64,000 nt of DNA from Kordiimonas sp. SCSIO 12610. GTDB taxonomy: Bacteria > Pseudomonadota > Alphaproteobacteria > Sphingomonadales > Kordiimonadaceae. Positions 1 through 64,000 of the stretch are shown one piece after another; within the stretch, counting starts at the first letter, position 1; each line of letters begins with the position of its first letter. Made by a program: the position numbers and the translations under genes. The stretch lies in assembly GCF_024398015.1 (NCBI RefSeq), contig NZ_CP073747.1:940501-1004500 (forward strand). The letters are read 5' to 3'. The notes beneath the pieces were generated by a model. That model was not told the DNA's origin. It was given only the letters and a program-made list of their open reading frames with translations, and did not search any database.

Positions 1-775
1 TTGTTTTGTAAATATACCAATCATCTATGATATGTTCGACATAGATATATGAATCAGGTGACATGGCAGGGACGGACGAGGGATGAGGTGCCTTAAAGTA
101 TCCGACCGAATTATCTGTTATGCCGCCAATATTAACATCCACATTGCCGGTTTCGATATCCAAATCGATATAATTTAAGTTCATTGATTTAGCGATGGAC
201 TGTGCTTGCGCTATATCTGTCTTGGCATTTTCAACCAGTTTATTGAATGCATCAATGTTCGAAATTAGGTGGTCCTTCAGTTCGTGGTCTGGCCTTGTAA
301 TCAAATTAAGATTTTTAAGGGTCTGTTCATCGATAGGTGTAAGGTTTGGTGATTTTGTCAGTTGATCACGCATTGCATAAATTAAGCCAGGCAAAGCAAG
401 TTTTCTAATTGCGCTTATTTTGCATTCGTTCTTTTCTTCAACAAAGTACCAATACCAGTTTTCTTTGGTCGCTTTATTGTCAAAGGTTACGGCATATACT
501 GCACCCAATTTTTGATCGATTTTGCCATCTAGCCTTCTATATTCCCACGAAATTTCTGGCGGTAAATGTTGGCCAAAGCTTTCATTCCCTTGCGCGCTTT
601 TTAGGACCTCCCCTGTCAGTACACTTTCGATATCACTGATGTCCTCTGGGGATAGGAATATTTCCAGTTTTGTTTGTGCATTGTCACATATTTGCGCTTG
701 CGCTTGCGCCTGCGCACTCGCACTGCTGGCGATGGCCAATGACGCACCTATGCTGACTATAAAAAACTTGTTCAT
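1..775 (-). CDS. Secreted hypothetical protein, C-terminus cut by window edge
   Basis: The reading frame starts at an ATG at 775 (reverse strand) preceded by TTGGGGGAAATC and stays open to base 1, so the 3' end is missing. About 258 residues are visible. The N-terminus is a clear signal peptide (MNKFFIVSIGASLAIASSASA) followed by a low-complexity AQAQAQAQ stretch; the mature part has several Trp and Tyr residues (ENWYWYFVEEKNEC). No family was recognised. Export to the periplasm is inferred from the signal peptide. It is divergent from nothing nearby; the HD-domain gene to the right points the same way. Confidence 0.8.
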   Translation of the reverse strand, partial: MNKFFIVSIGASLAIASSASAQAQAQAQICDNAQTKLEIFLSPEDISDIESVLTGEVLKSAQGNESFGQHLPPEISWEYRRLDGKIDQKLGAVYAVTFDNKATKENWYWYFVEEKNECKISAIRKLALPGLIYAMRDQLTKSPNLTPIDEQTLKNLNLITRPDHELKDHLISNIDAFNKLVENAKTDIAQAQSIAKSMNLNYIDLDIETGNVDVNIGGITDNSVGYFKAPHPSSVPAMSPDSYIYVEHIIDDWYIYKT

Positions 776-842
776 GATTTCCCCCAATTAAACATGATTA
801 TGACTGTGTCGTATCTTGCCTATATCATCAATGCGTCAGGAA

Positions 843-1472
843 TTATTCCTTCATCGCTTCCAGATAAATGCTGCGTTTTGGTTTTGAAAATACGCGCTCG
901 ACCATGGGGGTAAAAAAGTCGAGGGATTCGCTTTCATAGGCTGGGTCAAAGGCCGCTTGGTCGTATTTATGGCAGAACTCTGCGGTGTAATCGAACCATT
1001 CATGGTCCTTGTGCACATCGCGCATGTTCTTGTCTAATCCCAGATGGTGGAAGAAATAATAGCCCTGAAACAGGCCGTGGTTCGCCACCATCCAGTGGTT
1101 CTGCTCGGATACAAAGGGTTTCAGGATCGCCGCCGCCACATCGGGGTGGTTCATGGACCCAAGCGTATCGCCGATATCATGCAGTAGCGCACAGACCACA
1201 TATTCCTCGTCCCGTCCGTCACGGTGCGCGCGGGTTGCGGTTTGCAGCGAATGCTCCAGCCGGTCGATAGGGAAGCCACCGAAATCGCCGTCCAAAAGGC
1301 GCAGGTGATCAAGCACACGTTTTGCGAGGCCCTTGTTAAAATCCTTGGCATGATCCGCGATGATCGCCCAGTCCTCAACCGTACCTTCGATCATTTCCTT
1401 GAATTTGGCGCGTTTGCCGCCGCCATGATCCGGTGATTTAATCTCAGTCTCTGGTGATTTGATATCGTCCAT
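843..1472 (-). CDS. HD-domain phosphohydrolase-like protein
   Basis: This 209-residue soluble protein carries an HD-type metal site: LEHSLQT supplies the first His, and LLHDIGD near residue 96 supplies the HD pair, followed by further His residues (NHPDV, NHWMVANHG). The layout resembles PhnZ/inositol-oxygenase-like HD proteins, which use a di-iron centre, but it could equally be a phosphohydrolase; the substrate cannot be read from sequence. The start at 1472 follows a GAGGGA ribosome site. It lies 67 bases upstream of the partial secreted gene on the same strand, so co-transcription is possible. Confidence 0.8.
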   Translation of the reverse strand: MDDIKSPETEIKSPDHGGGKRAKFKEMIEGTVEDWAIIADHAKDFNKGLAKRVLDHLRLLDGDFGGFPIDRLEHSLQTATRAHRDGRDEEYVVCALLHDIGDTLGSMNHPDVAAAILKPFVSEQNHWMVANHGLFQGYYFFHHLGLDKNMRDVHKDHEWFDYTAEFCHKYDQAAFDPAYESESLDFFTPMVERVFSKPKRSIYLEAMKE

Positions 1473-1635
1473 GCCGCATTTTCCCTCTTACAAAATCCTT
1501 CCCATCCCTTCAAACGCTATCAGAAGTGACGTGTGGGCGCAATTGTTAGGATAACAAGAATTTTATGACATTAAAGTTGTAAGAGCGCGGGTGCACCTTT
1601 ATTCTAACAGCCATGGATAGGAATTTGGAAAATCA

Positions 1636-2223
1636 ATGATTCTGGACGGGTTGAAATTATCGCCGCCATGGTTAACCAAAACCGGGGAGGATAACTATAT
1701 TGTCCGGCTTGGGTACAAAGGCATTGGGTACAGGGTCAATGAGGCCGAGGCCGGGCGGATCAGCAGGCTTTATAAGCGCATGGCTATCCCTTCGATCATG
1801 ATATTCTGCATACTTGCTGCCTTGTTTATATGGATGATTGTTGTTCGGGACAGGTCAGATCAAGTTGCGACCTTCCTGATACATCTGATGTTTCTTATTC
1901 CACTTGGATGCTTTTCACCCGCCCTTAGCGCCGTATTTTTCAAAATTGTTAAAGTGTGGCTCGGCCGCCGCGATCCCGTGGATGAAGGGTTAGGCTATTG
2001 GGAAGTAAAGGCCCGCCGCCGCGAACAATATGGCCGGAAAACCTATGGATATCGCGGGTTTTTGTGGATGGGGATTGTATGGTTTTTGCTGACGGCTACA
2101 TCCTTCCTCTTTAGGGGGGAAATAGAGGGAACTAGCATTATTTTGTCGGTAGTGCTTCTTTCCCTGGCGTGGCAGAATTATATGATTATCCACCACCGGA
2201 AGGCGCATCCGGCATCAGATTGA
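1636..2223 (+). CDS. Membrane protein, tandem paralogue 1
   Basis: A 195-residue protein with a short soluble N-terminus beginning MILDGLKLSPPWL and about four hydrophobic segments (around residues 50-72, 78-100, 143-160, 165-182). It is clearly paralogous to the next gene: both share MILDG.[KQ]L.PPWL, the LGY[KQ]G[IV]GY motif, a D[ED]GLGYWE/GLGFWE motif and a final YMI.[HR]H. No characterised family was recognised. The 5' flank TTGGAAAATCAATG is also shared with the paralogue, showing that the duplication included the ribosome site. Confidence 0.75.
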   Translation: MILDGLKLSPPWLTKTGEDNYIVRLGYKGIGYRVNEAEAGRISRLYKRMAIPSIMIFCILAALFIWMIVVRDRSDQVATFLIHLMFLIPLGCFSPALSAVFFKIVKVWLGRRDPVDEGLGYWEVKARRREQYGRKTYGYRGFLWMGIVWFLLTATSFLFRGEIEGTSIILSVVLLSLAWQNYMIIHHRKAHPASD

Positions 2224-2274
2224 TTGTGCTCGCGGGCTTATAGCCCTGTCGGCGTATAAGGATTGGAAAAATCA

Positions 2275-2886
2275 ATGATTTTGGATGGTAAGCAGCTTGC
2301 GCCGCCGTGGCTTGAGGAACCCCCTGAGGAAAGCCCAGAGGAAAACCATAACGGAATGTGTATCCTCCGGCTTGGGTATCAGGGTGTCGGTTATGAAGCG
2401 ACGACCGCTGAGGCCGAACGCGCCACCCGCATTCACCGACACATCGGGACCGCAGCAATTCTGGTTTTTTGTGGGTTTGTCGGGCTTTATGCTTGGCAAT
2501 TTATCATCAATGACCGTCCGGAAAGCATTGCGAATTTTCTGTCCACCCTTCTGTATTTCACTTTGGTTTTTGGCTTTATGAACCTCAGCAGCCTACTGTA
2601 TTTCCGCATTGTGAAAGGCTGGATGCAGGGACGCCAGCCAATCGATGACGGCCTTGGGTTTTGGGAAATGAAGGCGCGAGAGCGCGACAATGGCAGTTCA
2701 CAAATCTGGAGCCATACCATCGATATTTCGCTCGGTAGCGTGCTCATAGCGCTGAATGTTGCGATGCTGTTTTTCGGTTGGGATGCCAATCCAATTGGCG
2801 TCATGATCGGGGCTTTGTTATTTCTGCGGGGTTGGCAAACCTATATGATCACGCGTCACCTTAGGGCGCATCAATTGTCGCACTAA
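2275..2886 (+). CDS. Membrane protein, tandem paralogue 2
   Basis: A 203-residue paralogue of the gene immediately upstream, with the same MILDGKQLAPPWL start, LGYQGVGY motif, four hydrophobic segments and terminal YMITRHLRAH. An in-frame ATG lies 12 bases further up (2263), but 2275 is chosen because the sequence in front of it (TTGGAAAAATCA) matches the start region of paralogue 1. The pair probably forms a two-gene operon (52 bases apart). Function unknown; products are expected in the inner membrane. Confidence 0.75.
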   Translation: MILDGKQLAPPWLEEPPEESPEENHNGMCILRLGYQGVGYEATTAEAERATRIHRHIGTAAILVFCGFVGLYAWQFIINDRPESIANFLSTLLYFTLVFGFMNLSSLLYFRIVKGWMQGRQPIDDGLGFWEMKARERDNGSSQIWSHTIDISLGSVLIALNVAMLFFGWDANPIGVMIGALLFLRGWQTYMITRHLRAHQLSH

Positions 2887-2900
2887 ATGCGGGCTTTTCG

Positions 2901-4739
2901 TCAATGCTCTATGCCATCTACAATCGTGCCGATGATCTCGATATCTGGCCAGTCTTTGGGCGCGGCGGTCATGGGGTTGGCGCCTAGTATTGTAAAATCG
3001 GCGCGCATGCCGGGTTTGATCATGCCGATCTCGCCCTCCAAGCCAAGGGCGTAGGCCGCATCAACCGTGATGGCGCGAAGTGCCTCAGCCCTGCTGAGTT
3101 GCTCGCCCGCGTTCAACACACCCCCTTCGCGCATGGAGCGCAGCATGTGCACGCTCGCGGCCTTAAGGGGAAGGGGCGGTGCGAGGGGCGCATCGGAATG
3201 CAACGTGGTGGGAACGCCGAGCTTCATCAGCGATTTTAGGGGCGAGATACTTTGCCCGCGCTCGCTTCCTAAAATATCCTGATACACCCCGCCCAGATAA
3301 TGCACATAATGGCTGGCGGCGGAAATGCCAGCCTGAAGGTTGGCGGCACGTTCCACCTGATCCGGCATTACGATACCAGCATGCTCGATGATAAAACGAC
3401 CATTCGGGTTCGGCGCAGTGGGCGACGCACGCAGAATTTCAAGCGCATCCAGTGTTGCCGCCTGCGCCGCATCGCCGTTTGAATGAATACGCACACCAAG
3501 CCCCGCATCCCAATAGGGCTTTATGGTATCCGCCAGCCGATCGGGCGTGATGACCCAGTGGCCCAGCGTTCCTTTCGATTGCCCGCCAAGGTAGCCGGGT
3601 TCTGACAGTCGCATGGTCTGCGAATAAAAGGCGGCATCGGTGAAAAATTTCACCTGCGACAGGATGGGGGCAGGGGTTGAAATATCGCCTGCAAGCATGG
3701 CTTTGATCGTGCCTACACGGTCATCGCCAAATTCGCGCGTGAAGGCGCGGTGCTCTGGCACCAGATAAAGGCGGTAACCGCTATGATCAACCGACCACCA
3801 GTTGACGGTGATGTTCAGGTCCTCGGCGCTCCGGTTCAGGATGCCATACCCAAGGTCCGCAACGGTCGTAACCCCACTTCTGCGCAGCATATCGGATACG
3901 CCGAGCATACTTTCACGAATTTTAAGAGGGGCAAACAGATGGGATTGCAGTTTCTCAAAGAGTAGCGGCAGGGCATCCTCAAACACGCGGCCGGTTAGCG
4001 CACCGTTCGCGTCAAGGACAACCCCCTCGAATTTGTTATGTAAATCGGGCGTGATGCCCGCCCACTCAAGCGCCTTCTTGTTGAGGTAAAAATCATGGCT
4101 CGAATAGTGCCAGACAAAAAGCGGGCGCTCTGATGTGATCGCATCCAAATCACTATGGGTCAGGTCACCGTGCACCAGATCATGAAAGCCATAGATAACG
4201 AGCGGTGTATCCTTATCGTCTGCGCTGTGGGCATCCGCAATTTCCTGAATACGGCCAAGGAAACTGTCGCGGTTTGAGAGGCCGCGAACAAGGCCATTCG
4301 GCGTTTCCAGATCCCACGGCGGCGCCATTGGAAGCGAATATTGAAGTGCGCTCAGAAGCATATGCACATGCGGGTCAATGAAACCGGGTGCGAGATAAGC
4401 ATCCTTGTAGCGATCATCGATTTTGGCATTCGGGTAGGTGGCCGCCAACTCGTCAAAGGCGCCCACCGCCTTTATCATGCCATGCTGCATGACAATCGCT
4501 TCTGCATTCGGCAGGGTTTTATCAAGTGTGATGACGCCCTTCGCGTGGATCAGGGTTTCGGTGTCACGGGGGTCCGGCTTGATATATTGCCATGCGGTAT
4601 AGGCAACAATGACGGCGATAACGCCGAGTAGCATTCGGCCGAATATTCTGAGCATTCCGGGTTTTCGGGGCTTGCTTTGTTTCTGTTTTGCCTCTGGTGT
4701 TTCTGATGTTCCCGATCTCTCTGGCGCGGCATTTGCCAT
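2901..4739 (-). CDS. Membrane-anchored amidohydrolase, YtcJ-like
   Basis: A metal-dependent amidohydrolase of the Amidohydrolase_3 (YtcJ) type, about 612 residues. After a basic N-terminus a single transmembrane segment (LGVIAVIVAYTAWQY) anchors it, so the catalytic part is likely periplasmic. The FIDPHVHM motif near residue 123 gives the HxH metal ligands; later features include VRIHSNGDAAQ, FIIEHAG, LHSDAP and the C-terminal GMIKPGMRADFTIL seen in this superfamily. The start at 4739 (MANAAPERS) is preferred over an in-frame ATG at 4757 because GGGGGAG lies upstream of it. Substrate unknown; relatives hydrolyse cyclic amides or formamides. Confidence 0.88.
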   Translation of the reverse strand: MANAAPERSGTSETPEAKQKQSKPRKPGMLRIFGRMLLGVIAVIVAYTAWQYIKPDPRDTETLIHAKGVITLDKTLPNAEAIVMQHGMIKAVGAFDELAATYPNAKIDDRYKDAYLAPGFIDPHVHMLLSALQYSLPMAPPWDLETPNGLVRGLSNRDSFLGRIQEIADAHSADDKDTPLVIYGFHDLVHGDLTHSDLDAITSERPLFVWHYSSHDFYLNKKALEWAGITPDLHNKFEGVVLDANGALTGRVFEDALPLLFEKLQSHLFAPLKIRESMLGVSDMLRRSGVTTVADLGYGILNRSAEDLNITVNWWSVDHSGYRLYLVPEHRAFTREFGDDRVGTIKAMLAGDISTPAPILSQVKFFTDAAFYSQTMRLSEPGYLGGQSKGTLGHWVITPDRLADTIKPYWDAGLGVRIHSNGDAAQAATLDALEILRASPTAPNPNGRFIIEHAGIVMPDQVERAANLQAGISAASHYVHYLGGVYQDILGSERGQSISPLKSLMKLGVPTTLHSDAPLAPPLPLKAASVHMLRSMREGGVLNAGEQLSRAEALRAITVDAAYALGLEGEIGMIKPGMRADFTILGANPMTAAPKDWPDIEIIGTIVDGIEH

Positions 4740-4914
4740 TTGATGCTCCCCCATCAATTTGCTCTGAATTCTTTTGCTCCATGATGATTGAACACCGAAG
4801 CCCCGCTTTTGTCAAAGGGCCCTGTTTTGCTAAAGGGTCCGTGTTTTGATAAAGAACCCCTTTTTGTCAAAGTGATAGAATGATCGTCCCTTAGGCATCA
4901 GGTGAGGTGGCCCG

Positions 4915-5664
4915 TTACCTATCAAGGGCTGTTAAAATGATTTGTGAGAGGTCATTGGGTCTGTCGATGCTGGGCCAGTGGCTCGCGCCAGCGAGGATAT
5001 AGCGTTCCATGGAGGAGGCTTGCAGCCACCTAAGGGATGATGGGGCGCAGTTATCAGGGTTATAGATATAGACCGCATGCGCGGCCTGCATCAACAATTC
5101 GCCGGGGTGGTTATAGTGCGTGAAGGCCTTTGCGTTACACCCGAGTTCCCACAGGGCATTGACATCGGCCCGAGCGACTTCAGCGCGGTAGCGCGCGATG
5201 ATCGGATCAGTTTCCGCCATTTTCGCCAGCTTGTTTTGAAAGGCATCAAAAAAGGTGGCGGCATCATCGTAATCGGCGGCCATACCTGAGAAATAGGCGT
5301 CTTCCGCGGTCAGGTTCCCCTCTAATGACAAAAGCGTGTGGATATTGGTGCCCCTCATGCTGGCGGCGAGCGAGGCAATAACCGAAGCCACCGAATGCGC
5401 CAAAATAGCTGTGGCATCGTATCGCTCAGTTTGTTCCGATACAAATTCCGCGAGTGAAATCAGAGATGTTTCTTCAAGCGCCGGTATGCTGAGTTCGTGA
5501 CTGCTGAGTTTGTGACTGCCAAAGCCGGGCAGGTCGAGCATAATCAGATTATATTCATCGGCGAGTGGGGTATTAGTTAAATTTTCGAACATGCTGACGT
5601 TATCGCCGAAACCCGCAATCATGAGGAGTGTTGGTTTTTTATGCCCTTTTGTGTTTGTCTGCAT
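4915..5664 (-). CDS. Alpha/beta-hydrolase fold protein
   Basis: A 249-residue soluble protein with the alpha/beta-hydrolase layout: LLMIAGFGDNVSMFENL at the N-terminus (oxyanion region), MLDLPGFGSH, then a nucleophile elbow AHSVAS (a degenerate GxSxG) around residue 93, and a late SHWPSIDRP supplying the likely catalytic His. The degenerate elbow leaves activity uncertain. It sits alone, on the same strand as the amidohydrolase but 176 bases upstream of it. Confidence 0.75.
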   Translation of the reverse strand: MQTNTKGHKKPTLLMIAGFGDNVSMFENLTNTPLADEYNLIMLDLPGFGSHKLSSHELSIPALEETSLISLAEFVSEQTERYDATAILAHSVASVIASLAASMRGTNIHTLLSLEGNLTAEDAYFSGMAADYDDAATFFDAFQNKLAKMAETDPIIARYRAEVARADVNALWELGCNAKAFTHYNHPGELLMQAAHAVYIYNPDNCAPSSLRWLQASSMERYILAGASHWPSIDRPNDLSQIILTALDR

Positions 5665-5753
5665 AGCGTGTCCAGAGGAATGATCTATTTACCTACAGTA
5701 GCTTTCCTTGGTACGGTACAAAAGAATACAGGCTAAATAAACGGGGAAGCTTC

Positions 5754-6272
5754 ATGAGTTTGGATGAAATTGCCACCATCATTGATATTATTGCCTCTGT
5801 CACCGTGGTGATCAGTTTTATCTTCATCGGGTTTCAAATCCGGCAAAATACCCACGCGCTCAGGATGGGGGCGGCGCAGTCCAGCGTGCAGTTGCTTTCT
5901 GATAATATGGGCCGTGTGGTCGAAAACCGGGAGCTCGCGGAGTTGCTTGCAAGCCGAAACGATACCGCAGACCTTATTCCCTTGTCTGAATTATCATCAA
6001 CGGATCGGTTGATCCTGTCGAATTTTCTAAGCATCAGTTTCCGGCATTTTGAAATGCTGCATACCCACCGCCAATACGGGATTTACGAAAAGGAATTATG
6101 GTTGTCGACCGAGTTTCGTATGCGGCAAACCCTGTCGCGGGAACGGGTTCGGGAATGGTGGTATGACAACAGCCCCTATTATGCGCCGCGCTTTGCCCGC
6201 TTTGTTGATAAGACGATCCGGCATATCTCCAAAGAAGAAAAGAAGGCCCAATCCTTTAAAAAGGCCCTGTGA
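5754..6272 (+). CDS. Single-pass membrane protein of unknown function
   Basis: A 172-residue protein with one N-terminal transmembrane helix (residues about 7-27, IIDIIASVTVVISFIFIGFQI) followed by a soluble helical domain containing QNTHALRMGAAQ, SFRHFEMLHTHRQYG and REWWYDNSPYYAPRF. Proteins of this type are common hypothetical proteins in marine proteobacteria; no function is known to me. Start is supported by GGGGA upstream of the ATG. It is divergent from the hydrolase at 4915-5664. Confidence 0.75.
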   Translation: MSLDEIATIIDIIASVTVVISFIFIGFQIRQNTHALRMGAAQSSVQLLSDNMGRVVENRELAELLASRNDTADLIPLSELSSTDRLILSNFLSISFRHFEMLHTHRQYGIYEKELWLSTEFRMRQTLSRERVREWWYDNSPYYAPRFARFVDKTIRHISKEEKKAQSFKKAL

Positions 6273-6399
6273 TTTCAATGATCCAGAGATTTCAATGATC
6301 TAGTGATTTCAAAGGCCTGTTGACCAAAGAAGCCAGTTGATCTGTGATGCTTTGTTATCGCCTATTTCGTCCGGCTTGAAAGTGTCGGGGAAAGGTCGC

Positions 6400-6996
6400 T
6401 TATATCGACTGATCGTTTAAGGTAACCACATCCACATACACCAGCATTTTGGTGATTGGGTTGTTGGGCAATGCTTCTGGCCCGGCGCTCTTCTTGCCGT
6501 CGAAAAGCGGAAGATAAAGCGCATAGGACTTCAGATGCTCTTTCTGGTCCGTATAACCGGATGCCACGCTTAACTGTGGTGTTTTGGTATCCAGGGCAAG
6601 GGCCGTCATATGATAAATGCGGTTGGCGGCGCTGGTATGTTCCATCTGATAGATGTCTTTATCGGTTATTTCGCCGTAAAAATCCACGACGAACGTTCCG
6701 ATCAGCTTCACTGTCGCTGTGAAATCATGCTGGCTATCAGCGGTGGGAATAGCGGGCGCATAGGGTGAACACCCAGCCGTGATATCCATAATCACCATAT
6801 GTTTTAAAACAGATGTCAGCTTGGCAGGGTTTATGTCAGCGCGGGTGATCGTTTGCTCTGGCCCGCCGTGATCTTGCCAATATGTATAGAGGATGTTTTC
6901 GCGTGTATATTTATCGAATGCTGGCCCTTCGGACAGGATTTCAAAATCACCAAAAGTGGTGAGGCGAGTATTCAGATCTGGTGATCGATCAAGCAA
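6400..6996 (-). CDS. PAS_5-like sensory-fold protein
   Basis: A 198-residue protein resembling the PAS_5 family: a region equivalent to an LPW..ILD strand (LKHMVIMDITAG), followed by VKLIGTFVVDFYGEITDK (counterpart of RLCGTGFTELxGRExTG in the two genes near 21 kb), and a final ITKMLVYVDV strand. No output domain follows, as is usual for this family. The start is a TTG at 6996 with GGGGG upstream. Role unknown; a small-molecule or redox sensing role is only an inference from the fold. Confidence 0.65.
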   Translation of the reverse strand: MLDRSPDLNTRLTTFGDFEILSEGPAFDKYTRENILYTYWQDHGGPEQTITRADINPAKLTSVLKHMVIMDITAGCSPYAPAIPTADSQHDFTATVKLIGTFVVDFYGEITDKDIYQMEHTSAANRIYHMTALALDTKTPQLSVASGYTDQKEHLKSYALYLPLFDGKKSAGPEALPNNPITKMLVYVDVVTLNDQSI

Positions 6997-7103
6997 AGCA
7001 ACCCCCTTTGTGAAGATGCATCATAACACAAATTGTGGAAAATTCATAATATCCCAGATTCTATAGGGTGTTAGCTCTTATTCTCTGGCCTTAACGGGAT
7101 AGA

Positions 7104-8030
7104 TCAGTTTTTGAAATATTGATCAAGCGATAGCATGCCGTTTGTTTTCAGGGTCTTCAATTTCCCATTAACCTGATCGAGGAACCGGGTCGTTTTCGGA
7201 CTTTCCCAGCAGGCGATACTGCTTCCGGCAGTTTGAAAACCGAAATCATCATCGGTCTCTATGTCCTGAACGTCCTTATGCTGATGCAGGTAGGTGACCA
7301 TGTCGATTTCATAGGCGATGATTGCATCGACGCGGCCCGCCCGTAAAAGCTCGATAGAACGTTCAATGCTTTCGGTTCGCAAAAAGGTATTTTGTTTTGA
7401 AAAAGCCTCATAAAGGCGCCTGTCGCTACCAGCGCCCTGATCTGCCGCGAATTTTTTGCGGGTAATGTTGGCTGTGCTTCTATACACAGGTTGGCCTTTT
7501 AGCGTGTAAATTTTCTTGGCGCTATCATGGATTATGTCTGAATGCACGACGCGAGCTTCGCCGGGGTTTGGGTTATTGGCACCGTCCGGTTTTTTGGACG
7601 CGATGAAAAAGCAGTCTGTATCGCGGTCTGCAAATGATTTTTGTGCGCGCTTGGCTGGTAAATAAATCAGATCGGTTTTAACGGTTAGGCCCTTCATGAT
7701 CATTTCATAGAAATAATTGTAAGCACCCTTTTCCTCCGGGTGGAAAAAATCAGGGAGCATGGTGCCCGCGATCTTAATCTCTTCGTCAAGGTTAGTTTGC
7801 GACTGATCTTGGCTCTGATGAATAGGATTTAATTTCTTGATCAAGCTGATTTGACTGGTTGGGGCAGCATAGTGTTTGGGCGAAATTTCGTCCATGTGTG
7901 CTGATGTGTTTGCTGATATGTGTGCCGGCGCTGCGTCGCTATACGTGGTTACGCCCACTGCTGTGACGCCGTAGATAGCAATCATATATGCGCGGCGAAG
8001 CCATCGCAGATTTATCTTCCCTGGTAACAA
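7104..8030 (-). CDS. Periplasmic substrate-binding-like protein, paralogue A
   Basis: About 308 residues with a signal-anchor-like N-terminus (YMIAIYGVTAVGVTTY) and a type-2 periplasmic-binding-protein fold: IAGTMLPDFFHP, LPAKRAQKSFADRDTDCFF, KFAADQGAG, RSIELLRAGRVDAIIAYEIDM and a C-terminal NGKLKTLKTNGML helix. It aligns along its length with the next gene (8294-9187) and more weakly with 22337-23284. There is no adjacent ABC permease or ATPase, so these may be stand-alone binding or signalling proteins. The start is uncertain: the long frame begins with TTG at 8030, an internal ATG lies at 7985. Confidence 0.75.
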   Translation of the reverse strand: MLPGKINLRWLRRAYMIAIYGVTAVGVTTYSDAAPAHISANTSAHMDEISPKHYAAPTSQISLIKKLNPIHQSQDQSQTNLDEEIKIAGTMLPDFFHPEEKGAYNYFYEMIMKGLTVKTDLIYLPAKRAQKSFADRDTDCFFIASKKPDGANNPNPGEARVVHSDIIHDSAKKIYTLKGQPVYRSTANITRKKFAADQGAGSDRRLYEAFSKQNTFLRTESIERSIELLRAGRVDAIIAYEIDMVTYLHQHKDVQDIETDDDFGFQTAGSSIACWESPKTTRFLDQVNGKLKTLKTNGMLSLDQYFKN

Positions 8031-8293
8031 TTTTAGTGCCCTGTTACTTTGCCTGTAGTATCCGTAATTTGCTTATGCTGCCAAGGCCTCCCCAGAACTT
8101 GATAGAAACACAAAAAACGCATCTATATTATGTTTTGTTTCACTTTACTTTCAGGTTGATAATAAAAAGTAAATATAATTTTTTATTGTTTGCCGTTTAA
8201 ATGCCTGACATGCGCCCTGAAATCGGGGCATCATATAAAAAAATATGACAGAATTTGGGCGGTAGGCTTTGGTTTCGGGTGCCCTTAGGCAAA

Positions 8294-9187
8294 TTAGCGG
8301 TGTTTGATCGCCGAGCTTAGATAATGCGCCGGGTCAACCAGCTGATCCTTTTCAATCAGGGTTTTGACATGGGCGTTGACAGCCTTCAGGAATTTCCGGT
8401 TTTTCGCCGTGTTCCAGCAACTGATCGAATCTTCGCTTGTATACAGAATAAAATCATCGTCAGTGATCAGGGATTTGTGGGACGGGTTGTGCATTTCAAA
8501 CAGTATCATATCAAGGTCATAAGCCACCACCGCATCAACCCTGTCTGACGATAACATGTCGATCGATTGCTCAAGCGATGTTGTATATTCCACATTAACG
8601 CCTTCCGGGAGCGCCCGCAGAAGATTATCCCCTTGCCCGGTTCCTTGATCGGCGGCGACGACCAAACCCTTGAGGCCGATTGTGTTTGCGGGCGGTGGTG
8701 TTCCGTCTGGCGTGAAAACCTTCATATGGCTTTCGTGAAAGGTGATTGAATGAATAAGTGATGTGGCGTCTGGCGCTTCAGCCAGAGGGCCGGGGTATTC
8801 TTTCGTCGATAAGAAGTAACAATCGCTGTTTTGGCTGGTGAAAGTGCGGCGTGCCCGCTTAACTGGCAACGTGTGTAATGTGATCTTTAGGCCGGTTTCT
8901 TCGCTTATTCCCTCGATGACCTGATCATAAATCGCGTTATAGGGCCCTCGTTTAACAGGGTGAAACAGATCAGGGATCATCGTGCCCGCGATAATGATTG
9001 TGTCCTCTGGTGTTTTGGGCCTGGGAGCGTCATTGGGTACAGGAAACGGCTGCTCGCCGCTTGGGCCTTGTAAGTTGTTTTGACGTTGCTGGCTGCTGTA
9101 TGCGCTGTCAGATTTGGTTTCCGCAAACGCTAGTCCGCTGACGAACAGTGAAACCAAGATTGATGATATGATTTTATCCCAGATCAC
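8294..9187 (-). CDS. Periplasmic substrate-binding-like protein, paralogue B
   Basis: A 297-residue exported paralogue of the gene downstream: signal peptide MIWDKIISSILVSLFVSGLAFA, then IIAGTMIPDLFHPVKRG, LPVKRARRTFTSQNSDCYF, VVAADQGTGQG and DMLSSDRVDAVVAYDLDMI. Both keep a Cys late in the chain (ISCW, IACW) and one in the DCFF/DCYF motif, which suggests a conserved disulphide. The start is GTG at 9187 behind TTGGGGGCATCTT. No transporter partner is adjacent. Confidence 0.8.
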   Translation of the reverse strand: MIWDKIISSILVSLFVSGLAFAETKSDSAYSSQQRQNNLQGPSGEQPFPVPNDAPRPKTPEDTIIIAGTMIPDLFHPVKRGPYNAIYDQVIEGISEETGLKITLHTLPVKRARRTFTSQNSDCYFLSTKEYPGPLAEAPDATSLIHSITFHESHMKVFTPDGTPPPANTIGLKGLVVAADQGTGQGDNLLRALPEGVNVEYTTSLEQSIDMLSSDRVDAVVAYDLDMILFEMHNPSHKSLITDDDFILYTSEDSISCWNTAKNRKFLKAVNAHVKTLIEKDQLVDPAHYLSSAIKHR

Positions 9188-9302
9188 AAGATGCCCCCAA
9201 TCCGCATTTGATGAACCAAAAATTGTATAGTTTACTAGCTAAAGTAAGTATTGGATCAAGTAAATGCACATTATGGTGTAATTATCTGTGATCTTGTCTT
9301 AG

Positions 9303-9809
9303 TTAATCGCCAGTCTGGGTGTATTTCAGGCCAGTTTCGCGGTCCCGCAGAAGCGACATAATTTCCGCCCCCACTTGAAGATCGCTGTCGAAACCAAACT
9401 TGTTTTTGCGCAAATTACCATCCCGGTCCAACAGGATTTGGGTCGGCGTCCCGCGAAGCTCATAAGACTGGAAGGTTTCACCCAAGCGCTCGCCCGCATC
9501 CTGTTTGTCGATTGCAACTGGAAAGCGGATATCATGTTCGCGCATCATGCGCTTCACGTCAGCGGGGGTCTGCTGATCATGTTGTTTGAAAACAGTATGA
9601 AGGCCGATCACCGCCACGTCCGCTTCCGCAAATAATTCGCGCACCCGCTTGGCCTGCGGTACTGCGTGCGACATACAGCTTGGGCACAGGAACTGAAAAA
9701 TCGTCAAGAGCGTAACCCGCCCGCGAAAATCCTCAAACGATAGTGGCTGATCGGTGTTGATCCATTCGCTCGTGATCAGGGGTTTTGCAAGTTTGTATTT
9801 ATCGCTCAT
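9303..9809 (-). CDS. Thioredoxin-fold redoxin (AhpC/TlpA type)
   Basis: A 168-residue protein with the thioredoxin fold. The active-site motif FLCPSCMSHAVP near residue 43 is a CxxC, followed by VAVIGLHTVF and the cis-proline loop LRGTPTQILLD. Family members reduce disulphides or peroxides. There is no signal peptide, so it is predicted to be cytoplasmic. Monocistronic as far as can be seen. Confidence 0.85.
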   Translation of the reverse strand: MSDKYKLAKPLITSEWINTDQPLSFEDFRGRVTLLTIFQFLCPSCMSHAVPQAKRVRELFAEADVAVIGLHTVFKQHDQQTPADVKRMMREHDIRFPVAIDKQDAGERLGETFQSYELRGTPTQILLDRDGNLRKNKFGFDSDLQVGAEIMSLLRDRETGLKYTQTGD

Positions 9810-9960
9810 TCTTTTTGTCCTGCTTGCTGGTGCTTGCTTACTGGTATCTGCTTCAAGCCTGCTTCATGTCTATTTCTGGGCCCTGTTCCTATAGCGCGGC
9901 CGCTGGTGTGTCTCATCGCATAAATGATTTCCCTTTGAAACAGATATTCAGATATCGGTG

Positions 9961-10176
9961 TTAAAACTTCTGTGATACCAGATGGTTAGGGCGCTGTGTT
10001 TTGTGGGGTTGTCGGGTTTCCGCCCTCTGGATTATACTGGCCCAATACACACGAGAGTGCTCGGTTTCAGGCATTCTGTCGTCAATATACCCTCTAAATA
10101 AGCCGTAGCATTTCATATAAAATAAAATGCCATTAATGCCCGTTCCATAGACAAAGGCTATAGCGCAGAAAAACAT
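9961..10176 (-). CDS. Small membrane protein, hypothetical
   Basis: A possible 71-residue protein starting MFFCAIAFVYGTG, with one hydrophobic N-terminal helix and a tail rich in Arg/His/Gln (VYWASIIQRAE). The start at 10176 is chosen because the longer frame would run into the promoter region of the symporter gene. The YGLFRGYI and HSRVYWASI patterns look protein-like rather than random, but no family is recognised. Confidence 0.45.
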   Translation of the reverse strand: MFFCAIAFVYGTGINGILFYMKCYGLFRGYIDDRMPETEHSRVYWASIIQRAETRQPHKTQRPNHLVSQKF

Positions 10177-10294
10177 TTTGGGGTTCCCTATCTTCGGGAC
10201 AAACTCTATAGTCACTGGTTCAATGGGGAAGGCAGGCGCGTTCATATTGCTGAATATGCGCTCTTATACGCCTGAAATAAGGGAGTTTTTTGGT

Positions 10295-11539
10295 ATGCTC
10301 AAACGTTGGTTTGAAATTGCATTATGGAAGCGGGTCCTCGGTGCCCTGGTTCTCGGGATCATTGTTGGAAGCCTGTGGGGCAAAGGCGCGGAAAGCATTT
10401 CGCTGATCGGGGAAATATTCCTGCGATTGATCCGTATGGTTATTGTTCCCTTGATCTTCCTGACGCTGATTTCAGGTGTTATCGCGATGGGTGACCCCAA
10501 AAAGCTTGGCTCTATTGGTATTCGAACCCTATCCATGTATATCGGGACAACGGCGGTGGCGATCACCATCGGTTTGATTGTCGCGACAATTATTTCACCG
10601 GGTGTGGGCGTTGATATTTCTGGCGCTACACCAAAGGAAACATCAGACGCCAAAAGCCTCGCGGATATTCTGCGCGGAATTATCCCGGAAAATCCAATTC
10701 AGGCGTTCGCGGATGCAAACGTGCTGGCGGTGATTTTCTTCTCGCTATTGTTTGGTATCGGGATTTTGCTTGCGGGTGAAAAGGGCAAGCCAATGGCGAA
10801 TGTATTCGATAGCGGCGCCGAAGTGATCATTAAGGTTACGGGCATTGTTATGGAATTTGCACCCTTTGGTGTTTTCGCCCTTATCGCGAAGGTTACGGGC
10901 ACACAGGGTGTGGCGGCACTGTTGGGCGTAGTTCCGTTTGCACTGTCGTTCGTGATTGCGGTTCTGCTGCAAATCTTCCTCGTGCACGGCGCGATCATTT
11001 CTTTCCTACTGAAATTACCTCCTGTTCGCTTCTTTAAGGGCATTTTGGACGCGCAGATGGTTGCCTTTTCAACCTCGTCCTCAAGTGCAACATTGCCGGT
11101 AACAATTTCGGTTGCGGAACATAATCTGGGCATCAAACCAACAATCGCTGGCAGCGTGCTACCGCTTGGCTCCACCATCAATATGGACGGCACGGCGATT
11201 TATGTGGGGATTGCCGCGATCTTTTCGGCGCAGGTGTTCGGTATTGACCTGTCGTTCGCGGATTATCTGTTGATCGCCTTCTCAACCACGCTCGTGTCCA
11301 TCGGAACCGCAGGTATCCCGTCTGCTTCCTTGTTCTTGCTCGCCGCTGTTCTGGAGCCAATTGGCATTACACCGGATAATACAGCGCTGATTGTTGGCTT
11401 CCTGTTCGCGTTTGACCGCCCGCTTGATATGCTGCGGACTGTTGTGAACATCACTGGTGATCTTTCTGTTTCCTCCGCCGTAGCTAAATGGGAGGGTGAA
11501 CTGGACGAAGAAACCTTCAAGGCACAGCCTGTGGAGTAG
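10295..11539 (+). CDS. Dicarboxylate/amino acid:cation symporter (DAACS family)
   Basis: A sodium- or proton-coupled carrier of the GltP/DctA superfamily, about 414 residues. Hallmarks: FLRLIRMVIVPLIFLTLISG, the serine-rich re-entrant loop FSTSSSSATLPVT, the NMDGTA ion/substrate motif (STINMDGTAIYVG), GIPSASLFLLA and DRPLDMLRT. These place it firmly in the family and in the inner membrane. The start at 10295 (MLKRWFEIALWKRV) has GGGAG upstream; an in-frame ATG at 10178 would add an unlikely non-homologous leader. A strong hairpin terminator follows the stop. Confidence 0.93.
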   Translation: MLKRWFEIALWKRVLGALVLGIIVGSLWGKGAESISLIGEIFLRLIRMVIVPLIFLTLISGVIAMGDPKKLGSIGIRTLSMYIGTTAVAITIGLIVATIISPGVGVDISGATPKETSDAKSLADILRGIIPENPIQAFADANVLAVIFFSLLFGIGILLAGEKGKPMANVFDSGAEVIIKVTGIVMEFAPFGVFALIAKVTGTQGVAALLGVVPFALSFVIAVLLQIFLVHGAIISFLLKLPPVRFFKGILDAQMVAFSTSSSSATLPVTISVAEHNLGIKPTIAGSVLPLGSTINMDGTAIYVGIAAIFSAQVFGIDLSFADYLLIAFSTTLVSIGTAGIPSASLFLLAAVLEPIGITPDNTALIVGFLFAFDRPLDMLRTVVNITGDLSVSSAVAKWEGELDEETFKAQPVE

Positions 11540-11567
11540 ACTTTTAAAACCATAGCGTTTATTCATG

Positions 11568-11594
11568 AAGGCAGGGATCAAACCCTGCCTTTTT
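11568..11594. terminator. Bidirectional rho-independent terminator
   Basis: The inverted repeat AAGGCAGGG / CCCTGCCTT with a six-base loop is followed by Ts on the plus strand and preceded by As. It lies exactly between the convergent symporter and KAP genes and probably serves both. Confidence 0.85.
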
Positions 11595-14390
11595 CTATCC
11601 GCTAAATTCTACCATCCACATCAGTTCCCTGAGTTTCGCATCGGTCGCGAGCGTGTCTTTTACTTCATCTTCAAAGGTTTTGGGGATAAGAACTCGTTGG
11701 TCCATAATAATGTTGCCATTTTTATCCTCAGCCTCCTTGTATTGTGGCGTGTAGGCCGAGGCGCTTGCCATGGCACTTTCTATGCGCCCCAAAATGACTT
11801 CAGTGCGGCGCTGCTCGCTATTTTCATGACTATCATGTGTATCCAGAAGCGCGAATTGGTAGACGGCACGATATTCAAGTTCGATCACCGACAGGATTGC
11901 ATCATTTTTCTTCTTGATTATATCGCTTAAAGCCTCGTCATTATCGGCGATAAATTGCCGGAAGCGAAACAGGTTGAAAAAGCGTTTATATTGCCGTGGA
12001 TTGCTCTTTAGTGCATGGCGAACATCGCTGAAAATTTCCTGTATGCTAGCGTCGCCTTCGTTAAAATTGGCAGCGGCGTCGAGGCGTTTTGTTTCTTGGT
12101 TATCTTCAGTTTCTATCAGCTCGATGGCGGCAGCGAAATTTGCATCTTGTTGCTTGCGGGCTCTAATTTTGTTTTCCACCCTTATCCATATACGTGGATC
12201 AGGTATGTTGAGAATTTTCATGATTTGTTCAATCAGGTAGTTACTTAAGGGGCCGAGCCTAATCAGGGTAAAGGTGAGAGGTATCCAGTCTTTGAGGATA
12301 CTTGACTTGGCGGTTAGGCGATTATAAACTTGATAATGTTTACGTTCTTTTAAAAGTTGCCTTGCTTCACTCATAGATGAACCTGTTGTTAGCACCTCAA
12401 TGTAAGTATTGGTACTTTCCTCTGTTGGGTTTGGCACCTGCACAGAAAATTGTACAATTTTTTCGAGAAATCGATGGCCGTAAGGAGTTTGCTCTGTAAG
12501 TAGCGGATTATCATCCAGTTTCGCCGCCATTTTCTCATAAGCAACTTCAAGGGCTGTGGCGACCATTTCCTTATGCATCCCCAGGACAAACAAGCAATTG
12601 GTATTGTATTTGCCAAAAAAGACATTCAGGGCCTCAACTACCTCGTGCACGGTTTGTGGGGCGCAGCGATCCAAATCATCAATAAAAATGGCGAGCGATA
12701 GATTTTCCCGTTGTAGGGCTGCCATTATGCGTTCAAAGTCGGCTTCAATCTCGTCATCTGGCCCTGCGAGTTCGTCATAATTTGGGCTCGTGATAAAATT
12801 CTTCACGTCGACCGAACGGCCCTTATCTAAAAGTTTCGCGAGCAGGGGAACAGCGGGAAGTATAAGCGCTGTGATGGTTTCAGATAAATTGGTGATATTG
12901 AGCTCCGTGCCTTTCGTGGCATCAAGTACTAACCAAACGCTTGTGCATAGCATGATAAAAAGTGTAATATTATGTTTTATTGCTCCCATAAACAGGGCGT
13001 TCAGTAGGGCTAATTTATTAAAGCGCGATAATTGAAGGTTCAGGAAAAATCTAAGGCCGTGGGCTTCGATTAACTGATCGATGATGCGTTTCATGATGGC
13101 GGCTTTCAATCGGGTGCCGTGCCCATGTCGCCAGGCGTTAACAAACACGCTGGAAAAGGTGCGCGTACTGTTTTTTTTGATCCTGCGACGATTTTCTAAC
13201 AAGGCCGCATGGTGTAAAATCGATAGAGTTGTTGTTGTACCCAGAATACCATACAGTCCCCATAAGATGTTAAATTGAAACTGGTATTGAAAGCCGAGGT
13301 CTAACCCAAATGCTTCGGCGCTATAAACTCCTCTGGTTATGAGAAAGGATGTAACAGCAAATAACCCGACCCAAATCCATTCAGTCGTCAGATAAAATAA
13401 AAGGATACTGCGCCATACTTGCAGCCAAAAACCGAAGGATTTGCTATCTTCCTTACTATCATATTGAGGGTCTATGGCTTCGCGTAACATCAGCATCAAT
13501 GATGATTTCCCGCTGCCCCACGGGCCGTCTACTGCGACCGTAAGCGGTAAGCTCGTGCTTTTGTTTTTAAGGAACGCCCCAAGCGAGTTCGCAAGTTGCT
13601 GAAATCCCAAATGATCTTCTATCGAAGGCTGATCGCTTTCAAGGTTTGTGCGGGTTTTATTGTGGGTTTGATCATCAATATTAATAGTATTGAAATTTGG
13701 CCACTCACGTTCCTGAATATAGGTAATGAGCTTTTCTACGGAGTCTTGATTGGTATAAGGTTGGGTGTGGATATGAAGCTCGATGTCATATGCAAACTTA
13801 AACTCGAGAAGTGAATATATGAAACTCTCGAATGATTGTTTTGCATCGTGTCCGTACTCACGATTTGAGCGCGGGTCGGGCCAATATGTATAGTCATCAA
13901 TGCATGTAGGTATGCTCGGGTCATTGCCACTTTGCATGATCGAAATTGTGCCAAGAATTCTATCTATAGGCGGGCTGTGAATAGATGCCTCTGATAGAAT
14001 GAATGTATCTTCTATCAATAAGGCGTCATCACCGCTCAGCGGGGTTTTAAGACTCTCATGTGTAATGTCGTATTTGGTGATGCCTAAGTTATTGATGATA
14101 TGATTGTCTGATTCAATCGCATCTATAGTTTGCAGGTCAATAAGAGCAACGGAGCAATAGTTATTCGCCCTAGCATTTGTACGGTCAGTAATAATAATAT
14201 TGAGGTTGGGTAGGGTATCAGTTTGGCTCTGAAGGCTTTCGTGTTGAGACTCTTTTTTCTGTGGTGTTACTGTCTTTGTGCTTGCTTCAGTTTCTGATCT
14301 GCGTGCACGCTTGGTAGCAGTTTGTGAAGCTTTTTTCTTAGTCTGTACTGTTTTCTTTGTCGCTGTTTTAGATTTTCTCTCTACTGCCAT
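11595..14390 (-). CDS. KAP-family P-loop NTPase, membrane-associated
   Basis: A 931-residue protein of the KAP (Kidins220/ARMS and PifA) P-loop class. The N-terminus is Lys/Thr/Arg rich and soluble (about 1-280). A Walker A motif GPWGSGKSS lies near residue 288. Two pairs of transmembrane segments (roughly 335-415 and 470-540) are inserted in the ATPase domain, as in many KAP proteins. The Walker B-type FIDDLDRCAP lies near residue 568. A long helical C-terminus follows. Some KAP proteins take part in phage exclusion (PifA of plasmid F); a defence role here is inference. The gene is AT-richer than its neighbours. GGGAG precedes the ATG at 14390; an in-frame ATG at 14411 is an alternative. Confidence 0.9.
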   Translation of the reverse strand: MAVERKSKTATKKTVQTKKKASQTATKRARRSETEASTKTVTPQKKESQHESLQSQTDTLPNLNIIITDRTNARANNYCSVALIDLQTIDAIESDNHIINNLGITKYDITHESLKTPLSGDDALLIEDTFILSEASIHSPPIDRILGTISIMQSGNDPSIPTCIDDYTYWPDPRSNREYGHDAKQSFESFIYSLLEFKFAYDIELHIHTQPYTNQDSVEKLITYIQEREWPNFNTINIDDQTHNKTRTNLESDQPSIEDHLGFQQLANSLGAFLKNKSTSLPLTVAVDGPWGSGKSSLMLMLREAIDPQYDSKEDSKSFGFWLQVWRSILLFYLTTEWIWVGLFAVTSFLITRGVYSAEAFGLDLGFQYQFQFNILWGLYGILGTTTTLSILHHAALLENRRRIKKNSTRTFSSVFVNAWRHGHGTRLKAAIMKRIIDQLIEAHGLRFFLNLQLSRFNKLALLNALFMGAIKHNITLFIMLCTSVWLVLDATKGTELNITNLSETITALILPAVPLLAKLLDKGRSVDVKNFITSPNYDELAGPDDEIEADFERIMAALQRENLSLAIFIDDLDRCAPQTVHEVVEALNVFFGKYNTNCLFVLGMHKEMVATALEVAYEKMAAKLDDNPLLTEQTPYGHRFLEKIVQFSVQVPNPTEESTNTYIEVLTTGSSMSEARQLLKERKHYQVYNRLTAKSSILKDWIPLTFTLIRLGPLSNYLIEQIMKILNIPDPRIWIRVENKIRARKQQDANFAAAIELIETEDNQETKRLDAAANFNEGDASIQEIFSDVRHALKSNPRQYKRFFNLFRFRQFIADNDEALSDIIKKKNDAILSVIELEYRAVYQFALLDTHDSHENSEQRRTEVILGRIESAMASASAYTPQYKEAEDKNGNIIMDQRVLIPKTFEDEVKDTLATDAKLRELMWMVEFSG

Positions 14391-14493
14391 CACCGCTCTC
14401 CCGTATTGCATAGCATTCCCTCATCACGACTATACTAAATATGAAGGAAAGAATCTGTGATGCGGATCATGGAGATAGAGTAGGTAGAAGCAG

Positions 14494-15138
14494 TTAAAGA
14501 CTTTTCATTGCCTTCCTTTTCCTGCGTGCGTTCAACGAGCCAAGGAACGGAACGGCGATATGGTCGTAGATGAGTGCGCCAATATAGCGAAAGGGGGGCA
14601 GGGCCATCGTGTGCGCGAGCCAGCGATAGCGGGGAACCGTGCCCCAGATCATAATAAACGCATCAATCCCGCTGATTAGCCTGCCGTTCGCATCAAGGCC
14701 GTAAAGCCGACGCTCAATATCCGCGCGGCTGAGGCCGTATTCCCGCAGAATATCGGGGTTATCCGCAATGGGCTGAAATCGGATGGCGGTGGGCGTGAAC
14801 GTGTTTCCGCCATCGCCTATGTCGCCGCCATTGTTTGCCTTCGCTGTACCGCTTGTGCTGCTTATATCCCTTATATCTGCCGCCTGGCTCAGACGCTCAT
14901 AATGGCAAATTTCCGCGTTGCAGATCGGGCATTCGCTGTTGAAAAACACCGTGGGCGTGGATGTTTCTATGGGAGCTTCTATGAGGGTTTCTATGGCGGC
15001 TTTTGTGGGCGTTGATAGTGTCACAGCGGGGCCGTCCTCAGCTTGGTTTGGGGTGTTGGGCGCACATACGCGGTTTTGGTCAGGGTCGGAATTCATATGT
15101 TTCTTTAAGGGCCGGTTATTTGCATGCATGAAAGGCAT
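14494..15138 (-). CDS. DCC-family thiol-disulphide oxidoreductase-like protein (DUF393)
   Basis: A 214-residue protein whose core begins VFFNSECPICNAEICHY near residue 67, the family's DxxCPxC region (here the usual Asp-Gly is Asn-Ser). Further family features are RFQPI, LRYG-like LREYGLS and the C-terminal GLDANGRLISGIDAFI and RYRWLA strand. The first 60 residues are a Thr/Pro/Asn-rich leader not usual for the family, so an internal start is possible. Redox role is family knowledge only. Confidence 0.8.
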   Translation of the reverse strand: MPFMHANNRPLKKHMNSDPDQNRVCAPNTPNQAEDGPAVTLSTPTKAAIETLIEAPIETSTPTVFFNSECPICNAEICHYERLSQAADIRDISSTSGTAKANNGGDIGDGGNTFTPTAIRFQPIADNPDILREYGLSRADIERRLYGLDANGRLISGIDAFIMIWGTVPRYRWLAHTMALPPFRYIGALIYDHIAVPFLGSLNARRKRKAMKSL

Positions 15139-15333
15139 ACATTCCCTACGTAAGGAACGGCGATACTGATCACTATTGTTGTTGTTGTTGGAATTATAAT
15201 CGACATTATCAACAGAACGCGCTCAGCGGTGAATGGGTGCAAGCGTACTGCGTGCCAGTAGAATTAAAGCCAGAGTTGAAAAACGGCTGTTTTGCGCTAT
15301 ATTAGAAGTATCAGTAAAACATTGGGGGCATGT

Positions 15334-15870
15334 TTGAAGACAATCGCAAAATATATCGGTTCGTATTTTCTAGGGCTTTTGATGGCCTATTGTGTGCTAT
15401 ATGTCATATATAATCTGTGTGGTGCGCGGTTTATCGCAGACCCTTCGAGTGTTTATGATGACCCAAAGGAATCGTGTAAGGTGCTTTGTGGAGCCTATGG
15501 TTCGTATGAAGGTACAATATTGAAACGCGACCAAGATTATTTTCTAAAGACTGAATTTGGCGAAATTACTTTCGAAGACCCAATCGATTTATCGGCCTGT
15601 GTTGGCAAGGTTGTATCGTTCGGCGGGTTAATCCGTCGCTCTTTATTCTCTAGTGAAATCTACGTCGAAAAACTTGTCAGTTTGAATGGTTCTGAAATCG
15701 GGGAGGGGATTGAAAAAAAATGCTTTTATCTGACTAATAATATTTGGTGGACACATGAGCGAACATGGAGCGCAAACCCGGTGCAGGTTAGGGGCTATTG
15801 GCCCTATAAAATGTATGAACCTGTTTATAAGCCGGGCAAAGAGGGGGTGAAGCATGAAGCTCCCGAATAA
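15334..15870 (+). CDS. Membrane-anchored protein with RRSLF motif, paralogue 1
   Basis: About 178 residues: one transmembrane or signal segment (YFLGLLMAYCVLYVIYNL) and a Cys-containing extracytoplasmic domain with YEGTILKRDQDYFL, DLSACVGKVVSFGGLIRRSLF and IYVEKL. It is a paralogue of the next gene, which shares the D[LI]DLS.C.G..V.F.G..RRSLF core. The TTG at 15334 is preferred because GGGGG lies just upstream; the frame is open back to 15292. Function unknown. The stop overlaps the start of the next gene by 17 bases, implying translational coupling. Confidence 0.65.
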   Translation: MKTIAKYIGSYFLGLLMAYCVLYVIYNLCGARFIADPSSVYDDPKESCKVLCGAYGSYEGTILKRDQDYFLKTEFGEITFEDPIDLSACVGKVVSFGGLIRRSLFSSEIYVEKLVSLNGSEIGEGIEKKCFYLTNNIWWTHERTWSANPVQVRGYWPYKMYEPVYKPGKEGVKHEAPE

Positions 15871-16489
15871 AAAATATATTATTGCTTTTTTCCTCGGTAT
15901 TTTGACGCTTGGGTTGCCAGTTGCTTGGATTGAAATTGATCACCTCTGCTATGCGCGGTTTCAGAATAATATTGTGACCGGGCCTGCTGCCTTTCAGGAA
16001 AATACAACGCCCAATACTGAAATGCTGGTCTTATGGCCTGAAAGCTGCGGGTTCAGGTACGGTTATTATGGCACGGTTAGCAAGCAAGCGGGGGACACGA
16101 TTATTACCAGTCAGTTTTCTCACTATGACCCTTATGCCGCGATGAAGTCGGTTGCGCCGGATGATCCGTCTATCATTTATCAAAAACTGGTTTTCGATGA
16201 TGATATTGACCTTTCCACATGCGAGGGTGGCCTTGTGTATTTTCAGGGCTTTGTCAGAAGATCATTGTTTGACGGGAAACTATACCTGTCTGAGCTTGAG
16301 AAAATAGAATTTACAGAGCTTGAAATCGACCCGGATATTTGCATACCACACGATACCGATTATGGATGGCGTGCAAAAGAGATTACGCCGTGTTTGAATG
16401 ACAATATAGAGTTGGTGACAAAGCCAGACCCACCAAAGCCACAAGAAAAAGTTGTTGTAGAACCCTATTGTCCGAGCCTATTGCGTTAA
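15854..16489 (+). CDS. Membrane-anchored protein with RRSLF motif, paralogue 2
   Basis: A 211-residue exported or anchored protein (hydrophobic segment IIAFFLGILTLGLPVAWI) whose domain matches the upstream gene: YYGTVSKQAGDTI, DIDLSTCEGGLVYFQGFVRRSLF and LYLSELEKIEF. The conserved Cys residues suggest a disulphide-stabilised small beta domain. The C-terminus is Pro/Lys rich. Coupled to its paralogue by a 17-base overlap. No family recognised. Confidence 0.7.
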   Translation: MKLPNKKYIIAFFLGILTLGLPVAWIEIDHLCYARFQNNIVTGPAAFQENTTPNTEMLVLWPESCGFRYGYYGTVSKQAGDTIITSQFSHYDPYAAMKSVAPDDPSIIYQKLVFDDDIDLSTCEGGLVYFQGFVRRSLFDGKLYLSELEKIEFTELEIDPDICIPHDTDYGWRAKEITPCLNDNIELVTKPDPPKPQEKVVVEPYCPSLLR

Positions 16490-16608
16490 GAGTAATTGTA
16501 CGAGTTTCAGACTTGTTATATCCAAAAATCTCCTAGACTCTTGCCCCAATGATCGCGCATGCTTGGATTTCACGAATGATCGTGGGGGAATAAGGATGGG
16601 GAATTTTC

Positions 16609-17064
16609 ATGAAACTAGAGCTTGGTAAGGCTGATCTTATCTTAATCATTGGCGCGATTTTAACTACGGTTGGCGCGTTTTCACCGATGCTGAATATTGC
16701 GGGGCTTCAGAATGTATCTTACGCTGATGCGGCGGACCCTGAGGTGTATTTATTAATCCTGCTTGCGATCGCGGCGGCGGTGCTGGCGGCCGTGAATATG
16801 CGGAAATTTGCACTGTTTCCGGCAATTGGCGCATGGATTGTTATGCTGTGGCCGATCCTGAAAAACATGGGTGGTGGCAGCGATGATGATGGGGGTTTGC
16901 TTGGTAAAATCACCGATGCGGTTTCTGATCCCTTGCAGAAAGTAACCGAGCAGCTTTTCAGCAATGTGTTCGATTTTGAATGGGGCGGCTATGCCTTCCT
17001 GATTGGGATGGTGCTTGTGCTCGTGGGCGGCATCATGACGTTCCTAAGCGCCAGAAAAGCATAG
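16609..17064 (+). CDS. Small polytopic membrane protein
   Basis: A 151-residue protein with four hydrophobic segments (about 9-30, 46-62, 66-83, 126-146) and a Gly/Asp-rich loop (GGGSDDDGG) followed by an amphipathic stretch between helices three and four. Function unknown. Start at 16609 is one of two closely spaced candidates behind a GGGGG stretch. A hairpin terminator follows at 17136. Confidence 0.7.
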   Translation: MKLELGKADLILIIGAILTTVGAFSPMLNIAGLQNVSYADAADPEVYLLILLAIAAAVLAAVNMRKFALFPAIGAWIVMLWPILKNMGGGSDDDGGLLGKITDAVSDPLQKVTEQLFSNVFDFEWGGYAFLIGMVLVLVGGIMTFLSARKA

Positions 17065-17135
17065 AGCAAAACGCAAATCTGAGGGCTTTGGTATAGCTGA
17101 AACGCTATAGCGAGCATCGAAACTCCTTAATACTC

Positions 17136-17172
17136 AAAGGCGCTGGTGAATGGGTTCACATGCGCCTTTTTG
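17136..17172 (+). terminator. Rho-independent terminator
   Basis: AAAGGCGC pairs with GCGCCTTTT across an 18-base loop and runs into a T-rich stretch; placed after the 16609-17064 gene. The rest of the interval to 17484 is T-rich with no recognisable gene. Confidence 0.7.
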
Positions 17173-17484
17173 GTTTTAGTTTTTTGGTTATCTTGCCTCT
17201 TGGCTGCCCTGTCTCTTTGCTATCCGGCCTTTTGGCTATCTTGTCTTTTGGCAATAGTGGCCGCCCATTCGCATTATCTGTGCCTTCCTTAAATGCGTTC
17301 CTCGCATCCTCCTGGTACCCATCCTGAATTCATCTAATTACAATATGAATATAATTTTAACGACCTGTTTTGAATGTCTTAAGTCGGATGGGTTTATAAC
17401 CTTCTTAACTCGAGAAGATGAGGGCGTTTCGCGCAGTATAATTTAGTGCGAAGCGCTAAAACCATATAGAGATCGGACTGAAAG

Positions 17485-18153
17485 ATGCGAAAGTTTTTTA
17501 TGAGTTTAGCAGGGGCAGGGCTAGGGTGTCTTGTTCTGCTGGCGTGGGCTTCCACCTCCGCTTCAGCCTCTGCGACCTTTACAGTAGACGCCTTTGATGT
17601 GAACCAGCGCCTGAGTAATCTGGACAGTGGTTTTGTTACAAGCGTTCTGGATACAACACCAACCTTTAGTGAAGAGTATGCTGTCTTGGATTTCACGGAT
17701 GGAACCCGTGGTACTGGTGGTTTCTTTGGTGTGAACAACCCGTTCCCGGGCGGCCTTAGAACTACCTTTATTCTGGAAGCAAACGGCCAGTTCCGTGTGG
17801 ACGAAGACGGTGAATATACATTCCGTGTACGCCACGATGATGGTACGCGCCTTGCGATCAATGGCTATAATGTTATTGATTTCCCGCGCCTGACTGCGCC
17901 TAGAACATCATTTGGAACTGTGTTCCTGAATGCTGGTTTGAATGACCTGTCTGGTCTTTTCTTTGAAAATGGCGGTGCGGCTGTGTTTGAAGTGTCGATC
18001 GCATCTGGTGCTGGTGTGCGCAACAATAGCGCCTTCTCGCTTGTGACAGCAGCCATTCCAGAGCCAGCGACATGGTTGATGATGATCCTTGGTTTCGCGA
18101 TTGTTGGCCTGGTGCACAAGCGCCGTAACCGCATGGCTTATCACCTCTCATAA
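17485..18153 (+). CDS. PEP-CTERM sorted exoprotein with PA14-like domain
   Basis: A 222-residue secreted protein: signal peptide (MRKFFMSLAGAGLGCLVLLAWA), a central domain with EDGEYTFRVRHDDGTRL resembling the PA14/carbohydrate-binding fold, and a C-terminal sorting signal IPEPATWLMM, a hydrophobic helix and a basic KRRNR tail. This tripartite signal is recognised by exosortases, which cleave and attach or export the protein. No exosortase gene is in the window. It stands alone, followed by a strong terminator. Three other proteins here carry the same signal. Confidence 0.88.
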   Translation: MRKFFMSLAGAGLGCLVLLAWASTSASASATFTVDAFDVNQRLSNLDSGFVTSVLDTTPTFSEEYAVLDFTDGTRGTGGFFGVNNPFPGGLRTTFILEANGQFRVDEDGEYTFRVRHDDGTRLAINGYNVIDFPRLTAPRTSFGTVFLNAGLNDLSGLFFENGGAAVFEVSIASGAGVRNNSAFSLVTAAIPEPATWLMMILGFAIVGLVHKRRNRMAYHLS

Positions 18154-18195
18154 GGTGGTAGAACTCTTCAAAATTCCCTCCCCCTAAACTGATAG

Positions 18196-18222
18196 GCCAG
18201 AGCAAATTGCTCTGGCTTTTTT
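18196..18222 (+). terminator. Rho-independent terminator
   Basis: The perfect palindrome GCCAGAGCAA/TTGCTCTGGC followed by six Ts, just downstream of the PEP-CTERM gene. Confidence 0.88.
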
Positions 18223-18263
18223 CTTGGCGTTCTTTTGGGCTTTTTTCCTATGGGTCGGTTTGT

Positions 18264-18728
18264 TTATAGCCCAAGGTCCGAAAGACCGGGATGATCATCC
18301 GGTCGGCGGCCCTGCGGCCAGTGGAATTTCCGCTCGTCTTCGCTGATTGGAAGGTCATTAATGCTGGCATAGCGCTCTTTCATCAGGCCGTCGTCATCAA
18401 ACACCCAGTTTTCGTTCCCATATGATCGGAACCAGTTTCCTGCATCATCATGCCATTCATAGGCATAGCGAACTGCGATGCGGTTACCCCTGAACGCAAA
18501 CAGTTCCTTGATCAGGCGGTATTCCTTTTCCTTTTCCCATTTGCCGGTCAGGAAATCCTGTGCTTCCTCACGGTTGCTAACAAAGTGGGAACGATTACGC
18601 CATTTGGTGTCTTCGCTGTAGGCAAGGGCGACCTTGGCGGGATCGCGGCCATTCCAGCCATCCTCGGCAAGGCGAACCTTCTCGCGCGCGGTTTCTTCGG
18701 TAAAGGGAGGGAGTGGGGGTCTGGCCAT
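18264..18728 (-). CDS. DUF1348 family protein (NTF2-like fold)
   Basis: A 154-residue cytoplasmic protein matching the DUF1348 family throughout: [64 protein letters not shown] and [14 protein letters not shown]. These adopt an NTF2/SnoaL-like cone fold; the biochemical role is not established. The start follows CAGGAG. It is divergent from the TetR regulator at 18905, and operator-like inverted sites lie between, so it is the likely target of that regulator. Confidence 0.92.
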
Positions 18729-18780
18729 AGGGGGCTCCTGTCATCTGTTTCGCGTTCAAATATAGTGATATATCAATATG

Positions 18781-18889
18781 TACCGATCAGTACAGTTTAA
18801 ATGATAAATATCACGATATTTTCAACATTATTCTGGTAAAATGATTGTATTTTAATGTATTAAGGACTGAACTTATGAACTGATCGGTA
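18781..18889. promoter_or_regulatory. Inverted operator pair in TetR/DUF1348 intergenic region
   Basis: The 11-mer ACTGATCGGTA occurs at 18879-18889 and as its reverse complement TACCGATCAGT at 18781-18791. The two copies face each other across the divergent promoter region, which fits autoregulation by the TetR protein and control of the DUF1348 gene. Regulator assignment is inferred from position. Confidence 0.6.
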
Positions 18890-18904
18890 TGTTTTGGATA
18901 GAGT

Positions 18905-19474
18905 ATGCGAGCCTCAAAGCGCGATGAATTGGTCGAAAAGGCCCTGATTTCCTTTTATAATAATGGCTTTCACGCCACGGGCATGGATATGATCGTTATT
19001 GAGAGCGGGATATCGAAAACATCCATCTATAATCATTTCCGAACCAAGGAAGACCTTATTTTGGCAGTGCTGCGCTTGCGGGATGAAAAGTTTCGCAATT
19101 GGCTGTTCCGGCGAATGGAAGAGTTGGCGGATACTGCCAAAGGTCAGCTTTTGGCGGTTTTTGATGCACTTGATGAATGGTTCCAAAAGGATGATTTCAA
19201 AGGGTGCCTGTTCATCAAGGCATCGTCTGAATATCAAAGGCCGGATCATCCTATCCACAAACAGGCGGCAGAGCACAAGCGCCTGCTCCATTTACATTTT
19301 GAGGCCCTTGCGGCGCGGACGGGCCTTCAGGCCCCTGATCAGGTGGCGCGGCAAATATTGCTTTTGAAGGAGGGGGCGATCGTAACGGCGCAGTTGCAGG
19401 GCAGTGAAAATGCCGCGGGCGACGCCAAAGCGGCAGCAAAATATATACTCGAGCGGTTAGAGGAAGGCCGCTAG
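18905..19474 (+). CDS. TetR/AcrR family transcriptional regulator
   Basis: A 189-residue regulator with an N-terminal HTH: RDELVEKALISFYNNGFHATGMDMI, then SGISKTSIYNHFRTKEDLILAVL, the classic TetR recognition region (residues about 5-60). The ligand-binding C-terminal half contains GCLFIKASSEY. It is divergent from the DUF1348 gene with inverted operator copies in between. Its last 18 bases overlap the convergent pyruvyl-transferase gene. Confidence 0.93.
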   Translation: MRASKRDELVEKALISFYNNGFHATGMDMIVIESGISKTSIYNHFRTKEDLILAVLRLRDEKFRNWLFRRMEELADTAKGQLLAVFDALDEWFQKDDFKGCLFIKASSEYQRPDHPIHKQAAEHKRLLHLHFEALAARTGLQAPDQVARQILLLKEGAIVTAQLQGSENAAGDAKAAAKYILERLEEGR

Positions 19475-20602
19475 CTGTTTGCGCATGAAGCCGTCAAAGC
19501 GATCGCATTTGGCTTTATAATTTTTGTTAAATTCTGAATAATCAGCGGTATCTACGATCGCCTCAAATGAAAAATCATCAGGATCATAATCCGCGATATT
19601 AATGTGCGGTAGGTCCATAAATTCACAAAGCTCAAGGGTGCGGCTGTCGTGGCAAACGCAAACCCCAGGCACGTTATTCATAACCGACATCATATTGCCG
19701 TGGAAGCGGGCACCGTAGGTAAAATCGACGCCTTTTAGATAGTCTTTCCATTTCCGGTAATGAAAGAAAATCCGCAGGTGCGTCATCAATTTCTCGGTGA
19801 AGGCCTCAATCTCGTCTGTTTTGTAGCGAAAGGCAGCGCTGATATTCTTGATATGGCTATCCTTGACTTCGCCGTGAAAGGCAAGCCAGGCTTCAGCATA
19901 ATTTGTTTGAATGATATAGTTGAACCCATTGTCGAGCGCGTGGCGAACCTGTTTGGCCTGAAGCTGAACCAGTTTTTTGTGCGCTTCATAGCCAAGATCA
20001 TCCCGTTTGGTGAAAATCGCAGCCTGCTTGATGTCCCGCGCGGCGGGTACCGTGACCTTGTGGTCAGAATTGATATTCATATACATGCTGGGGCATCCCA
20101 TGACCTCTATATTTTTGATGCCAAAGCTTTCGACGACGCTTGCGGTATATTCACCGCGAACACCGATCGCATGGGATCGCTCGGCAGCGATATGAAGCAG
20201 CTTTTTGATGCTGGAGGATGCGTTTACCGTGGACGTGCGGTCTGCCGCCTGCGCGCCGATCCCCAAAATCATGAAGGGTAAGTTTGTTTTTTCGATAAAG
20301 TCTGCTTCTATGGTCAATTCCATCGCTTCGTTGATCATATTGGCCGCTGCCATAACGATACAGTCAAACCGCGTATTTGCCCACTCGGCCGTTATATAGT
20401 CTTCATTTTCGATTTCCCCTTTGGTGAGGTACCTGATTTTCTCAATATCCGGGAGTAATCGCCTGAGGTGAAAACGGGTCGCTTCGCCGATGAATAAATT
20501 CCCTGTGTTGGAGCCCGCCAGCTGCATGCCGCGCTTAAAGGGAAAGTTTTGATTTGGAAGTTCATCCAGAAACCAATGAGCCCCGATAAACAATATTCGC
20601 AT
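19457..20602 (-). CDS. Polysaccharide pyruvyl transferase family protein
   Basis: A 381-residue protein of the PF04230 family: MRILFIGAHWFLDELPN, TGNLFIGEAT, the ILGIGAQA core, a conserved GVRGEYTASVVESFGI followed by EVMGCPSMYM, and the C-terminal GARFHGNMMSVMNNVPGVCV. Members add pyruvate ketals to exopolysaccharide or cell-wall glycans (as CsaB and WcaK relatives do). No other polysaccharide genes adjoin it. Overlaps the TetR gene end by 18 bases. Confidence 0.88.
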   Translation of the reverse strand: MRILFIGAHWFLDELPNQNFPFKRGMQLAGSNTGNLFIGEATRFHLRRLLPDIEKIRYLTKGEIENEDYITAEWANTRFDCIVMAAANMINEAMELTIEADFIEKTNLPFMILGIGAQAADRTSTVNASSSIKKLLHIAAERSHAIGVRGEYTASVVESFGIKNIEVMGCPSMYMNINSDHKVTVPAARDIKQAAIFTKRDDLGYEAHKKLVQLQAKQVRHALDNGFNYIIQTNYAEAWLAFHGEVKDSHIKNISAAFRYKTDEIEAFTEKLMTHLRIFFHYRKWKDYLKGVDFTYGARFHGNMMSVMNNVPGVCVCHDSRTLELCEFMDLPHINIADYDPDDFSFEAIVDTADYSEFNKNYKAKCDRFDGFMRKQLAAFL

Positions 20603-20980
20603 GGCCTTTCCCTTTTGTTGCGATTGTTGATTGTTCTCTAAGCCTTTTTAACAGACTTGCCTAGCCAGAAACTGGTCCACCGCGGCATAAAAGCGGCTGG
20701 CCCGGCTTTTGACAAGATTGATAAAACAGGCAGGCTTTCGTCACCAGCCTTCCTTGGTGGGGATATAGGTTAAAGTAATCTAAAGTTTAATTTTGAAAAT
20801 CAAGTTTATAGGTTTATAAATCAAACAGGGTCTTTATTGCTGTAGTGCAAAGTAAATCAGCTTTTGATTGAATAAACACAAGTAAAGATACGCATAAGAA
20901 ATCATATGTTTACTAATGTTCGGTTTATGCTAACGGTTAGTATTCTATAGTTGTTAAATATAAGGTGAAAACCTCTCGTC
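20603..20980. other. Non-coding interval between divergent genes
   Basis: About 380 bases, strongly AT-rich from about 20770, separating the pyruvyl-transferase gene and the first PAS_5 gene. It should hold both promoters, but no confident -35/-10 pair, RNA or repeat was recognised. Confidence 0.5.
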
Positions 20981-21469
20981 ATGCAAAGAGCGCTGTCCAT
21001 ATTATCTGTTGAAGATATTGATGAACGACACCCTGTGCGCCGCTTCAATGCATTCTGGCATGATAATCTTGATGATCAGGGTGTTTTCAAGCGGTCTTTC
21101 TTTAAGCCAGCTACCTGCCATGCGATATTGCCCTGGATTGTAATCCTTGAGCATCATGCCTCTGATACAGAGCCCGAGTTTCTTTATCGTTTGTGTGGTA
21201 CTGGTTTCACGGAGCTCGCGGGGCGTGAATTTACCGGGCAGTATCTTGAAAATGTGGTGGACCCAAAAGCCGCGAAAAGCATGAAGCAGGAATTGCTTGA
21301 TTGCCTCAAGTCACGCACACCCCAATATTCGCAGACCGAATTGCCGGTGGAAGGGCGCGATTTTATTAAGGTTCAGCGCGGTGTTTTTCCAGTATCGACC
21401 GACGGAAGCGTGATTGACCAGTTTTTTGTGGTTATCGCACAGCATGATTGCCGCATTGCAGAGATTTAA
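20981..21469 (+). CDS. PAS_5 family protein, tandem copy 1
   Basis: A 162-residue protein of the PAS_5 family: HPVRRFNAFWHDNLDDQG, a ILPWIVILEHH strand, FLYRLCGTGFTELAGREFTG (the family hallmark), ELPVEGRDFIKVQRGVFPVS and a final DQFFVVIA strand. It is a stand-alone sensory domain without an output module. Its neighbour downstream is a close paralogue, 78 bases away, so the two probably form one operon. Confidence 0.82.
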   Translation: MQRALSILSVEDIDERHPVRRFNAFWHDNLDDQGVFKRSFFKPATCHAILPWIVILEHHASDTEPEFLYRLCGTGFTELAGREFTGQYLENVVDPKAAKSMKQELLDCLKSRTPQYSQTELPVEGRDFIKVQRGVFPVSTDGSVIDQFFVVIAQHDCRIAEI

Positions 21470-21547
21470 GCGGAATGTTTTCGTATCTAACTGACAGTCT
21501 ACAAGGCTAGGAAAGGGGTCGTTATCGTAAATTCGTCTGAAATCGAT

Positions 21548-22036
21548 TTGTCTGAACACTTAAAAATACTGACGTTTGAGCAGATTTCATCTGGTCATCC
21601 GGTCAAGCATTTTGGTGAGTTTTGGCAGGCCAATAAAAATGAAGACGGCCTTTTCCCACGCGCTGCGTTCAACCCTGCGCGCTGCCTGAATATATTGCCG
21701 TGGGTTGTGATTTTGAAATATGAACAAACCGAGCATGGGCCTGAATTTTTCTTTCGGTTGTGCGGTACTGGCTTTACTGAACTGGTTGGTAGAGAACTTA
21801 CAGGCGACAATGTTCGGACGAGCATACGCCCTGATCTGGCCGACTCTATGGTTGATGACTTAGCCGGGTGCCTCGAAAGCGGGAAGCCCAGATTTTATGA
21901 TATGCTGGTTCCTGTTCAGGGCCGCGAGTTTATTCGGGTTCAACGCGGTGTTTTTCCGGTCTCAAGCGATGGGCGGCAAAATGACCAGCTATTTATAATC
22001 GTTGCTGAAACCGGATTTACGCTAAAGGGGCTGTAA
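21548..22036 (+). CDS. PAS_5 family protein, tandem copy 2
   Basis: A 162-residue paralogue of the upstream gene: SSGHPVKHFGEFW, ILPWVVILKYE, FFRLCGTGFTELVGRELTG, PVQGREFIRVQRGVFPVSSDG and DQLFIIVA. The annotated start is a TTG at 21548; the frame is open further up but has no ATG there, so the true start is unsure. The 300 bases after it (22037-22336) contain no gene I can support. Confidence 0.8.
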   Translation: MSEHLKILTFEQISSGHPVKHFGEFWQANKNEDGLFPRAAFNPARCLNILPWVVILKYEQTEHGPEFFFRLCGTGFTELVGRELTGDNVRTSIRPDLADSMVDDLAGCLESGKPRFYDMLVPVQGREFIRVQRGVFPVSSDGRQNDQLFIIVAETGFTLKGL

Positions 22037-22336
22037 GCGCGCTCAATCTTCTCACTATTGCTGGTGCCATGCCCCCTGATTTTGCGCTGTATGGCCCATT
22101 TATCACAGACAAAGTCCCAAAAATCGCGTGGTTGCAACAGATACGCAGTAAATGGTATTGTGTTTTCGATTGCGGGTCGACTATAAGCCTGAAAATCTCG
22201 TTTGACGGTGCTGCCTGTGTTGATGGTACCTATGTTGATCGCTCTTGGGTTAAATGGCCCAATGGTTAAATGATCCGCGGGCTAAAGGCCCCGCTGTTTA
22301 TGATTTAGATGTGAACACCGAATTAAAGAGTAGTGC

Positions 22337-23284
22337 ATGACTGTTCCTCGTACAATAGCGCAAATAAGGCCGTGGGTTCGCCTATCCGCGGCTGCGACTA
22401 TGGGGATTGTGGGGATGATGCTCACAGCGTCGGTGCAGGCGCACAAAATCGAACTGGATGCGCGCTCCCAAGACCGGCAAGGTTTGGCTGAGCATAATGA
22501 GGCCTCTCAGGATAAAGCGCCTCAGAATGAAGCAACTCAGGGCCAGGATGTTCAGCGTGTGGCTGCAAAGACCACGGATGTTTCATATCCGGTAATTTAC
22601 GGCAATTCCTGGGGGTTAACGCTCGCGCTCGATGGTACGGGGTTTTATAATGATATTATCAAAACCGTCATGGCTGAAATGGCGCCGCAGCCGAGCTATA
22701 TGCCAATGCCGTATTTGCGCGCCAAAGCAACCTTCCTGAACGGCGGTAAAGGATGCCTATATCCTTCAACGCGGAGCGTGCTGAAAACAGGCAAGGAAAT
22801 CGACAATATTGATGATTTTATCGAGAGCGTCCCCTTTGTTATGGCGAGGGTGTTCATTCTGGCGGGCGAAGGGCGCCCTGTTTACCGCCCAACCCTTGAC
22901 CTAACCGGTCGCACGGTGGTTCATGCCAGGGGGTCCGCGATCGCGAACGCGATGGAGGGCTCTGGCGCCACATTCCTTCCTGCCAGTGACGAGCTTGATA
23001 AAGCCCGATTGCTGGTATTAGGACGGGCTGATTATATTGTTGCGACCATGCCGGACGCGGCCTTTGTGTTTGATTACCTGAAGGCACCCCTGCCGGCCTT
23101 TGATCCGGAAAGCGAATTTTTCTCTGGCGGAATCGGGGTTGTTTGCTATCGAACACCCGAAAACGAAGCCTTTATCAAGCGCCTGAATGATGCATATATG
23201 CATCAGTTCACAGAAGGAAACCTGACAAAATTCTATGAAAATGTCGGCCTTCGGGCTGAGGATTTTCTACCTTCGGGCGAATAA
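22337..23284 (+). CDS. Periplasmic substrate-binding-like protein, paralogue C
   Basis: A 315-residue exported protein: signal peptide ending in a SVQAHK-type site near residue 35, then a Gln/Glu/Ala-rich linker, then a type-2 binding-protein domain with LALDGTGFYNDIIKTVM, PMPYLRAKATFLNGGKGCLYP, GRTVVHARGS, LVLGRADYIVATMPDA and GIGVVCYRTPENEAFIKRLND. The order of motifs matches the two genes at 7.1-9.2 kb. No transporter partner adjoins it. Confidence 0.8.
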   Translation: MTVPRTIAQIRPWVRLSAAATMGIVGMMLTASVQAHKIELDARSQDRQGLAEHNEASQDKAPQNEATQGQDVQRVAAKTTDVSYPVIYGNSWGLTLALDGTGFYNDIIKTVMAEMAPQPSYMPMPYLRAKATFLNGGKGCLYPSTRSVLKTGKEIDNIDDFIESVPFVMARVFILAGEGRPVYRPTLDLTGRTVVHARGSAIANAMEGSGATFLPASDELDKARLLVLGRADYIVATMPDAAFVFDYLKAPLPAFDPESEFFSGGIGVVCYRTPENEAFIKRLNDAYMHQFTEGNLTKFYENVGLRAEDFLPSGE

Positions 23285-23436
23285 GCGACATAGCCTTCGC
23301 TGCTGCCTTTTTTTCAGTGTTTAAAAACCGTGTCGGATCAAGTGCCTAGGGGAATTTAAGCAAAAATTTGCGCGCTTTAAGGCAATTTAATGGCAAATAT
23401 ATTTTAACTAATTGAATAAAATTGAATTTTTATTCT

Positions 23437-23452
23437 AAATGATAATCATGTA
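23437..23452. promoter_or_regulatory. Possible Fur-box-like site
   Basis: AAATGATAATCATG, 65-80 bases upstream of the next gene, resembles the centre of a Fur box (GATAATCATTATC type). Only one half is good, so this is a weak suggestion. Confidence 0.25.
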
Positions 23453-23514
23453 GTTTTCATCATGTGAGGCCAACCACGGAGTGAACACAGAGTTAAACAA
23501 AAGGGAGTAACTCG

Positions 23515-23886
23515 ATGAAAACGACAATTTTGAAAACAACGATGATGGCTGCAACCTTTATGGGTGCGATGGCCCTAACGGGTGCGGCTCAGGCGGCACC
23601 TCTTATGGACGATAAAGTGCAAAAGCCAGAGAAGGTTGAAAAAGCGCTAAAAGCAAAACAGGATGCTGTCAAAGCCAAGAAAGGCCTCTCAGCAGAGGCT
23701 TTGGCCCTGAAGGAACGCCATAAGGCTGAGTGGGATGCGATGAAAAAAGCCCACAAAGAGGTCAAGGCAAACTGGGAAAGCATGTCTGACGCAGACAAAG
23801 ACCGAGCTAAGGCCGAAATGAATGCGGAAAAAGAAGCGATGAAAAAGCGCCATAAAGCCGAATGGAAGGCGCTGAAGGAAGCTTAG
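23515..23886 (+). CDS. Small secreted Lys/Ala-rich helical protein
   Basis: A 123-residue exported protein: signal peptide ending GAAQA, then an almost entirely charged helical mature part in which the unit KxRHKAEW[DK]A[ML]K occurs twice (residues about 66 and 110). Coiled-coil propensity looks high. GGGAG precedes the ATG. It is a stand-alone gene followed by a terminator. Function unknown; periplasmic chaperone-like or metal-binding roles cannot be told apart. Confidence 0.75.
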   Translation: MKTTILKTTMMAATFMGAMALTGAAQAAPLMDDKVQKPEKVEKALKAKQDAVKAKKGLSAEALALKERHKAEWDAMKKAHKEVKANWESMSDADKDRAKAEMNAEKEAMKKRHKAEWKALKEA

Positions 23887-23955
23887 GACTGATCCTGCAA
23901 TCTGATACGCAATGTCTCAGGTTTGATCGTTCTGATTTGATCTGATGCAAACACC

Positions 23956-23996
23956 AAACCCTGTGTTTCGATTTCCTTGAAGCACAGGGTTTTCTT
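23956..23996 (+). terminator. Rho-independent terminator
   Basis: AAACCCTGTG pairs with CACAGGGTTT around a 17-base loop and is followed by a T-rich stretch, 70 bases after the 23515-23886 stop. Confidence 0.8.
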
Positions 23997-24012
23997 ATGA
24001 CCAAAGGCTTTT

Positions 24013-24741
24013 CTATACACGCAGGTCTAAAGCAGGTTCGCGGCATAAAGGCTCATCAAGGCGACCAGAATAAAGCTGCCTGCGATATCCAGTTTTGCGG
24101 TGGGACGAAGGCGTCGCCACCAATTGCGAAGTTTGATTATGGGGGGCATCATAGTGTCCTTGCTCTCGGGGTAATTGGCACGGAGATAGTGTGTTTTGAA
24201 CGGATGCGTTTGAGCATGGTTCGCTGTTGTGCTGTTCGGTTTTGTTTGTTGCTACAGGCGATGGCTTTTGCGTGGCAACATTCTGTGTTTGAAGCAAAGC
24301 ATGCTGGCTTTGGTGCCAATTTCGCCAATCTCTAGAATGTGGCAGCCTTTTGATTGCGAACTTCAAGGCCATAATATTATGCCATATGGCCGCGTTTACC
24401 CGGATGACGGCGTTGGTGTTGTGTCGCGCTAAATATCCCTCGCGTACCTCAATCAGCCAGAGGATGTTGCGGACAAAGCGATTGCGCGCAAAGCCAGAAT
24501 TTGGGGGCCTGCTATCTGTTTCAGAGGCACTCAATTCAGGGCCAAAGCGGTCCAGAAACCATGCCGCCTGCATGATCTCGATCTCTTTCGTTGAAAAAGT
24601 GGAGGCAAGCGCCTTTGACTGGCGCCAGATACGCCTGACACTGGCCGCACGCAGGCGGCGGGTCGTGCGGCATAGGGCAGACTGAACAGAATACGGGGAG
24701 GGAAGGGGAGGGTTTGTATTCCGGTCCTTATCTGTTGCCAT
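24013..24741 (-). CDS. Basic hypothetical protein at the prophage edge
   Basis: A reverse-strand frame of about 242 residues from the ATG at 24741 (MATDKDRNTNPP). The first 150 residues look protein-like: LCRTTRRLRAASVRRIWRQ, FSTKEIEIMQAAWFLDRFG, RFVRNILWLIEVREGYL, with a high Arg content that would suit nucleic-acid binding. The C-terminal 80 residues are Gln/Asn/Thr rich and overlap the small gene at 24027-24152, so the true end may be earlier. It lies downstream of the operator-like pair at 24978-25027, so repressor control is plausible. No family recognised. Confidence 0.4.
   Translation of the reverse strand: MATDKDRNTNPPLPSPYSVQSALCRTTRRLRAASVRRIWRQSKALASTFSTKEIEIMQAAWFLDRFGPELSASETDSRPPNSGFARNRFVRNILWLIEVREGYLARHNTNAVIRVNAAIWHNIMALKFAIKRLPHSRDWRNWHQSQHALLQTQNVATQKPSPVATNKTEQHNSEPCSNASVQNTLSPCQLPREQGHYDAPHNQTSQLVATPSSHRKTGYRRQLYSGRLDEPLCREPALDLRV
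24027..24152 (-). CDS. 41-residue single-pass membrane protein
   Basis: Found by reading the reverse strand: MMPPIIKLRNWWRRLRP followed by one membrane helix (LDIAGSFILVALMSLYAANLL) and a stop at once. AAGGA lies five bases before the start. The basic Trp/Arg N-terminus followed by a short hydrophobic helix is typical of small phage or stress membrane proteins. It overlaps, in another frame, the end of the longer frame at 24013-24741, whose C-terminal part is therefore doubtful. Confidence 0.55.
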   Translation of the reverse strand: MMPPIIKLRNWWRRLRPTAKLDIAGSFILVALMSLYAANLL

Positions 24742-24977
24742 AGCGTGCTTGCCTCCACAAATTGTGGGCCAGTGGCCCATTTTGGCGCGAACTGCGCCGC
24801 CCGTGTCCGGCTATTGCGCGCGGACGGTGGGATTACTGTCGCTAAATCGAGCAAACCATCCAGTGGTGACTGTGATGACCGTGAAGCCCATCAAAAGGTG
24901 GGCCTTCAGGGATTTAAACGTTGGGTCCTTTTCATGGCCCCACGCTTGTTTGCCTGTGGTAACGATGTGTGTAAATA

Positions 24978-25027
24978 TTACGGAAAACGTAAATATTGGT
25001 CAATACTAAAAATTACGAAAATCGAAA
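24978..25027. promoter_or_regulatory. Operator-like pair TTACG-N5-CGTAA, left cluster
   Basis: TTACGGAAAACGTAA at 24978-24992 is a full palindromic site; TTACGAAAATCGAAA at 25013-25027 is a partial one. They match three sites beside the repressor gene (26293-26364). The surrounding 24742-25479 interval is otherwise free of genes I can support. Confidence 0.6.
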
Positions 25028-25479
25028 ATAATATTTTGGCTAAACGCTAGCATTGATATTTTTGTTCTTCCGGCGGTTGGTCATGAAATTGCCAAAGTTC
25101 AATCAAAATAATAGATACACAACTATCTGGTGAATTTTGTGATGCATTTATGCGCATGATGTGATGCCTGATCATCGTTCTGCACACTGTAATGCGATTG
25201 CTTTGCCCATAAGGCGGTTGTTTGTTGTGCGTCTTCGGCGGAATCAGCAGAGTTTTGAGGTGTTCAGTATATGAAAAACGGCTTGGGGCGTCATGAATAA
25301 AGGTATTTCCTACAAACATATACTGGCATCGCTTGATAGCTCTGAAATTACTTTTAAAGCGTCTTTTCAGAATGCGTCGCCAAATAAGGCGGAAGGCGAC
25401 TTTCGCGAGCGGTTAGACCGATTAAATCAAATTGAGACTATTGAAACTATGCAGTCACGAAAGGTGTTTAAGGCTGGCC

Positions 25480-26283
25480 TTATGACGGCATGTACCGCAG
25501 ATGTACCCAAAGAACAGCCGCAAAAATGTCATCGGTGTATACGGGCGACACGTGCAGGCCAGCGATCTGGTCTTGCATGCCGCTATTGGCAGCTGGCTGT
25601 GGATTTGATGCCTGATGACCGATGAAGGACGGTGTCGGTGCTACGCTTATTTCAAAACGTAGGCTCGCAAAGGCGGGGTTTGGCGTTTTCGGCAGCGGGA
25701 TTAACCAATCTTCCCCTGTTTCGGTTTTATGGTATTGGCGCGGCAACAGGCGTTTTGTGCCGTCGCTGTTATTTTGATTAATCAGGAAAATTGCCCCTGG
25801 CACCATTGGATAGAAATGCTTTCTGGGGTCAGCCGCGATAATGATACTGCCTTGCTTGATCTCGTTCTCCAGCACATCATCGCCCATTATATAGGCCGTG
25901 AGGCCCTCGGTCGTGTCTGCGTCCGGGGGCGGCGCAACCGACCGGATGGTTGCAGTGTCGAGTAGCGGCAAAATTCGGCCGTCCCCCATCAGGGTGCCCT
26001 CGATCGCAATACGCGCTGGCTCGGCGGCTGAAACGTTATCAATTGAAACGTTATCAAGCGGGCCATTATCAATCAGCTCCCCCGCGCTCAGGCTCTCGAG
26101 AAGCGATGTCGCAGAAAGGCCAAGAAGGTTCGCAAGCTTCAGGATTTCATCGGATTGAACCTCCCGCGCCCCTTTCAGAATATCGGTTACGCGCGGCGCG
26201 GAAATATCCAGCGTCTCGGCAATATCCTTCAGTTTATGACCTTTGGTTTTTAAAAGGTCACGGATCCATTCTTGCGTAGGCAT
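25480..26283 (-). CDS. Prophage CI/LexA-like repressor, catalytic Ser apparently lost
   Basis: A 267-residue repressor: N-terminal HTH (LKDIAETLDISAPRVTDILKGAR, residues about 18-40) and a C-terminal S24-like domain. In active S24 proteins the motif GDSM carries the self-cleavage serine; here it reads MGDDVLENEIKQG with Asp at residue 136, while the lysine (GTKRLL, K177) is kept. Loss of autocleavage, hence no classical SOS induction, is an inference. It is divergent from the replication gene at 26596, with three palindromic operator-like sites between, as in lambdoid control regions. Confidence 0.85.
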   Translation of the reverse strand: MPTQEWIRDLLKTKGHKLKDIAETLDISAPRVTDILKGAREVQSDEILKLANLLGLSATSLLESLSAGELIDNGPLDNVSIDNVSAAEPARIAIEGTLMGDGRILPLLDTATIRSVAPPPDADTTEGLTAYIMGDDVLENEIKQGSIIIAADPRKHFYPMVPGAIFLINQNNSDGTKRLLPRQYHKTETGEDWLIPLPKTPNPAFASLRFEISVAPTPSFIGHQASNPQPAANSGMQDQIAGLHVSPVYTDDIFAAVLWVHLRYMPS

Positions 26284-26292
26284 AGATCTATA

Positions 26293-26364
26293 TTACGAAT
26301 TCCGTAACAAATGTAAATGACGAAAATCGTAAATTTATATTGCAATAAATTACGAAATACGTAA
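26293..26364. promoter_or_regulatory. Three operator-like sites TTACG-N5-CGTAA, right cluster
   Basis: TTACGAATTCCGTAA (26293-26307), TGACGAAAATCGTAA (26318-26332) and TTACGAAATACGTAA (26350-26364) lie directly upstream of the repressor start, centre spacings 25 and 32 bases. They are the obvious binding sites of the divergent repressor. The remaining stretch to 26595 is GC-richer and holds no gene. Confidence 0.75.
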
Positions 26365-26595
26365 ATATATGACCAATCGCTGCTTTTTGCTGCCGCGACC
26401 TGCGTTTTATCTGCGCTTTTGGGGCGGGGTCGCAACTAGCGTCTTGGGGGGCGGCGCGACGGTGCTTTCAAACTCGCCTCACGCTGGTGCTTTGGGCGCT
26501 GACAAAAGGCGACGCTATGAGCCTATCCCGCACCATTAAACGCGGCCATTAAACATGGTCACTAAACAAGGCCACTATATAAGAGGGAGACAATT

Positions 26596-28014
26596 TTGGC
26601 GGAATTTCCAGCCTTGCCGTTTTTTACCGATGCGTATCTCGCAGACACGATCCATCTGTCGACCGAGGAGCATGGGGCGTATCTTCTGTTGCTGATGACG
26701 GCGTGGCGGACCCGCGGGTGTTATCTGCCGGACGATAACAAAATGCTGGCGCGGATCACCCGTACAAGTGCCGCCAAATGGCGCAAACTCAGGCCGACAA
26801 TGCAGGCGTTTTTCACGGTTGAGGACGGTCGCTGGGTTCAAAAGCGCCTCGTGAAAACCTACAGCGATGTTGAAAAACGGGTCGCGAAAAACCGCATCAA
26901 CGGCGCGAAGGGCGGGCGCGCAACCGCACGAAAAAATACCGAAACCTCAGGTATGGATGTTTCAGCTAACCCTTTGAAAAATCAAAAGGGAGCGCGGGTA
27001 AACGCCCATCGTTCGCCGCAAGCAAAACTTGAGCAAAGCGACCACCAAACCAATCGACAAACCGATCGACAAATCACGGGGCAGCAGGGCAGCGAAGCGG
27101 ATAGCCAAATGCCGCCAACCAAAACCAGAACCAAATTAAAACAAGAGGCTGAATCCGCGCGCGCTGCATTGCAAAGCGATGTAATGGGGCCTGATACTGC
27201 GGGGATAGATACTGGGAAGCGTGATATCGAAGGGCAGGATAGGGATGGGGGCAGTGCGCCTGTACCCGATGAGGGCGCGCCAATCGGGCTTATACGAGAA
27301 AGCGTTGCGCCAGAAACTCTATTATCAGAAACATCTGCACCCGAAACACCTTCTCAGAAAACATCTGCACCTGAAAATGCGTCCCCAACGATCAACCGCC
27401 CCGATTGGCTGCCGGTGGTCGCTGCTGCCGCTGGCCTTTCGGTAGATCGGGTCAATGAAACGCTCGTTGCCAGTTGGCTCGACGGTGGTGCCGACCTTGA
27501 AAAGGATATTCTGCCCACGCTGCGGCGCTTAAGCGCGCGCCAACGGGGAAAGCTTGGCCGTGCGCCGAGCCACCTTGGTTATTATAGCGATGCGGTTTTC
27601 GAGGCCAGGGCCACACGCCTCGGCACTGCAGCAGGCAATGGGGTAGGCACCTCTAAAACCACAAGCACATCCACAAAAACAGCGTCCATTCCGCAATCGG
27701 AAAAGCAACCGTTTGACGCGAACTCGCTAGAGGATTGGCGGGCGTTCCTCGGTGATGCGAACAGTCGGTTTCGCGGTGATTATCTATCGAAAAACTGGTT
27801 CATCAGCCACTGGCACCCAACCTTCCGCGAATGCGACCTGGGGCCAGACCCAAAGCGCGCGAACAACCCTATCATCCCCGATGCGATTTACCGCGAATAT
27901 GGCAGACGCTGGCATTGGCTCGGCCGCCACGCTGCTGATCAGTCCAGTGATGCCCCCATTCATGTCCCCAGTGAAGCCAAACCAGAGCACAAGCGAAAAG
28001 AAAAACCAGAATAA
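26596..28014 (+). CDS. Phage replication-type protein with DUF1376 domain
   Basis: A 472-residue protein starting with the DUF1376 (YdaU-like) domain: FPALPFFTDAYLADTIHLSTEEHGAYLLLL, then WRTRGCYLPDDNKMLARI and W.KLRPTMQAFF. The linker (about 105-270) is a repetitive Thr/Glu/Pro-rich spacer; the C-terminal part (WLPVVAAAAGLS, WRAFLGDANSRFRGDYLSKNWFISHW) resembles the C-terminal region of phage replication-initiation proteins. The start is TTG, supported by GAGGGAG. It opens the rightward prophage operon opposite the repressor. Confidence 0.85.
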   Translation: MAEFPALPFFTDAYLADTIHLSTEEHGAYLLLLMTAWRTRGCYLPDDNKMLARITRTSAAKWRKLRPTMQAFFTVEDGRWVQKRLVKTYSDVEKRVAKNRINGAKGGRATARKNTETSGMDVSANPLKNQKGARVNAHRSPQAKLEQSDHQTNRQTDRQITGQQGSEADSQMPPTKTRTKLKQEAESARAALQSDVMGPDTAGIDTGKRDIEGQDRDGGSAPVPDEGAPIGLIRESVAPETLLSETSAPETPSQKTSAPENASPTINRPDWLPVVAAAAGLSVDRVNETLVASWLDGGADLEKDILPTLRRLSARQRGKLGRAPSHLGYYSDAVFEARATRLGTAAGNGVGTSKTTSTSTKTASIPQSEKQPFDANSLEDWRAFLGDANSRFRGDYLSKNWFISHWHPTFRECDLGPDPKRANNPIIPDAIYREYGRRWHWLGRHAADQSSDAPIHVPSEAKPEHKRKEKPE

Positions 28015-28079
28015 AACCAGACTGATTCAAGAGAACCCCACCATTCCCCAACAATCCCCTACAGCAAAGGCCCCCCACA

Positions 28080-28694
28080 ATGACGGCAAGAGTATCCATG
28101 ACAAAAAGAGCAAACGAACACGCGCTCGCTAAAACCTGTAAGGATTTAGCGGCAGAAGCCCAAAACCCGACCTGCTATGGCGCAAGCAATTCCTGCCACG
28201 GCGCGAACAATACCTGCGCACAAAATACCGTGGACCATAATCATGCTGATAGCCACGACAGCCTTGTTGAAACCCTAAAGGATCGGGTGGAGGCACGCCT
28301 GATCAATGCGACCTGGACCCTGCGCCGCATGCCGGACCGCGAAGCGGGGTTTCTTTATGCGCGGCAGTCGATCTGGCCCGAAACGGTGATGAGCAAATAT
28401 ACCGACATGCCCGCAAAGCTATCATCCCTGCAAACGCGCAAGAAAATCAGGCCGAATGCGCGCGAAATCGATGATATGCAGCCCGCGCTTGACCTGTTGC
28501 TTTTGTTGCCGGATGTGGCCGACCGCAAGCTTCTTTTCTGGGCGGCATGGCACCAGGCGGGGGAAAAGCAAACCCGCATTCCGTGGGCAAAGGTGCGCGC
28601 GAGCCTTCAAACAAACGCATCGCGCTGGACGATGAAGCGCAAATATGATGACGGGCTTAAATGGCTTGCGTCCATCATCGCATTACAGGCGTAG
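28080..28694 (+). CDS. DUF6362-type prophage protein
   Basis: A 204-residue protein whose core VEARLINATWTLRRMPDREAG followed by SIWPE matches a family found between replication and terminase genes in alphaproteobacterial prophages (DUF6362). It then shows ALDLLLLLPDVADRKLLFWAAWHQ and IPWAKVRASLQTNASRWTMKRKYDDGL, an HTH-like arrangement that would fit a late regulator. The first 55 residues (Asn/Cys/His rich) look non-conserved, so the start may be internal. Overall role inferred from position. Confidence 0.75.
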   Translation: MTARVSMTKRANEHALAKTCKDLAAEAQNPTCYGASNSCHGANNTCAQNTVDHNHADSHDSLVETLKDRVEARLINATWTLRRMPDREAGFLYARQSIWPETVMSKYTDMPAKLSSLQTRKKIRPNAREIDDMQPALDLLLLLPDVADRKLLFWAAWHQAGEKQTRIPWAKVRASLQTNASRWTMKRKYDDGLKWLASIIALQA

Positions 28695-28756
28695 GATATT
28701 GGGAGGTAAGTAGTGAATTGGGTGGGTGTGATAGCGGGCCTATCATTTGGGGCCTG

Positions 28757-28942
28757 TTATCTTGAATCTGGTACGCGGGGCTGGTCGGACACACTGGGTT
28801 GAAACGGTATTTTCGTGCCCATAAGCCCATGAGTGAGAGATGACCCGCCAGCCGTGGAGGCAAGGTAAACAAGCGCGAGCAAGGCCATATAAATCGCCAT
28901 CAGGCCACCAAGAACTTTTAATTTTGCCACTGTCAGGATCAT
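28757..28942 (-). CDS. Small membrane protein, second gene of a mini-operon
   Basis: A 61-residue protein with one long hydrophobic segment (LGGLMAIYMALLALVYLASTAGG). The start ATG at 28942 comes one base after the stop of the gene at 28944-29087, implying coupled translation. The layout is similar to the 41-residue protein at 24027. Function unknown. Confidence 0.5.
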   Translation of the reverse strand: MILTVAKLKVLGGLMAIYMALLALVYLASTAGGSSLTHGLMGTKIPFQPSVSDQPRVPDSR

Positions 28943-28943
28943 T

Positions 28944-29087
28944 TTATTTCACCACTGTTTCTTCTATCGCTGCGGGAGATGGCGATGTTTCATCGTCCGA
29001 CTGTGTTGACAATATATAAGCTGCGCCGAGTGAAACGCTTAGGGCTAGAAAGCAGGCAATCGTTTCATTTTTTGTCATAGATTTCAT
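28944..29087 (-). CDS. 47-residue membrane-anchored peptide
   Basis: MKSMTKNETIACFLALSV, a hydrophobic segment, then a short acidic tail (SDDETSPSPAAIEETVVK). AAGGGA precedes the ATG. It lies one base upstream of the next small membrane protein and points against the phage operon. Possibly part of a membrane-active accessory pair; no function can be assigned. Confidence 0.5.
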   Translation of the reverse strand: MKSMTKNETIACFLALSVSLGAAYILSTQSDDETSPSPAAIEETVVK

Positions 29088-29315
29088 AACATTTATCCCT
29101 TTTTATCGCTGTCGTGGCTCGGGCCTGAATTTTGGCCTATATTTTTAACCTGTATTTTTAGCCATCCCTTTGTGCCGCATTGCACGCATAGTCATGCCGC
29201 TTTTTAAGCATCATTTTGATGTCTATTCCTAAAGATGCCCGCTCGCGAAAAACCTTACAAAATTATTTTCCGGCCTGTAGGGTGGGTGTTGAGAGTAAAA
29301 AATTGGGGGATATCA

Positions 29316-30416
29316 ATGAATAAGTATTTCGCACCCTTGATGCAGATACGTGTATGTAACTGTTTAATTGTTCCGATAGCTTTGGTTTTGTTGGCTTATG
29401 GGGATGCCAATGCTTTTGCGGACGATGCAGAACACGTTGAAGAGCCCAGAGCTTTTACGCGTTCGAAGACGTTGAAGGTACCTGCTGGCTTAACTAAAGA
29501 TAATAACCCGCAAGCATATTATTTTTTTGATATTGGTATAGACCTGCTGAGCGACAAGCCGGTGTATCGCTGGTTTAATGATCGCCTTGCCACAAGGGAA
29601 TATAATTCGCGCGAAAGATATAATTTATGTAGTGAACTATTAGAACCGTTTTATATCGGCAATGAAGGCTTTGTTTTGGAGGGAATAGAGACTGGCAATT
29701 TTAAAATACAAATGCCTTTTTCTGCTTCAACCAATGTGCCGATGGCATTATCTGCCGTAAGTCGCGAATATCCAGCGTTTCCATTAGACCGCGTTGCTGA
29801 TTATACGCGCGTAGATAATTCTTTACCCGAGGAGTTGAAGAATTTTGACTGCGGAGAGCGCTGCCCCAATCTTGACCTTAAATATGATCGATTTGCATCC
29901 ACGTATAAATTACCGGATGCACCTGATGTAGCAAAGAATGCATGGATTATCTATAGCGAGCATAGTTGTTCCGAAAGGACTGGCTCCAGAATTTGTTTAG
30001 AGAGAATTGATGCATCAGGAGTATGGAGCATGATTGATGCCCAACATTCTGACTTTAGTGCATTTTACGGGGTTGATGGCGTCACTAACAAGGCTAGTGC
30101 AGTTAGCGGTTTTGGAAACAAAATTAGACATTCCAGTCTGAAAGAAATTTCAAATCAGACTATGCGCTCCAAGTACGCACATGGTTCAAGCATTTTGGTC
30201 AGAAATAACGATCAGCTTTATATTTATGGTTTCTGGACTTATCCAAATAACAATCAGTTCGTAAACCGCAAAGTGATCGTCCGCAGCGCAAATGGTCAAA
30301 CTCGAAAGTTAACATACAAAGTTGATACTATTACCAAATTATTCATCCATAAAGTAGATAGGAGCAATGCGCGGATTGATACCCTATGTGATTTTGATTT
30401 TTATTTAACTAATTAA
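29316..30416 (+). CDS. Secreted hypothetical protein
   Basis: A 366-residue exported protein; the start at 29316 follows TTGGGGGATATCA, while a longer frame back to 29235 would add a leader before the signal peptide (VPIALVLLAYGDANAFA). The mature part contains several Cys (FDCGERCP, EHSCSERTGSRICLE) and is AT-richer than the phage genes. No domain recognised. It is the first of a run of unrelated small exported and membrane proteins inserted between phage early and late genes. Confidence 0.7.
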   Translation: MNKYFAPLMQIRVCNCLIVPIALVLLAYGDANAFADDAEHVEEPRAFTRSKTLKVPAGLTKDNNPQAYYFFDIGIDLLSDKPVYRWFNDRLATREYNSRERYNLCSELLEPFYIGNEGFVLEGIETGNFKIQMPFSASTNVPMALSAVSREYPAFPLDRVADYTRVDNSLPEELKNFDCGERCPNLDLKYDRFASTYKLPDAPDVAKNAWIIYSEHSCSERTGSRICLERIDASGVWSMIDAQHSDFSAFYGVDGVTNKASAVSGFGNKIRHSSLKEISNQTMRSKYAHGSSILVRNNDQLYIYGFWTYPNNNQFVNRKVIVRSANGQTRKLTYKVDTITKLFIHKVDRSNARIDTLCDFDFYLTN

Positions 30417-30455
30417 TATGTTATAATATATCAATATTATAAAGAGGGGTATAGT

Positions 30456-31271
30456 ATGGCGCGTTTATCTATCCGAATGATTGATACACTCATGGCATGC
30501 AGGCCACTGTGCGCAGGCAAAGCCTTACCCCGAGTTTCAAGATTTATCTCGCTTTCAATATTTGCCCCGATTCCAATACCTATCTCGCTCTCAAGGTTTA
30601 TCCCGCTTTCGATTTTCATTCCGGTTTCAAGATTTATTCCGGTCTCCCTTATGGTTTTCCTGTTAGCTTCCCCGTTGGTTTCAGCAAATTCAAGCGCTGT
30701 GCATTTAAGGGATGCAGGCATCGATCAGGAAAATGCGCTCAGCGAAAAGGCCGCACGCGATTGTGCGCTGTATCAGGGGGCTATTCCAGTGATCAGGTCC
30801 AAATTTGAAGGTATCAAGGAAATCCGGTTCCACAGCAAAATCACCCCGCTGCGGGATGGGGTTAAAGGGGGTAGCCTAACCCTGAAGGATTGCGGGTTTG
30901 GCGCCAATGAGCCGGGCATAAAGGTGATGGCCGAATTACAGACACCACAGAGCTTTAATCTCAATTTCACCCCGATTTGGTATTCGAAGCCTGGCCGTAA
31001 CTACAGTGCCTCTGCGAACATTTATGTCTATTGGTTTGTCGCGGGTTTTCATGGATACCGGATCGATATTAAAGACATAGACACCAACCCCGTTTATACC
31101 ATCAGCGATGTGATTTATTTGCTTGATGATCCTGTTATGTGTCGTAAGCTTCCAATTCCTGAACGCTGTCGCGACAAGAAAGACCCGATGGATTTATATT
31201 TATGTACGGTAGCGCACTATCATTACCACCAGCCCTCAGATAATGTTTGCTTATTGAGGCATCACCAGTGA
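30456..31271 (+). CDS. Secreted protein with repeat-built signal region
   Basis: A 271-residue protein. Its N-terminus is unusual: residues 29-64 are six hexapeptide units (RFISLS, IFAPIP, IPISLS, RFIPLS, IFIPVS, RFIPVS) that merge into a hydrophobic LMVFLLASPLVSANS segment with a plausible cleavage site. The mature part has ARDCALYQG (a similar RRECAVYQ occurs in 32945-33556), GFHGYRIDIKDID and Cys pairs near the C-terminus. The stop overlaps the GTG start of the next gene. No family recognised. Confidence 0.65.
   Translation: MARLSIRMIDTLMACRPLCAGKALPRVSRFISLSIFAPIPIPISLSRFIPLSIFIPVSRFIPVSLMVFLLASPLVSANSSAVHLRDAGIDQENALSEKAARDCALYQGAIPVIRSKFEGIKEIRFHSKITPLRDGVKGGSLTLKDCGFGANEPGIKVMAELQTPQSFNLNFTPIWYSKPGRNYSASANIYVYWFVAGFHGYRIDIKDIDTNPVYTISDVIYLLDDPVMCRKLPIPERCRDKKDPMDLYLCTVAHYHYHQPSDNVCLLRHHQ
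30540..30647 (+). repeat. 18-bp minisatellite, six degenerate units
   Basis: Six in-frame 18-base units of the form CGNTTTCAAGATTTATYC encode the hexapeptides at residues 29-64 of the secreted protein. Unit length is a multiple of three, so copy-number changes would keep the frame. Confidence 0.75.
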
Positions 31272-31738
31272 CGAAATCACAGCCTGAGTTTAACGCAAAA
31301 TCAAAACCGAAAATACAGGATGAATGGCTCCTGATGCCCTTTAGGGATATGGACAAGGTGATGAAATATGCGATTGCCTGCAACCTTGAGGCCGACATGC
31401 GGCGCGAGCGCGGTAATATCATTTTTCTTGAAGGATTGCTGGTGTTCCTGGCGGTCGGGTGGTCGATGACGGGTGGGATCGGTAAAGGTGCGGTGACCCT
31501 TGTTTTGGGTTTGGTACCCCTTGGGTATCACCTATGGCAGCGGCGGCTGCGCACGCGCTGGCTTAGGGAAAACGAACAGGCGCTTAATTGGTACCGCGTG
31601 CATGCAGAACAAGACCTGCGCCCCACACCGCTATACCGATGGATGCTTGGGAAATACTGGCCGGGGCTGGTTTTCATGGCCCTTATCCTCGCGCTCTTGT
31701 TCACACTCAATCACTATGGACTAGTGAAGGGGGCATAG
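31268..31738 (+). CDS. Two-pass membrane protein, translationally coupled
   Basis: About 156 residues from a GTG at 31268 that overlaps the upstream stop (GTGA), a classic coupling arrangement. It has a hydrophobic hairpin (FLEGLLVFLAVGWSMTGGIGKGAVTLVLG), a basic loop (LWQRRLRTRWLRENEQ) and a final helix (GLVFMALILALLFTL). The partner is probably the secreted protein upstream. Function unknown. Confidence 0.65.
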   Translation: MTKSQPEFNAKSKPKIQDEWLLMPFRDMDKVMKYAIACNLEADMRRERGNIIFLEGLLVFLAVGWSMTGGIGKGAVTLVLGLVPLGYHLWQRRLRTRWLRENEQALNWYRVHAEQDLRPTPLYRWMLGKYWPGLVFMALILALLFTLNHYGLVKGA

Positions 31739-31843
31739 TTCGCAATTCTCTAGGTGCTTTTATCCATATTCACCATTCTGCAAGGTTTGTCTGCTATCCA
31801 TAAATGCGTGTAAAATATAGTGATCCGAAATTGGGGGAATAGG

Positions 31844-32410
31844 ATGTTTGAAACATTGTTTCTAAGCGCACGTGCGAAAGAGATTATTGCAGATTTGAAG
31901 GCAAAAGATGATTTCAGGCCGGAGGGGTTAAGGATACTGCGGAAACGTTATTGTCTGATAGTGATCGTATTGTTGGCAGTAATCGCAGTATCTTCGTCAA
32001 TGTCCATTTTAACTGGGCATAAATTTTGGATTTGGATTAACTTAATCAGTCTTGGCCTTTTTATCCTATATCACCTAATCGGTAAAATCGAAGTGATTTT
32101 CTTGACCTCCGTTGGAACTTTGGCGGAAGGAACAATTGTATGGGTACGTCATCGGCCAATTGATGCTGCTGGATGGGTTGTGTCAGTTGATTGGCAAGGC
32201 CCGGACGGTAATATTTGTAATCGCAGGTTAAAACATCTTCATAAACCAATGGTTCCTGACAACATCAAAGCAGGTGATAAAGTTACAATAGTTTATCAAA
32301 GTGATTATCCAAAGCGGTATGGAATTGTTTTTCCACCGTACTCTAAGTTTATTATCAGTAAATCCAGATATGAAATGTTAAAAGATAGACCATTTTCTTG
32401 TAGCGCCTGA
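31844..32410 (+). CDS. Membrane protein with DUF3592-like domain
   Basis: A 188-residue protein with two transmembrane segments (CLIVIVLLAVIAVSSSMSIL and FWIWINLISLGLFILYHLI) followed by a beta domain resembling DUF3592: AEGTIVWVRHRP, WVVSVDWQGPDGN, AGDKVTIVYQSDYPKRYGI. The start at 31844 sits behind TTGGGGGAATAGG; an earlier frame start at 31820 is rejected for lack of a ribosome site. Function unknown. Confidence 0.65.
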   Translation: MFETLFLSARAKEIIADLKAKDDFRPEGLRILRKRYCLIVIVLLAVIAVSSSMSILTGHKFWIWINLISLGLFILYHLIGKIEVIFLTSVGTLAEGTIVWVRHRPIDAAGWVVSVDWQGPDGNICNRRLKHLHKPMVPDNIKAGDKVTIVYQSDYPKRYGIVFPPYSKFIISKSRYEMLKDRPFSCSA

Positions 32411-32453
32411 GTATGGGCAATGTGAATGCGCAGTGCTATGGTAGGGGATGAAA

Positions 32454-32762
32454 ATGCCCGAAATCACTCCGGTTTTGATCCTTGAGTATTATGGTGCCAT
32501 GAACCTAATCGCCTTTTGTATTTATGGGTTTGATAAATTTCTGGCGGTGCGGGGGCTGCAGCGAATATCCGAGCGAAGTTTGCTCATATTGCCCTTGCTA
32601 GGTGGGATTTTCGGTGCGTTCTTTGCAATGAAACTGTTCCGTCATAAAACCGCCAAACGGTCTTTTAATCGTGGGTTTACGATCGTCAGCATCCTGCATA
32701 TCGTTGTGATATTGCTGGTATATTATCGGCATGATATTGGTATCTTTGTACCAGTTTTTTGA
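32454..32762 (+). CDS. DUF1294 family membrane protein
   Basis: A 102-residue protein matching DUF1294: YGFDKFLAVRGLQRISERSLLILPLLGGIFGAFFAMKLFRHKTAKRSF (family signature DK..A, R.PE..L, GG..GA, FRHKT). It has two or three membrane helices. The start at 32454 is supported by TAGGGG; ATG at 32448 is an alternative. Function of the family is unknown. Confidence 0.88.
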   Translation: MPEITPVLILEYYGAMNLIAFCIYGFDKFLAVRGLQRISERSLLILPLLGGIFGAFFAMKLFRHKTAKRSFNRGFTIVSILHIVVILLVYYRHDIGIFVPVF

Positions 32763-32842
32763 GGCTCGATTAGAGGTTTCATGCCTTGCCGATATCGCCG
32801 AACGCGCCATCATATGCTCTTTAACACATGATATGATTTATC

Positions 32843-32870
32843 ATTGTCTAAAATACTAATTTGTTATAAT
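32843..32870 (+). promoter_or_regulatory. Putative sigma-70 promoter
   Basis: TTGTCT and a perfect TATAAT -10 with 15-base spacing, in an AT-rich stretch ahead of the 32945 gene. A similar TTATAAT sequence lies ahead of the 30456 gene. Confidence 0.35.
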
Positions 32871-32944
32871 ATAACGAAATACGATATAGGCTTTTCATAT
32901 TCTCGGTTTTTGCGGCTACGATTGCTGCGCTTTCATATTTTGGG

Positions 32945-33556
32945 GTGTGGGGCAGGGCGTTTGATGATGCCTCGACGCTTCGGCTTGAACGCCATGACCC
33001 CGAACCCCTTTCGGATGCAGAGCAACGGTTGGCGCAAAAGGGCGGGTTTTATGATCCTTTTATGGAATTGCAATGGTCTGATGTCAGGCGTGAATGCGCG
33101 GTCTATCAGGCCGCGCTTGGTAAATTGCGATTAGCCATCAATACGCTGGACCCCATCAAACTGCTGTCGACCACCGTACAGAATGAACGCGCACATGGTG
33201 CTAATCTGTATCTTGCGCGGCATCGGGGCGATAGCGCGAAATCGTTTTCGCTCCATTTATGCAATTTCCCCGGGTGGTATAATTATGAGTTGATCGATGC
33301 GTTCAATGGGCAGCACAAGGGTGTTATGTTTTCTGATATTGATTTTCAGGCATCGGGGACATATGCCCATTTTGAAATCAAGCATGAAACTGGTCATTTG
33401 ACCATGGATGCAAGGATGGTCAACGTGGATAATCGATGGGAAGTGGGCGAAATTTCATATCGGCCCATACCAGTGTGTTTTTGTGGTGGGCCCTGGTTTG
33501 ACAGAAAACCCATCCTCCAACCCCTTAGCGAAATCCGCGCAGCGTTTCGGCCGTAA
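32945..33556 (+). CDS. Secreted/anchored protein lacking a normal start codon
   Basis: The clear coding frame continues upstream of the GTG at 32945 through a convincing hydrophobic signal segment (LFIFSVFAATIAALSYFGVWG, 32891-32956) but reaches a stop at 32867 without any ATG, GTG or TTG in between. Either a non-standard start is used, or the start has been lost and the gene is decaying. The mature part has RRECAVYQAALGKL (similar to a motif in 30456-31271), FSLHLCNFPGWYNYEL and a Cys pair (VCFCGGPW). Function unknown. Confidence 0.55.
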   Translation: MWGRAFDDASTLRLERHDPEPLSDAEQRLAQKGGFYDPFMELQWSDVRRECAVYQAALGKLRLAINTLDPIKLLSTTVQNERAHGANLYLARHRGDSAKSFSLHLCNFPGWYNYELIDAFNGQHKGVMFSDIDFQASGTYAHFEIKHETGHLTMDARMVNVDNRWEVGEISYRPIPVCFCGGPWFDRKPILQPLSEIRAAFRP

Positions 33557-33558
33557 CC

Positions 33559-34083
33559 TCAGGTAAATTCGGTAAGGCGGCGCATCCACCCAAGCAGGAA
33601 TTTTTTCTGTGATGGTGTTTCATTAACCCAATTGATATAGTGATTAAGGCGCTCGTTTACGATGGCGGGTAGAATAAGGTCGCCAGCTTGTGTGTAAGCA
33701 TCATCCAAGGTCGCGCGGGTGTTGGGGCCAAAACCTCCGTCGACGGCCAAATCCTTATCGAAATGCTTATTAAGCGCACGCTGAAGGAATTTAACGGCAC
33801 TGCCCGGGCCGTGGTTAACCGCGCTATCGAACATCAGGGTTTGAAGGCTCGGGGGCAATTGGTCAAGCCTTGGGCCAACAAGGTAGTTTTTGCGGTAAAT
33901 TTCGCGCGCTTCATTTTCGCTCAGGTTCCTGACATCATCAACGCTCACATCCGCGCCGCGATAGTGCTTGAGCGCGGCGATCGTAATCCCGAAATTGGTG
34001 GCACCACCACGGTCATCAGGATCGTTCACAAACCCACCTTCGCGGCGGAGGATATCATCCAGCATTTCGTCAACGGTTGTCAT
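33559..34083 (-). CDS. Phage endolysin, GH108 muramidase with peptidoglycan-binding domain
   Basis: A 174-residue lysozyme: the GH108 signature ILRREGGFVNDPDDRGGAT supplies the catalytic Glu near residue 12, followed by TNFGIT, and a C-terminal PG_binding_3-type domain (ALNKHFDKDLAVDGGFGPNTR, LNHYINWV). It would hydrolyse the glycan backbone of peptidoglycan. The start at 34083 has AAGGAG upstream. No signal peptide, so it would need a holin; no clear holin adjoins it. It is on the strand opposite to the phage late genes and among cargo genes. Confidence 0.9.
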   Translation of the reverse strand: MTTVDEMLDDILRREGGFVNDPDDRGGATNFGITIAALKHYRGADVSVDDVRNLSENEAREIYRKNYLVGPRLDQLPPSLQTLMFDSAVNHGPGSAVKFLQRALNKHFDKDLAVDGGFGPNTRATLDDAYTQAGDLILPAIVNERLNHYINWVNETPSQKKFLLGWMRRLTEFT

Positions 34084-34197
34084 GATGTATCTCCTTGTGG
34101 GATATCCTAACACTCCTATCCCATAAGGAATGTGATGTGGGTCACGGCAGCAAAATTATCACCATGCTATTGTCATCCCCCTTAAAAAAGGGGAAAG

Positions 34198-34692
34198 ATG
34201 ATGGCAGATTCAGACCAGCAAAATGGCACACCAGATGATGCAGTTGATATTGTCCTTGAGAAACTTATCCAGGAACGGGCCAAGAAAGGTATTGTCGAAA
34301 GGATAACCGCTATTACGGCTTTCGTCGCTGCGATTGGTGCATTTGCCACAGCAATTGTTTCAATTGCTACAGCGCTTGAAACGCGCAGCAGTCAGGATGA
34401 TCTTGCTGCCACTCAAGCCCGATTGGACGCCCAGCAAATAAAATTGGATACAAACGATTACAAGATAAATGAAAATGCACGAATTGTGAGACTATACAGA
34501 GCTCAAGGGCGCGGATGTTCGACTATTCCGTTTGATGAGATCGCTCGGTGGAATAGATACAGCATGTGCATGGGGGTCGCTGAAGATTTTGATCAGTTTA
34601 AAACGATTGATGATCAAACCCGTTTAATGTGCTTAGAACAGCATAGTTACTGTGATGCAAAGCCTACAGATAGTGATCAATCGCAAAATTAA
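34198..34692 (+). CDS. Membrane protein with coiled-coil
   Basis: A 164-residue protein: acidic N-terminus, one hydrophobic segment (ITAFVAAIGAFATAIVSIATAL, residues about 41-62), a coiled-coil-prone stretch (SSQDDLAATQARLDAQQIKLD), and a Cys-containing C-terminus (GRGCSTIPF, SMCMGVAE, LMCLEQHSYC). AGGGGAAAG precedes two adjacent ATGs (34198, 34201). Divergent from the endolysin; a holin or spanin role is possible from position only. Confidence 0.6.
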   Translation: MMADSDQQNGTPDDAVDIVLEKLIQERAKKGIVERITAITAFVAAIGAFATAIVSIATALETRSSQDDLAATQARLDAQQIKLDTNDYKINENARIVRLYRAQGRGCSTIPFDEIARWNRYSMCMGVAEDFDQFKTIDDQTRLMCLEQHSYCDAKPTDSDQSQN

Positions 34693-34697
34693 CTCGT

Positions 34698-35522
34698 CTA
34701 TGTCATTACCCGAAATCGCCGACTCATGGGGATTTTGGCCCCTGTTGACAGCGTTAGCGTTTTATCGCCGTTTCCTGTGGGGGTTGCGGCGGTAATGCGG
34801 GCCGTGTTCACGATATAGGATCGGTGGACCTGCTGAAAGCTATCCGGCAGGCGGTTGCTGATCGCCTTCAGGCTAGATCTGATCAGATAATCATCATCGC
34901 CGATGTGGAGCGACAGGTAATTGCCCGCCGCCTCGATATAGTCAATGTCATCGGGGTTCAGGTAAATTTCGCCGTCCCGTGTTTTGACGGTCAGTTTCGG
35001 AAACTCTTGTGCTGGTTGTTCCGATTTCGCGGTACCGCGCGATTGATAGTGTTCCAATATAATCCTGAATGCGTATGCGTACACGAGGATCGTTAAATAC
35101 CCGCGCCAGTCCTTTGAGTATTCATAAACGAGTTCGCTTAAAACACCCCAGGGCCAGCTGCCGAAATTATAATCACCGCCGATGGCGAAATAGGTGATTT
35201 CCCGAATGAACACCATCCCACCGACGTGGATTAGGGAAAAGGCAACACTGCCGGCGAAATGCATGGCAAGGTAGCGGATAGGCGTCACGCTGCCGAGCGG
35301 GAATAGCTGATCCAGCCGCAAGACAAGCGGGATCAATGCAAGCGTCAGCATTGCGCTTGAGGCTTCCCATAAATAGGGTTCCCACGCTTGAAAGTCGGTA
35401 ACGCCGTTGCGGGCAAATTCAGTGTTTTGGGCGCCAGCGTCAAAGATTACGTTCGTTGTCAGAAACGCAGTCCACAGGATTGCCCCGATCCAAAACCGAT
35501 CCCGCCATACATTCAAGGCCAT
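34698..35522 (-). CDS. Membrane-bound LytTR transcriptional regulator
   Basis: A 274-residue regulator: four hydrophobic N-terminal segments (residues about 10-150) followed by a LytTR DNA-binding domain (KTRDGEIYLNPDDIDYIEAAGNYLSLH, DSFQQVHRSYIVNTARI, LTLSTGAKIPMSRRF). Such membrane LytTR proteins bind direct repeats in promoters. It faces away from the acyltransferase at 35762, which is the likely target given the shared 240-base divergent region. Start supported by GGGGGCATC. Confidence 0.88.
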   Translation of the reverse strand: MALNVWRDRFWIGAILWTAFLTTNVIFDAGAQNTEFARNGVTDFQAWEPYLWEASSAMLTLALIPLVLRLDQLFPLGSVTPIRYLAMHFAGSVAFSLIHVGGMVFIREITYFAIGGDYNFGSWPWGVLSELVYEYSKDWRGYLTILVYAYAFRIILEHYQSRGTAKSEQPAQEFPKLTVKTRDGEIYLNPDDIDYIEAAGNYLSLHIGDDDYLIRSSLKAISNRLPDSFQQVHRSYIVNTARITAATPTGNGDKTLTLSTGAKIPMSRRFRVMT

Positions 35523-35761
35523 GATGCCCCCATTATCCCCAAATTGTGTGTTGCTTGCATTTGCCGTTCATCCCCTCAGTCGTGCCCTTTATCCCGTTGG
35601 CTAAAATCCCGTCGCCGTTTGTACCACGGGGTGTGCCGTTTGTCCCAAGTTGCTGTTTTTAAGCGGATTTTTCAACCTAATTTCACGAAGTAATCAGAGA
35701 TAAGGCGAATTGAAAGCCACATGAGTTAGCCCAGATGAGTTAGCGAGGATGTACCGTAAAA

Positions 35762-36985
35762 ATGACCACACATACTGATAAAGCCAATGACCCCAAGGGC
35801 CCCGATGACCCCATTGATCCAGGCAGCCTTAAAGCGAGCTACGCTGGCCCTGCCAGCACTATGCCAGCGCGGCGGTATGATATCGATGCATTGCGCGTTG
35901 GGGTGTTTGGCCTGTTGATCCTCTATCATGTTGGTATGTTTTATGTCAGCTGGGGGTGGCATGTGAAAAGCAGCCATGCCCCGCTATTGTGGCTGGAAAA
36001 CCTGATGCTGTTATCGAACCCATGGCGGTTACCGCTGTTGTTCCTGATCTCTGGCCTGTCGGTTCGCCTTGCGTGGGATAAATATCGGTTTTTGCGGCTT
36101 TACGCCAAGCGGATTGTGCGGCTTTGGGTACCGCTATTGTTTGCGATTTATTTCATCTGCGCGCCACAGCGTTATTTCGAGGCTGTTGAGGGCGGGTTTA
36201 TTTCCATGTCTTTCACGGAATTTTGGCCCAGATATATCGCAGGCGCAGACGATATGGGCGTGAATGTGCCGGATTATACCCACATGTGGTTTATTGATTT
36301 CCTGCTGGTCTTCACGGTTATCCTTACGCCTGTTTTCGCTGGCCTAAAACGCCTGCAAACGTTTGATCTTGGGGCGCGCTCAGCGAAATATATCCTGATT
36401 ATTCCCATGATCTTTTTCACCCTATTGGCGGGGGCGCTGCGCGAAGACGAGGTCAGCCATTATGTGTTCGGGGCGCAGTTTAATACGCCCTATTATGCGG
36501 CGATGTATATACTGGGATTTCTGATCGGCGGAAAGGATGGGTTCTGGGCAGCGATTGACCGCTATAAGCGTGTGGGGCTTGGTTTCGGGCTTGGGCTATG
36601 GGCCTTTATGATTATCTGCCGGAACACGATCGGGTATGACTGGATACCGGATGGTCGCCTGTTCTGGGGGGCGTATCATGCCTGTGTATGGGGCTGGATT
36701 ATTGGCATACTGGGGTTTGCCCGCAAATATCTGAACAAGCCAAATCCCTATATTCACTATTTCAACGGTGCGGTGTTCCCCTATTATATTGTGCATCAAA
36801 CGATCATTATTGTTGCCGGGTTTTACCTGACGCGGATGAATATCCCGCTGGATGTGGAAGCAAGCATGCTGATTTTCATAACCGTTCTGGGTTGTATGCT
36901 AAGTTACGAATGTATCCGCCGTATCATGCCGCTTCGCCCCTTATTTGGTCTTTCGCTATTCACACAGTCATCGGCGCGGAAATAG
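35762..36985 (+). CDS. Acyltransferase 3 family membrane protein
   Basis: A 407-residue polytopic protein of the acyltransferase-3 (OpgC/OafA) type: RYDIDALRVGVFGLLILYHVGMFY carries the conserved N-terminal His, RFLRLYAKRIVRLWVPLLF supplies the Arg motif, and about ten transmembrane helices follow. These enzymes O-acylate or succinylate periplasmic glucans or surface glycans. It has a Pro/Asp-rich cytosolic N-terminus (about 40 residues). Divergent from the LytTR regulator. Confidence 0.88.
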   Translation: MTTHTDKANDPKGPDDPIDPGSLKASYAGPASTMPARRYDIDALRVGVFGLLILYHVGMFYVSWGWHVKSSHAPLLWLENLMLLSNPWRLPLLFLISGLSVRLAWDKYRFLRLYAKRIVRLWVPLLFAIYFICAPQRYFEAVEGGFISMSFTEFWPRYIAGADDMGVNVPDYTHMWFIDFLLVFTVILTPVFAGLKRLQTFDLGARSAKYILIIPMIFFTLLAGALREDEVSHYVFGAQFNTPYYAAMYILGFLIGGKDGFWAAIDRYKRVGLGFGLGLWAFMIICRNTIGYDWIPDGRLFWGAYHACVWGWIIGILGFARKYLNKPNPYIHYFNGAVFPYYIVHQTIIIVAGFYLTRMNIPLDVEASMLIFITVLGCMLSYECIRRIMPLRPLFGLSLFTQSSARK

Positions 36986-37208
36986 AGACTTTCTGACGTT
37001 CCATGCGGTTATCAAAAAAGTTTAATGATAAAGTCATAAAGATGGTCAGATATTGGATTAAAGGTTCAAAACTGTTGAATATAGGGCTTTGATATCAGAA
37101 AAAGAGTGTTATGGTTGTATTCTGATAAAGCTTGAGAGAGCATGAGAGTGGCCGGGCTTATTAGTTTGCTACGCTTTTATAATGAATGCGGCTTCGGGGG
37201 GAGTGGTA

Positions 37209-38060
37209 ATGAATTTTTTAAAACGCATTTTTGCGCAGGATACGGAAGCGCATGCTGATGCGCCGTCGAAAGACGGGTTTTTGTTATCGCAGGAACGGGT
37301 GGATGCCCTGCGGGCTGCGATGAACGCTGCCAATATCTGCGATCCGATCAATCTGGAAGTGCTGGGTGATCTTTCGATGGAAGAGCGAGAGGAATTTGCC
37401 TTTCGCACTGGCACGCTCGCGCTTTATGTGGGGTCTGAGGAAGTCGGCGAATTGCAGGCGTCTGAGGAACAGGCCGCCCTAAAGGCCATGCCCAAAGGGT
37501 ACGGTCTTGATCAACTGAATGGCATTAATGTTGGCTGTGGTGGCCGCATTGTCGATGAGCAGATCACCCCCATTGATATTATGCGCTGCCCGATGGGCGC
37601 AAGCGGCGAGCACGCAGAACATACCCCGCGTGCCCTGTTGGCGCTGCCGGATGCATTGCCGTTTCGTGAAAACAGCCTCGATTTCATCATTGCGCTTCAT
37701 ATGCTGGAGCATGTGGGGAACCCGCACGAGGTGATCCGCTATTTCCTATCCCTATTAAAACCGGGCGGCGGTATCGGTATTGTGGTGCCCGATTGGCGCT
37801 ATACGTGGGATGCGCGCCATGATGTGGCGGAATTCGGCCATAAATGGAACTGTACACCCGCGCTCGTGCAGTCGCTTTATGACGAGCACTGGGCAGACCT
37901 GTGTGACCTTGAGGCGCTTGATACCTACCGCCATAAAATGTCGTTTGATTTTGTCCTCCGGAAGCATGGGGATTTCACGCCCTTCGATGTTACCAAGGCC
38001 CCGCGCCAGAAAAGTGGCAAGGAACTATCAGACGAGGGCGCGTTCCTCCACGGGGAATAG
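37209..38060 (+). CDS. Class I SAM-dependent methyltransferase
   Basis: About 283 residues: motif I-like INVGCGGRIVD, LPFRENSLDFIIALHMLEHVGNP and LLKPGGGIGIVVPDWRY (the post-I and IV regions of the Methyltransf_11 type). The N-terminal 100 residues lack a recognised domain. Start 37209 (MNFLKRIFAQ) follows GGGGGGAG; the frame is open from 37182. It is convergent with another methyltransferase gene. Target unknown; glycan or small-molecule methylation would fit the neighbouring acyltransferase. Confidence 0.85.
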   Translation: MNFLKRIFAQDTEAHADAPSKDGFLLSQERVDALRAAMNAANICDPINLEVLGDLSMEEREEFAFRTGTLALYVGSEEVGELQASEEQAALKAMPKGYGLDQLNGINVGCGGRIVDEQITPIDIMRCPMGASGEHAEHTPRALLALPDALPFRENSLDFIIALHMLEHVGNPHEVIRYFLSLLKPGGGIGIVVPDWRYTWDARHDVAEFGHKWNCTPALVQSLYDEHWADLCDLEALDTYRHKMSFDFVLRKHGDFTPFDVTKAPRQKSGKELSDEGAFLHGE

Positions 38061-38062
38061 AA

Positions 38063-38116
38063 CCCTGTTGTGGGAATAAAACCGTCGTGCGTTGATAAGG
38101 CAAAATTCCCACAGGG
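38063..38116. repeat. Inverted repeat between convergent methyltransferase genes
   Basis: CCCTGTTGTGGGAAT (38063-38077) pairs with ATTCCCACAGGG (38105-38116), leaving a three-base bulge. There is no clear T-run, so it may be a weak bidirectional terminator or a structural relic. Confidence 0.4.
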
Positions 38117-38148
38117 ATGAGCGAAACAATATTCTTATGCCACAGCGG

Positions 38149-39306
38149 TCAGAAGTTTTTTGGCCGCAGGACATAAAGATCCTGATTGTTTTGGTTTTTA
38201 CCCTGATGGAAAAATAGAATATCCCATTTGTCGCACAGGTTTTTCATAACCCAGTCGGGTCGGAAATAGCTGTTGCCCCAGGCAACATCCAACAGGCTTT
38301 GGTCTTTCTCGCTCCTTTTTACCGTTTCTTCAAACACAAAATCCGCACCCAGCAAGCCTTCAAACAAGGCCCGAACCCGTTTTGGTGATTTTCGTTTATG
38401 GACCAGATTATGCAAAATTGAATTCAGGCCATGGGTGGTAAAAAACAGCCAGCCACCGGGCTTGATAATGCGGTGCATTTCGTCAAACCATTCAAGCGCG
38501 GAAAAATCAGCAAAATGGGACCAGATTGAAATCGCGGTGACACCGTCGAACATATTATCGGAAAAGCGAAGCGGTGGGTTCGCGGCACTGACGGAAAACT
38601 GTGCGCCCTTAATATTATCCGATGCCCAGTCTATGGCGCTTTCAATCGGGTCAACGCCGTAAAACTGGCTTTTGGGGTGCACGGCCTTCAGAATACGGAT
38701 CAGGGAACCTGAGGAACAGCCAAAATCCAGATAATTTTCGCCTTCCTTGTGATTGATCCCTGATTTTCTGAGCGCTTCCGTGACCATTTCAGAACTGTAA
38801 ATATCCCCAACCCACAGGGGGTCACCCTTTTGCATGCGGTGAATATTATCGGGCGGCACAATGTTCGAAAGGCCAGTGGCGGCGCGAACCTCGGCGCTTT
38901 GATGCACCGCGGTCTTCACATCCTTCCACATGTCGGTCATAGAGCCATCGGTGCTGGAGCAGGTTTTCATCGCATCCGGCAGCATGGCATGAAAATGTTT
39001 GCGCAGAATATTTGCCTGATCCCAATTGGTTTCCACATAATTGGCGAGGAAGGCATCGAAATAGCGCTGGAAAACATCCCAGTCTGCATCTTTTGGGATA
39101 ATGTTGGGCCAATGTCCGCCCTTTAAAACGCGGACATGGGGGTCATAGGGGGCGATTTCCTGATCGTGGATACCCGGTAGACTATCGGCATTGTGGGTGG
39201 CGGATGCGCCGCTGGCTTCTGTTGCACCGCCTTGTTGCGCAGGTGGTGATTTTGATACTTGTTTCTTCTTACTGGAACTTTTCCATTTTCCCCAAAAAAA
39301 GGTCAT
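38149..39306 (-). CDS. Class I SAM-dependent methyltransferase
   Basis: About 385 residues, with a basic/Ser-rich N-terminus (KWKSSSKKKQ) and a C-terminal methyltransferase domain: NYLDFGCSSGSLIRIL (motif I), FYGVDPIESAIDWA, NMFDGVTAISIWSHF and MHRIIKPGGWLFFTTHG. The start at 39306 (MTFFWGKW) has AAGAGAG upstream; 39339 is an alternative. The Cys in FGCSSGS is a common variant. Convergent with the previous methyltransferase. Confidence 0.85.
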   Translation of the reverse strand: MTFFWGKWKSSSKKKQVSKSPPAQQGGATEASGASATHNADSLPGIHDQEIAPYDPHVRVLKGGHWPNIIPKDADWDVFQRYFDAFLANYVETNWDQANILRKHFHAMLPDAMKTCSSTDGSMTDMWKDVKTAVHQSAEVRAATGLSNIVPPDNIHRMQKGDPLWVGDIYSSEMVTEALRKSGINHKEGENYLDFGCSSGSLIRILKAVHPKSQFYGVDPIESAIDWASDNIKGAQFSVSAANPPLRFSDNMFDGVTAISIWSHFADFSALEWFDEMHRIIKPGGWLFFTTHGLNSILHNLVHKRKSPKRVRALFEGLLGADFVFEETVKRSEKDQSLLDVAWGNSYFRPDWVMKNLCDKWDILFFHQGKNQNNQDLYVLRPKNF

Positions 39307-39655
39307 TTTGTCTACTCTCTTATCAATACTGCTCATCAACTTTGGCTGATCAATATTGGTCGATCAGCATACACACATAAATAAGGGGGTAGGTTGCGGT
39401 ATCCCGCTCTATCAATTCGTGATTGGCTGATGCTACTCAATTCAGCCGTTCACACCCCCAATCGGTTTCATGACCAATAGAACAAAACGGGTGTTCTGTG
39501 TCATGCTTACCTCGAATTGATAGTCATAAAAGAATGATGATGAAAAGCAATCTATAATCGCAGAATATTTGATTGGGCGTGTATCACTCGGGCGCGATTA
39601 TATTGAAGATTGTGAAATATTCCCCATATCCTGTGTATGAACGAAAGTGGGGGAT

Positions 39656-39868
39656 ATGATTAAACGGTACAAGGCATCAGAGGAAATCCTGAATTTACGA
39701 ATTGGGATAGAGGTGTTTTTCGAGGCACTTGGCTGGATTGTTGATATCATCACAGGGATTGCCGAACTCAGCATTTTCAAAAACCGAAAATGGCGCGCTG
39801 CGTTGATAACAATTATCTTAATCGTGCCAGCGGTTGCATTTTTGTATTTCCTGTTTTCGAAGCTATAG
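39656..39868 (+). CDS. Small membrane protein
   Basis: A 70-residue protein: MIKRYKASEEILNLRIGIEVFFEALGW, a hydrophobic stretch, then a basic loop (FKNRKWRAALI) and a second hydrophobic end (ILIVPAVAFLYFLFSKL). GGGGG lies just upstream. The opposite-strand frame over the same region lacks a ribosome site. Function unknown. Confidence 0.55.
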   Translation: MIKRYKASEEILNLRIGIEVFFEALGWIVDIITGIAELSIFKNRKWRAALITIILIVPAVAFLYFLFSKL

Positions 39869-39908
39869 AGTATCGGTATTTGGGGCTGTGTAATCAGATG
39901 GGGGACGC

Positions 39909-40037
39909 ATGAAATCATATGTCAGGATAAAGGCCTTTGTCGGGTTGATACCTCTAGCGATTGGTATTCTTCAGCTATTTGACTATGTACCATTCTCTAG
40001 CTGCGCTTCTGTCAAGATACATATGGAATTATACTAA
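39909..40037 (+). pseudogene. Probable truncated small membrane-protein gene
   Basis: A 42-residue frame (MKSYVRIKAFVGLIPLAIGIL...) begins behind a good ATGGGGGACGC site, has a hydrophobic segment and then runs into non-typical AT-rich sequence and a stop. It looks like a gene cut where the AT-rich serine-hydrolase segment begins (about 40.0 kb). Alternatively it is a genuine short protein. Confidence 0.45.
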
Positions 40038-40385
40038 TCTATTGTAATATAATATATTTTTAAAGCCATATTGTTGACCATCGAACATAGGAAATCAGCA
40101 TCATAGATATACATCTATGATGTTTTATCGTTTTAGATAAGTTGTAGTTCCAGCGTCAGGATCACTAATCTCTTCGTAGCCATCTCAGGATAAATAGCAT
40201 TCCCGGAGCTACATTTTGTCGTTCAATCAGAACAAGCTGGCGGGGCCAATAAGGTTTACGGTTTCTCGATAACAAGTTATTGGAACCACCTGGACAATAC
40301 GCCACTCACCATGCTCGCCGTCCTGCGCAGGACACTCTGGCTGAAATCATCAGAGTATTTCCTAATCTCAACTATCTAAGTTGCC
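40038..40385. other. AT-rich interval without a recognisable gene
   Basis: About 350 bases after the truncated frame and before the serine-hydrolase stop. A 45-codon open stretch ending LAEIIRVFPNLNYLSCLS is present on the plus strand but has no start and no known family. Possibly the remains of an inserted element. Confidence 0.4.
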
Positions 40386-41558
40386 TCAGTTAAGAGTGTC
40401 GCGTTCTAGGTTTTTCTCAAAAGCTTCCAACACCTGCTTAGTAAAACCGTTTACGTTCTGCCACCCACTAACGTTCGTAAAAACGGCGATAGAAACATCG
40501 GTTTCAGGTAATAAAATTACCAATGTGGTCGTTCCTTCCTGAAAGCCTCCATGGCCTAAAGAACCGGGAAACGCCCCCATGAAGTCAACTCCATGGCCGT
40601 AACCAGCGTTGATTTCTTCCCCGTCATTGTTGCGAGGCAAACTAGACATAAGTTCAATCGTCGATGCATTGACTAATGCACCTTGATCAAAAGCTTGAGA
40701 AAATTTCACAATATCTGTGGCAGTCGAGAGATGTCCACCTGCTGGTAGGTTTTCACTAACATCTCTTTCGGGAGCAAACACTGGTTTACCTGTACTATCA
40801 AACTGATAGTACGTGGCTCGCGCTTCAAGTGCTTTAGCACTGTCGTCTACCGTTGTAGAGGACATACCGGCAGGCTCAAAAATGAATTCACGCATTATCG
40901 TGTTATAGGGTTTATCTGCTGCGCCACGAAGAACACATCCTAATACCCGGTATCCAAAGGATGTATATTGATGTCTCGTTCCCGGTTCAAAACGTAGCGG
41001 ATCATCTTTGAATGGCCCCAATGGAGCGATTACATCAGTATATCGAGTAGTATAGCTATCCTCAATACGTTTTGCCCAAGCTTCGACTTTCTCATATTCT
41101 TCATCTGTCGCCGCTCGGTGCCGAGCACCATTTAAGAAGGCATAATGACGTATTCCTGACGTATGGGATAAGAGTTGCCTTGTCGTTATCGGCCATGGTT
41201 TTTCTGGAAATTGAGGGCAGTATGTTTGGATCGGTGAATCTAAATCAACTGCACCTTCTTCAACTAACCTCATCGTTGCCGTACCTGTTAACCACTTAGA
41301 GATCGACGCAGTTCTATATAATGTATTTGTTGTTGCTAACTTTTTTGCCGCTAGGTCACTGTGACCATAAGCTTTCTCAAAAACAACATCCCCTTTATAT
41401 CCGATGGCGATTTGTAAGGACGGTAAACTGTTTCGTTTAATTGTGCCTTCAGCCAATAAATCTATATCGCTTTGAAGATTTTCCGTTTTATCTTGCGCCG
41501 CAGAAAGTGGTACAATGCCCGCTGCCAGAAAACCAAATATTAGAAGAACTTTTAACAT
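40386..41558 (-). CDS. Serine hydrolase, beta-lactamase/PBP4* family
   Basis: A 390-residue exported enzyme (signal peptide MLKVLLIFGFLAAGIVPLSAA) of the class C beta-lactamase-related family. The nucleophile motif is SISK (residue about 83), the second motif is YTSFGY near 199, and the third is HGG near 336. These enzymes hydrolyse esters, D-peptides or beta-lactams; no specificity can be read here. Base composition is clearly more AT-rich than its neighbours and both flanks look broken, so it was probably acquired. Confidence 0.9.
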   Translation of the reverse strand: MLKVLLIFGFLAAGIVPLSAAQDKTENLQSDIDLLAEGTIKRNSLPSLQIAIGYKGDVVFEKAYGHSDLAAKKLATTNTLYRTASISKWLTGTATMRLVEEGAVDLDSPIQTYCPQFPEKPWPITTRQLLSHTSGIRHYAFLNGARHRAATDEEYEKVEAWAKRIEDSYTTRYTDVIAPLGPFKDDPLRFEPGTRHQYTSFGYRVLGCVLRGAADKPYNTIMREFIFEPAGMSSTTVDDSAKALEARATYYQFDSTGKPVFAPERDVSENLPAGGHLSTATDIVKFSQAFDQGALVNASTIELMSSLPRNNDGEEINAGYGHGVDFMGAFPGSLGHGGFQEGTTTLVILLPETDVSIAVFTNVSGWQNVNGFTKQVLEAFEKNLERDTLN

Positions 41559-41711
41559 ATATTTACTACCCCTTTGAACAATCGCCCTATTTTATAGATA
41601 CCCTTTATAACGCTAAATTCTATGTAATTAATATTCGTAAAACTATTTATCTAAATAGTTAGGACATTACTTTCTCTAAAGCTGGCGTTACATCAATATC
41701 TGCAAGCTTTC

Positions 41712-41822
41712 TCACAACAGCATCCCGCCAGCGGCCTCGTGATTGATGAAATCCTGAATGGCAGAGACAACGCGGCCCTTGGGTGTTCCCTTGTTTTCAT
41801 GCTGATTGGTGCTGTTTGCCAT
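41712..41822 (-). pseudogene. Truncated N-terminus resembling NhaA Na+/H+ antiporter
   Basis: A 36-residue frame starting behind AGAGGGG reads MANSTNQHENKGTPKGRVV then AIQDFINHEAAGGMLL and stops. IQDFINHEAAGG.LL resembles the conserved beginning of NhaA, where the first membrane helix should follow. Sequence changes character at the break, which lies at the edge of the AT-rich serine-hydrolase segment. No other part of NhaA was found in the window. Confidence 0.45.
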
Positions 41823-41983
41823 AATCTGTTCCCCTCTACCGGCTATGGTTGATCCCCCCTAATGTACGCATTCTGGCCCTGAAACTGTTCGGGTTTATCT
41901 TACTCTATCATATTTTACGGTAGGGCGCGCATTTGGTTTCATTACAATCAGTGGGCTACCTTAACCCTTGCAGAAAAAGGAAA

Positions 41984-42022
41984 CCCCGAAGCTTCAGAGA
42001 GTGGGGAGGAGGAGCTTCGGGG
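41984..42022. repeat. Perfect 10-bp stem, purine-rich loop
   Basis: CCCCGAAGCT (41984-41993) pairs with AGCTTCGGGG (42013-42022) around a 19-base loop of G and A. On the minus strand it is followed by a pyrimidine stretch (TTTCCTTTTT), so it could be a leftward terminator. The rest of 41829-42218 holds no gene. Confidence 0.55.
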
Positions 42023-42218
42023 CGGGAAGAGTAACTTGGAAAAAGTATCTCAGAAAATATAAATAATTTTAGAGGGTAAGGCATTGGGATTTGCCTTACA
42101 GCCGTGTATCTATGGGCCTTCTATGACAGTGATATGACGGAATTTAGTCAGTTTTAATATTTTTGATCTTTTATGCTATGAAGGAATATTAGCAGACATC
42201 GTATGAGGGTTGGGGACC

Positions 42219-42698
42219 TTGATCATTCAGTATAAAACAGCGAAAAAACTGGCGGGTATCAGTATATTGATTGCCGCTGTGCCAGTGATGCTATTCGTGT
42301 TATTTGGCTCGATTGTTCCTACCATAAATGATGTATCTGAAGTTTCTTTTGGTGAAGCTGTAATCAGTTTCGGGGCAGACCTTTTTTCTTTTATCATTGG
42401 AGTGGGGTTTTTCTTTGTCGTACCTATGATGCCAGCGTTTTTTGCATATTTTGTTCCTGTTCCATATCTTGCTCCAAACCCTCTTTATGCGGTGGGGCCT
42501 GCGCTTTCATACGTTGCATGGTTTAGCTATATGCTAATTTATTTGCGTGAAGATGCATTCGCGCCAGTAATACTTGTTTTTTATGGTTTGCCTTCTGCGC
42601 TTTTGGTGTGCTTGTTGACATATGTTGTTTTCAAAATATTGGGGGTCAAGGTTACGGAAAAACCTGCAAAGAAGGATGCCGTGATCACGAATTCGTAA
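42219..42698 (+). CDS. Polytopic membrane protein
   Basis: About 159 residues with four hydrophobic segments (ISILIAAVPVMLFVLFGSIV, LFSFIIGVGFFFVVPMM, YVAWFSYMLIYL, VILVFYGLPSALLVCLLTYVVF). The start is a TTG at 42219 behind GAGGGTTGGGG. It directly precedes the phage late operon but does not look like a holin (too long, four helices). Function unknown. Confidence 0.6.
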   Translation: MIIQYKTAKKLAGISILIAAVPVMLFVLFGSIVPTINDVSEVSFGEAVISFGADLFSFIIGVGFFFVVPMMPAFFAYFVPVPYLAPNPLYAVGPALSYVAWFSYMLIYLREDAFAPVILVFYGLPSALLVCLLTYVVFKILGVKVTEKPAKKDAVITNS

Positions 42699-42779
42699 TC
42701 AGTATCAAAAAGGTAAAAAAAAGCTTGCACCCAGGGGGGCAATGTTGCACCATACATATAGCCATAGTGACCGAATATG

Positions 42780-42813
42780 CCCGCTGCGAGCTGTATAGCT
42801 CCAGCGGGTTTTT
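42780..42813 (+). terminator. Strong hairpin terminator ahead of the phage late operon
   Basis: CCCGCTG (42780-42786) pairs with CAGCGGG (42802-42808); inside it GAGCT/AGCTC extends the stem around a GTAT loop, and TTTTTC follows. It lies between the membrane protein and the small terminase gene, so late transcription may have to pass or start after it. Confidence 0.8.
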
Positions 42814-42932
42814 CTGTTTATGCCCTTTTGATATCGCTTCAGTATCCAGACAATATGACACTTACATTTCAGAACCCTGAAGGTTTTAAGACAAAATCGT
42901 CACCTGCGGCGGCAAAGCGTGATGGGGCTTGT

Positions 42933-43541
42933 ATGGAATCCACAGACAATCAATCTCTAGGCAATCAACCACCAGCCAATGATTCAAGTGCAGCGTCAAA
43001 TGCTGGCGGATTGCGCGGCGCAACAGATAAATCCAAGCCCTCTCATAGACCCAAACTCAGCCATAAACGCAAGAAAGCCAGCTTCATTAAGGCACTCGAA
43101 TGCGGTGAAACGGTTTCAAGCGCGGCGGCATTGCTGGGGGTCGAGCGATCCGATCTGTATGCATGGCGGCTTGAGGACGCGGCGTTTGATGCGGCATGGG
43201 CACGCGCCTGGTCTTCTGGTGCGGATATGCTAGAGGAAGAAGCGATCAGGCGGGCGGTTACGGGCGTCGAAAAGCCCGTATTTCGGGGCGGGGAAGTGGT
43301 CGGCCATGTGCGCGATTATTCAGACAGCATGCTGATGTTTTTACTAAAGGCGCGCAAGCCCGAATTATTTGGTACGTCTTCCGCTAAGTCCACGGATAAA
43401 CCAGACAATAAACAAGGCAACAGGCAGGACCCCGCAAGTGAGTTTGAAAGCGAGATTATGGCGGCAAAACAGTCGCTTGACCGCAAGCTGCTTTCGGCTA
43501 ATGCCTCAGGCCCAAAAGCAAAACTTTCTAAACAACCTTAG
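42933..43541 (+). CDS. Phage terminase small subunit
   Basis: About 202 residues from the ATG at 42933 (GGGG upstream); in-frame ATG 42855 is an alternative. An HTH (FIKALECGETVSSAAALLGVERSDLYAWR) precedes the family signature EEEAIRRAVTGVEKPVFRGGEVVGHVRDYSDSMLMFLLKARKPELFG, cut here by my motif limits into recognisable parts: EEAIRRAV, KPVF.GG.VVG and LMFLLKARKPE. This subunit recognises phage DNA and delivers it to the large subunit. It overlaps the large-subunit gene by 41 bases. Confidence 0.85.
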   Translation: MESTDNQSLGNQPPANDSSAASNAGGLRGATDKSKPSHRPKLSHKRKKASFIKALECGETVSSAAALLGVERSDLYAWRLEDAAFDAAWARAWSSGADMLEEEAIRRAVTGVEKPVFRGGEVVGHVRDYSDSMLMFLLKARKPELFGTSSAKSTDKPDNKQGNRQDPASEFESEIMAAKQSLDRKLLSANASGPKAKLSKQP

Positions 43542-44820
43542 CCCGCTTGAAACACTGGCGCTTCATTATGATTGGGATTTCTGGGCGCGGGAAAACCAAC
43601 AGGAACCAAAGGGCGACTGGACACATTGGTTAATCCTAGCGGGGCGGGGGTTTGGTAAAACCCGCACAGGGGCCGAATGGGTGCGGATGCTCGTTGAAAC
43701 AAGCGCGGCAAAACGAATTGCGCTTATTGCCCCCACGATCGGTGACGCGCGCCGCACGATGGTGGAGGGGGAAAGCGGCCTCATTGCCGTATCACCGCCG
43801 TGGAACCGACCGAAATTTGAACCGTCCAAATCGCAGCTTATCTGGCCCTCTGGTGCGATTGCAACGCTTTATAGCGCGAGCGAGCCAGAACGCCTGCGCG
43901 GGCCGCAGCATGATGCCGCGTGGTGCGATGAATTATGCGCTTGGGCGAACGCGCGGGCGGCCTTTGATAATTTGATGTTTGGGCTGCGGCTTGGTGCGCG
44001 CCCGCGCACCTGTATCACCACAACACCGAGGCCAATCGCCTTACTAAAGGATTTAATGGCGGCAAAGAACACCCATGTTACCAAAGGTACGACCTATGAC
44101 AATCTGGATAACCTCGCGCCCACGTTCGCAGACGACATCATCAAAAAATATGAAGGTACGCGGATCGGTAGGCAGGAATTAAACGCAGATTTGCTGGAGG
44201 ATGTACCCGGCGCACTTTGGACCCGCAGGCAATTGGATGCCTGCCGTATCACCGAGGGCGCGGATGAATTACCTGATTTTACCCGCATTGTGGTGGCGGT
44301 GGACCCGCCCGTTTCTGTTGGTGAAAAGGCCGATGAATGCGGGATTGTGGCGGTGGGCCTTGGGGGTGACGGCTGTGCCTATGTGCTGCGTGACGCCAGC
44401 ATACAGGGGGAAACCCCGCTTGGCTGGGCCGAACGTGCAGTGAACCTGTATCAGGCTGTGTCCGCAGACTGTGTGGTCGCAGAGGTTAATCAGGGTGGGG
44501 CGCTGGTGGAAACCATCATGCGCCAGATTGATCCCCTGATCCCGATCAAGTCCGTGCACGCGCGGCGCGGCAAATACCTGCGCGCCGAACCTGTTGCCGC
44601 GCTTTATGAGCAAGGGCGGGTTTTTCATGTTGGTTCATTCATGAAATTGGAGGATCAGATGTGCAGTTTTACCAATAATGGGCATTCAGGAAATATTATA
44701 ACCAAACGTTCGGTAGAAAACAGAAACCTCAAAAGCCCGGACCGACTGGATGCGCTTGTGTGGGCGATAACCGATTTGATGCTGGCACCGCGTCAGCACC
44801 TTAGAATGAGGAAACTTTGA
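43501..44820 (+). CDS. Phage terminase large subunit (GTA/HK97-type packaging motor)
   Basis: About 439 residues. The ATPase domain has Walker A LAGRGFGKTRTGAEW near residue 48 and a Walker B/DE-type WCDELCAW near 140; the RNase-H-like nuclease domain begins VVAVDPPVS near 264, with a later EVNQGG and SPDRLDALVWA. These are the hallmarks of TerL proteins of Rhodobacter-GTA-like and related siphophages. The motor packages DNA into proheads using ATP and cuts it. The ATG at 43501 lies inside the small-subunit gene; the stop overlaps the portal start (TGATG). Confidence 0.94.
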   Translation: MPQAQKQNFLNNLSPLETLALHYDWDFWARENQQEPKGDWTHWLILAGRGFGKTRTGAEWVRMLVETSAAKRIALIAPTIGDARRTMVEGESGLIAVSPPWNRPKFEPSKSQLIWPSGAIATLYSASEPERLRGPQHDAAWCDELCAWANARAAFDNLMFGLRLGARPRTCITTTPRPIALLKDLMAAKNTHVTKGTTYDNLDNLAPTFADDIIKKYEGTRIGRQELNADLLEDVPGALWTRRQLDACRITEGADELPDFTRIVVAVDPPVSVGEKADECGIVAVGLGGDGCAYVLRDASIQGETPLGWAERAVNLYQAVSADCVVAEVNQGGALVETIMRQIDPLIPIKSVHARRGKYLRAEPVAALYEQGRVFHVGSFMKLEDQMCSFTNNGHSGNIITKRSVENRNLKSPDRLDALVWAITDLMLAPRQHLRMRKL

Positions 44821-46166
44821 TGGGAATTTTTGATAGAATTTTCGGGAATAAAGACCGTATGGGCCAAGCTGGTGCAACGCCGAACCGCGCCCAACAGGAC
44901 CATGTGTCCAAAAGGTCGGGTAAGAGTGCTTCCAATTCCTCCCCTTTTATGGAAGCGAAAGCGAGCAGCAAACGCCCGCTCACCAACCGACCGCTTTATT
45001 CCCGGATTGGGCCGGGTCAGGCCGTAACCACCCCGCGCCGGTATGATAGCCTCGCAGAAGAGGGCTACCGGCAGAATGTGATTGCGTTCCGCGCGATCAA
45101 TCTGGTGGCAAAGGGCGTTGCAAGCATCCCCTTAACCCTCATGCGAGGGGACGAGCGCGTGGATGAGCATCCGCTCCTTACCCTTCTGGCCCGGCCCAAC
45201 CCCCGCATTAAGGGGGTGAATTTTATGGCGAACCTTGTTGGCTTTCATCAAATCGCCGGCAACGCCTATATGCTGGCCGTAGGGCCGGACGGCAGACCCC
45301 CGAAGGAGCTTTGGTTACTTCGCCCCGACACCATGAATGTGCTGGAGGGTAAAAACGGTATCCCGTCAGGCTTCAGGCAGGCGCTTGCCGGGCGCACGCA
45401 GGATTTCAGCCCGGACCATGTGCTGCACTGGAAAACCTTTAATCCACTGTCGGATTGGTACGGTATGGCGCCCCTTGATAGCGCGGCGCTTGCGGTTGAT
45501 GCGCATAATGAGGGATCGCGCTGGAACCTTGCGCTTATTCAAAATGGCGGGACGCCCTCTGGTGTCCTCTACCAAGAAGACGGGGAAACGCCGCTTACGG
45601 ACACGCAATTTGAAAACCTGAAAGCACAGGTGGAGGAACATTACACAGGCGCGATGAACGCGGGTCGCCCGCTTTTGTTGGAAGGTGGCCTAAAGTGGCA
45701 GGATATGGGCATGTCGCCGAAGGATATGGATTGGGGCAGCGCCAAAAACATGAATGCGCGCGAAATTGCGGTTGCGTTCGGGGTGCCGCCGCAGATGCTC
45801 GGTATTCCCGACAGTCAGACCTATTCCAATTACGCAGAGGCGCGCCAAAGCGTGTGGGAAGAAACGATCATTCCGCTTGCAGAAGAAATCGTGTGTGAAC
45901 TGAACGGTTGGCTCGTGCCGCAGTTTGAGGGCCATGATAGACTTGAGGCGCAGAAGTATGACGGGCAAAAATATAAGGGGCAAAACTATGGAGATCAGAA
46001 TTCAGCGCTGAAACTGAAGCTCGATCTGGATGAAATCCCCGCCCTCGCGCACAAACGCGCCGCAAAGTTTGACCGCATCAACTCGGCCGATTTCCTGAGC
46101 GTGAACGAAAAACGCAAAGCCCTCGGCCTACCGCCGATCGAGGGTGGTGATGGTGTTGCAGGCTAG
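44820..46166 (+). CDS. Phage portal protein (HK97/GTA type)
   Basis: A 448-residue portal: TPRRYDSLAEEGYRQNVIAFRAINLVA, HPLLTLLARPNPR, GNAYMLAVG, FNPLSDWYGMAPL, MNAREIAVAFGVPPQMLG and YSNYAEARQSVWEETI are typical of this family. It forms the dodecameric ring at the capsid vertex through which DNA enters. A short repeat of KYDGQKYKGQNYGDQ lies near the C-terminus. Start overlaps the TerL stop. Downstream, instead of the protease, a 1.3-kb insertion with a PEP-CTERM gene follows. Confidence 0.95.
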   Translation: MGIFDRIFGNKDRMGQAGATPNRAQQDHVSKRSGKSASNSSPFMEAKASSKRPLTNRPLYSRIGPGQAVTTPRRYDSLAEEGYRQNVIAFRAINLVAKGVASIPLTLMRGDERVDEHPLLTLLARPNPRIKGVNFMANLVGFHQIAGNAYMLAVGPDGRPPKELWLLRPDTMNVLEGKNGIPSGFRQALAGRTQDFSPDHVLHWKTFNPLSDWYGMAPLDSAALAVDAHNEGSRWNLALIQNGGTPSGVLYQEDGETPLTDTQFENLKAQVEEHYTGAMNAGRPLLLEGGLKWQDMGMSPKDMDWGSAKNMNAREIAVAFGVPPQMLGIPDSQTYSNYAEARQSVWEETIIPLAEEIVCELNGWLVPQFEGHDRLEAQKYDGQKYKGQNYGDQNSALKLKLDLDEIPALAHKRAAKFDRINSADFLSVNEKRKALGLPPIEGGDGVAG

Positions 46167-46174
46167 GATACACT

Positions 46175-46279
46175 GTCATTCCGTGACGTGATCACGGAAT
46201 CCAGAATGCTTTTCTGCATATAGTGCAGGCGCAATATGAACCCAGACATCAGGTATCTGCATCAAGTATCAGGATCAAA
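46175..46279. repeat. REP-like element, left copy of a direct repeat
   Basis: Starts GTCATTCCGTGAC and contains a hairpin ATTCCGTGA/TCACGGAAT (46178-46200), an unconserved middle, and a second block GGTATCTGCATCAAGTATC. It is the same orientation and architecture as 47292-47398, about 1.1 kb away; the two bracket the PEP-CTERM gene. Confidence 0.75.
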
Positions 46280-46383
46280 TATTGGGGGCTTCAATGAGTT
46301 TGGTCAGGCATCATCTTTTCTGATGTGTCATGGAAAGTTCACAGATGCGCGAACAATAGCACTTCACAACCCACGGATTATAT

Positions 46384-46400
46384 GTTAACCAATTGTTAAC
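46384..46400. promoter_or_regulatory. GTTAAC-type motif upstream of PEP-CTERM gene
   Basis: GTTAACCAATTGTTAAC, about 77 bases ahead of the start at 46477. A near copy (GTTAACGATTTGTTAAT) lies 35 bases ahead of the PEP-CTERM gene at 63036. Suggests a shared regulator site. Confidence 0.45.
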
Positions 46401-46476
46401 TTTTAGATCAGGCCTATGATTTAAATCGGCGTCAGGCAGCGCCTTGTATTTTGTAACTCGCCAGTTGGGGGAAATC

Positions 46477-47160
46477 ATGAAGAAATTTTTTGCACTTATG
46501 CTCGCGCTTTCCTGCGTCACAGCCAATGTATCAGCGCAGGCCTCAACCTTTGTTTTTGAAGGTGACGCTACTTTCAGAAATGTTGATGTGGCTAATTCGT
46601 TTGGTGTTACAAATGGCCTAACAACCAACTTTCAGGTACGCTTCGATCTAGACACAAATCAACCAAATACAGAAATCATAAACCTTAGTGGGGGCGATAC
46701 AGCTTCTAATTACCCAATTAGCAATAATAGCTATGTTTTAGGGAACCGGACTTGGCAAGTACCCTCAAATTTACCTTTCTTCCGAGTTGAAGATGGAAGT
46801 TCAGATTCAATTGATGTGTTATCGTTGACGGTTCTTGATGCTGGTATAGATGTTGGAGATGGTATCGTAATTGACTTTTTGACAGTTTTTATTGGTGACA
46901 CATCTTTAATTTCAAATACTTCTGCGGCTAGTGTCCGGAATTTTGTTGGAATTAATGACAATGGTGTTGGTATCCTGACCTTTTTTCTTGATTTTCCGAA
47001 TTCGAGATCACAGTCAAGTGTCCGTTTTAGTAATGTTCGACTTTCTGAATTGGCTATCTCCGCAGTTCCCGAACCCGCGACATGGTTGATGATGGTGTTT
47101 GGCTTTGCGGGTGTTGGCTTGGCGCTAAAGCGCCGCCGCAGGCTCATTGCGACCACATAG
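46477..47160 (+). CDS. PEP-CTERM sorted exoprotein inside the phage head module
   Basis: A 227-residue secreted protein: signal peptide MKKFFALMLALSCVTANVSA, a beta-rich mature domain (FEGDATFRNVDVANSFGV is similar to FTGDAFFDTNEEMALFGA in 61718-62431), and the C-terminal signal VPEPATWLMM, a hydrophobic helix and RRRR tail for an exosortase. The start at 46477 has TTGGGGGAAATC upstream; 46444 is rejected. It is bracketed by two same-orientation REP-like elements between the portal and protease genes, positions where phages normally have nothing. Host-type gene by sequence. Confidence 0.88.
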   Translation: MKKFFALMLALSCVTANVSAQASTFVFEGDATFRNVDVANSFGVTNGLTTNFQVRFDLDTNQPNTEIINLSGGDTASNYPISNNSYVLGNRTWQVPSNLPFFRVEDGSSDSIDVLSLTVLDAGIDVGDGIVIDFLTVFIGDTSLISNTSAASVRNFVGINDNGVGILTFFLDFPNSRSQSSVRFSNVRLSELAISAVPEPATWLMMVFGFAGVGLALKRRRRLIATT

Positions 47161-47219
47161 CCGCATAAAATACGATTACTGAGGCTTCGTTTTCGCAGAA
47201 TGCTCTCAGGCAAAAGAAG

Positions 47220-47261
47220 GCCCCTTCCACACTGGTTTCCAGTTTGGCGGGGGCTTTTTTT
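47220..47261 (+). terminator. Rho-independent terminator
   Basis: GCCCC at 47220 pairs with GGGGC before a run of seven Ts, 60 bases after the PEP-CTERM stop. It would also stop phage late transcription unless antiterminated. Confidence 0.7.
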
Positions 47262-47291
47262 GTTGTGGACTGTTTTCTAACCATACTCTGG

Positions 47292-47398
47292 GTCATTCCG
47301 TGACTTGATCACGGAATCCAGTGAACTTTTCGCCCTATTGCAAAGATGCAGAATGGGTCCCGATATTAGGTATTCGCATCAAGTATCGGGGTGATATT
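47292..47398. repeat. REP-like element, right copy of a direct repeat
   Basis: GTCATTCCGTGACTTGATCA, hairpin ATTCCGTGA/TCACGGAAT at 47295-47317, then CCCGATA/TATCGGG around TTAGGTATTCGCATCAAG. Aligned with 46175-46279, both ends are nearly identical and the middle differs. Confidence 0.75.
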
Positions 47399-47477
47399 GC
47401 GCGTGCTTTAAAATCTAAACCTTCATAACCCCCAATTTTAAATCCCCATTCATAACCCAAACAAAGGAATGCTTTTC

Positions 47478-48797
47478 ATGGCTGAAACGCAATCATTTTC
47501 CCGTGGCGTGGTGCCATGTTTTGTAAAGAAATCCGATAATTTAACGGAAGAACCTAATAGCCCTCAGCAAGAACATAGGGGGCATGACCGCCTGAACCTG
47601 AAATTAGAGGTGAAGGCCGGCGGCGAACCCGGCATGTTTGAAGGTTACGGTGCCGTGTTCGGTAACCGCGATAACGATAATGATATCGTCCTAAAGGGCG
47701 CGTTCGCGGACAGCCTGCGTGCCCGCACGCCCGCCATGCTTTGGCAACACAACATGCGTGAACCGATCGGGCGCTTTCTTGATGTGCGCGAGGACGAAAA
47801 GGGCCTTTATGTGCGCGGGAAACTGTCAATGAAGGGCAGGGGCGCAGAAGCCTATGAACTATTGTCTATGGGGGCGCTCGATGGGTTATCGATCGGGTTT
47901 GTTACCAAGGAGGCAACCCGCGACGCCGCGACCGGCACCCGCACCATCCACAAGGCGGATTTGATGGAAATATCCCTCGTTACGTTCCCTGCAAACGAAA
48001 TGGCGCGAGTGGAAAGCGTGAAGGCGGATGCTGCCACACACGGCGATGCTGCTATGAGCGGCGATGCGATCATGGATGAGCGCGCGTTCGAGCGCTTTTT
48101 GCGCGCCTCCGGCTTTTCGCGAAACCGCGCCAAAACCATCACCGCCAAAGGATTTAAAGCCGACATGAATGCACATAAGAAAGGAAACATGATGCCATAT
48201 GATGAGCAGGACATTGCTGATATTGTGAATGATTTAGAATTCAAAAGGGATTATCTTTTAGATTATAGTTCTGATGTGTTTGAACGAAAGCAGAGATTGC
48301 CCAAGGGGCCGCATGCTGCACTGATTGAAGAAACAATAAGAAACATCATATCTGCATACCGTTCCATTAGACCGACACCTCAACCAATTCATATGTTAAG
48401 AGGAGAGACTAGCCAGTTTCGACTTGCATTAAATTTTGACAAAACAGGAAAGGTCAAAATCATTCCGGGTGGAAAGGGTATCCATATGTTTGAGTGTGAG
48501 GTTGTATATTGGAAGTGGACAAAGAACGGACCGAAACGAAGTAAACTGAAATTGTTTCAACGACGAAGTGCAGCACGATTAACTGAAGTATATCATGCTG
48601 GAAAAGTTAAAGATTTAAGAGAATGGCTTGGTTCTTTCCGCACGGTTTCTCAGGTTGAAAGTGCGATCTCACGAGTTAATCAAGTGATCAATACACTGGC
48701 ACCACGTGGCACCATTACATACAAGGGGCCTCATTTAAGGGACCCTATTCCCGATATGGAACATAGTGAGATTGATTTCAGGATTTTGGGGCTTTAA
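47478..48797 (+). CDS. HK97 prohead protease with unusual C-terminal extension
   Basis: A 439-residue protein. Residues 1-235 are a normal S78 protease: EGYGAVFGNRDNDNDI, LWQHNMREPIGRF (His 91), GALDGLSIGFV (Ser 138) and ADLMEISLVTFPAN (Glu 164), ending GFSRNRAKTITAKGFK. It cleaves scaffold and capsid N-termini during maturation. From residue 238 (48189) a 202-residue AT-rich domain follows (MMPYDEQDIADIVNDLEF...) that I do not recognise; it has its own AAAGGA site before MM. The true gene may be the protease plus a captured downstream gene read in the same frame. Start at 47478 behind AAAGGA. Confidence 0.88.
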   Translation: MAETQSFSRGVVPCFVKKSDNLTEEPNSPQQEHRGHDRLNLKLEVKAGGEPGMFEGYGAVFGNRDNDNDIVLKGAFADSLRARTPAMLWQHNMREPIGRFLDVREDEKGLYVRGKLSMKGRGAEAYELLSMGALDGLSIGFVTKEATRDAATGTRTIHKADLMEISLVTFPANEMARVESVKADAATHGDAAMSGDAIMDERAFERFLRASGFSRNRAKTITAKGFKADMNAHKKGNMMPYDEQDIADIVNDLEFKRDYLLDYSSDVFERKQRLPKGPHAALIEETIRNIISAYRSIRPTPQPIHMLRGETSQFRLALNFDKTGKVKIIPGGKGIHMFECEVVYWKWTKNGPKRSKLKLFQRRSAARLTEVYHAGKVKDLREWLGSFRTVSQVESAISRVNQVINTLAPRGTITYKGPHLRDPIPDMEHSEIDFRILGL

Positions 48798-48809
48798 GTA
48801 TATACTATC

Positions 48810-49625
48810 TTACCTTACGAAGTAATAATTTTCCCAATTTTCGATCAGCTTTTTGAAGGTTGTGGTGTCACTGATATCGCTGATCAAGCCATCGCATGCC
48901 TTATATTGTAGGGCGTCAGGTTTGTCCCAAGGCTCCCGTTTTACATAAGGACGCTTGTACAGATTTTCCAAAGTGCTTTTGATATCCAGACCATTTCCAA
49001 AGCTCATGCGGTCGAACGTTAGCGTTACGTGCGGTGGATTATAATCTGCGACAAGTATAGGCCCAGGCGCGGGGGTTATAACTTCTGTGCCGGGGCTGTC
49101 TGGTTCTTCGGGGGCGCCGTATGGTTTTGCGGGGAAAACAATATCTCCGCGCTCGTTCACCAGCAATAAGGATTGCGGTCGATAAGCCATCGCATTATAG
49201 GCATCATAATAAGATTTAAGGTTGTCGATCATATCGTCGCGCAGCGTATAATGAACCCTGAGGGTGCCATAAAATTCTGTTTCGGTATCATTGCTGCTGC
49301 CTTCATACCAAAGGCAATAATCCTTTATATCAGAATAAAATATATTGAGCCTGGGCATAGCCTCCATAATATGAAGGAACGGGATTTCACTTTTGCCATC
49401 TGCATAGGGGTTATAGTCATATGCACTATATGTGTCATCCAAACCGGCAAGGTAGGGGGCACCCATTTCCCAAACTTGATTGGACATTACCTCGGATATT
49501 TCCTGTGAAGATGCACCGCTTGTTTCTGGTTTGGCTGAGGTGTTGGTCATGACAAGATAAAGCGTTAGGGCAACACCAGCTGTGACGATACTTCCGGTTA
49601 AAATACCTCTACTGAATGATGACAT
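48810..49625 (-). CDS. Membrane-anchored or secreted hypothetical protein
   Basis: A 271-residue protein starting MSSFSRGILTGSIVTAGVALTLYLVM (one N-terminal helix), then a soluble domain with YYDAYNAMAYRPQSLLLVNERGD, a Pro-rich linker (ITPAPGPIL) and a C-terminus containing KACDGLISDISD. GGGGGAGG precedes the start. On the strand opposite to the phage late genes, like its neighbour at 49700-50407; the two probably share an operon. No family recognised. Confidence 0.6.
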   Translation of the reverse strand: MSSFSRGILTGSIVTAGVALTLYLVMTNTSAKPETSGASSQEISEVMSNQVWEMGAPYLAGLDDTYSAYDYNPYADGKSEIPFLHIMEAMPRLNIFYSDIKDYCLWYEGSSNDTETEFYGTLRVHYTLRDDMIDNLKSYYDAYNAMAYRPQSLLLVNERGDIVFPAKPYGAPEEPDSPGTEVITPAPGPILVADYNPPHVTLTFDRMSFGNGLDIKSTLENLYKRPYVKREPWDKPDALQYKACDGLISDISDTTTFKKLIENWENYYFVR

Positions 49626-49699
49626 GATGCCTCCCCCTTTTTTTCTAAAAATGCTCCATAAACACGATCTTTGCAATTAAAAATATATTTTTACTGCCT

Positions 49700-50407
49700 T
49701 CATTCCTGGTATGTTTTCATGAAATGCGCCATGCGTTTATACCCATAATGGGCCGTCAGTTCCTTAGGGGTTAGAAGGTTGGTTTCAGGGCAAATTTCCG
49801 GCATTTTATTACCTGTTAATGTTGCCACCATCGTGAGCGCGGGCCAGAATATCGGCCGATTGATATAAAGCGTCAGGTCTGGATCTTTTGGTGATTGCGG
49901 TGCGCCAAAATTATCGGTATTGCCCTCAAAGTGATTAAGCCCTTCCTCGTTTGCCCATAAGTGCCCGAGCGTGTACTGATCAGCCATCAGGTTGATTTGC
50001 TGCCCGCTATTGGCCCTGAAATGACCACGCAATTGCTCTTTCGCCCTATCGGTAAACTGGACATAAAGGGATATTTCCTCCTCCAGGCGCGGGGAAGGGG
50101 TTTGGATATCAAAGATACAGACGGATTTTACCATGTCCTTTGTGATGGCCAGTTCCCCGACTGGATTGGTAAAGCGGGGGGCAAGTGACGAATGACGATG
50201 GGGTGTTGATTGCCCAAAGCCTGATATTTCCCCCTGAATTCGGCTGACATACAGAAGGCCATCATCGATATATTCTTCTTTGCCTGTTATTCTGGAGGAA
50301 GGTTCATGGAACAAGGTGAACCCCGTGAAGGCGAATAATACCCCGAGCACCAAAAATATAAACCTGTCTGTCCATGATGGCTTTTGCTCTGTTTCAAAGG
50401 ATCGCAT
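49700..50407 (-). CDS. Membrane-anchored hypothetical protein
   Basis: A 235-residue protein with one N-terminal transmembrane helix (FIFLVLGVLFAFTGFTLF) and a soluble domain (ISGFGQSTPHRHSSL, VCIFDIQTPSPRLEEEISLYVQF, HLWANEEGLNHFEGN, GNKMPEICPETNLL). GGGAGGAAAG precedes the start. Unrecognised; transcribed opposite to the phage genes and in front of the gene at 48810-49625. Confidence 0.6.
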   Translation of the reverse strand: MRSFETEQKPSWTDRFIFLVLGVLFAFTGFTLFHEPSSRITGKEEYIDDGLLYVSRIQGEISGFGQSTPHRHSSLAPRFTNPVGELAITKDMVKSVCIFDIQTPSPRLEEEISLYVQFTDRAKEQLRGHFRANSGQQINLMADQYTLGHLWANEEGLNHFEGNTDNFGAPQSPKDPDLTLYINRPIFWPALTMVATLTGNKMPEICPETNLLTPKELTAHYGYKRMAHFMKTYQE

Positions 50408-50651
50408 ACTTTCCTCCCATCCCGTTTTGGCTTTATCAAATTTTTGGCTTTATCGAACCAAGGCCGTTCAGTATGCCTTGGTATTGTTGCCTTCATTTTT
50501 TGATCGTTTAGCTGGTATCGTTTAACTGGTATAGCGGTAACTTATAGACAAAAAGTGAACAAATAAAGAACAAATTGCGTTTTAGGCCTTGATTTATGCA
50601 CCCATACTGTTATTATTCACCTTAATCGGGAATTTGATGGGGGATTTGGGC

Positions 50652-51041
50652 ATGACGCTTTTTTCACAATATTTTAAGAAGCAAGTAGGGCAAATAGGGT
50701 CTGGCTTGCGCGCTGGTTTGGTATTGAAACACAGCGCTCTAAAACGCGGTGTTTTGCTTGTGGGCTTATTGGCTTTTGGATCGTTTGCAGCGAGTGCCGA
50801 GCATGTGAAGGTTATTCATCAGGGTGGTGAAGAAACAATCCGGGGTATTGACCTCAAAACAATGAAAGTCTGTGAGTTAAAACAGCGGATTGCCAGTTTG
50901 CTCGGTTTGAAAATTCGTGAATTTGACCTGATCGGCGGGAGTAGTAAATTGTCTCCCGGTAAAACGCTGAAGGAAGACCGTGTGTTTAACGGCAAGCGCC
51001 TGAAGGTGAAGCCTGCGAAATCTTCTTATCAATGCCGATAA
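50652..51041 (+). CDS. Secreted protein with a ubiquitin-like beta-grasp pattern
   Basis: A 129-residue protein: a long basic n-region, a hydrophobic segment (GVLLVGLLAFGSFAASA) with a likely cleavage site, and a small domain. The domain runs HVKVIHQGGEETIRGIDL, then KVCELKQRIASLLGLKI, REFDLIGGSSKLSPGKTL, and NGKRLKVKPAK, which follows the ubiquitin order (beta hairpin, helix, LIF.GK.L.DG.TL, L.V). This is pattern matching by eye. There is no C-terminal GG, so no conjugation is suggested; the protein is exported. It lies between protease and spike genes. Confidence 0.6.
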   Translation: MTLFSQYFKKQVGQIGSGLRAGLVLKHSALKRGVLLVGLLAFGSFAASAEHVKVIHQGGEETIRGIDLKTMKVCELKQRIASLLGLKIREFDLIGGSSKLSPGKTLKEDRVFNGKRLKVKPAKSSYQCR

Positions 51042-51067
51042 ACTAAACCCATCCAATTCTGTTTCTG

Positions 51068-51091
51068 AAAGCGCCTTTTGGGCGCTTTTTT
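51068..51091 (+). terminator. Rho-independent terminator
   Basis: AAAGCGCC and GGGCGCTTTTTT around a TTTT loop, 27 bases after the ubiquitin-like gene. Confidence 0.85.
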
Positions 51092-51275
51092 GTTGGGTGG
51101 TTTTTTCTTTGGGATATTTGAACGCTGCGGTTCAGCAGTCCTAAGCCCATTGTTCGACCTCGCTGGCGCTCGCCTTTCACCTTTAAATGCTAATGTCATC
51201 CAAGTGCCCATCCAGCCAAATTTTTAAGCTTCAAATCATTCAATTCAACTTTAGTTTCAAACAAGGGAGGAAGCG

Positions 51276-54200
51276 ATGCCGCTTCACGCCGTCTCAAGTG
51301 ATGTGACAACTGCAACAATAGAAACAAATGCGGGCTCGCCCATGGCCTCGCTTGCGGCGCTGGTGGTACCAGCTGGTACAGGCATTTCTATCACAGGAAC
51401 GGTCATAGGGGCCGCGCACACGACAGGTGATATTTTTGTTGCGTCCTTCGCAGCGCTTCTTGTGAACCTGGGGGATGGTGCAGAAATTCGCGGCATGAGT
51501 ATTGCCCCCCTGCATAATGCGGGAACAGACGCAGATAACTGGCAGTTTTCTTTCGGTGTTACAGCGGGGCTGCCCAACGTCAGCCTTGATGTGCTGGGTG
51601 ATGATAAGACGGTTGATTGGTGCGCGTCTTATGAAAGCGTTCAGGTAACGGACGAGTTTACTGTCACGCCCGATCATACACCGGATGCGATTGTGTTTGT
51701 GGGTGCGGTCGATGCGCTAAAGAACGCCGAAGTGACGTCAAACACGATTACGGTTACAGGGATTGATGACGGGGCAAGCTTCCTGATTGCTGGCGGTATT
51801 GCCGTGATTGACGGGGTGGATGCGGGTGATAGTGGCACGATCAATAACGGCCAAACTTTGGCACTTCGGGCTACATCCAGCCCGGATAACGATTTTACAA
51901 CAAGCGTAAGCTGGGCCGTCGGAACTGAAAGCGGTGTCTGGACGATCACGACCCGTACGGTCAATGATATTATCTTTGGCGCGGATACACGCGCGGGCCA
52001 CGGCGGGGTTGCCGTGAACGGCAACACAATTACTGCGGGTGACGCCAGCAACGAATTTACGATTACAGACGGTTACCTTGTCCCTGCGGGGGATGGGCTA
52101 AACGCCAGCAATTATACGTTAACGCTCAACAGTGGTGATGTTTTGAATATCATGGTTGAGGCCGATACCTATTCTGTGAAAGCGGATCAGCTTGAAATAG
52201 AGGCGGCGCTTGATCATATCGCGGCAAACGTAAACGGCGGCAAAACTGTTCGGGCACGTGCGGGCACCCTTTTGAACCCCACAGCAAATATGCTGCGCAA
52301 TTATGCCTTTACGTCCGAAGTGGTTGTGACAGGTGAACAAGGGTTTAAAGTCAGCCTATCTGGGCAATCAGGGACCTTAAATATATTCAATAGTGCCTAC
52401 ATCACCCTAAAAGGCTTTGAAGTTGTCGGCGATGGAACACCAAAATCCGTTATGGTTAGTATACAAGGACCACGAACGATTAATTCCGGTTGTGATGGTC
52501 TGAAAATCCATGGTGTTGCCCGCGATCCCCTTGCGGATTATTCCTTGGAAGACAGTTATGAGAATAACTCTGCTATACGGACGGTGAACTCAGGGGGCTA
52601 TCCACACAGCGTTTTTATCCGTGATTGTGAAGTTTATGATGTTCGCTCGGGTATCAGCGCGACCGCTAATCATAGTGTGGAAATCACCGATAATGAAATT
52701 TACAGAACCTATACTGACCCCATCAATGTTCAGGTTCAACCCCTTACCACTGGATTGTTGCAAGGGACGACAAACGTTTCCCGCAATGTGGTTTACGACT
52801 GCGTCGGCAGACCCTCGGATGAGGATAACCCTCATGTTGATTGTGTCCAATTTTTGAATTTCAATGACATTGGCCACTGGCAGAATGTAACTGTTAACCA
52901 GAATATCTTTTTCCAGACAGCGAACGCGCGCGGAAATGCCCTGCAGGGGATCGCAAATTTTAGCGGGTCCGCAAGCGCGCAGATGGAGGATATGGTCTGC
53001 CACGGCAATATTATGCTGGTGGATAGCGCGCACGGCATCACAATTACCAACCTCAGGGGCGGTAGTTTTGTCGGTAATACCTGTGTTCGCTATGATAAGG
53101 ATAACCCGTCAACAACAATCGGTCTTCATCTGGGCGGCGAAAGCATATCCGGTACTTCGGCCATCGTTGCAAACAATATCGCGGAAGTGATTACACTCGG
53201 TCATGGATATTTTCATACATCCAACAACCTTGAAATTGGTCTCGGCGGTGCCGTGCATGATTATAATGCAGTATTCGACGGGAACGGCGTTGGTGGCTTT
53301 GATGCTGTCGCAGATTTCCCTTCTGTGATTTCCCAGTATGCGATGAAACCGAATGGCCCTGCGGACTTTGACGGTAGCGGCGATGCATCTGTTGGGGACG
53401 CTGGTGCACTGGGTACAGGCTTTGCAGCCTTTGGCGTGCTAAGGAATTCAGGGACAGGTTGGTCGCTTGATAGTGCCTATGTACCACTTGAGCAAATACC
53501 CACCGTGGTAACAAACCTTGTGGAACTACGATCGGCCTTTGATGCCGCAACAGGGGGTGACATTATCGAGCTTGCGGGCGGTGATTACGGCGATTGGTCC
53601 GAAGGCGCGCAAACATTTACGTCCCCCGTTTTGGTGCGAGCGCGAGACGGTGAGACCCCAATTTTTGCCCGGATGAATTTCAATACGATCAACGGCGTTG
53701 TGTTTGACGGGATTGCAGTTACAGACGCGCTCAGGGACGGCGATCCGATCACCGAAGAAATGGCAACCTTTCAAAATTGCCAGAATCTGTATTTTCATGA
53801 CTGTGAATTTTACGGCGAAATCGCAGCCGCCTATGATATGCGCTATGATGCGATGGCCATTATCGACTGTAACGACATTACAATCGACGGCTGTTATTAT
53901 CACCACTGCAATGGTGCAATCGGATATTCACGCGGCAGCAACATAAACCTGACCCATTTGCGGTTTGATAATGTGCGTCATGACTGCATTTTAATCGGCG
54001 GTGTTAGTAATGTTGTTGTTGAAGCGATCAATTTTGGTCAGATGATAACGGACCCAACCAATTTAGGTATCCATGCTGGCGTCTTGCAGTTTAATGATGC
54101 AGGCTCTGACCTGCCAAACTCGAACGTTATCATTCGCAATATTAAAAGCCTTCAGGATTTGGAGGAAAACTTCCCGGTCGGGGGCATTTTCATCAATGCG

Positions 54201-56279
54201 GGCACGGGCAGTCCAAATACAGATTTCCTGATTGAGAATGTTCTCATTCACACCCGGGACGCGGACAGTATTACGCTTCATGAAGGGCGAGACTGCGTAA
54301 TCAGAAACTGTACGGTGATCGCGTCAACCGCTGATGATGCACCAACGAATACGGGTATTTTGATCGATGATAGCTGTGACGGTGTGACGATTAGGGAGTG
54401 TTTGGCCCATGCCATAACTGTGCAGACTGGCGCACAGAATATTACCCTGCAAAATAACATTATCGCTGACCAGGAATTGCGGGATCAGGATGATTTTGAA
54501 GGCAGGTTATTATTTGCACCAAACAACGGCGACCTTGCAACCGCGAAGGATTTTCTCCCGAGGCCCGATAGTATCCTAATCCCGAATAGTAGTACAAAAA
54601 TCGGTTGGGGGCATTCGGAGCTTGTGACGGGCCTGCGTGCCCTCATGGCCGTTAACCAGAATGCGGGCGCTGATGCCCTTAGGGTAGATATTGATTGTCA
54701 ATATACCGCGGACGTGGATGGTTTTGTCGGCGAAGGCGATGCCACATTCACCGTCGATTGGGGGGACGGAAGCACACCGGAAAATCTTTTCCAAGGATCG
54801 CATACCTATGCGGATAGCGGTGAATTCACGGTTACGCTTACTGTTGATAAGGGCGGTGTTATTGACACGCACACGCATATACTGACGGTGGTGTCACCAC
54901 AATTAATCAACAATACGGACCTTTATGTAAGCGATAGCAGCCGGCATAGTCTCAGTGGCTCTGATATCACGGCCATTTCCTTTGATGGAACACCAGGGCA
55001 GGGCATTGACCTTGGTAATGCCCCAGAGCGTTATGCGTTAAATGGCCTCTTTATCCGGGTTGATTTGAGACCAGAGCGGGGCGCACTTACCGCAAGCGGC
55101 GATATTGAAACCGGAACAGCTTATATTCTTTGGGCTGCAAACCGCTATCAATTGAGTGTCTCTGCAGACAGGTTTGCCTTTGGTGTTCATGATGGAACAA
55201 GTTTTAAAACACTAAGTCTCGTGAGGAACGAGCTTGCGGCTGATGGGGTCAATCTTTTTGATGGTGCTTACCATACTGTGGAAGCGAAATGGGACGGTGA
55301 TATTGGCGAAATTACACTCACAGTAGACGATATACACACGCGCACACTGGTAACGGATATTGGCCGTATGCCTGGCTACGGCGGTGCTGATAACGTTTAT
55401 ATTGGCCGACCAGAGAGCGATGCGAGCGACCGCGCCTATAAAGGCGATATCAGGTCGATTGAAATGTATTCCGCCCCCTTGAGGCCATTAGGATATGCTG
55501 CAGGTGAAATAATGCCTAAGACGGGTAGTGATACAGGCTTCCAGGAACAGTTGACAAACTGGTCTGTCGTTGATGATGGCGGTGATGGTATTGGGCAGAA
55601 TTTGTCAAGGGCACCAGTCCTGCGAAGAAACAATGTTGATGTTACTAATGGTGAGTATGTACTGGCTTTTTTTTCTGCGGATATTCTTGCGTTACCACTT
55701 GCGTTTACGGATAGAGGGAGATTCTTTGGTTCAGCGTTTGACTTTTATTTTGATTTCTTAGGGAATGGATATTTTCATGCCGTAGTTGAAGATGTTAATG
55801 GTAATCGTATTTTCAATGAAACGCCGACGACAGCTGAGACTGGTTTCTCGATAGAGCTTGGACGAATGAATATGTTGATGGCGCTTAATGCGAATGGTCC
55901 TGGCAATATTCTTGTTCAGCATGGTTCAACGAGCATATTTCAGTTGTCATCAAATGGCTTAGGCAACCCTGTTAAGCTTGATTATAGAAATTGGGACATA
56001 GGAGGAATATCTTCCAACAGTCGCCCTGTAAATATGAATTTTGCCCGTTGTGCTTTGTGGAAACCCGATACTAATCCTTCCAGTTTGCCGCTGCAAAATA
56101 TACGTGAAGATTTTTTCAATATTGAAACAGGTAAGCTAGTTGACCCTATAATTAGCATCGCGAATTATGGCATACCAATTTTTGATTTTTACGGTCCGGC
56201 ATCTGTAATTAATCAAGGCTTGGACCAAAGCGGGAATGAGAATCATTTTGTCATGAATGGCTCAGTGACTGATGTATAA
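51276..56279 (+). CDS. Giant modular phage-type spike/adhesin (beta-helix, PKD, LamG)
   Basis: 1,667 residues without a signal peptide, so probably a virion protein. N-terminal domain to about 125; a beta-sandwich (SNTITVTGIDDGASF, GTINNGQTLALR; 125-230); a first right-handed beta-helix of PbH1-like repeats (about 300-675); an EF-hand-like DFDGSGDASVGDAG near 698; a second beta-helix (about 740-1080); a PKD-like domain with TVDWGDGST (about 1120-1205); a LamG-type domain with YHTVEAKWDGDIGEITLTVDD (about 1210-1405); and a C-terminal 250 residues ending FYGPASVINQGLDQSGNE, typical of phage surface proteins. GGGAGG precedes the start. It could bind or degrade host glycans. Confidence 0.82.
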   Translation: MPLHAVSSDVTTATIETNAGSPMASLAALVVPAGTGISITGTVIGAAHTTGDIFVASFAALLVNLGDGAEIRGMSIAPLHNAGTDADNWQFSFGVTAGLPNVSLDVLGDDKTVDWCASYESVQVTDEFTVTPDHTPDAIVFVGAVDALKNAEVTSNTITVTGIDDGASFLIAGGIAVIDGVDAGDSGTINNGQTLALRATSSPDNDFTTSVSWAVGTESGVWTITTRTVNDIIFGADTRAGHGGVAVNGNTITAGDASNEFTITDGYLVPAGDGLNASNYTLTLNSGDVLNIMVEADTYSVKADQLEIEAALDHIAANVNGGKTVRARAGTLLNPTANMLRNYAFTSEVVVTGEQGFKVSLSGQSGTLNIFNSAYITLKGFEVVGDGTPKSVMVSIQGPRTINSGCDGLKIHGVARDPLADYSLEDSYENNSAIRTVNSGGYPHSVFIRDCEVYDVRSGISATANHSVEITDNEIYRTYTDPINVQVQPLTTGLLQGTTNVSRNVVYDCVGRPSDEDNPHVDCVQFLNFNDIGHWQNVTVNQNIFFQTANARGNALQGIANFSGSASAQMEDMVCHGNIMLVDSAHGITITNLRGGSFVGNTCVRYDKDNPSTTIGLHLGGESISGTSAIVANNIAEVITLGHGYFHTSNNLEIGLGGAVHDYNAVFDGNGVGGFDAVADFPSVISQYAMKPNGPADFDGSGDASVGDAGALGTGFAAFGVLRNSGTGWSLDSAYVPLEQIPTVVTNLVELRSAFDAATGGDIIELAGGDYGDWSEGAQTFTSPVLVRARDGETPIFARMNFNTINGVVFDGIAVTDALRDGDPITEEMATFQNCQNLYFHDCEFYGEIAAAYDMRYDAMAIIDCNDITIDGCYYHHCNGAIGYSRGSNINLTHLRFDNVRHDCILIGGVSNVVVEAINFGQMITDPTNLGIHAGVLQFNDAGSDLPNSNVIIRNIKSLQDLEENFPVGGIFINAGTGSPNTDFLIENVLIHTRDADSITLHEGRDCVIRNCTVIASTADDAPTNTGILIDDSCDGVTIRECLAHAITVQTGAQNITLQNNIIADQELRDQDDFEGRLLFAPNNGDLATAKDFLPRPDSILIPNSSTKIGWGHSELVTGLRALMAVNQNAGADALRVDIDCQYTADVDGFVGEGDATFTVDWGDGSTPENLFQGSHTYADSGEFTVTLTVDKGGVIDTHTHILTVVSPQLINNTDLYVSDSSRHSLSGSDITAISFDGTPGQGIDLGNAPERYALNGLFIRVDLRPERGALTASGDIETGTAYILWAANRYQLSVSADRFAFGVHDGTSFKTLSLVRNELAADGVNLFDGAYHTVEAKWDGDIGEITLTVDDIHTRTLVTDIGRMPGYGGADNVYIGRPESDASDRAYKGDIRSIEMYSAPLRPLGYAAGEIMPKTGSDTGFQEQLTNWSVVDDGGDGIGQNLSRAPVLRRNNVDVTNGEYVLAFFSADILALPLAFTDRGRFFGSAFDFYFDFLGNGYFHAVVEDVNGNRIFNETPTTAETGFSIELGRMNMLMALNANGPGNILVQHGSTSIFQLSSNGLGNPVKLDYRNWDIGGISSNSRPVNMNFARCALWKPDTNPSSLPLQNIREDFFNIETGKLVDPIISIANYGIPIFDFYGPASVINQGLDQSGNENHFVMNGSVTDV

Positions 56280-56302
56280 TTACAATCTAATTTTAGTAGA
56301 CA

Positions 56303-57370
56303 TTATACGCTTAATTTTTTTAATAGTTTGCCGCCTTTAACCTCAATATGAGTGTATGTTACCCAGCTTATGAATATTACTACGGCTAGCATTAACAAAT
56401 AAGATAAATCCCCAAGCCATTCATTGGTGCCAAGGTATCTTTTCCCATCTTTATAAGTAATAATTTCGAAGCCATAATTTTCTGCTAGCATTGCTAAGTT
56501 GAAAATACGTAATTGCAAAAACGTATGTACCATATAAACAGAGAATGATATTTTTCCTAAAAATTGTAATGGTTTAGTAGAGAGATATTGACTTATAATT
56601 CCTTTTTCGTGTGCAAAAACGTACACAGCAATGGCGAACAAAAATGGAGCTAACATATAACTGTACGGGCTCGGAATAAATTCCGTCATTGCAACAATTA
56701 AAACAACAATTGCTATTTCCATCAGACTGTTGGCTTCGAGTTTATATTTTTGAAAGATTTGATAGACGATTACTCCGCCGGAGAAGCCTGCGATACAACG
56801 TAATATATACCAGAAACGGCTACCAGCCTCCACAGTATCATATAGTAGACAAGGGGTTAGGATAAGAAAAACTATGAAAACAGCTCTGTGTCGAGCGAAA
56901 ATAGCCAGTAACAGATATGTATAAAATTCTGTACTAATGGACCAAGACGGACCATTCCATGTTAAATGGTCATATACTCCCATTCCCTGGAGCAAGAAAA
57001 TGTTTGCTAAGAACGCATCGAGAGAATAGCGCCCTTCGAAAGCCTGGCGTCCTATGCCGCTGAACTCATTCACAAAATTCATAAACGCTAGCTCAGTGAA
57101 AAAGAAGACCAATAAAATGAAAATATGCAGAGGATAGAGGCGCACAAAACGTAGCCACATAAACTTTGGAGTGGACATGCCGTCCAGTAACTTTTGTTGA
57201 TAGTTGCCGGCCATCACAAAACCACTAAGCACAAAAAAGAAGTCTACAAACAATGATGCATGCCTGATGATGCTAAGATCATAAAAGTGACTGTTTGCGG
57301 AGAAATGAAAAAGAACGACAAGAATGGCACATATACCACGCCAACCATCAAGAGCTTTTATATGGTCCAT
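56303..57370 (-). CDS. Acyltransferase 3 family, O-acetyltransferase-like
   Basis: About 355 residues, roughly ten transmembrane segments. KALDGWRGICAILVVLFHF carries the conserved Arg and His, and FMWLRFVRLYPLHI carries the R..R.YP motif of acyltransferase 3 (OafA/Oac type). The start at 57370 has GGGAAAG upstream; 57400 is an alternative. It abuts the spike stop (23 bases) but points the other way and is AT-rich like the spike C-terminus. Lysogenic-conversion O-acetyltransferases of phages (such as Oac) have this family, which makes surface-glycan modification a good hypothesis. Confidence 0.85.
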   Translation of the reverse strand: MDHIKALDGWRGICAILVVLFHFSANSHFYDLSIIRHASLFVDFFFVLSGFVMAGNYQQKLLDGMSTPKFMWLRFVRLYPLHIFILLVFFFTELAFMNFVNEFSGIGRQAFEGRYSLDAFLANIFLLQGMGVYDHLTWNGPSWSISTEFYTYLLLAIFARHRAVFIVFLILTPCLLYDTVEAGSRFWYILRCIAGFSGGVIVYQIFQKYKLEANSLMEIAIVVLIVAMTEFIPSPYSYMLAPFLFAIAVYVFAHEKGIISQYLSTKPLQFLGKISFSVYMVHTFLQLRIFNLAMLAENYGFEIITYKDGKRYLGTNEWLGDLSYLLMLAVVIFISWVTYTHIEVKGGKLLKKLSV

Positions 57371-57481
57371 AAGTCGCTTTCCCAACCGCGTGTACAACAA
57401 AGAAATTTAATACATAAAAAATATTACAGATCATAGAGTTAAATTTATTAATAAGTTGATAATCGTATCAACCTCCTTCTC

Positions 57482-57505
57482 AACCGGTGAGAGGCCGGTT
57501 TTCTT
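57482..57505 (+). terminator. Short hairpin followed by Ts
   Basis: AACCGG (57482-57487) pairs with CCGGTT (57495-57500) and TTCTT follows. It lies upstream of the capsid gene, so it may end transcription from the left. Confidence 0.5.
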
Positions 57506-57655
57506 ACGTCCAGTATTTGAAACGTCCAGTGTGATGCTGGGTGTTTTTGTATGTGTGTTTCTGTACGCACTTTTGGGCTTCTTTTCATGCGGCAGTGCAA
57601 TGGTCATGCACCCAAGTGCCGCTTTTCTCATATTATGAAAGACAAGGAAATTTTC

Positions 57656-58789
57656 ATGGAAATCAAAGATTTAAAGCATGCAATCGACGCCTATAGCGAT
57701 GCTGCTGAAACTGGCCTCTCAGCGCTTGAGAGTCGTATTGACGATGTAGAAACCCAGCTTTTGCGCCCTGAAATGGGTGGCGCTGTAAAGGCATCTGGCC
57801 TTGAACTGGAGCATAAGGAAGCGTTCATCCGCGACTTTATGGTACGCGGCGACGATGAGAACCTCAAGGCGCTGGAGGCTAAGGCGCTATCGACCACACG
57901 TGACGGTACAGCCGGTTTTGCAGTCCCTGAAATGATCGATAACGAGATCGAGAAGCAGGTTCGCCGCCATTCGCCCATGCGCTCGATCTGTAAGGTCAAA
58001 ATGGTTGAAACCAGCGAATATACCCGCCTTGTGAACACCGCCGATACGCAGACCAATTGGGTCGGCGAGGAGGATGCGCGCACTGCGACCTCTGGCCCTA
58101 ATCTTCAGGAAATTAAAATCATCCCGGGTGAGATTTATGCAAATGCTGCGGTCACACAGCGTGCCTTAGACGACATGCAATTTGATGTGGAGGCATGGCT
58201 CACGGAAGATGTAGCGGACGAGTTTGCCCGCATGGAAGGTCAGGCGATTATTTCAGGCGATGGCACCAACAAACCAAAAGGCATTTTGACCTATCCAACA
58301 AATACAGACGAGGACAGCGCGCGAGCGTTTGGTACGATCCAGCACCTGGCATCGGGTGCAGCGGGCGGTCTACCAGCGGGTGATCCAGACGCCGCGGAAT
58401 TGCTGGTTGATCTTGTGCATCTTTTAAACTCCCGTTACCGGATGGGGGCTGTGTTCCTGATGAATTCAAAAACCCTATCGGTTGTTCGTAAGCTTCAGGA
58501 TGCTGATGGTAATTTCCTTTTCCGTGCGGGTATGACACCGGGGGAAAAGGGCATGCTTCTCGGTTATCCTGTAATTGAAGCTGAAGATATGGATGATATC
58601 GCGGCCGGTAATGCGCCGATCGCCTTCGGTAATTTTGAACGCGCTTACACAATCGTTGAGCGCATGGGCACAAAGGTGCTGCGTGATCCGTATTCGCAGA
58701 AACCAAACGTACAGTTCTATGCGACCAAGCGGGTTGGCGGTGCGCTCGTGAACGATGCGGCGGTCAAACTTCTGAAAATCGAAGCGTAA
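57656..58789 (+). CDS. Phage major capsid protein, HK97 family
   Basis: A 377-residue major capsid protein: a coiled-coil N-terminal delta-like scaffold region (LKHAIDAYSDAAETGLSALESRIDDVE), then the HK97 core with GFAVPEMIDNEIEKQVR, NWVGEEDARTATSGP, ELYA-like GEIYANAAVTQRALDD, ARMEGQAIISGDGTNKPKGIL, MGAVFLMNSKTL and KPNVQFYATKRVGGAL. The start at 57656 (MEIKDLKHA) follows CAAGGA. The N-terminal segment is probably removed by the prohead protease. A strong terminator follows. Confidence 0.95.
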   Translation: MEIKDLKHAIDAYSDAAETGLSALESRIDDVETQLLRPEMGGAVKASGLELEHKEAFIRDFMVRGDDENLKALEAKALSTTRDGTAGFAVPEMIDNEIEKQVRRHSPMRSICKVKMVETSEYTRLVNTADTQTNWVGEEDARTATSGPNLQEIKIIPGEIYANAAVTQRALDDMQFDVEAWLTEDVADEFARMEGQAIISGDGTNKPKGILTYPTNTDEDSARAFGTIQHLASGAAGGLPAGDPDAAELLVDLVHLLNSRYRMGAVFLMNSKTLSVVRKLQDADGNFLFRAGMTPGEKGMLLGYPVIEAEDMDDIAAGNAPIAFGNFERAYTIVERMGTKVLRDPYSQKPNVQFYATKRVGGALVNDAAVKLLKIEA

Positions 58790-58812
58790 TCGATAGGCCT
58801 TAAAATTATGAG

Positions 58813-58849
58813 CGTCGCGCCCGTTCTATCGGGGGCGGCGTTTTTTATT
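58813..58849 (+). terminator. Rho-independent terminator after capsid gene
   Basis: GTCGCGCCCG pairs with CGGGGGCGGC (one G:T-type mismatch) before six Ts. Confidence 0.8.
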
Positions 58850-58914
58850 CCTTTCTCCATTTAAACCCCAATTCCATTTAAATTCCAGACCATCCAGCGA
58901 AAGACGAGGGCGAT

Positions 58915-59703
58915 ATGGCCTTATCAGCACAGGGACCGCGTGCGATCATTACCCTTGTGGGTGAAAAAGCAAAACTGAACGCGTATCAAACTTTTTCCCC
59001 CACGTTTTTGCCGCAATCCGAATATGCAAGATTGCATCTGTTAAGGCGTGGGATACTGGTGTCGAAGCCAGCCGTGGATACCAGTTTTTCTGGTCAGGGT
59101 GTTGGTGCCCTCGCACGCACTATTGGCTTTGCGGCGTCCATCAGAATGGCCAGCCGTCAGGTTTTTGCGGGTACGCGCGGCCTTTATCATCTGATAGGGC
59201 GATCAGCGCGGCTTGAAGTCGGGTTCGGTTTTGCCGCGGTTGGTACACTGACTGCGGCTAAGGTTTCAGGCGGGGTTGCGTCGCTGCAAACGGCAACTAC
59301 CCAGCGTCTTATGGGGGTGCGTGCCAGCCTGACTTTGCTGGGTAGGGCCTCCAACTTTATCATCGCCTCTAGTACCCGAATTGTGGGTATTCGGGCGCAG
59401 ATCAGGCTTGTTGGTCGTATCGCGTCTGTAACGATCGGCGCGGGGGTGCAGCTGACGGGATTACGCACAACGCTTTCGCTTGTTGGTGCCAATGCTGCCT
59501 TGCAGTATTCATCCAATTTTATGGATCAGGGTTTATCAGCAGGGCTCAGGGTTACAGGGCGCCGTGCGATACTCAGACTATCAGGGTTCGGTAGCTTGTC
59601 GCTTGATCGGCAGGTGATCCCCTTCAGGCATACTCGCATGGTTAAGCCAGAGGTTATGCGCGCGATTAAGCCAGATCGCCGCCGTCGCAGTCTTCGTGCA
59701 TAA
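58915..59703 (+). CDS. 24-residue-repeat virion-associated protein
   Basis: A 262-residue protein built largely of an internal repeat. Glycines recur exactly every 24 residues at 62, 86, 110, 134, 158, 182 and 206, each with a second Gly nine residues later (units such as GVRASLTLLG and GIRAQIRLVG). A similar GPRAIITLVG lies at residue 7. Alternating hydrophobic and polar residues suggest a beta-solenoid or fibre. The C-terminus is basic (PDRRRRSLRA). It lies between capsid and connector genes, the place of decoration or neck proteins. Start preceded by a weak GAGGGC site. Confidence 0.7.
   Translation: MALSAQGPRAIITLVGEKAKLNAYQTFSPTFLPQSEYARLHLLRRGILVSKPAVDTSFSGQGVGALARTIGFAASIRMASRQVFAGTRGLYHLIGRSARLEVGFGFAAVGTLTAAKVSGGVASLQTATTQRLMGVRASLTLLGRASNFIIASSTRIVGIRAQIRLVGRIASVTIGAGVQLTGLRTTLSLVGANAALQYSSNFMDQGLSAGLRVTGRRAILRLSGFGSLSLDRQVIPFRHTRMVKPEVMRAIKPDRRRRSLRA
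59098..59601 (+). repeat. Seven 72-bp (24-codon) protein repeats
   Basis: Coding region of the seven repeat units (residues 62-229). The DNA is strongly diverged, so the repeat is visible at protein level only. Confidence 0.75.
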
Positions 59704-59758
59704 GCGCACAAAATATATTCCCTTTCTTATCTTTTTCACTTTTCTCAGGAGACACTTC

Positions 59759-60211
59759 ATGTCTGTTGGACCCTTTCAGGTTTTTGACGAAACGATTGAA
59801 GCCATGGGCAAAGGCACCCTCGGCGACCTAACGGCAACATCGCTTACAGCGGTTCTTTTGGATGCGTCCTATAGTGCTGATCTTTCAAATCACGCGGCCT
59901 TCGCGGACATCAGCGGCAATCAAATTACGGGTGGTACCTACGCGCCGCTTAATATTACTGGTGCCGTCTATAATGATATCACGGGCGGATTTAATTTCGA
60001 TACGGCTGATATCAGTTGGGGGCTGAATGCCACCATCCCGGATTGCCGATATCTTGCGATTGTGGTCGGCGATAGCACATCCCTCGCGCCCAGTAACCTG
60101 GTGATTGGCTTTCAGGATTTAATCACTGAGGGCGGCAGCGTATCTGCAACCAACGGCGAATTTACCGTACAGGCACCCGCAGGTGGCTGGTTCGAGGTAA
60201 CACGCAGCTAA
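59759..60211 (+). CDS. Phage decoration-like protein
   Basis: A 150-residue protein: LTAVLLDASYSADLSNHAAFADISGNQI, TGGFNFDTADISWG and DCRYLAIVVGDS resemble a family encoded in head-tail regions of alphaproteobacterial and other siphophages. Virion surface location is likely. Start at 59759 behind CAGGAG. Followed 44 bases later by the fibre-adaptor-like gene. Confidence 0.75.
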   Translation: MSVGPFQVFDETIEAMGKGTLGDLTATSLTAVLLDASYSADLSNHAAFADISGNQITGGTYAPLNITGAVYNDITGGFNFDTADISWGLNATIPDCRYLAIVVGDSTSLAPSNLVIGFQDLITEGGSVSATNGEFTVQAPAGGWFEVTRS

Positions 60212-60254
60212 ACCCTATTCCCTTTAATCCCTAATTTTGAAGGGAGAAAAAATC

Positions 60255-60536
60255 ATGACGGTTTTTGCAAAAGACCCATCGTCAGAGGTTGATTTCAGCG
60301 TTGATTGGTCCGATTGGCTTGTGGACGGTGAGGCAATCACCAGCACCGCATGGGCGGTTGCACCAGTGGAGGAAAACGGCCTTATCCTCGGCGTGAATGT
60401 GGATAACGGCAATGCGCGCGGGGTTTACACATCGGGCGGCGTTCGGGGCCATCGCTACCGCCTTTCCTGCCTCATTGGCACCAGCGATAACCGCACGGCC
60501 GAGCGCAGCCTCAGCATACGTGTGATGGAGCTATAG
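60255..60536 (+). CDS. Phage fibre/tail-adaptor-like small protein
   Basis: A 93-residue protein with the motif AKDPSSEVDFSVDWSDWL, GEAITSTAWAVAP, RGVYTSGGVRGHRYRLSCLI and RSLSIRVMEL, matching a small phage family that links fibres or neck proteins. AGGGAG precedes the ATG. One base separates its stop from the next gene, so the two are coupled. Confidence 0.78.
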   Translation: MTVFAKDPSSEVDFSVDWSDWLVDGEAITSTAWAVAPVEENGLILGVNVDNGNARGVYTSGGVRGHRYRLSCLIGTSDNRTAERSLSIRVMEL

Positions 60537-60537
60537 G

Positions 60538-61242
60538 ATGGCATATTCAAAATACTATACTGATGGCGGCTATGATGGTCGGGGCTATCGTTACTCGGGT
60601 GCTGCGACGCTCAATTGGCAAAACGCACCTGACGGCGTGAATGGCCCCAAGGGCGATCCGATTTTGCTCGCGGAGGTGAAGGATCACCTGCGCCTAAGCC
60701 ACGAGGACGAGGATGCTTACATCGGTAGTTTGATCGCGGTCGCGGTGCAGAAAATAGAGCAGCATTTTGGCCTCGCGCTCATGGAGCGGCATGTGGACAT
60801 TACGATTAATGGCACATTGCGGGATCATATTTTCAGATTACCCGTGCGGCCCGTAAGCGAGGTGATTTCGGTAACCAGCATTGACGGTGATGGTGCAGAA
60901 GTGCCCGGTGAAACTTTGGGTGAAACGATAATTCCAGCAAGCGCTTATTCGCTCCAGCCGGGGTTGGGCGCACGGTTAATTTTCAAAAACTCCAACCTTA
61001 CCTACGGTGTTGGACATGGTTTTATTCCGGTACCGCGCCAGCAATCGCTTCGTATTCGTGCTCGCGCGGGTTTTGGCCTTAGTCATAATCTGGTGCCTGC
61101 GGATATTCGCCATGCGCTTTTGATACTGACGGCCTATTTTTATAATTACCGCGGTGACGATAGTGATAACCCTTTGGCAGATGCGATGGCAAAATCGGGT
61201 GCGATGGCCCTGATGGCGCCGTACCGCGATTACCGGTTGTAG
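60538..61242 (+). CDS. Head-tail connector protein (gp6-like)
   Basis: A 234-residue protein with the connector core EVKDHLRLSHEDEDAYIGSLIAVAVQKIEQHFG, then TINGTL and FRLPVRPVSEVISV, and a C-terminal DIRHALLILTAYFYNYRGD. It matches phage connector 1 / gp6-type proteins that form the ring under the portal. The N-terminal YTDGGYDGRGYRYSG region is an extra, Gly/Tyr-rich leader. Order fits the GTA scheme. Confidence 0.9.
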   Translation: MAYSKYYTDGGYDGRGYRYSGAATLNWQNAPDGVNGPKGDPILLAEVKDHLRLSHEDEDAYIGSLIAVAVQKIEQHFGLALMERHVDITINGTLRDHIFRLPVRPVSEVISVTSIDGDGAEVPGETLGETIIPASAYSLQPGLGARLIFKNSNLTYGVGHGFIPVPRQQSLRIRARAGFGLSHNLVPADIRHALLILTAYFYNYRGDDSDNPLADAMAKSGAMALMAPYRDYRL

Positions 61243-61251
61243 GGGGCGGGT

Positions 61252-61581
61252 GTGAGAGAGCGAGCATTCGGCAAAAGGCGGGAGCGCATAACCCTGCTGT
61301 CGGCCACACGCACGGTCGGTGACGGCGGCAGGGCGGAAATAGAATACGGTGAAATCGCAACGATCTGGGCATCGGCAGAAAGCGTGGAACGCGCGATCAA
61401 TGATTTCGCGGATAAGGCCGAAATGGCGGCGGTGATCACCTTCACCGGCCATTATGCAGAGCGTTATTTTAAGGCAAGGCGGCTTATGTGGCGCGGGCGC
61501 ACGTTCCGTATCACAGCCATCACCGAACCCGATCTGATGCGCCGTGATCTGGAATTTTCAGCAGAAGAAATATTCAGGTGA
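61252..61581 (+). CDS. Head-tail adaptor / stopper protein
   Basis: A 109-residue protein beginning GERRH-like FGKRRERITLLSA, then GRAEIEYGEIATIWASAE, AAVITFTGHYAERYFKARRLMWRGRTFRITAI. This is the phage head-tail joining (SPP1 gp16) family. Start is a GTG at 61252. The next phage gene is 1.6 kb away, separated by inserted PEP-CTERM genes. Confidence 0.85.
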   Translation: MRERAFGKRRERITLLSATRTVGDGGRAEIEYGEIATIWASAESVERAINDFADKAEMAAVITFTGHYAERYFKARRLMWRGRTFRITAITEPDLMRRDLEFSAEEIFR

Positions 61582-61604
61582 TGGTGTTGACTAGCGCTTA
61601 GGGA

Positions 61605-61700
61605 CCATTCCCGGCTTGATCGGGGATCCATGTTTCAATCAGAACAAACTTGATGGAATTTATTGATGCTGCTGGATACCGGGGTCAAGCCCCGGTATGG
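61605..61700. repeat. REP-like element
   Basis: CCATTCCCGGCTTGATCGGGGATCCA at the left (shown here in part, 61605-61630) and a perfect hairpin TACCGGGG/CCCCGGTA at 61677-61697. It has the same two-hairpin layout as the elements at 46.2 and 47.3 kb but a different sequence, and it again borders PEP-CTERM genes. Confidence 0.65.
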
Positions 61701-61717
61701 CAGTATTCAAAGAAAGT

Positions 61718-62431
61718 CTAGGCTGCAGCCTTCTGACCGCGTTCGCGGCGACGAAGCGCGAAGCCCGTTAGTGCGAAACCAACAATCATCATCAGCCATG
61801 TGGCTGGTTCTGGTACTGCTGTGACCACAGAACTGAGTTGAATATTTCCAAATTCTAAGATATCGCCGCCAATAATAGACCCGCTGCTGTCGCGAGTAAG
61901 ATATATAATACCTCCTGAACCAAATGGTGAACCGTCCAAAGAGTTTATATTTCCGGCATTAAAGACATTGGCACCAATGCCGGAAAATACATCAATTGCA
62001 GAACCAGAGAAACTAAAATTGCTTGCTCGAATTGTACTGAATTCTGATAGAGCTATGTTCGTTGACCCACCAAAAGCTAACTGGTCACCAGCTAGGGGAG
62101 GAGCAGATACAGTCCCATCAATAATGGTAACCCGACCACTATTCACGGTATAGTTTACTGAACCAACAGAGATTGCCAAACTGATGAAGTTGTAATTGGA
62201 AATATCTCTCGCTGGATCTGATGATACATCAAATGCGTCAGCCAGCGATTGATTGTTATCGAAAATTAATTCCGCCGTAAATGCCTCGAAGGTACTGGAT
62301 GCCCCAAACAATGCCATTTCTTCATTGGTGTCAAAGAACGCGTCACCAGTGAAGGTAAAGGTCGTTGTCTGTCCGTGAACTGAGCCCAGTGAAAAAACGC
62401 TTAAAAGCGCTGCAAAAATTAGTTTCTTCAT
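61718..62431 (-). CDS. PEP-CTERM sorted exoprotein, operon gene 2
   Basis: A 237-residue secreted protein: signal peptide MKKLIFAALLSVFSLGSVHG, a domain starting TTTFTFTGDAFFDTNEEMALFGA similar to the exoprotein at 46477, and the C-terminal VPEPATWLMM, hydrophobic segment and RRRERGQ tail. TTGGGGGTAATTC lies before the start. It follows the gene at 62455-63036 by 23 bases, forming an operon on the strand opposite to the phage genes. Confidence 0.88.
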   Translation of the reverse strand: MKKLIFAALLSVFSLGSVHGQTTTFTFTGDAFFDTNEEMALFGASSTFEAFTAELIFDNNQSLADAFDVSSDPARDISNYNFISLAISVGSVNYTVNSGRVTIIDGTVSAPPLAGDQLAFGGSTNIALSEFSTIRASNFSFSGSAIDVFSGIGANVFNAGNINSLDGSPFGSGGIIYLTRDSSGSIIGGDILEFGNIQLSSVVTAVPEPATWLMMIVGFALTGFALRRRERGQKAAA

Positions 62432-62454
62432 GAATTACCCCCAATCTTATGCGT

Positions 62455-63036
62455 TTAAAGTTGTAATGTTTGACTACGTTCGTGGCGACGAAGCGCGAAG
62501 CCCGTTAGCGCGAAACCAACAATCATCATCAGCCATGTGGCTGGTTCTGGAACGGCACTGGTGAGAGAAATATTGTCAATGTTCAGGCTTGTACCATCGG
62601 GCGTCAGTTCAAACACCAAGGTATCAATAAGATCAGATGTTCCAGTAGTGATAGTAGAGAAAGAAAACCCCGACGCTGGTTGGGGTACAAAACCTGCGAT
62701 ATTAAAGATATTAACACCGTCTAAAAGGCCCATTATTGAAAAAAACGCAGAACCATTATTTGCGGCCAGGTCGAATGAATTGAAAGTAAACGTATTACCA
62801 GTTACGGTTACCGTGCCAGTGTTACCATTACGTATAAATAGGCTCGGCACTGGGTTTCCAAATGCTTGAGCCTCTAAAAATGCACCAGTCGCAGTTATTG
62901 AAAAACCGTCTTCGTTATAAGGTCCACTGAAAGGTGTGCCATTGCTTCCGGTAAGTCCATCAAAGGTTATAACTTCTGCTTTCGAATGAATAGATAGTGT
63001 CAACAGAAGTATAATTGTTGTAGTCAATATTCTCAT
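62455..63036 (-). CDS. PEP-CTERM sorted exoprotein, operon gene 1
   Basis: A 193-residue secreted protein: signal peptide MRILTTTIILLLTLSIHSKA, then FDGLTGSNGTPFSGPYNEDGFSITATG (a beta-sandwich typical of PEP-CTERM proteins), FNSFDLAANNGSAFF, and the sorting signal VPEPATWLMM with a hydrophobic helix and RRHER. AGGGGG precedes the start. First gene of a two-gene operon; the C-terminal signals of both genes are near identical in DNA, suggesting recent duplication or gene conversion. Confidence 0.88.
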   Translation of the reverse strand: MRILTTTIILLLTLSIHSKAEVITFDGLTGSNGTPFSGPYNEDGFSITATGAFLEAQAFGNPVPSLFIRNGNTGTVTVTGNTFTFNSFDLAANNGSAFFSIMGLLDGVNIFNIAGFVPQPASGFSFSTITTGTSDLIDTLVFELTPDGTSLNIDNISLTSAVPEPATWLMMIVGFALTGFALRRHERSQTLQL

Positions 63037-63070
63037 TATTGTGCCCCCTGATAAGCCATTCGGTTAATTT

Positions 63071-63087
63071 ATTAACAAATCGTTAAC
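63071..63087. promoter_or_regulatory. GTTAAC-type motif upstream of PEP-CTERM operon
   Basis: On the minus strand GTTAACGATTTGTTAAT, matching 14 of 17 bases of the motif at 46384-46400. Confidence 0.45.
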
Positions 63088-63189
63088 ACAGTTTCACGGA
63101 CCTGTGAAGTGTATATTACACGTCAACTATAAATTCTGATCTGCCCGAAAACCCATAAAACCCTTTAATTCCAAACACAGGATACCCTT

Positions 63190-63618
63190 ATGACAGCTTT
63201 ATCTGTGGTTCCGCTTCAGGTGGCCGTTTATGATGCGCTTATGGCCGATAGCGATCTTTCGGCGCGTATTACCGGCATTTATGATGAGCCGCCTGCGGGC
63301 GCGCGCATGCCCTATATCGCCTTTGGCGACACGTCGATCACGGTCGCTGACACTAAAACACTGGAGGGCAGCACTGTTGATTTTGATGTGAGTGTCTGGT
63401 CAGGGGATATGGGCCAGATGGAGGCGAAGGAAATCATGGCGCTTGTCGATAGTATCCTTCATACCGCTGACCTCCATATTCAGGGCCAGGACCTTGTGTA
63501 CCTGCGCCTTCAAAACGCGGGGGTGGTGCGCCAGTTCCGGGCTACAGGCAGTCTCTATCGCGGGCGGCTTTCCTACCGTGCCCGATTATTCAACAAAACG
63601 GATACCGTGGCCGGGTAA
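63190..63618 (+). CDS. DUF3168 tail terminator / completion protein
   Basis: A 142-residue protein of the DUF3168 family: LQVAVYDALMADSDLSARITGIYDEPP, PYIAFGDTSITV, TVDFDVSVWSGDMG and RRGRLSYRARLF-like RGRLSYRARLF. In the GTA/HK97 scheme this caps the tail tube. It continues the phage operon interrupted after the head-tail adaptor. Confidence 0.9.
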   Translation: MTALSVVPLQVAVYDALMADSDLSARITGIYDEPPAGARMPYIAFGDTSITVADTKTLEGSTVDFDVSVWSGDMGQMEAKEIMALVDSILHTADLHIQGQDLVYLRLQNAGVVRQFRATGSLYRGRLSYRARLFNKTDTVAG

Positions 63619-63705
63619 CCGTTCTGAACAACCGTTCGGTATTTTCTGTATTTCTTAAACCTTCCCAATTCTTCCCAATCCCTCTAACATTTCCGGAGAT
63701 TTACA

Positions 63706-64000
63706 ATGACAGCACAAGCTGGCAGAGAGCTTTTATTGAAACTTGAAAACAGCGGCAGTTTTGTTGCCGTTGGCGGGTTTAAAAGCAATAGTTTTTCCAT
63801 CAATGACCAAACCATCGAAATTACGAACAAGGCCTCTGGCGGGTTTCGTGAAATTCTGGCGGGCGCGGGTATCCGCACTGTTTCCGCGAGCGGAAGCGGC
63901 GTTTTTGTCGATGACGCAATGTTTGCCGAGGTGAACCAGATGGTCCTGAGTAGCACCCATGGTACCTGGCAGATCATTGTGCCTGATTTCGGCATCTATG
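63706..64000 (+). CDS. Phage major tail protein, cut by window edge
   Basis: 98 residues are visible: MTAQAGRELLLKLENSGSF, VGGFKSNSFSINDQTIEITNKASGGFREILAGAG, IRTVSASGSGVFVDD. These match the TP901-1/GTA gp9-type tail-tube protein. The start follows CCGGAG. The 3' end is beyond base 64000. Confidence 0.9.
   Translation, partial: MTAQAGRELLLKLENSGSFVAVGGFKSNSFSINDQTIEITNKASGGFREILAGAGIRTVSASGSGVFVDDAMFAEVNQMVLSSTHGTWQIIVPDFGIY

Follow-up and report, generated by a model that had tools for sequence, protein, structure and literature searches.

The DNA analysed here (the window) comprises 64,000 nucleotides of the genome of Kordiimonas sp. SCSIO 12610, which forms one contig of 3.5 Mb, and judged by its gene content it carries a prophage (a dormant virus) of this marine bacterium that is of the HK97 type and siphophage-like. 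The structural genes follow the order terminase, portal, protease, a 1667-residue spike, major capsid protein, the repeat protein that is the subject of this analysis, a small phrog_644-family protein, a Gp77-type adaptor (PF23148 score 78.6, cut-off 27), connector, head closure and tail completion, and more phage-like genes are found past the window's end (Table 1). The prophage may be inactive. The repeat gene lies two genes upstream of the Gp77-type gene, and the phrog_644 protein encoded between them is a probable partner of the repeat protein. With 6 terminator-like sites in the region, where 2.2 would be expected, the hairpin between the capsid and repeat genes is weak evidence on its own.

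Table 1. Positions in the window of the repeat protein gene, its parts and the surrounding features
Feature	Position	Strand	Evidence or remarks
Large beta-helix/PKD/LamG-like spike, 1667 aa	51276..56279	+	PF13229 E 5.8e-11, PF18911; PF02210 below cut-off
Major capsid protein, HK97 type	57656..58789	+	PF05065 E 9.5e-79, phrog_10 E 4.8e-73
Terminator-like hairpin and T-run, between capsid and repeat genes	58821..58848	+	Consensus match
Repeat protein gene (P0001), 262 aa	58915..59703	+	ORF and translation; syntenic orthologue in G024
N-terminal region, residues 1-61	58915..59097	+	Partial unit at 7-24; conserved in orthologue
Seven-unit array, 24 residues per unit, Gly at 1 and 10 of each	59098..59601	+	Translation, autocorrelation
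Unit starts	59098, 59170, 59242, 59314, 59386, 59458, 59530	+	
Basic C-terminal tail, residues 230-262	59602..59700	+	11 K/R, 3 D/E; conserved in orthologue
phrog_644-family small protein, 150 aa, next downstream of repeat gene	59759..60211	+	phrog_644 E 2e-8
Gp77-type fibre-tail adaptor, 94 aa	60252..60536	+	PF23148 E 5.2e-22; phmmer to 8jou_D E 4.6e-6
Head-tail connector/adaptor	60538..61242	+	PF05135, phrog_442
Head closure/completion protein	61252..61581	+	PF05521, phrog_25

The 1667-residue protein probably serves this phage as its receptor-binding or depolymerase spike. In the genus's one other genome (G024, from an uncultured Kordiimonas sp. and referred to below as the sister genome) the spike has 2753 residues (L027 2967-11228), and the best aligned stretch of the two covers only ~229 residues at 74% identity, with both termini alike by eye. 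An Acyltransferase_3 gene (PF01757; 56303-57400, minus strand) stands between the spike and capsid genes and has no counterpart at that place in the sister genome; it is therefore possibly an accessory gene, perhaps surface-modifying and of the serotype-conversion type. The structural cluster also contains PEP-CTERM genes (46444-47160, plus strand; 61718-62431 and 62455-63036, minus strand), which carry an exosortase-type sorting signal (PEPATWLMM...) and occupy two conserved places, with one and two copies here and three at each place in the sister genome (L039 15440-18213, plus strand; L027 15372-17901, minus strand); phage-borne PEP-CTERM cargo of variable number is unusual.

A glycine-punctuated array of 24-residue units

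Residues 62-229 of the repeat protein form seven 24-residue units that follow one another without a gap. Glycine opens every unit (residues 62, 86, 110, 134, 158, 182 and 206), and a second glycine stands nine residues after the first in 7/7 units. The first-pass annotation had described seven consecutive units with these two glycines and no insertion over 168 residues, and this description was confirmed, since two all-glycine columns over seven units arose in 0 of 20,000 shuffles of the protein and a single such column in 2 of 20,000. BLOSUM autocorrelation has maxima at lags 24 (z 5.9-6.1) and 48 (z 6.9), compared with a top z of 4.4 across 500 shuffles. Lesser peaks at lags 9, 15, 33 and 57 indicate that each unit is itself divided 9+15, and on the sequence pattern two strand-turn elements, one of 9 and one of 15 residues, make up the unit. 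Unit 3 is off-motif apart from its glycines.

Hydropathy alternates by position within the units, and the variance of the column means (3.47, null maximum 2.80) reveals a strong pattern, in agreement with the hydrophobic/polar patterning noted earlier. A search of the gene for a DNA tandem repeat found none, even with a low threshold; the period is therefore preserved in the protein although the DNA units have diverged, as had been proposed. The array is strongly basic (19 K/R, 2 D/E). It is flanked by parts that the first-pass annotation had omitted: the region 1-61, in which residues 7-24 form a partial unit out of phase with the array, and the tail 230-262, in which arginines at 232, 241 and 249 are each followed by V/I and P (p = 0.17 against shuffles). 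No transmembrane segment was found in the protein, whose 19-residue hydropathy maximum of 1.3 rules out a transmembrane reading. Since it neither spans the membrane nor lacks repeats, the outcome that would have spoken against the earlier description, a predicted disordered or transmembrane structure with no regular repeats, did not arise.

AlphaFold2 placed ~three strands in every 24 residues (pLDDT 46 overall, about 60 in the repeats and up to 68; pTM 0.49), a low-confidence model that suggests a beta-strand fold of the units. A fold search of the PDB with this weak model gave no match below E 0.3 and nothing usable. The model of a 22-residue-repeat protein of another phage (pLDDT 59) has regular strands as well, and the two models share some weak viral structural neighbours, but neither is reliable enough for a fold to be assigned.

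These strands could belong to a single-chain solenoid or to a trimeric, interwoven beta fibre with the same role, and the latter is a possible, if rather doubtful, alternative. Triple beta-spirals form the fibres of adenovirus and reovirus, and most phage fibres are trimeric. The 9+15 substructure with a glycine turn in each unit, the weakness of the single-chain models and the three Gp77 chains in the entry for podophage GP4 (8jou) are all consistent with a trimer. The PDB holds no sequence relative of the repeat protein, and the top match, although insignificant, is to reovirus sigma-1 (E 0.77). Against a trimer, single-chain modelling still yields regularly arranged strands for both repeat proteins, and the viral structural neighbours of these models overlap. 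Of the earlier suggestion of a beta-solenoid or fibre, the fibre has gained support from the gene context described below, and regular beta structure is suggested by the low-confidence model.

A further proposal, that the units polymerise as amyloid-type repeats into a self-assembling fibre like curli, is very improbable. The length of the units is close to that of curlin repeats, and several 'curlin associated' phage proteins are among the weak structural matches; however, the probability of these matches is low, no curlin Pfam match to the repeat protein was found at E up to 10, and a Gln/Asn ladder is not visible in the units.

An orthologue with conserved ends and a divergent middle

Searches with the repeat protein gave no family above noise in Pfam and PHROGs, no real match among 50,697 phage records and no relative in IMG/VR by single sequence or two-row alignment. 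Three weak matches from an order-wide genome search (L003-L005) were discarded, since they lie in cellular genes with no relation to it or in odd frames. A single relative could be detected, the syntenic gene of the sister genome. By its sequence the protein belongs to a new family, so far represented in two Kordiimonas-group genomes, and the earlier statement that no named family has this period and motif holds for Pfam and PHROGs; it needs qualification in that similarly built proteins are widespread beside Gp77-type genes.

Identity to the orthologue is 41-45%, compared with 88-89% for the capsid protein, and most of the structural neighbours are 73-93% identical (phrog_644 protein, 83%; tail completion protein, 86%). 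In the repeat protein, conservation is confined to either side of the array, to residues 1-61 and 230-262. Identity is 58-67% in the ends (29/50 for residues 1-50 and 22/33 for the tail) and 37% in the array (45/122 aligned), which is not evolutionarily frozen: the orthologue has ~five units, a difference that the first-pass annotation did not include, and a Gly-rich insertion. Because the ends are conserved and the middle is both fast-changing and variable in length, the array may be a spacer between two attachment points. The connector reading frame of the sister prophage (L027 14276-14677) encodes 133 residues as opposed to 234 here, pointing to a disrupted gene or a misassembly in that genome.

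The place of the gene inside the head-neck morphogenesis cluster is kept in the sister genome. This conservation, together with beta periodicity and an architecture like that of annotated minor tail proteins, argues against a role outside the particle, whether as an assembly helper (a fibre chaperone or scaffold) or as a lysogenic accessory protein. Such a role, with which the strongly basic array and the hairpin separating the gene from the capsid gene would be compatible, is decidedly unlikely.

Periodic proteins beside Gp77 homologues in other phages

A survey of 11 Gp77-bearing phage genomes found a gene with 18-26-residue periodicity (z above 4) within three genes of the Gp77 homologue in 7 of them, compared with 2 of 151 control ORFs, a contrast that is indicative because the survey is small, covers 6-kb flanks only and draws on genomes that are not independent. 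The seven phages (Mae-JY04, Aegeus, REQ1, Mae-JY22, Wigglewiggle, GodonK and CRP-345) have hosts in Mycobacterium, Gordonia, Rhodococcus, Microcystis and Roseobacter, and the Kordiimonas protein fits the same class by its lag-24 signal and its distance of two genes from Gp77. Proteins with 18-26-residue units near Gp77 include GodonK gp95/gp96, Aegeus gp25, Wigglewiggle gp24, REQ1 Orf64 and those of Mae-JY04 and Mae-JY22. Several of the periodic proteins have N-terminal LamG or Gly_rich_2 domains and match PHROG 'minor tail protein' families, and the small companion gene is either of the phrog_644 type or, in other phages, homologous to gp80 of GP4 fibre I. Unlike the Kordiimonas protein, those of actinobacteriophages and cyanophages are mostly longer, and several have glycine-rich N-terminal domains; an N-terminal binding domain, seen in many periodic proteins, is missing here. 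Many of them end in 8-9-residue R-x-V-x-V units, to which the match of the Kordiimonas tail is not significant (p = 0.17).

One of the two periodic control ORFs, from the Desulfofustis phage DPMD02_11 (OP947159; L080 4201-6057), encodes a 618-residue 'virion structural protein' that combines a LamG domain with a 24-residue array (z 11.9); it lies between terminase and portal genes, and an adjoining small gene product aligned with phrog_644 proteins, so by its sequence it looks like the same kind of protein. The REQ1 Gp77 homologue (25171-25425; L072 6001-6255) overlaps the end of a 'primase/polymerase' gene and is unannotated, and thus was probably missed. Gp23 of mycobacteriophage Douge was considered as the periodic protein and set aside, since it is a BppU (modelled to residue 311) with a carbohydrate-binding module. 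For the periodic proteins from two phages of cluster L, the PDB gave no real match. In a 2026 preprint on mycobacteriophage Mysterious, two minor tail proteins with predicted polyglycine-rich domains, gp31 and gp32, are absent from the cryo-EM map (PMC13252515), which, by analogy, would agree with proteins of this sort being difficult to resolve.

In Gordonia and Mycobacterium phages (GodonK, Aegeus and Wigglewiggle) the cassette lies between tape-measure or minor tail genes and the lysin gene, that is, in the tail module, so lying behind the capsid gene has no diagnostic value. This finding leaves the earlier proposal of head decoration unsupported. A head fibre that projects from the capsid lattice, with its basic tail anchored on the major capsid protein, would agree with the location of the gene directly behind the capsid gene and ahead of the connector gene, and head fibres have a precedent in the alphaproteobacterial phage 7-7-1 (PMC12796354). 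However, such a fibre is unlikely, given the cassettes in tail modules, the Pfam name of GP4 Gp77 as a fibre-to-tail adaptor, and the prophage on contig L030 of IMG/VR, where the capsid protein is 55% identical and the corresponding gene encodes an unrelated protein.

The contents of this slot, upstream of the phrog_644-type and Gp77 genes, were compared across related prophages. It holds the unrelated fibre-like protein of 1195 residues in L030, fibre-like proteins of 1200-1371 residues in L055 and L058/L059, a 684-residue LamG spike in L054, and a 552-residue protein in L060 that combines a beta-helix-like part with 24-residue units (lag-24 z 11.8); Gp77 is present by tblastn in all of these loci. 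The slot protein of L023 (genome G525) is of the LamG type and has a weak 22-residue period. Because the contents differ among prophages of the same order, the slot appears to be a place where spikes or fibres are exchanged. The L060 protein resembles the Kordiimonas protein in unit length and in a short tail with arginine, but its units differ in motif, and both it and the L054 protein have N-terminal spike or LamG domains fused on.

Uncultured phages encode 22-residue repeat proteins (G-x-[FY]-x-L-x-G-x-x-A-x-L; MW202742 5003-5737 and the IMG/VR loci L042 and L043) that share a core ([LIV]-x-G-x-x-[AS]-x-[LF]) and basic C-termini with the Kordiimonas protein, and in L028 and L043 a phrog_644-type gene is close by. 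Their period is 22 rather than 24 residues, and a profile (HMM) of the 22-residue repeat gave p = 0.36 against the Kordiimonas protein; the kinship suspected by eye from this motif was not supported by HMMs and shuffles and is treated as analogy only. An HMM of the L060 units gave p = 0.09, and a cyclic profile comparison with other phages' repeats was marginal (p = 0.03). An HMM of the Kordiimonas protein's own units barely recognises its true orthologue (p = 0.017), so such profile tests have low power and are indecisive either way. The link to the repeats of other phages is thus one of position and architecture, by analogy, and descent is not claimed.

The repeat protein as a candidate fibre stalk

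Given the Gp77 gene two genes downstream and the periodic proteins beside Gp77 elsewhere, the repeat protein is probably a virion fibre stalk within a Gp77-type cassette that consists of repeat protein, phrog_644 protein and Gp77. Presence in the particle, fold, contacts, orientation and place of attachment, at the neck or the tail, are all parts of a proposed model. The 24-residue units would form short beta strands stacked as an elongated rod, probably a beta-solenoid with ~three strands per turn, and the array would serve as a spacer whose length changes as units are gained or lost. Specific contacts would be made by the two conserved ends, the N-terminal region and the basic C-terminal tail; at least one end would contact the Gp77 adaptor or the phrog_644 protein, docked on the neck or tail, and the other may hold a further protein, for instance the 1667-residue beta-helix spike, which has a gene of its own.

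Among the closest comparisons is that with the fibre I and adaptor of podophage GP4 (gp77, PF23148; gp80, PF23140; solved structure 8jou), where the part played by Gp77 gave the family its Pfam name of fibre-tail adaptor; nothing like the Kordiimonas repeat protein was recognised in the PDB. In a cluster L mycobacteriophage, the small gene next to that of the periodic protein encodes a homologue of GP4 Gp80; in the window, by contrast, this place is taken by the phrog_644 protein, which had no Pfam match and was ruled out as a Gp80 homologue (hhalign probability 1.7). A profile of this neighbour gave a single weak match to the tail wing arm gp31 of Bxb1 (9d93; E 0.0033), a possible lead to phrog_644 function that does not concern the repeat protein itself. 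In JC1 virions, a 92-residue 'virion-associated' protein, similar in size to the 94-residue Gp77-type adaptor here, was detected by mass spectrometry, and tail fibre genes lie directly after its gene (PMC9144972); we infer that this protein is a Gp77 homologue.

Proteins of this kind are widespread and mostly unannotated, while the sequence of the Kordiimonas protein itself is new. Such proteins escape profile libraries because their repeats change too fast, even between orthologues. It is tempting to propose, with considerable reservation, that they constitute an unnamed and very widespread fibre class whose phages infect Alphaproteobacteria, Actinomycetota and Cyanobacteria. Members would combine a glycine-punctuated stalk of 18-26-residue beta repeats with Gp77 and phrog_644 or Gp80, be anchored by a conserved C-terminal tail and exchange their N-terminal domain; the Kordiimonas protein would be a stripped-down member.

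Fibres determine which bacteria a phage infects, and a combination of period and neighbours (Gp77, phrog_644 and Gp80) offers a way to find fibre stalks that are annotated as 'hypothetical'. The classical tail fibre is anchored by its N-terminal end. If the proposed class is real, C-terminally anchored fibres would reverse this layout, and whether such fibres are anchored by the C-terminal end is a testable question raised by this analysis.
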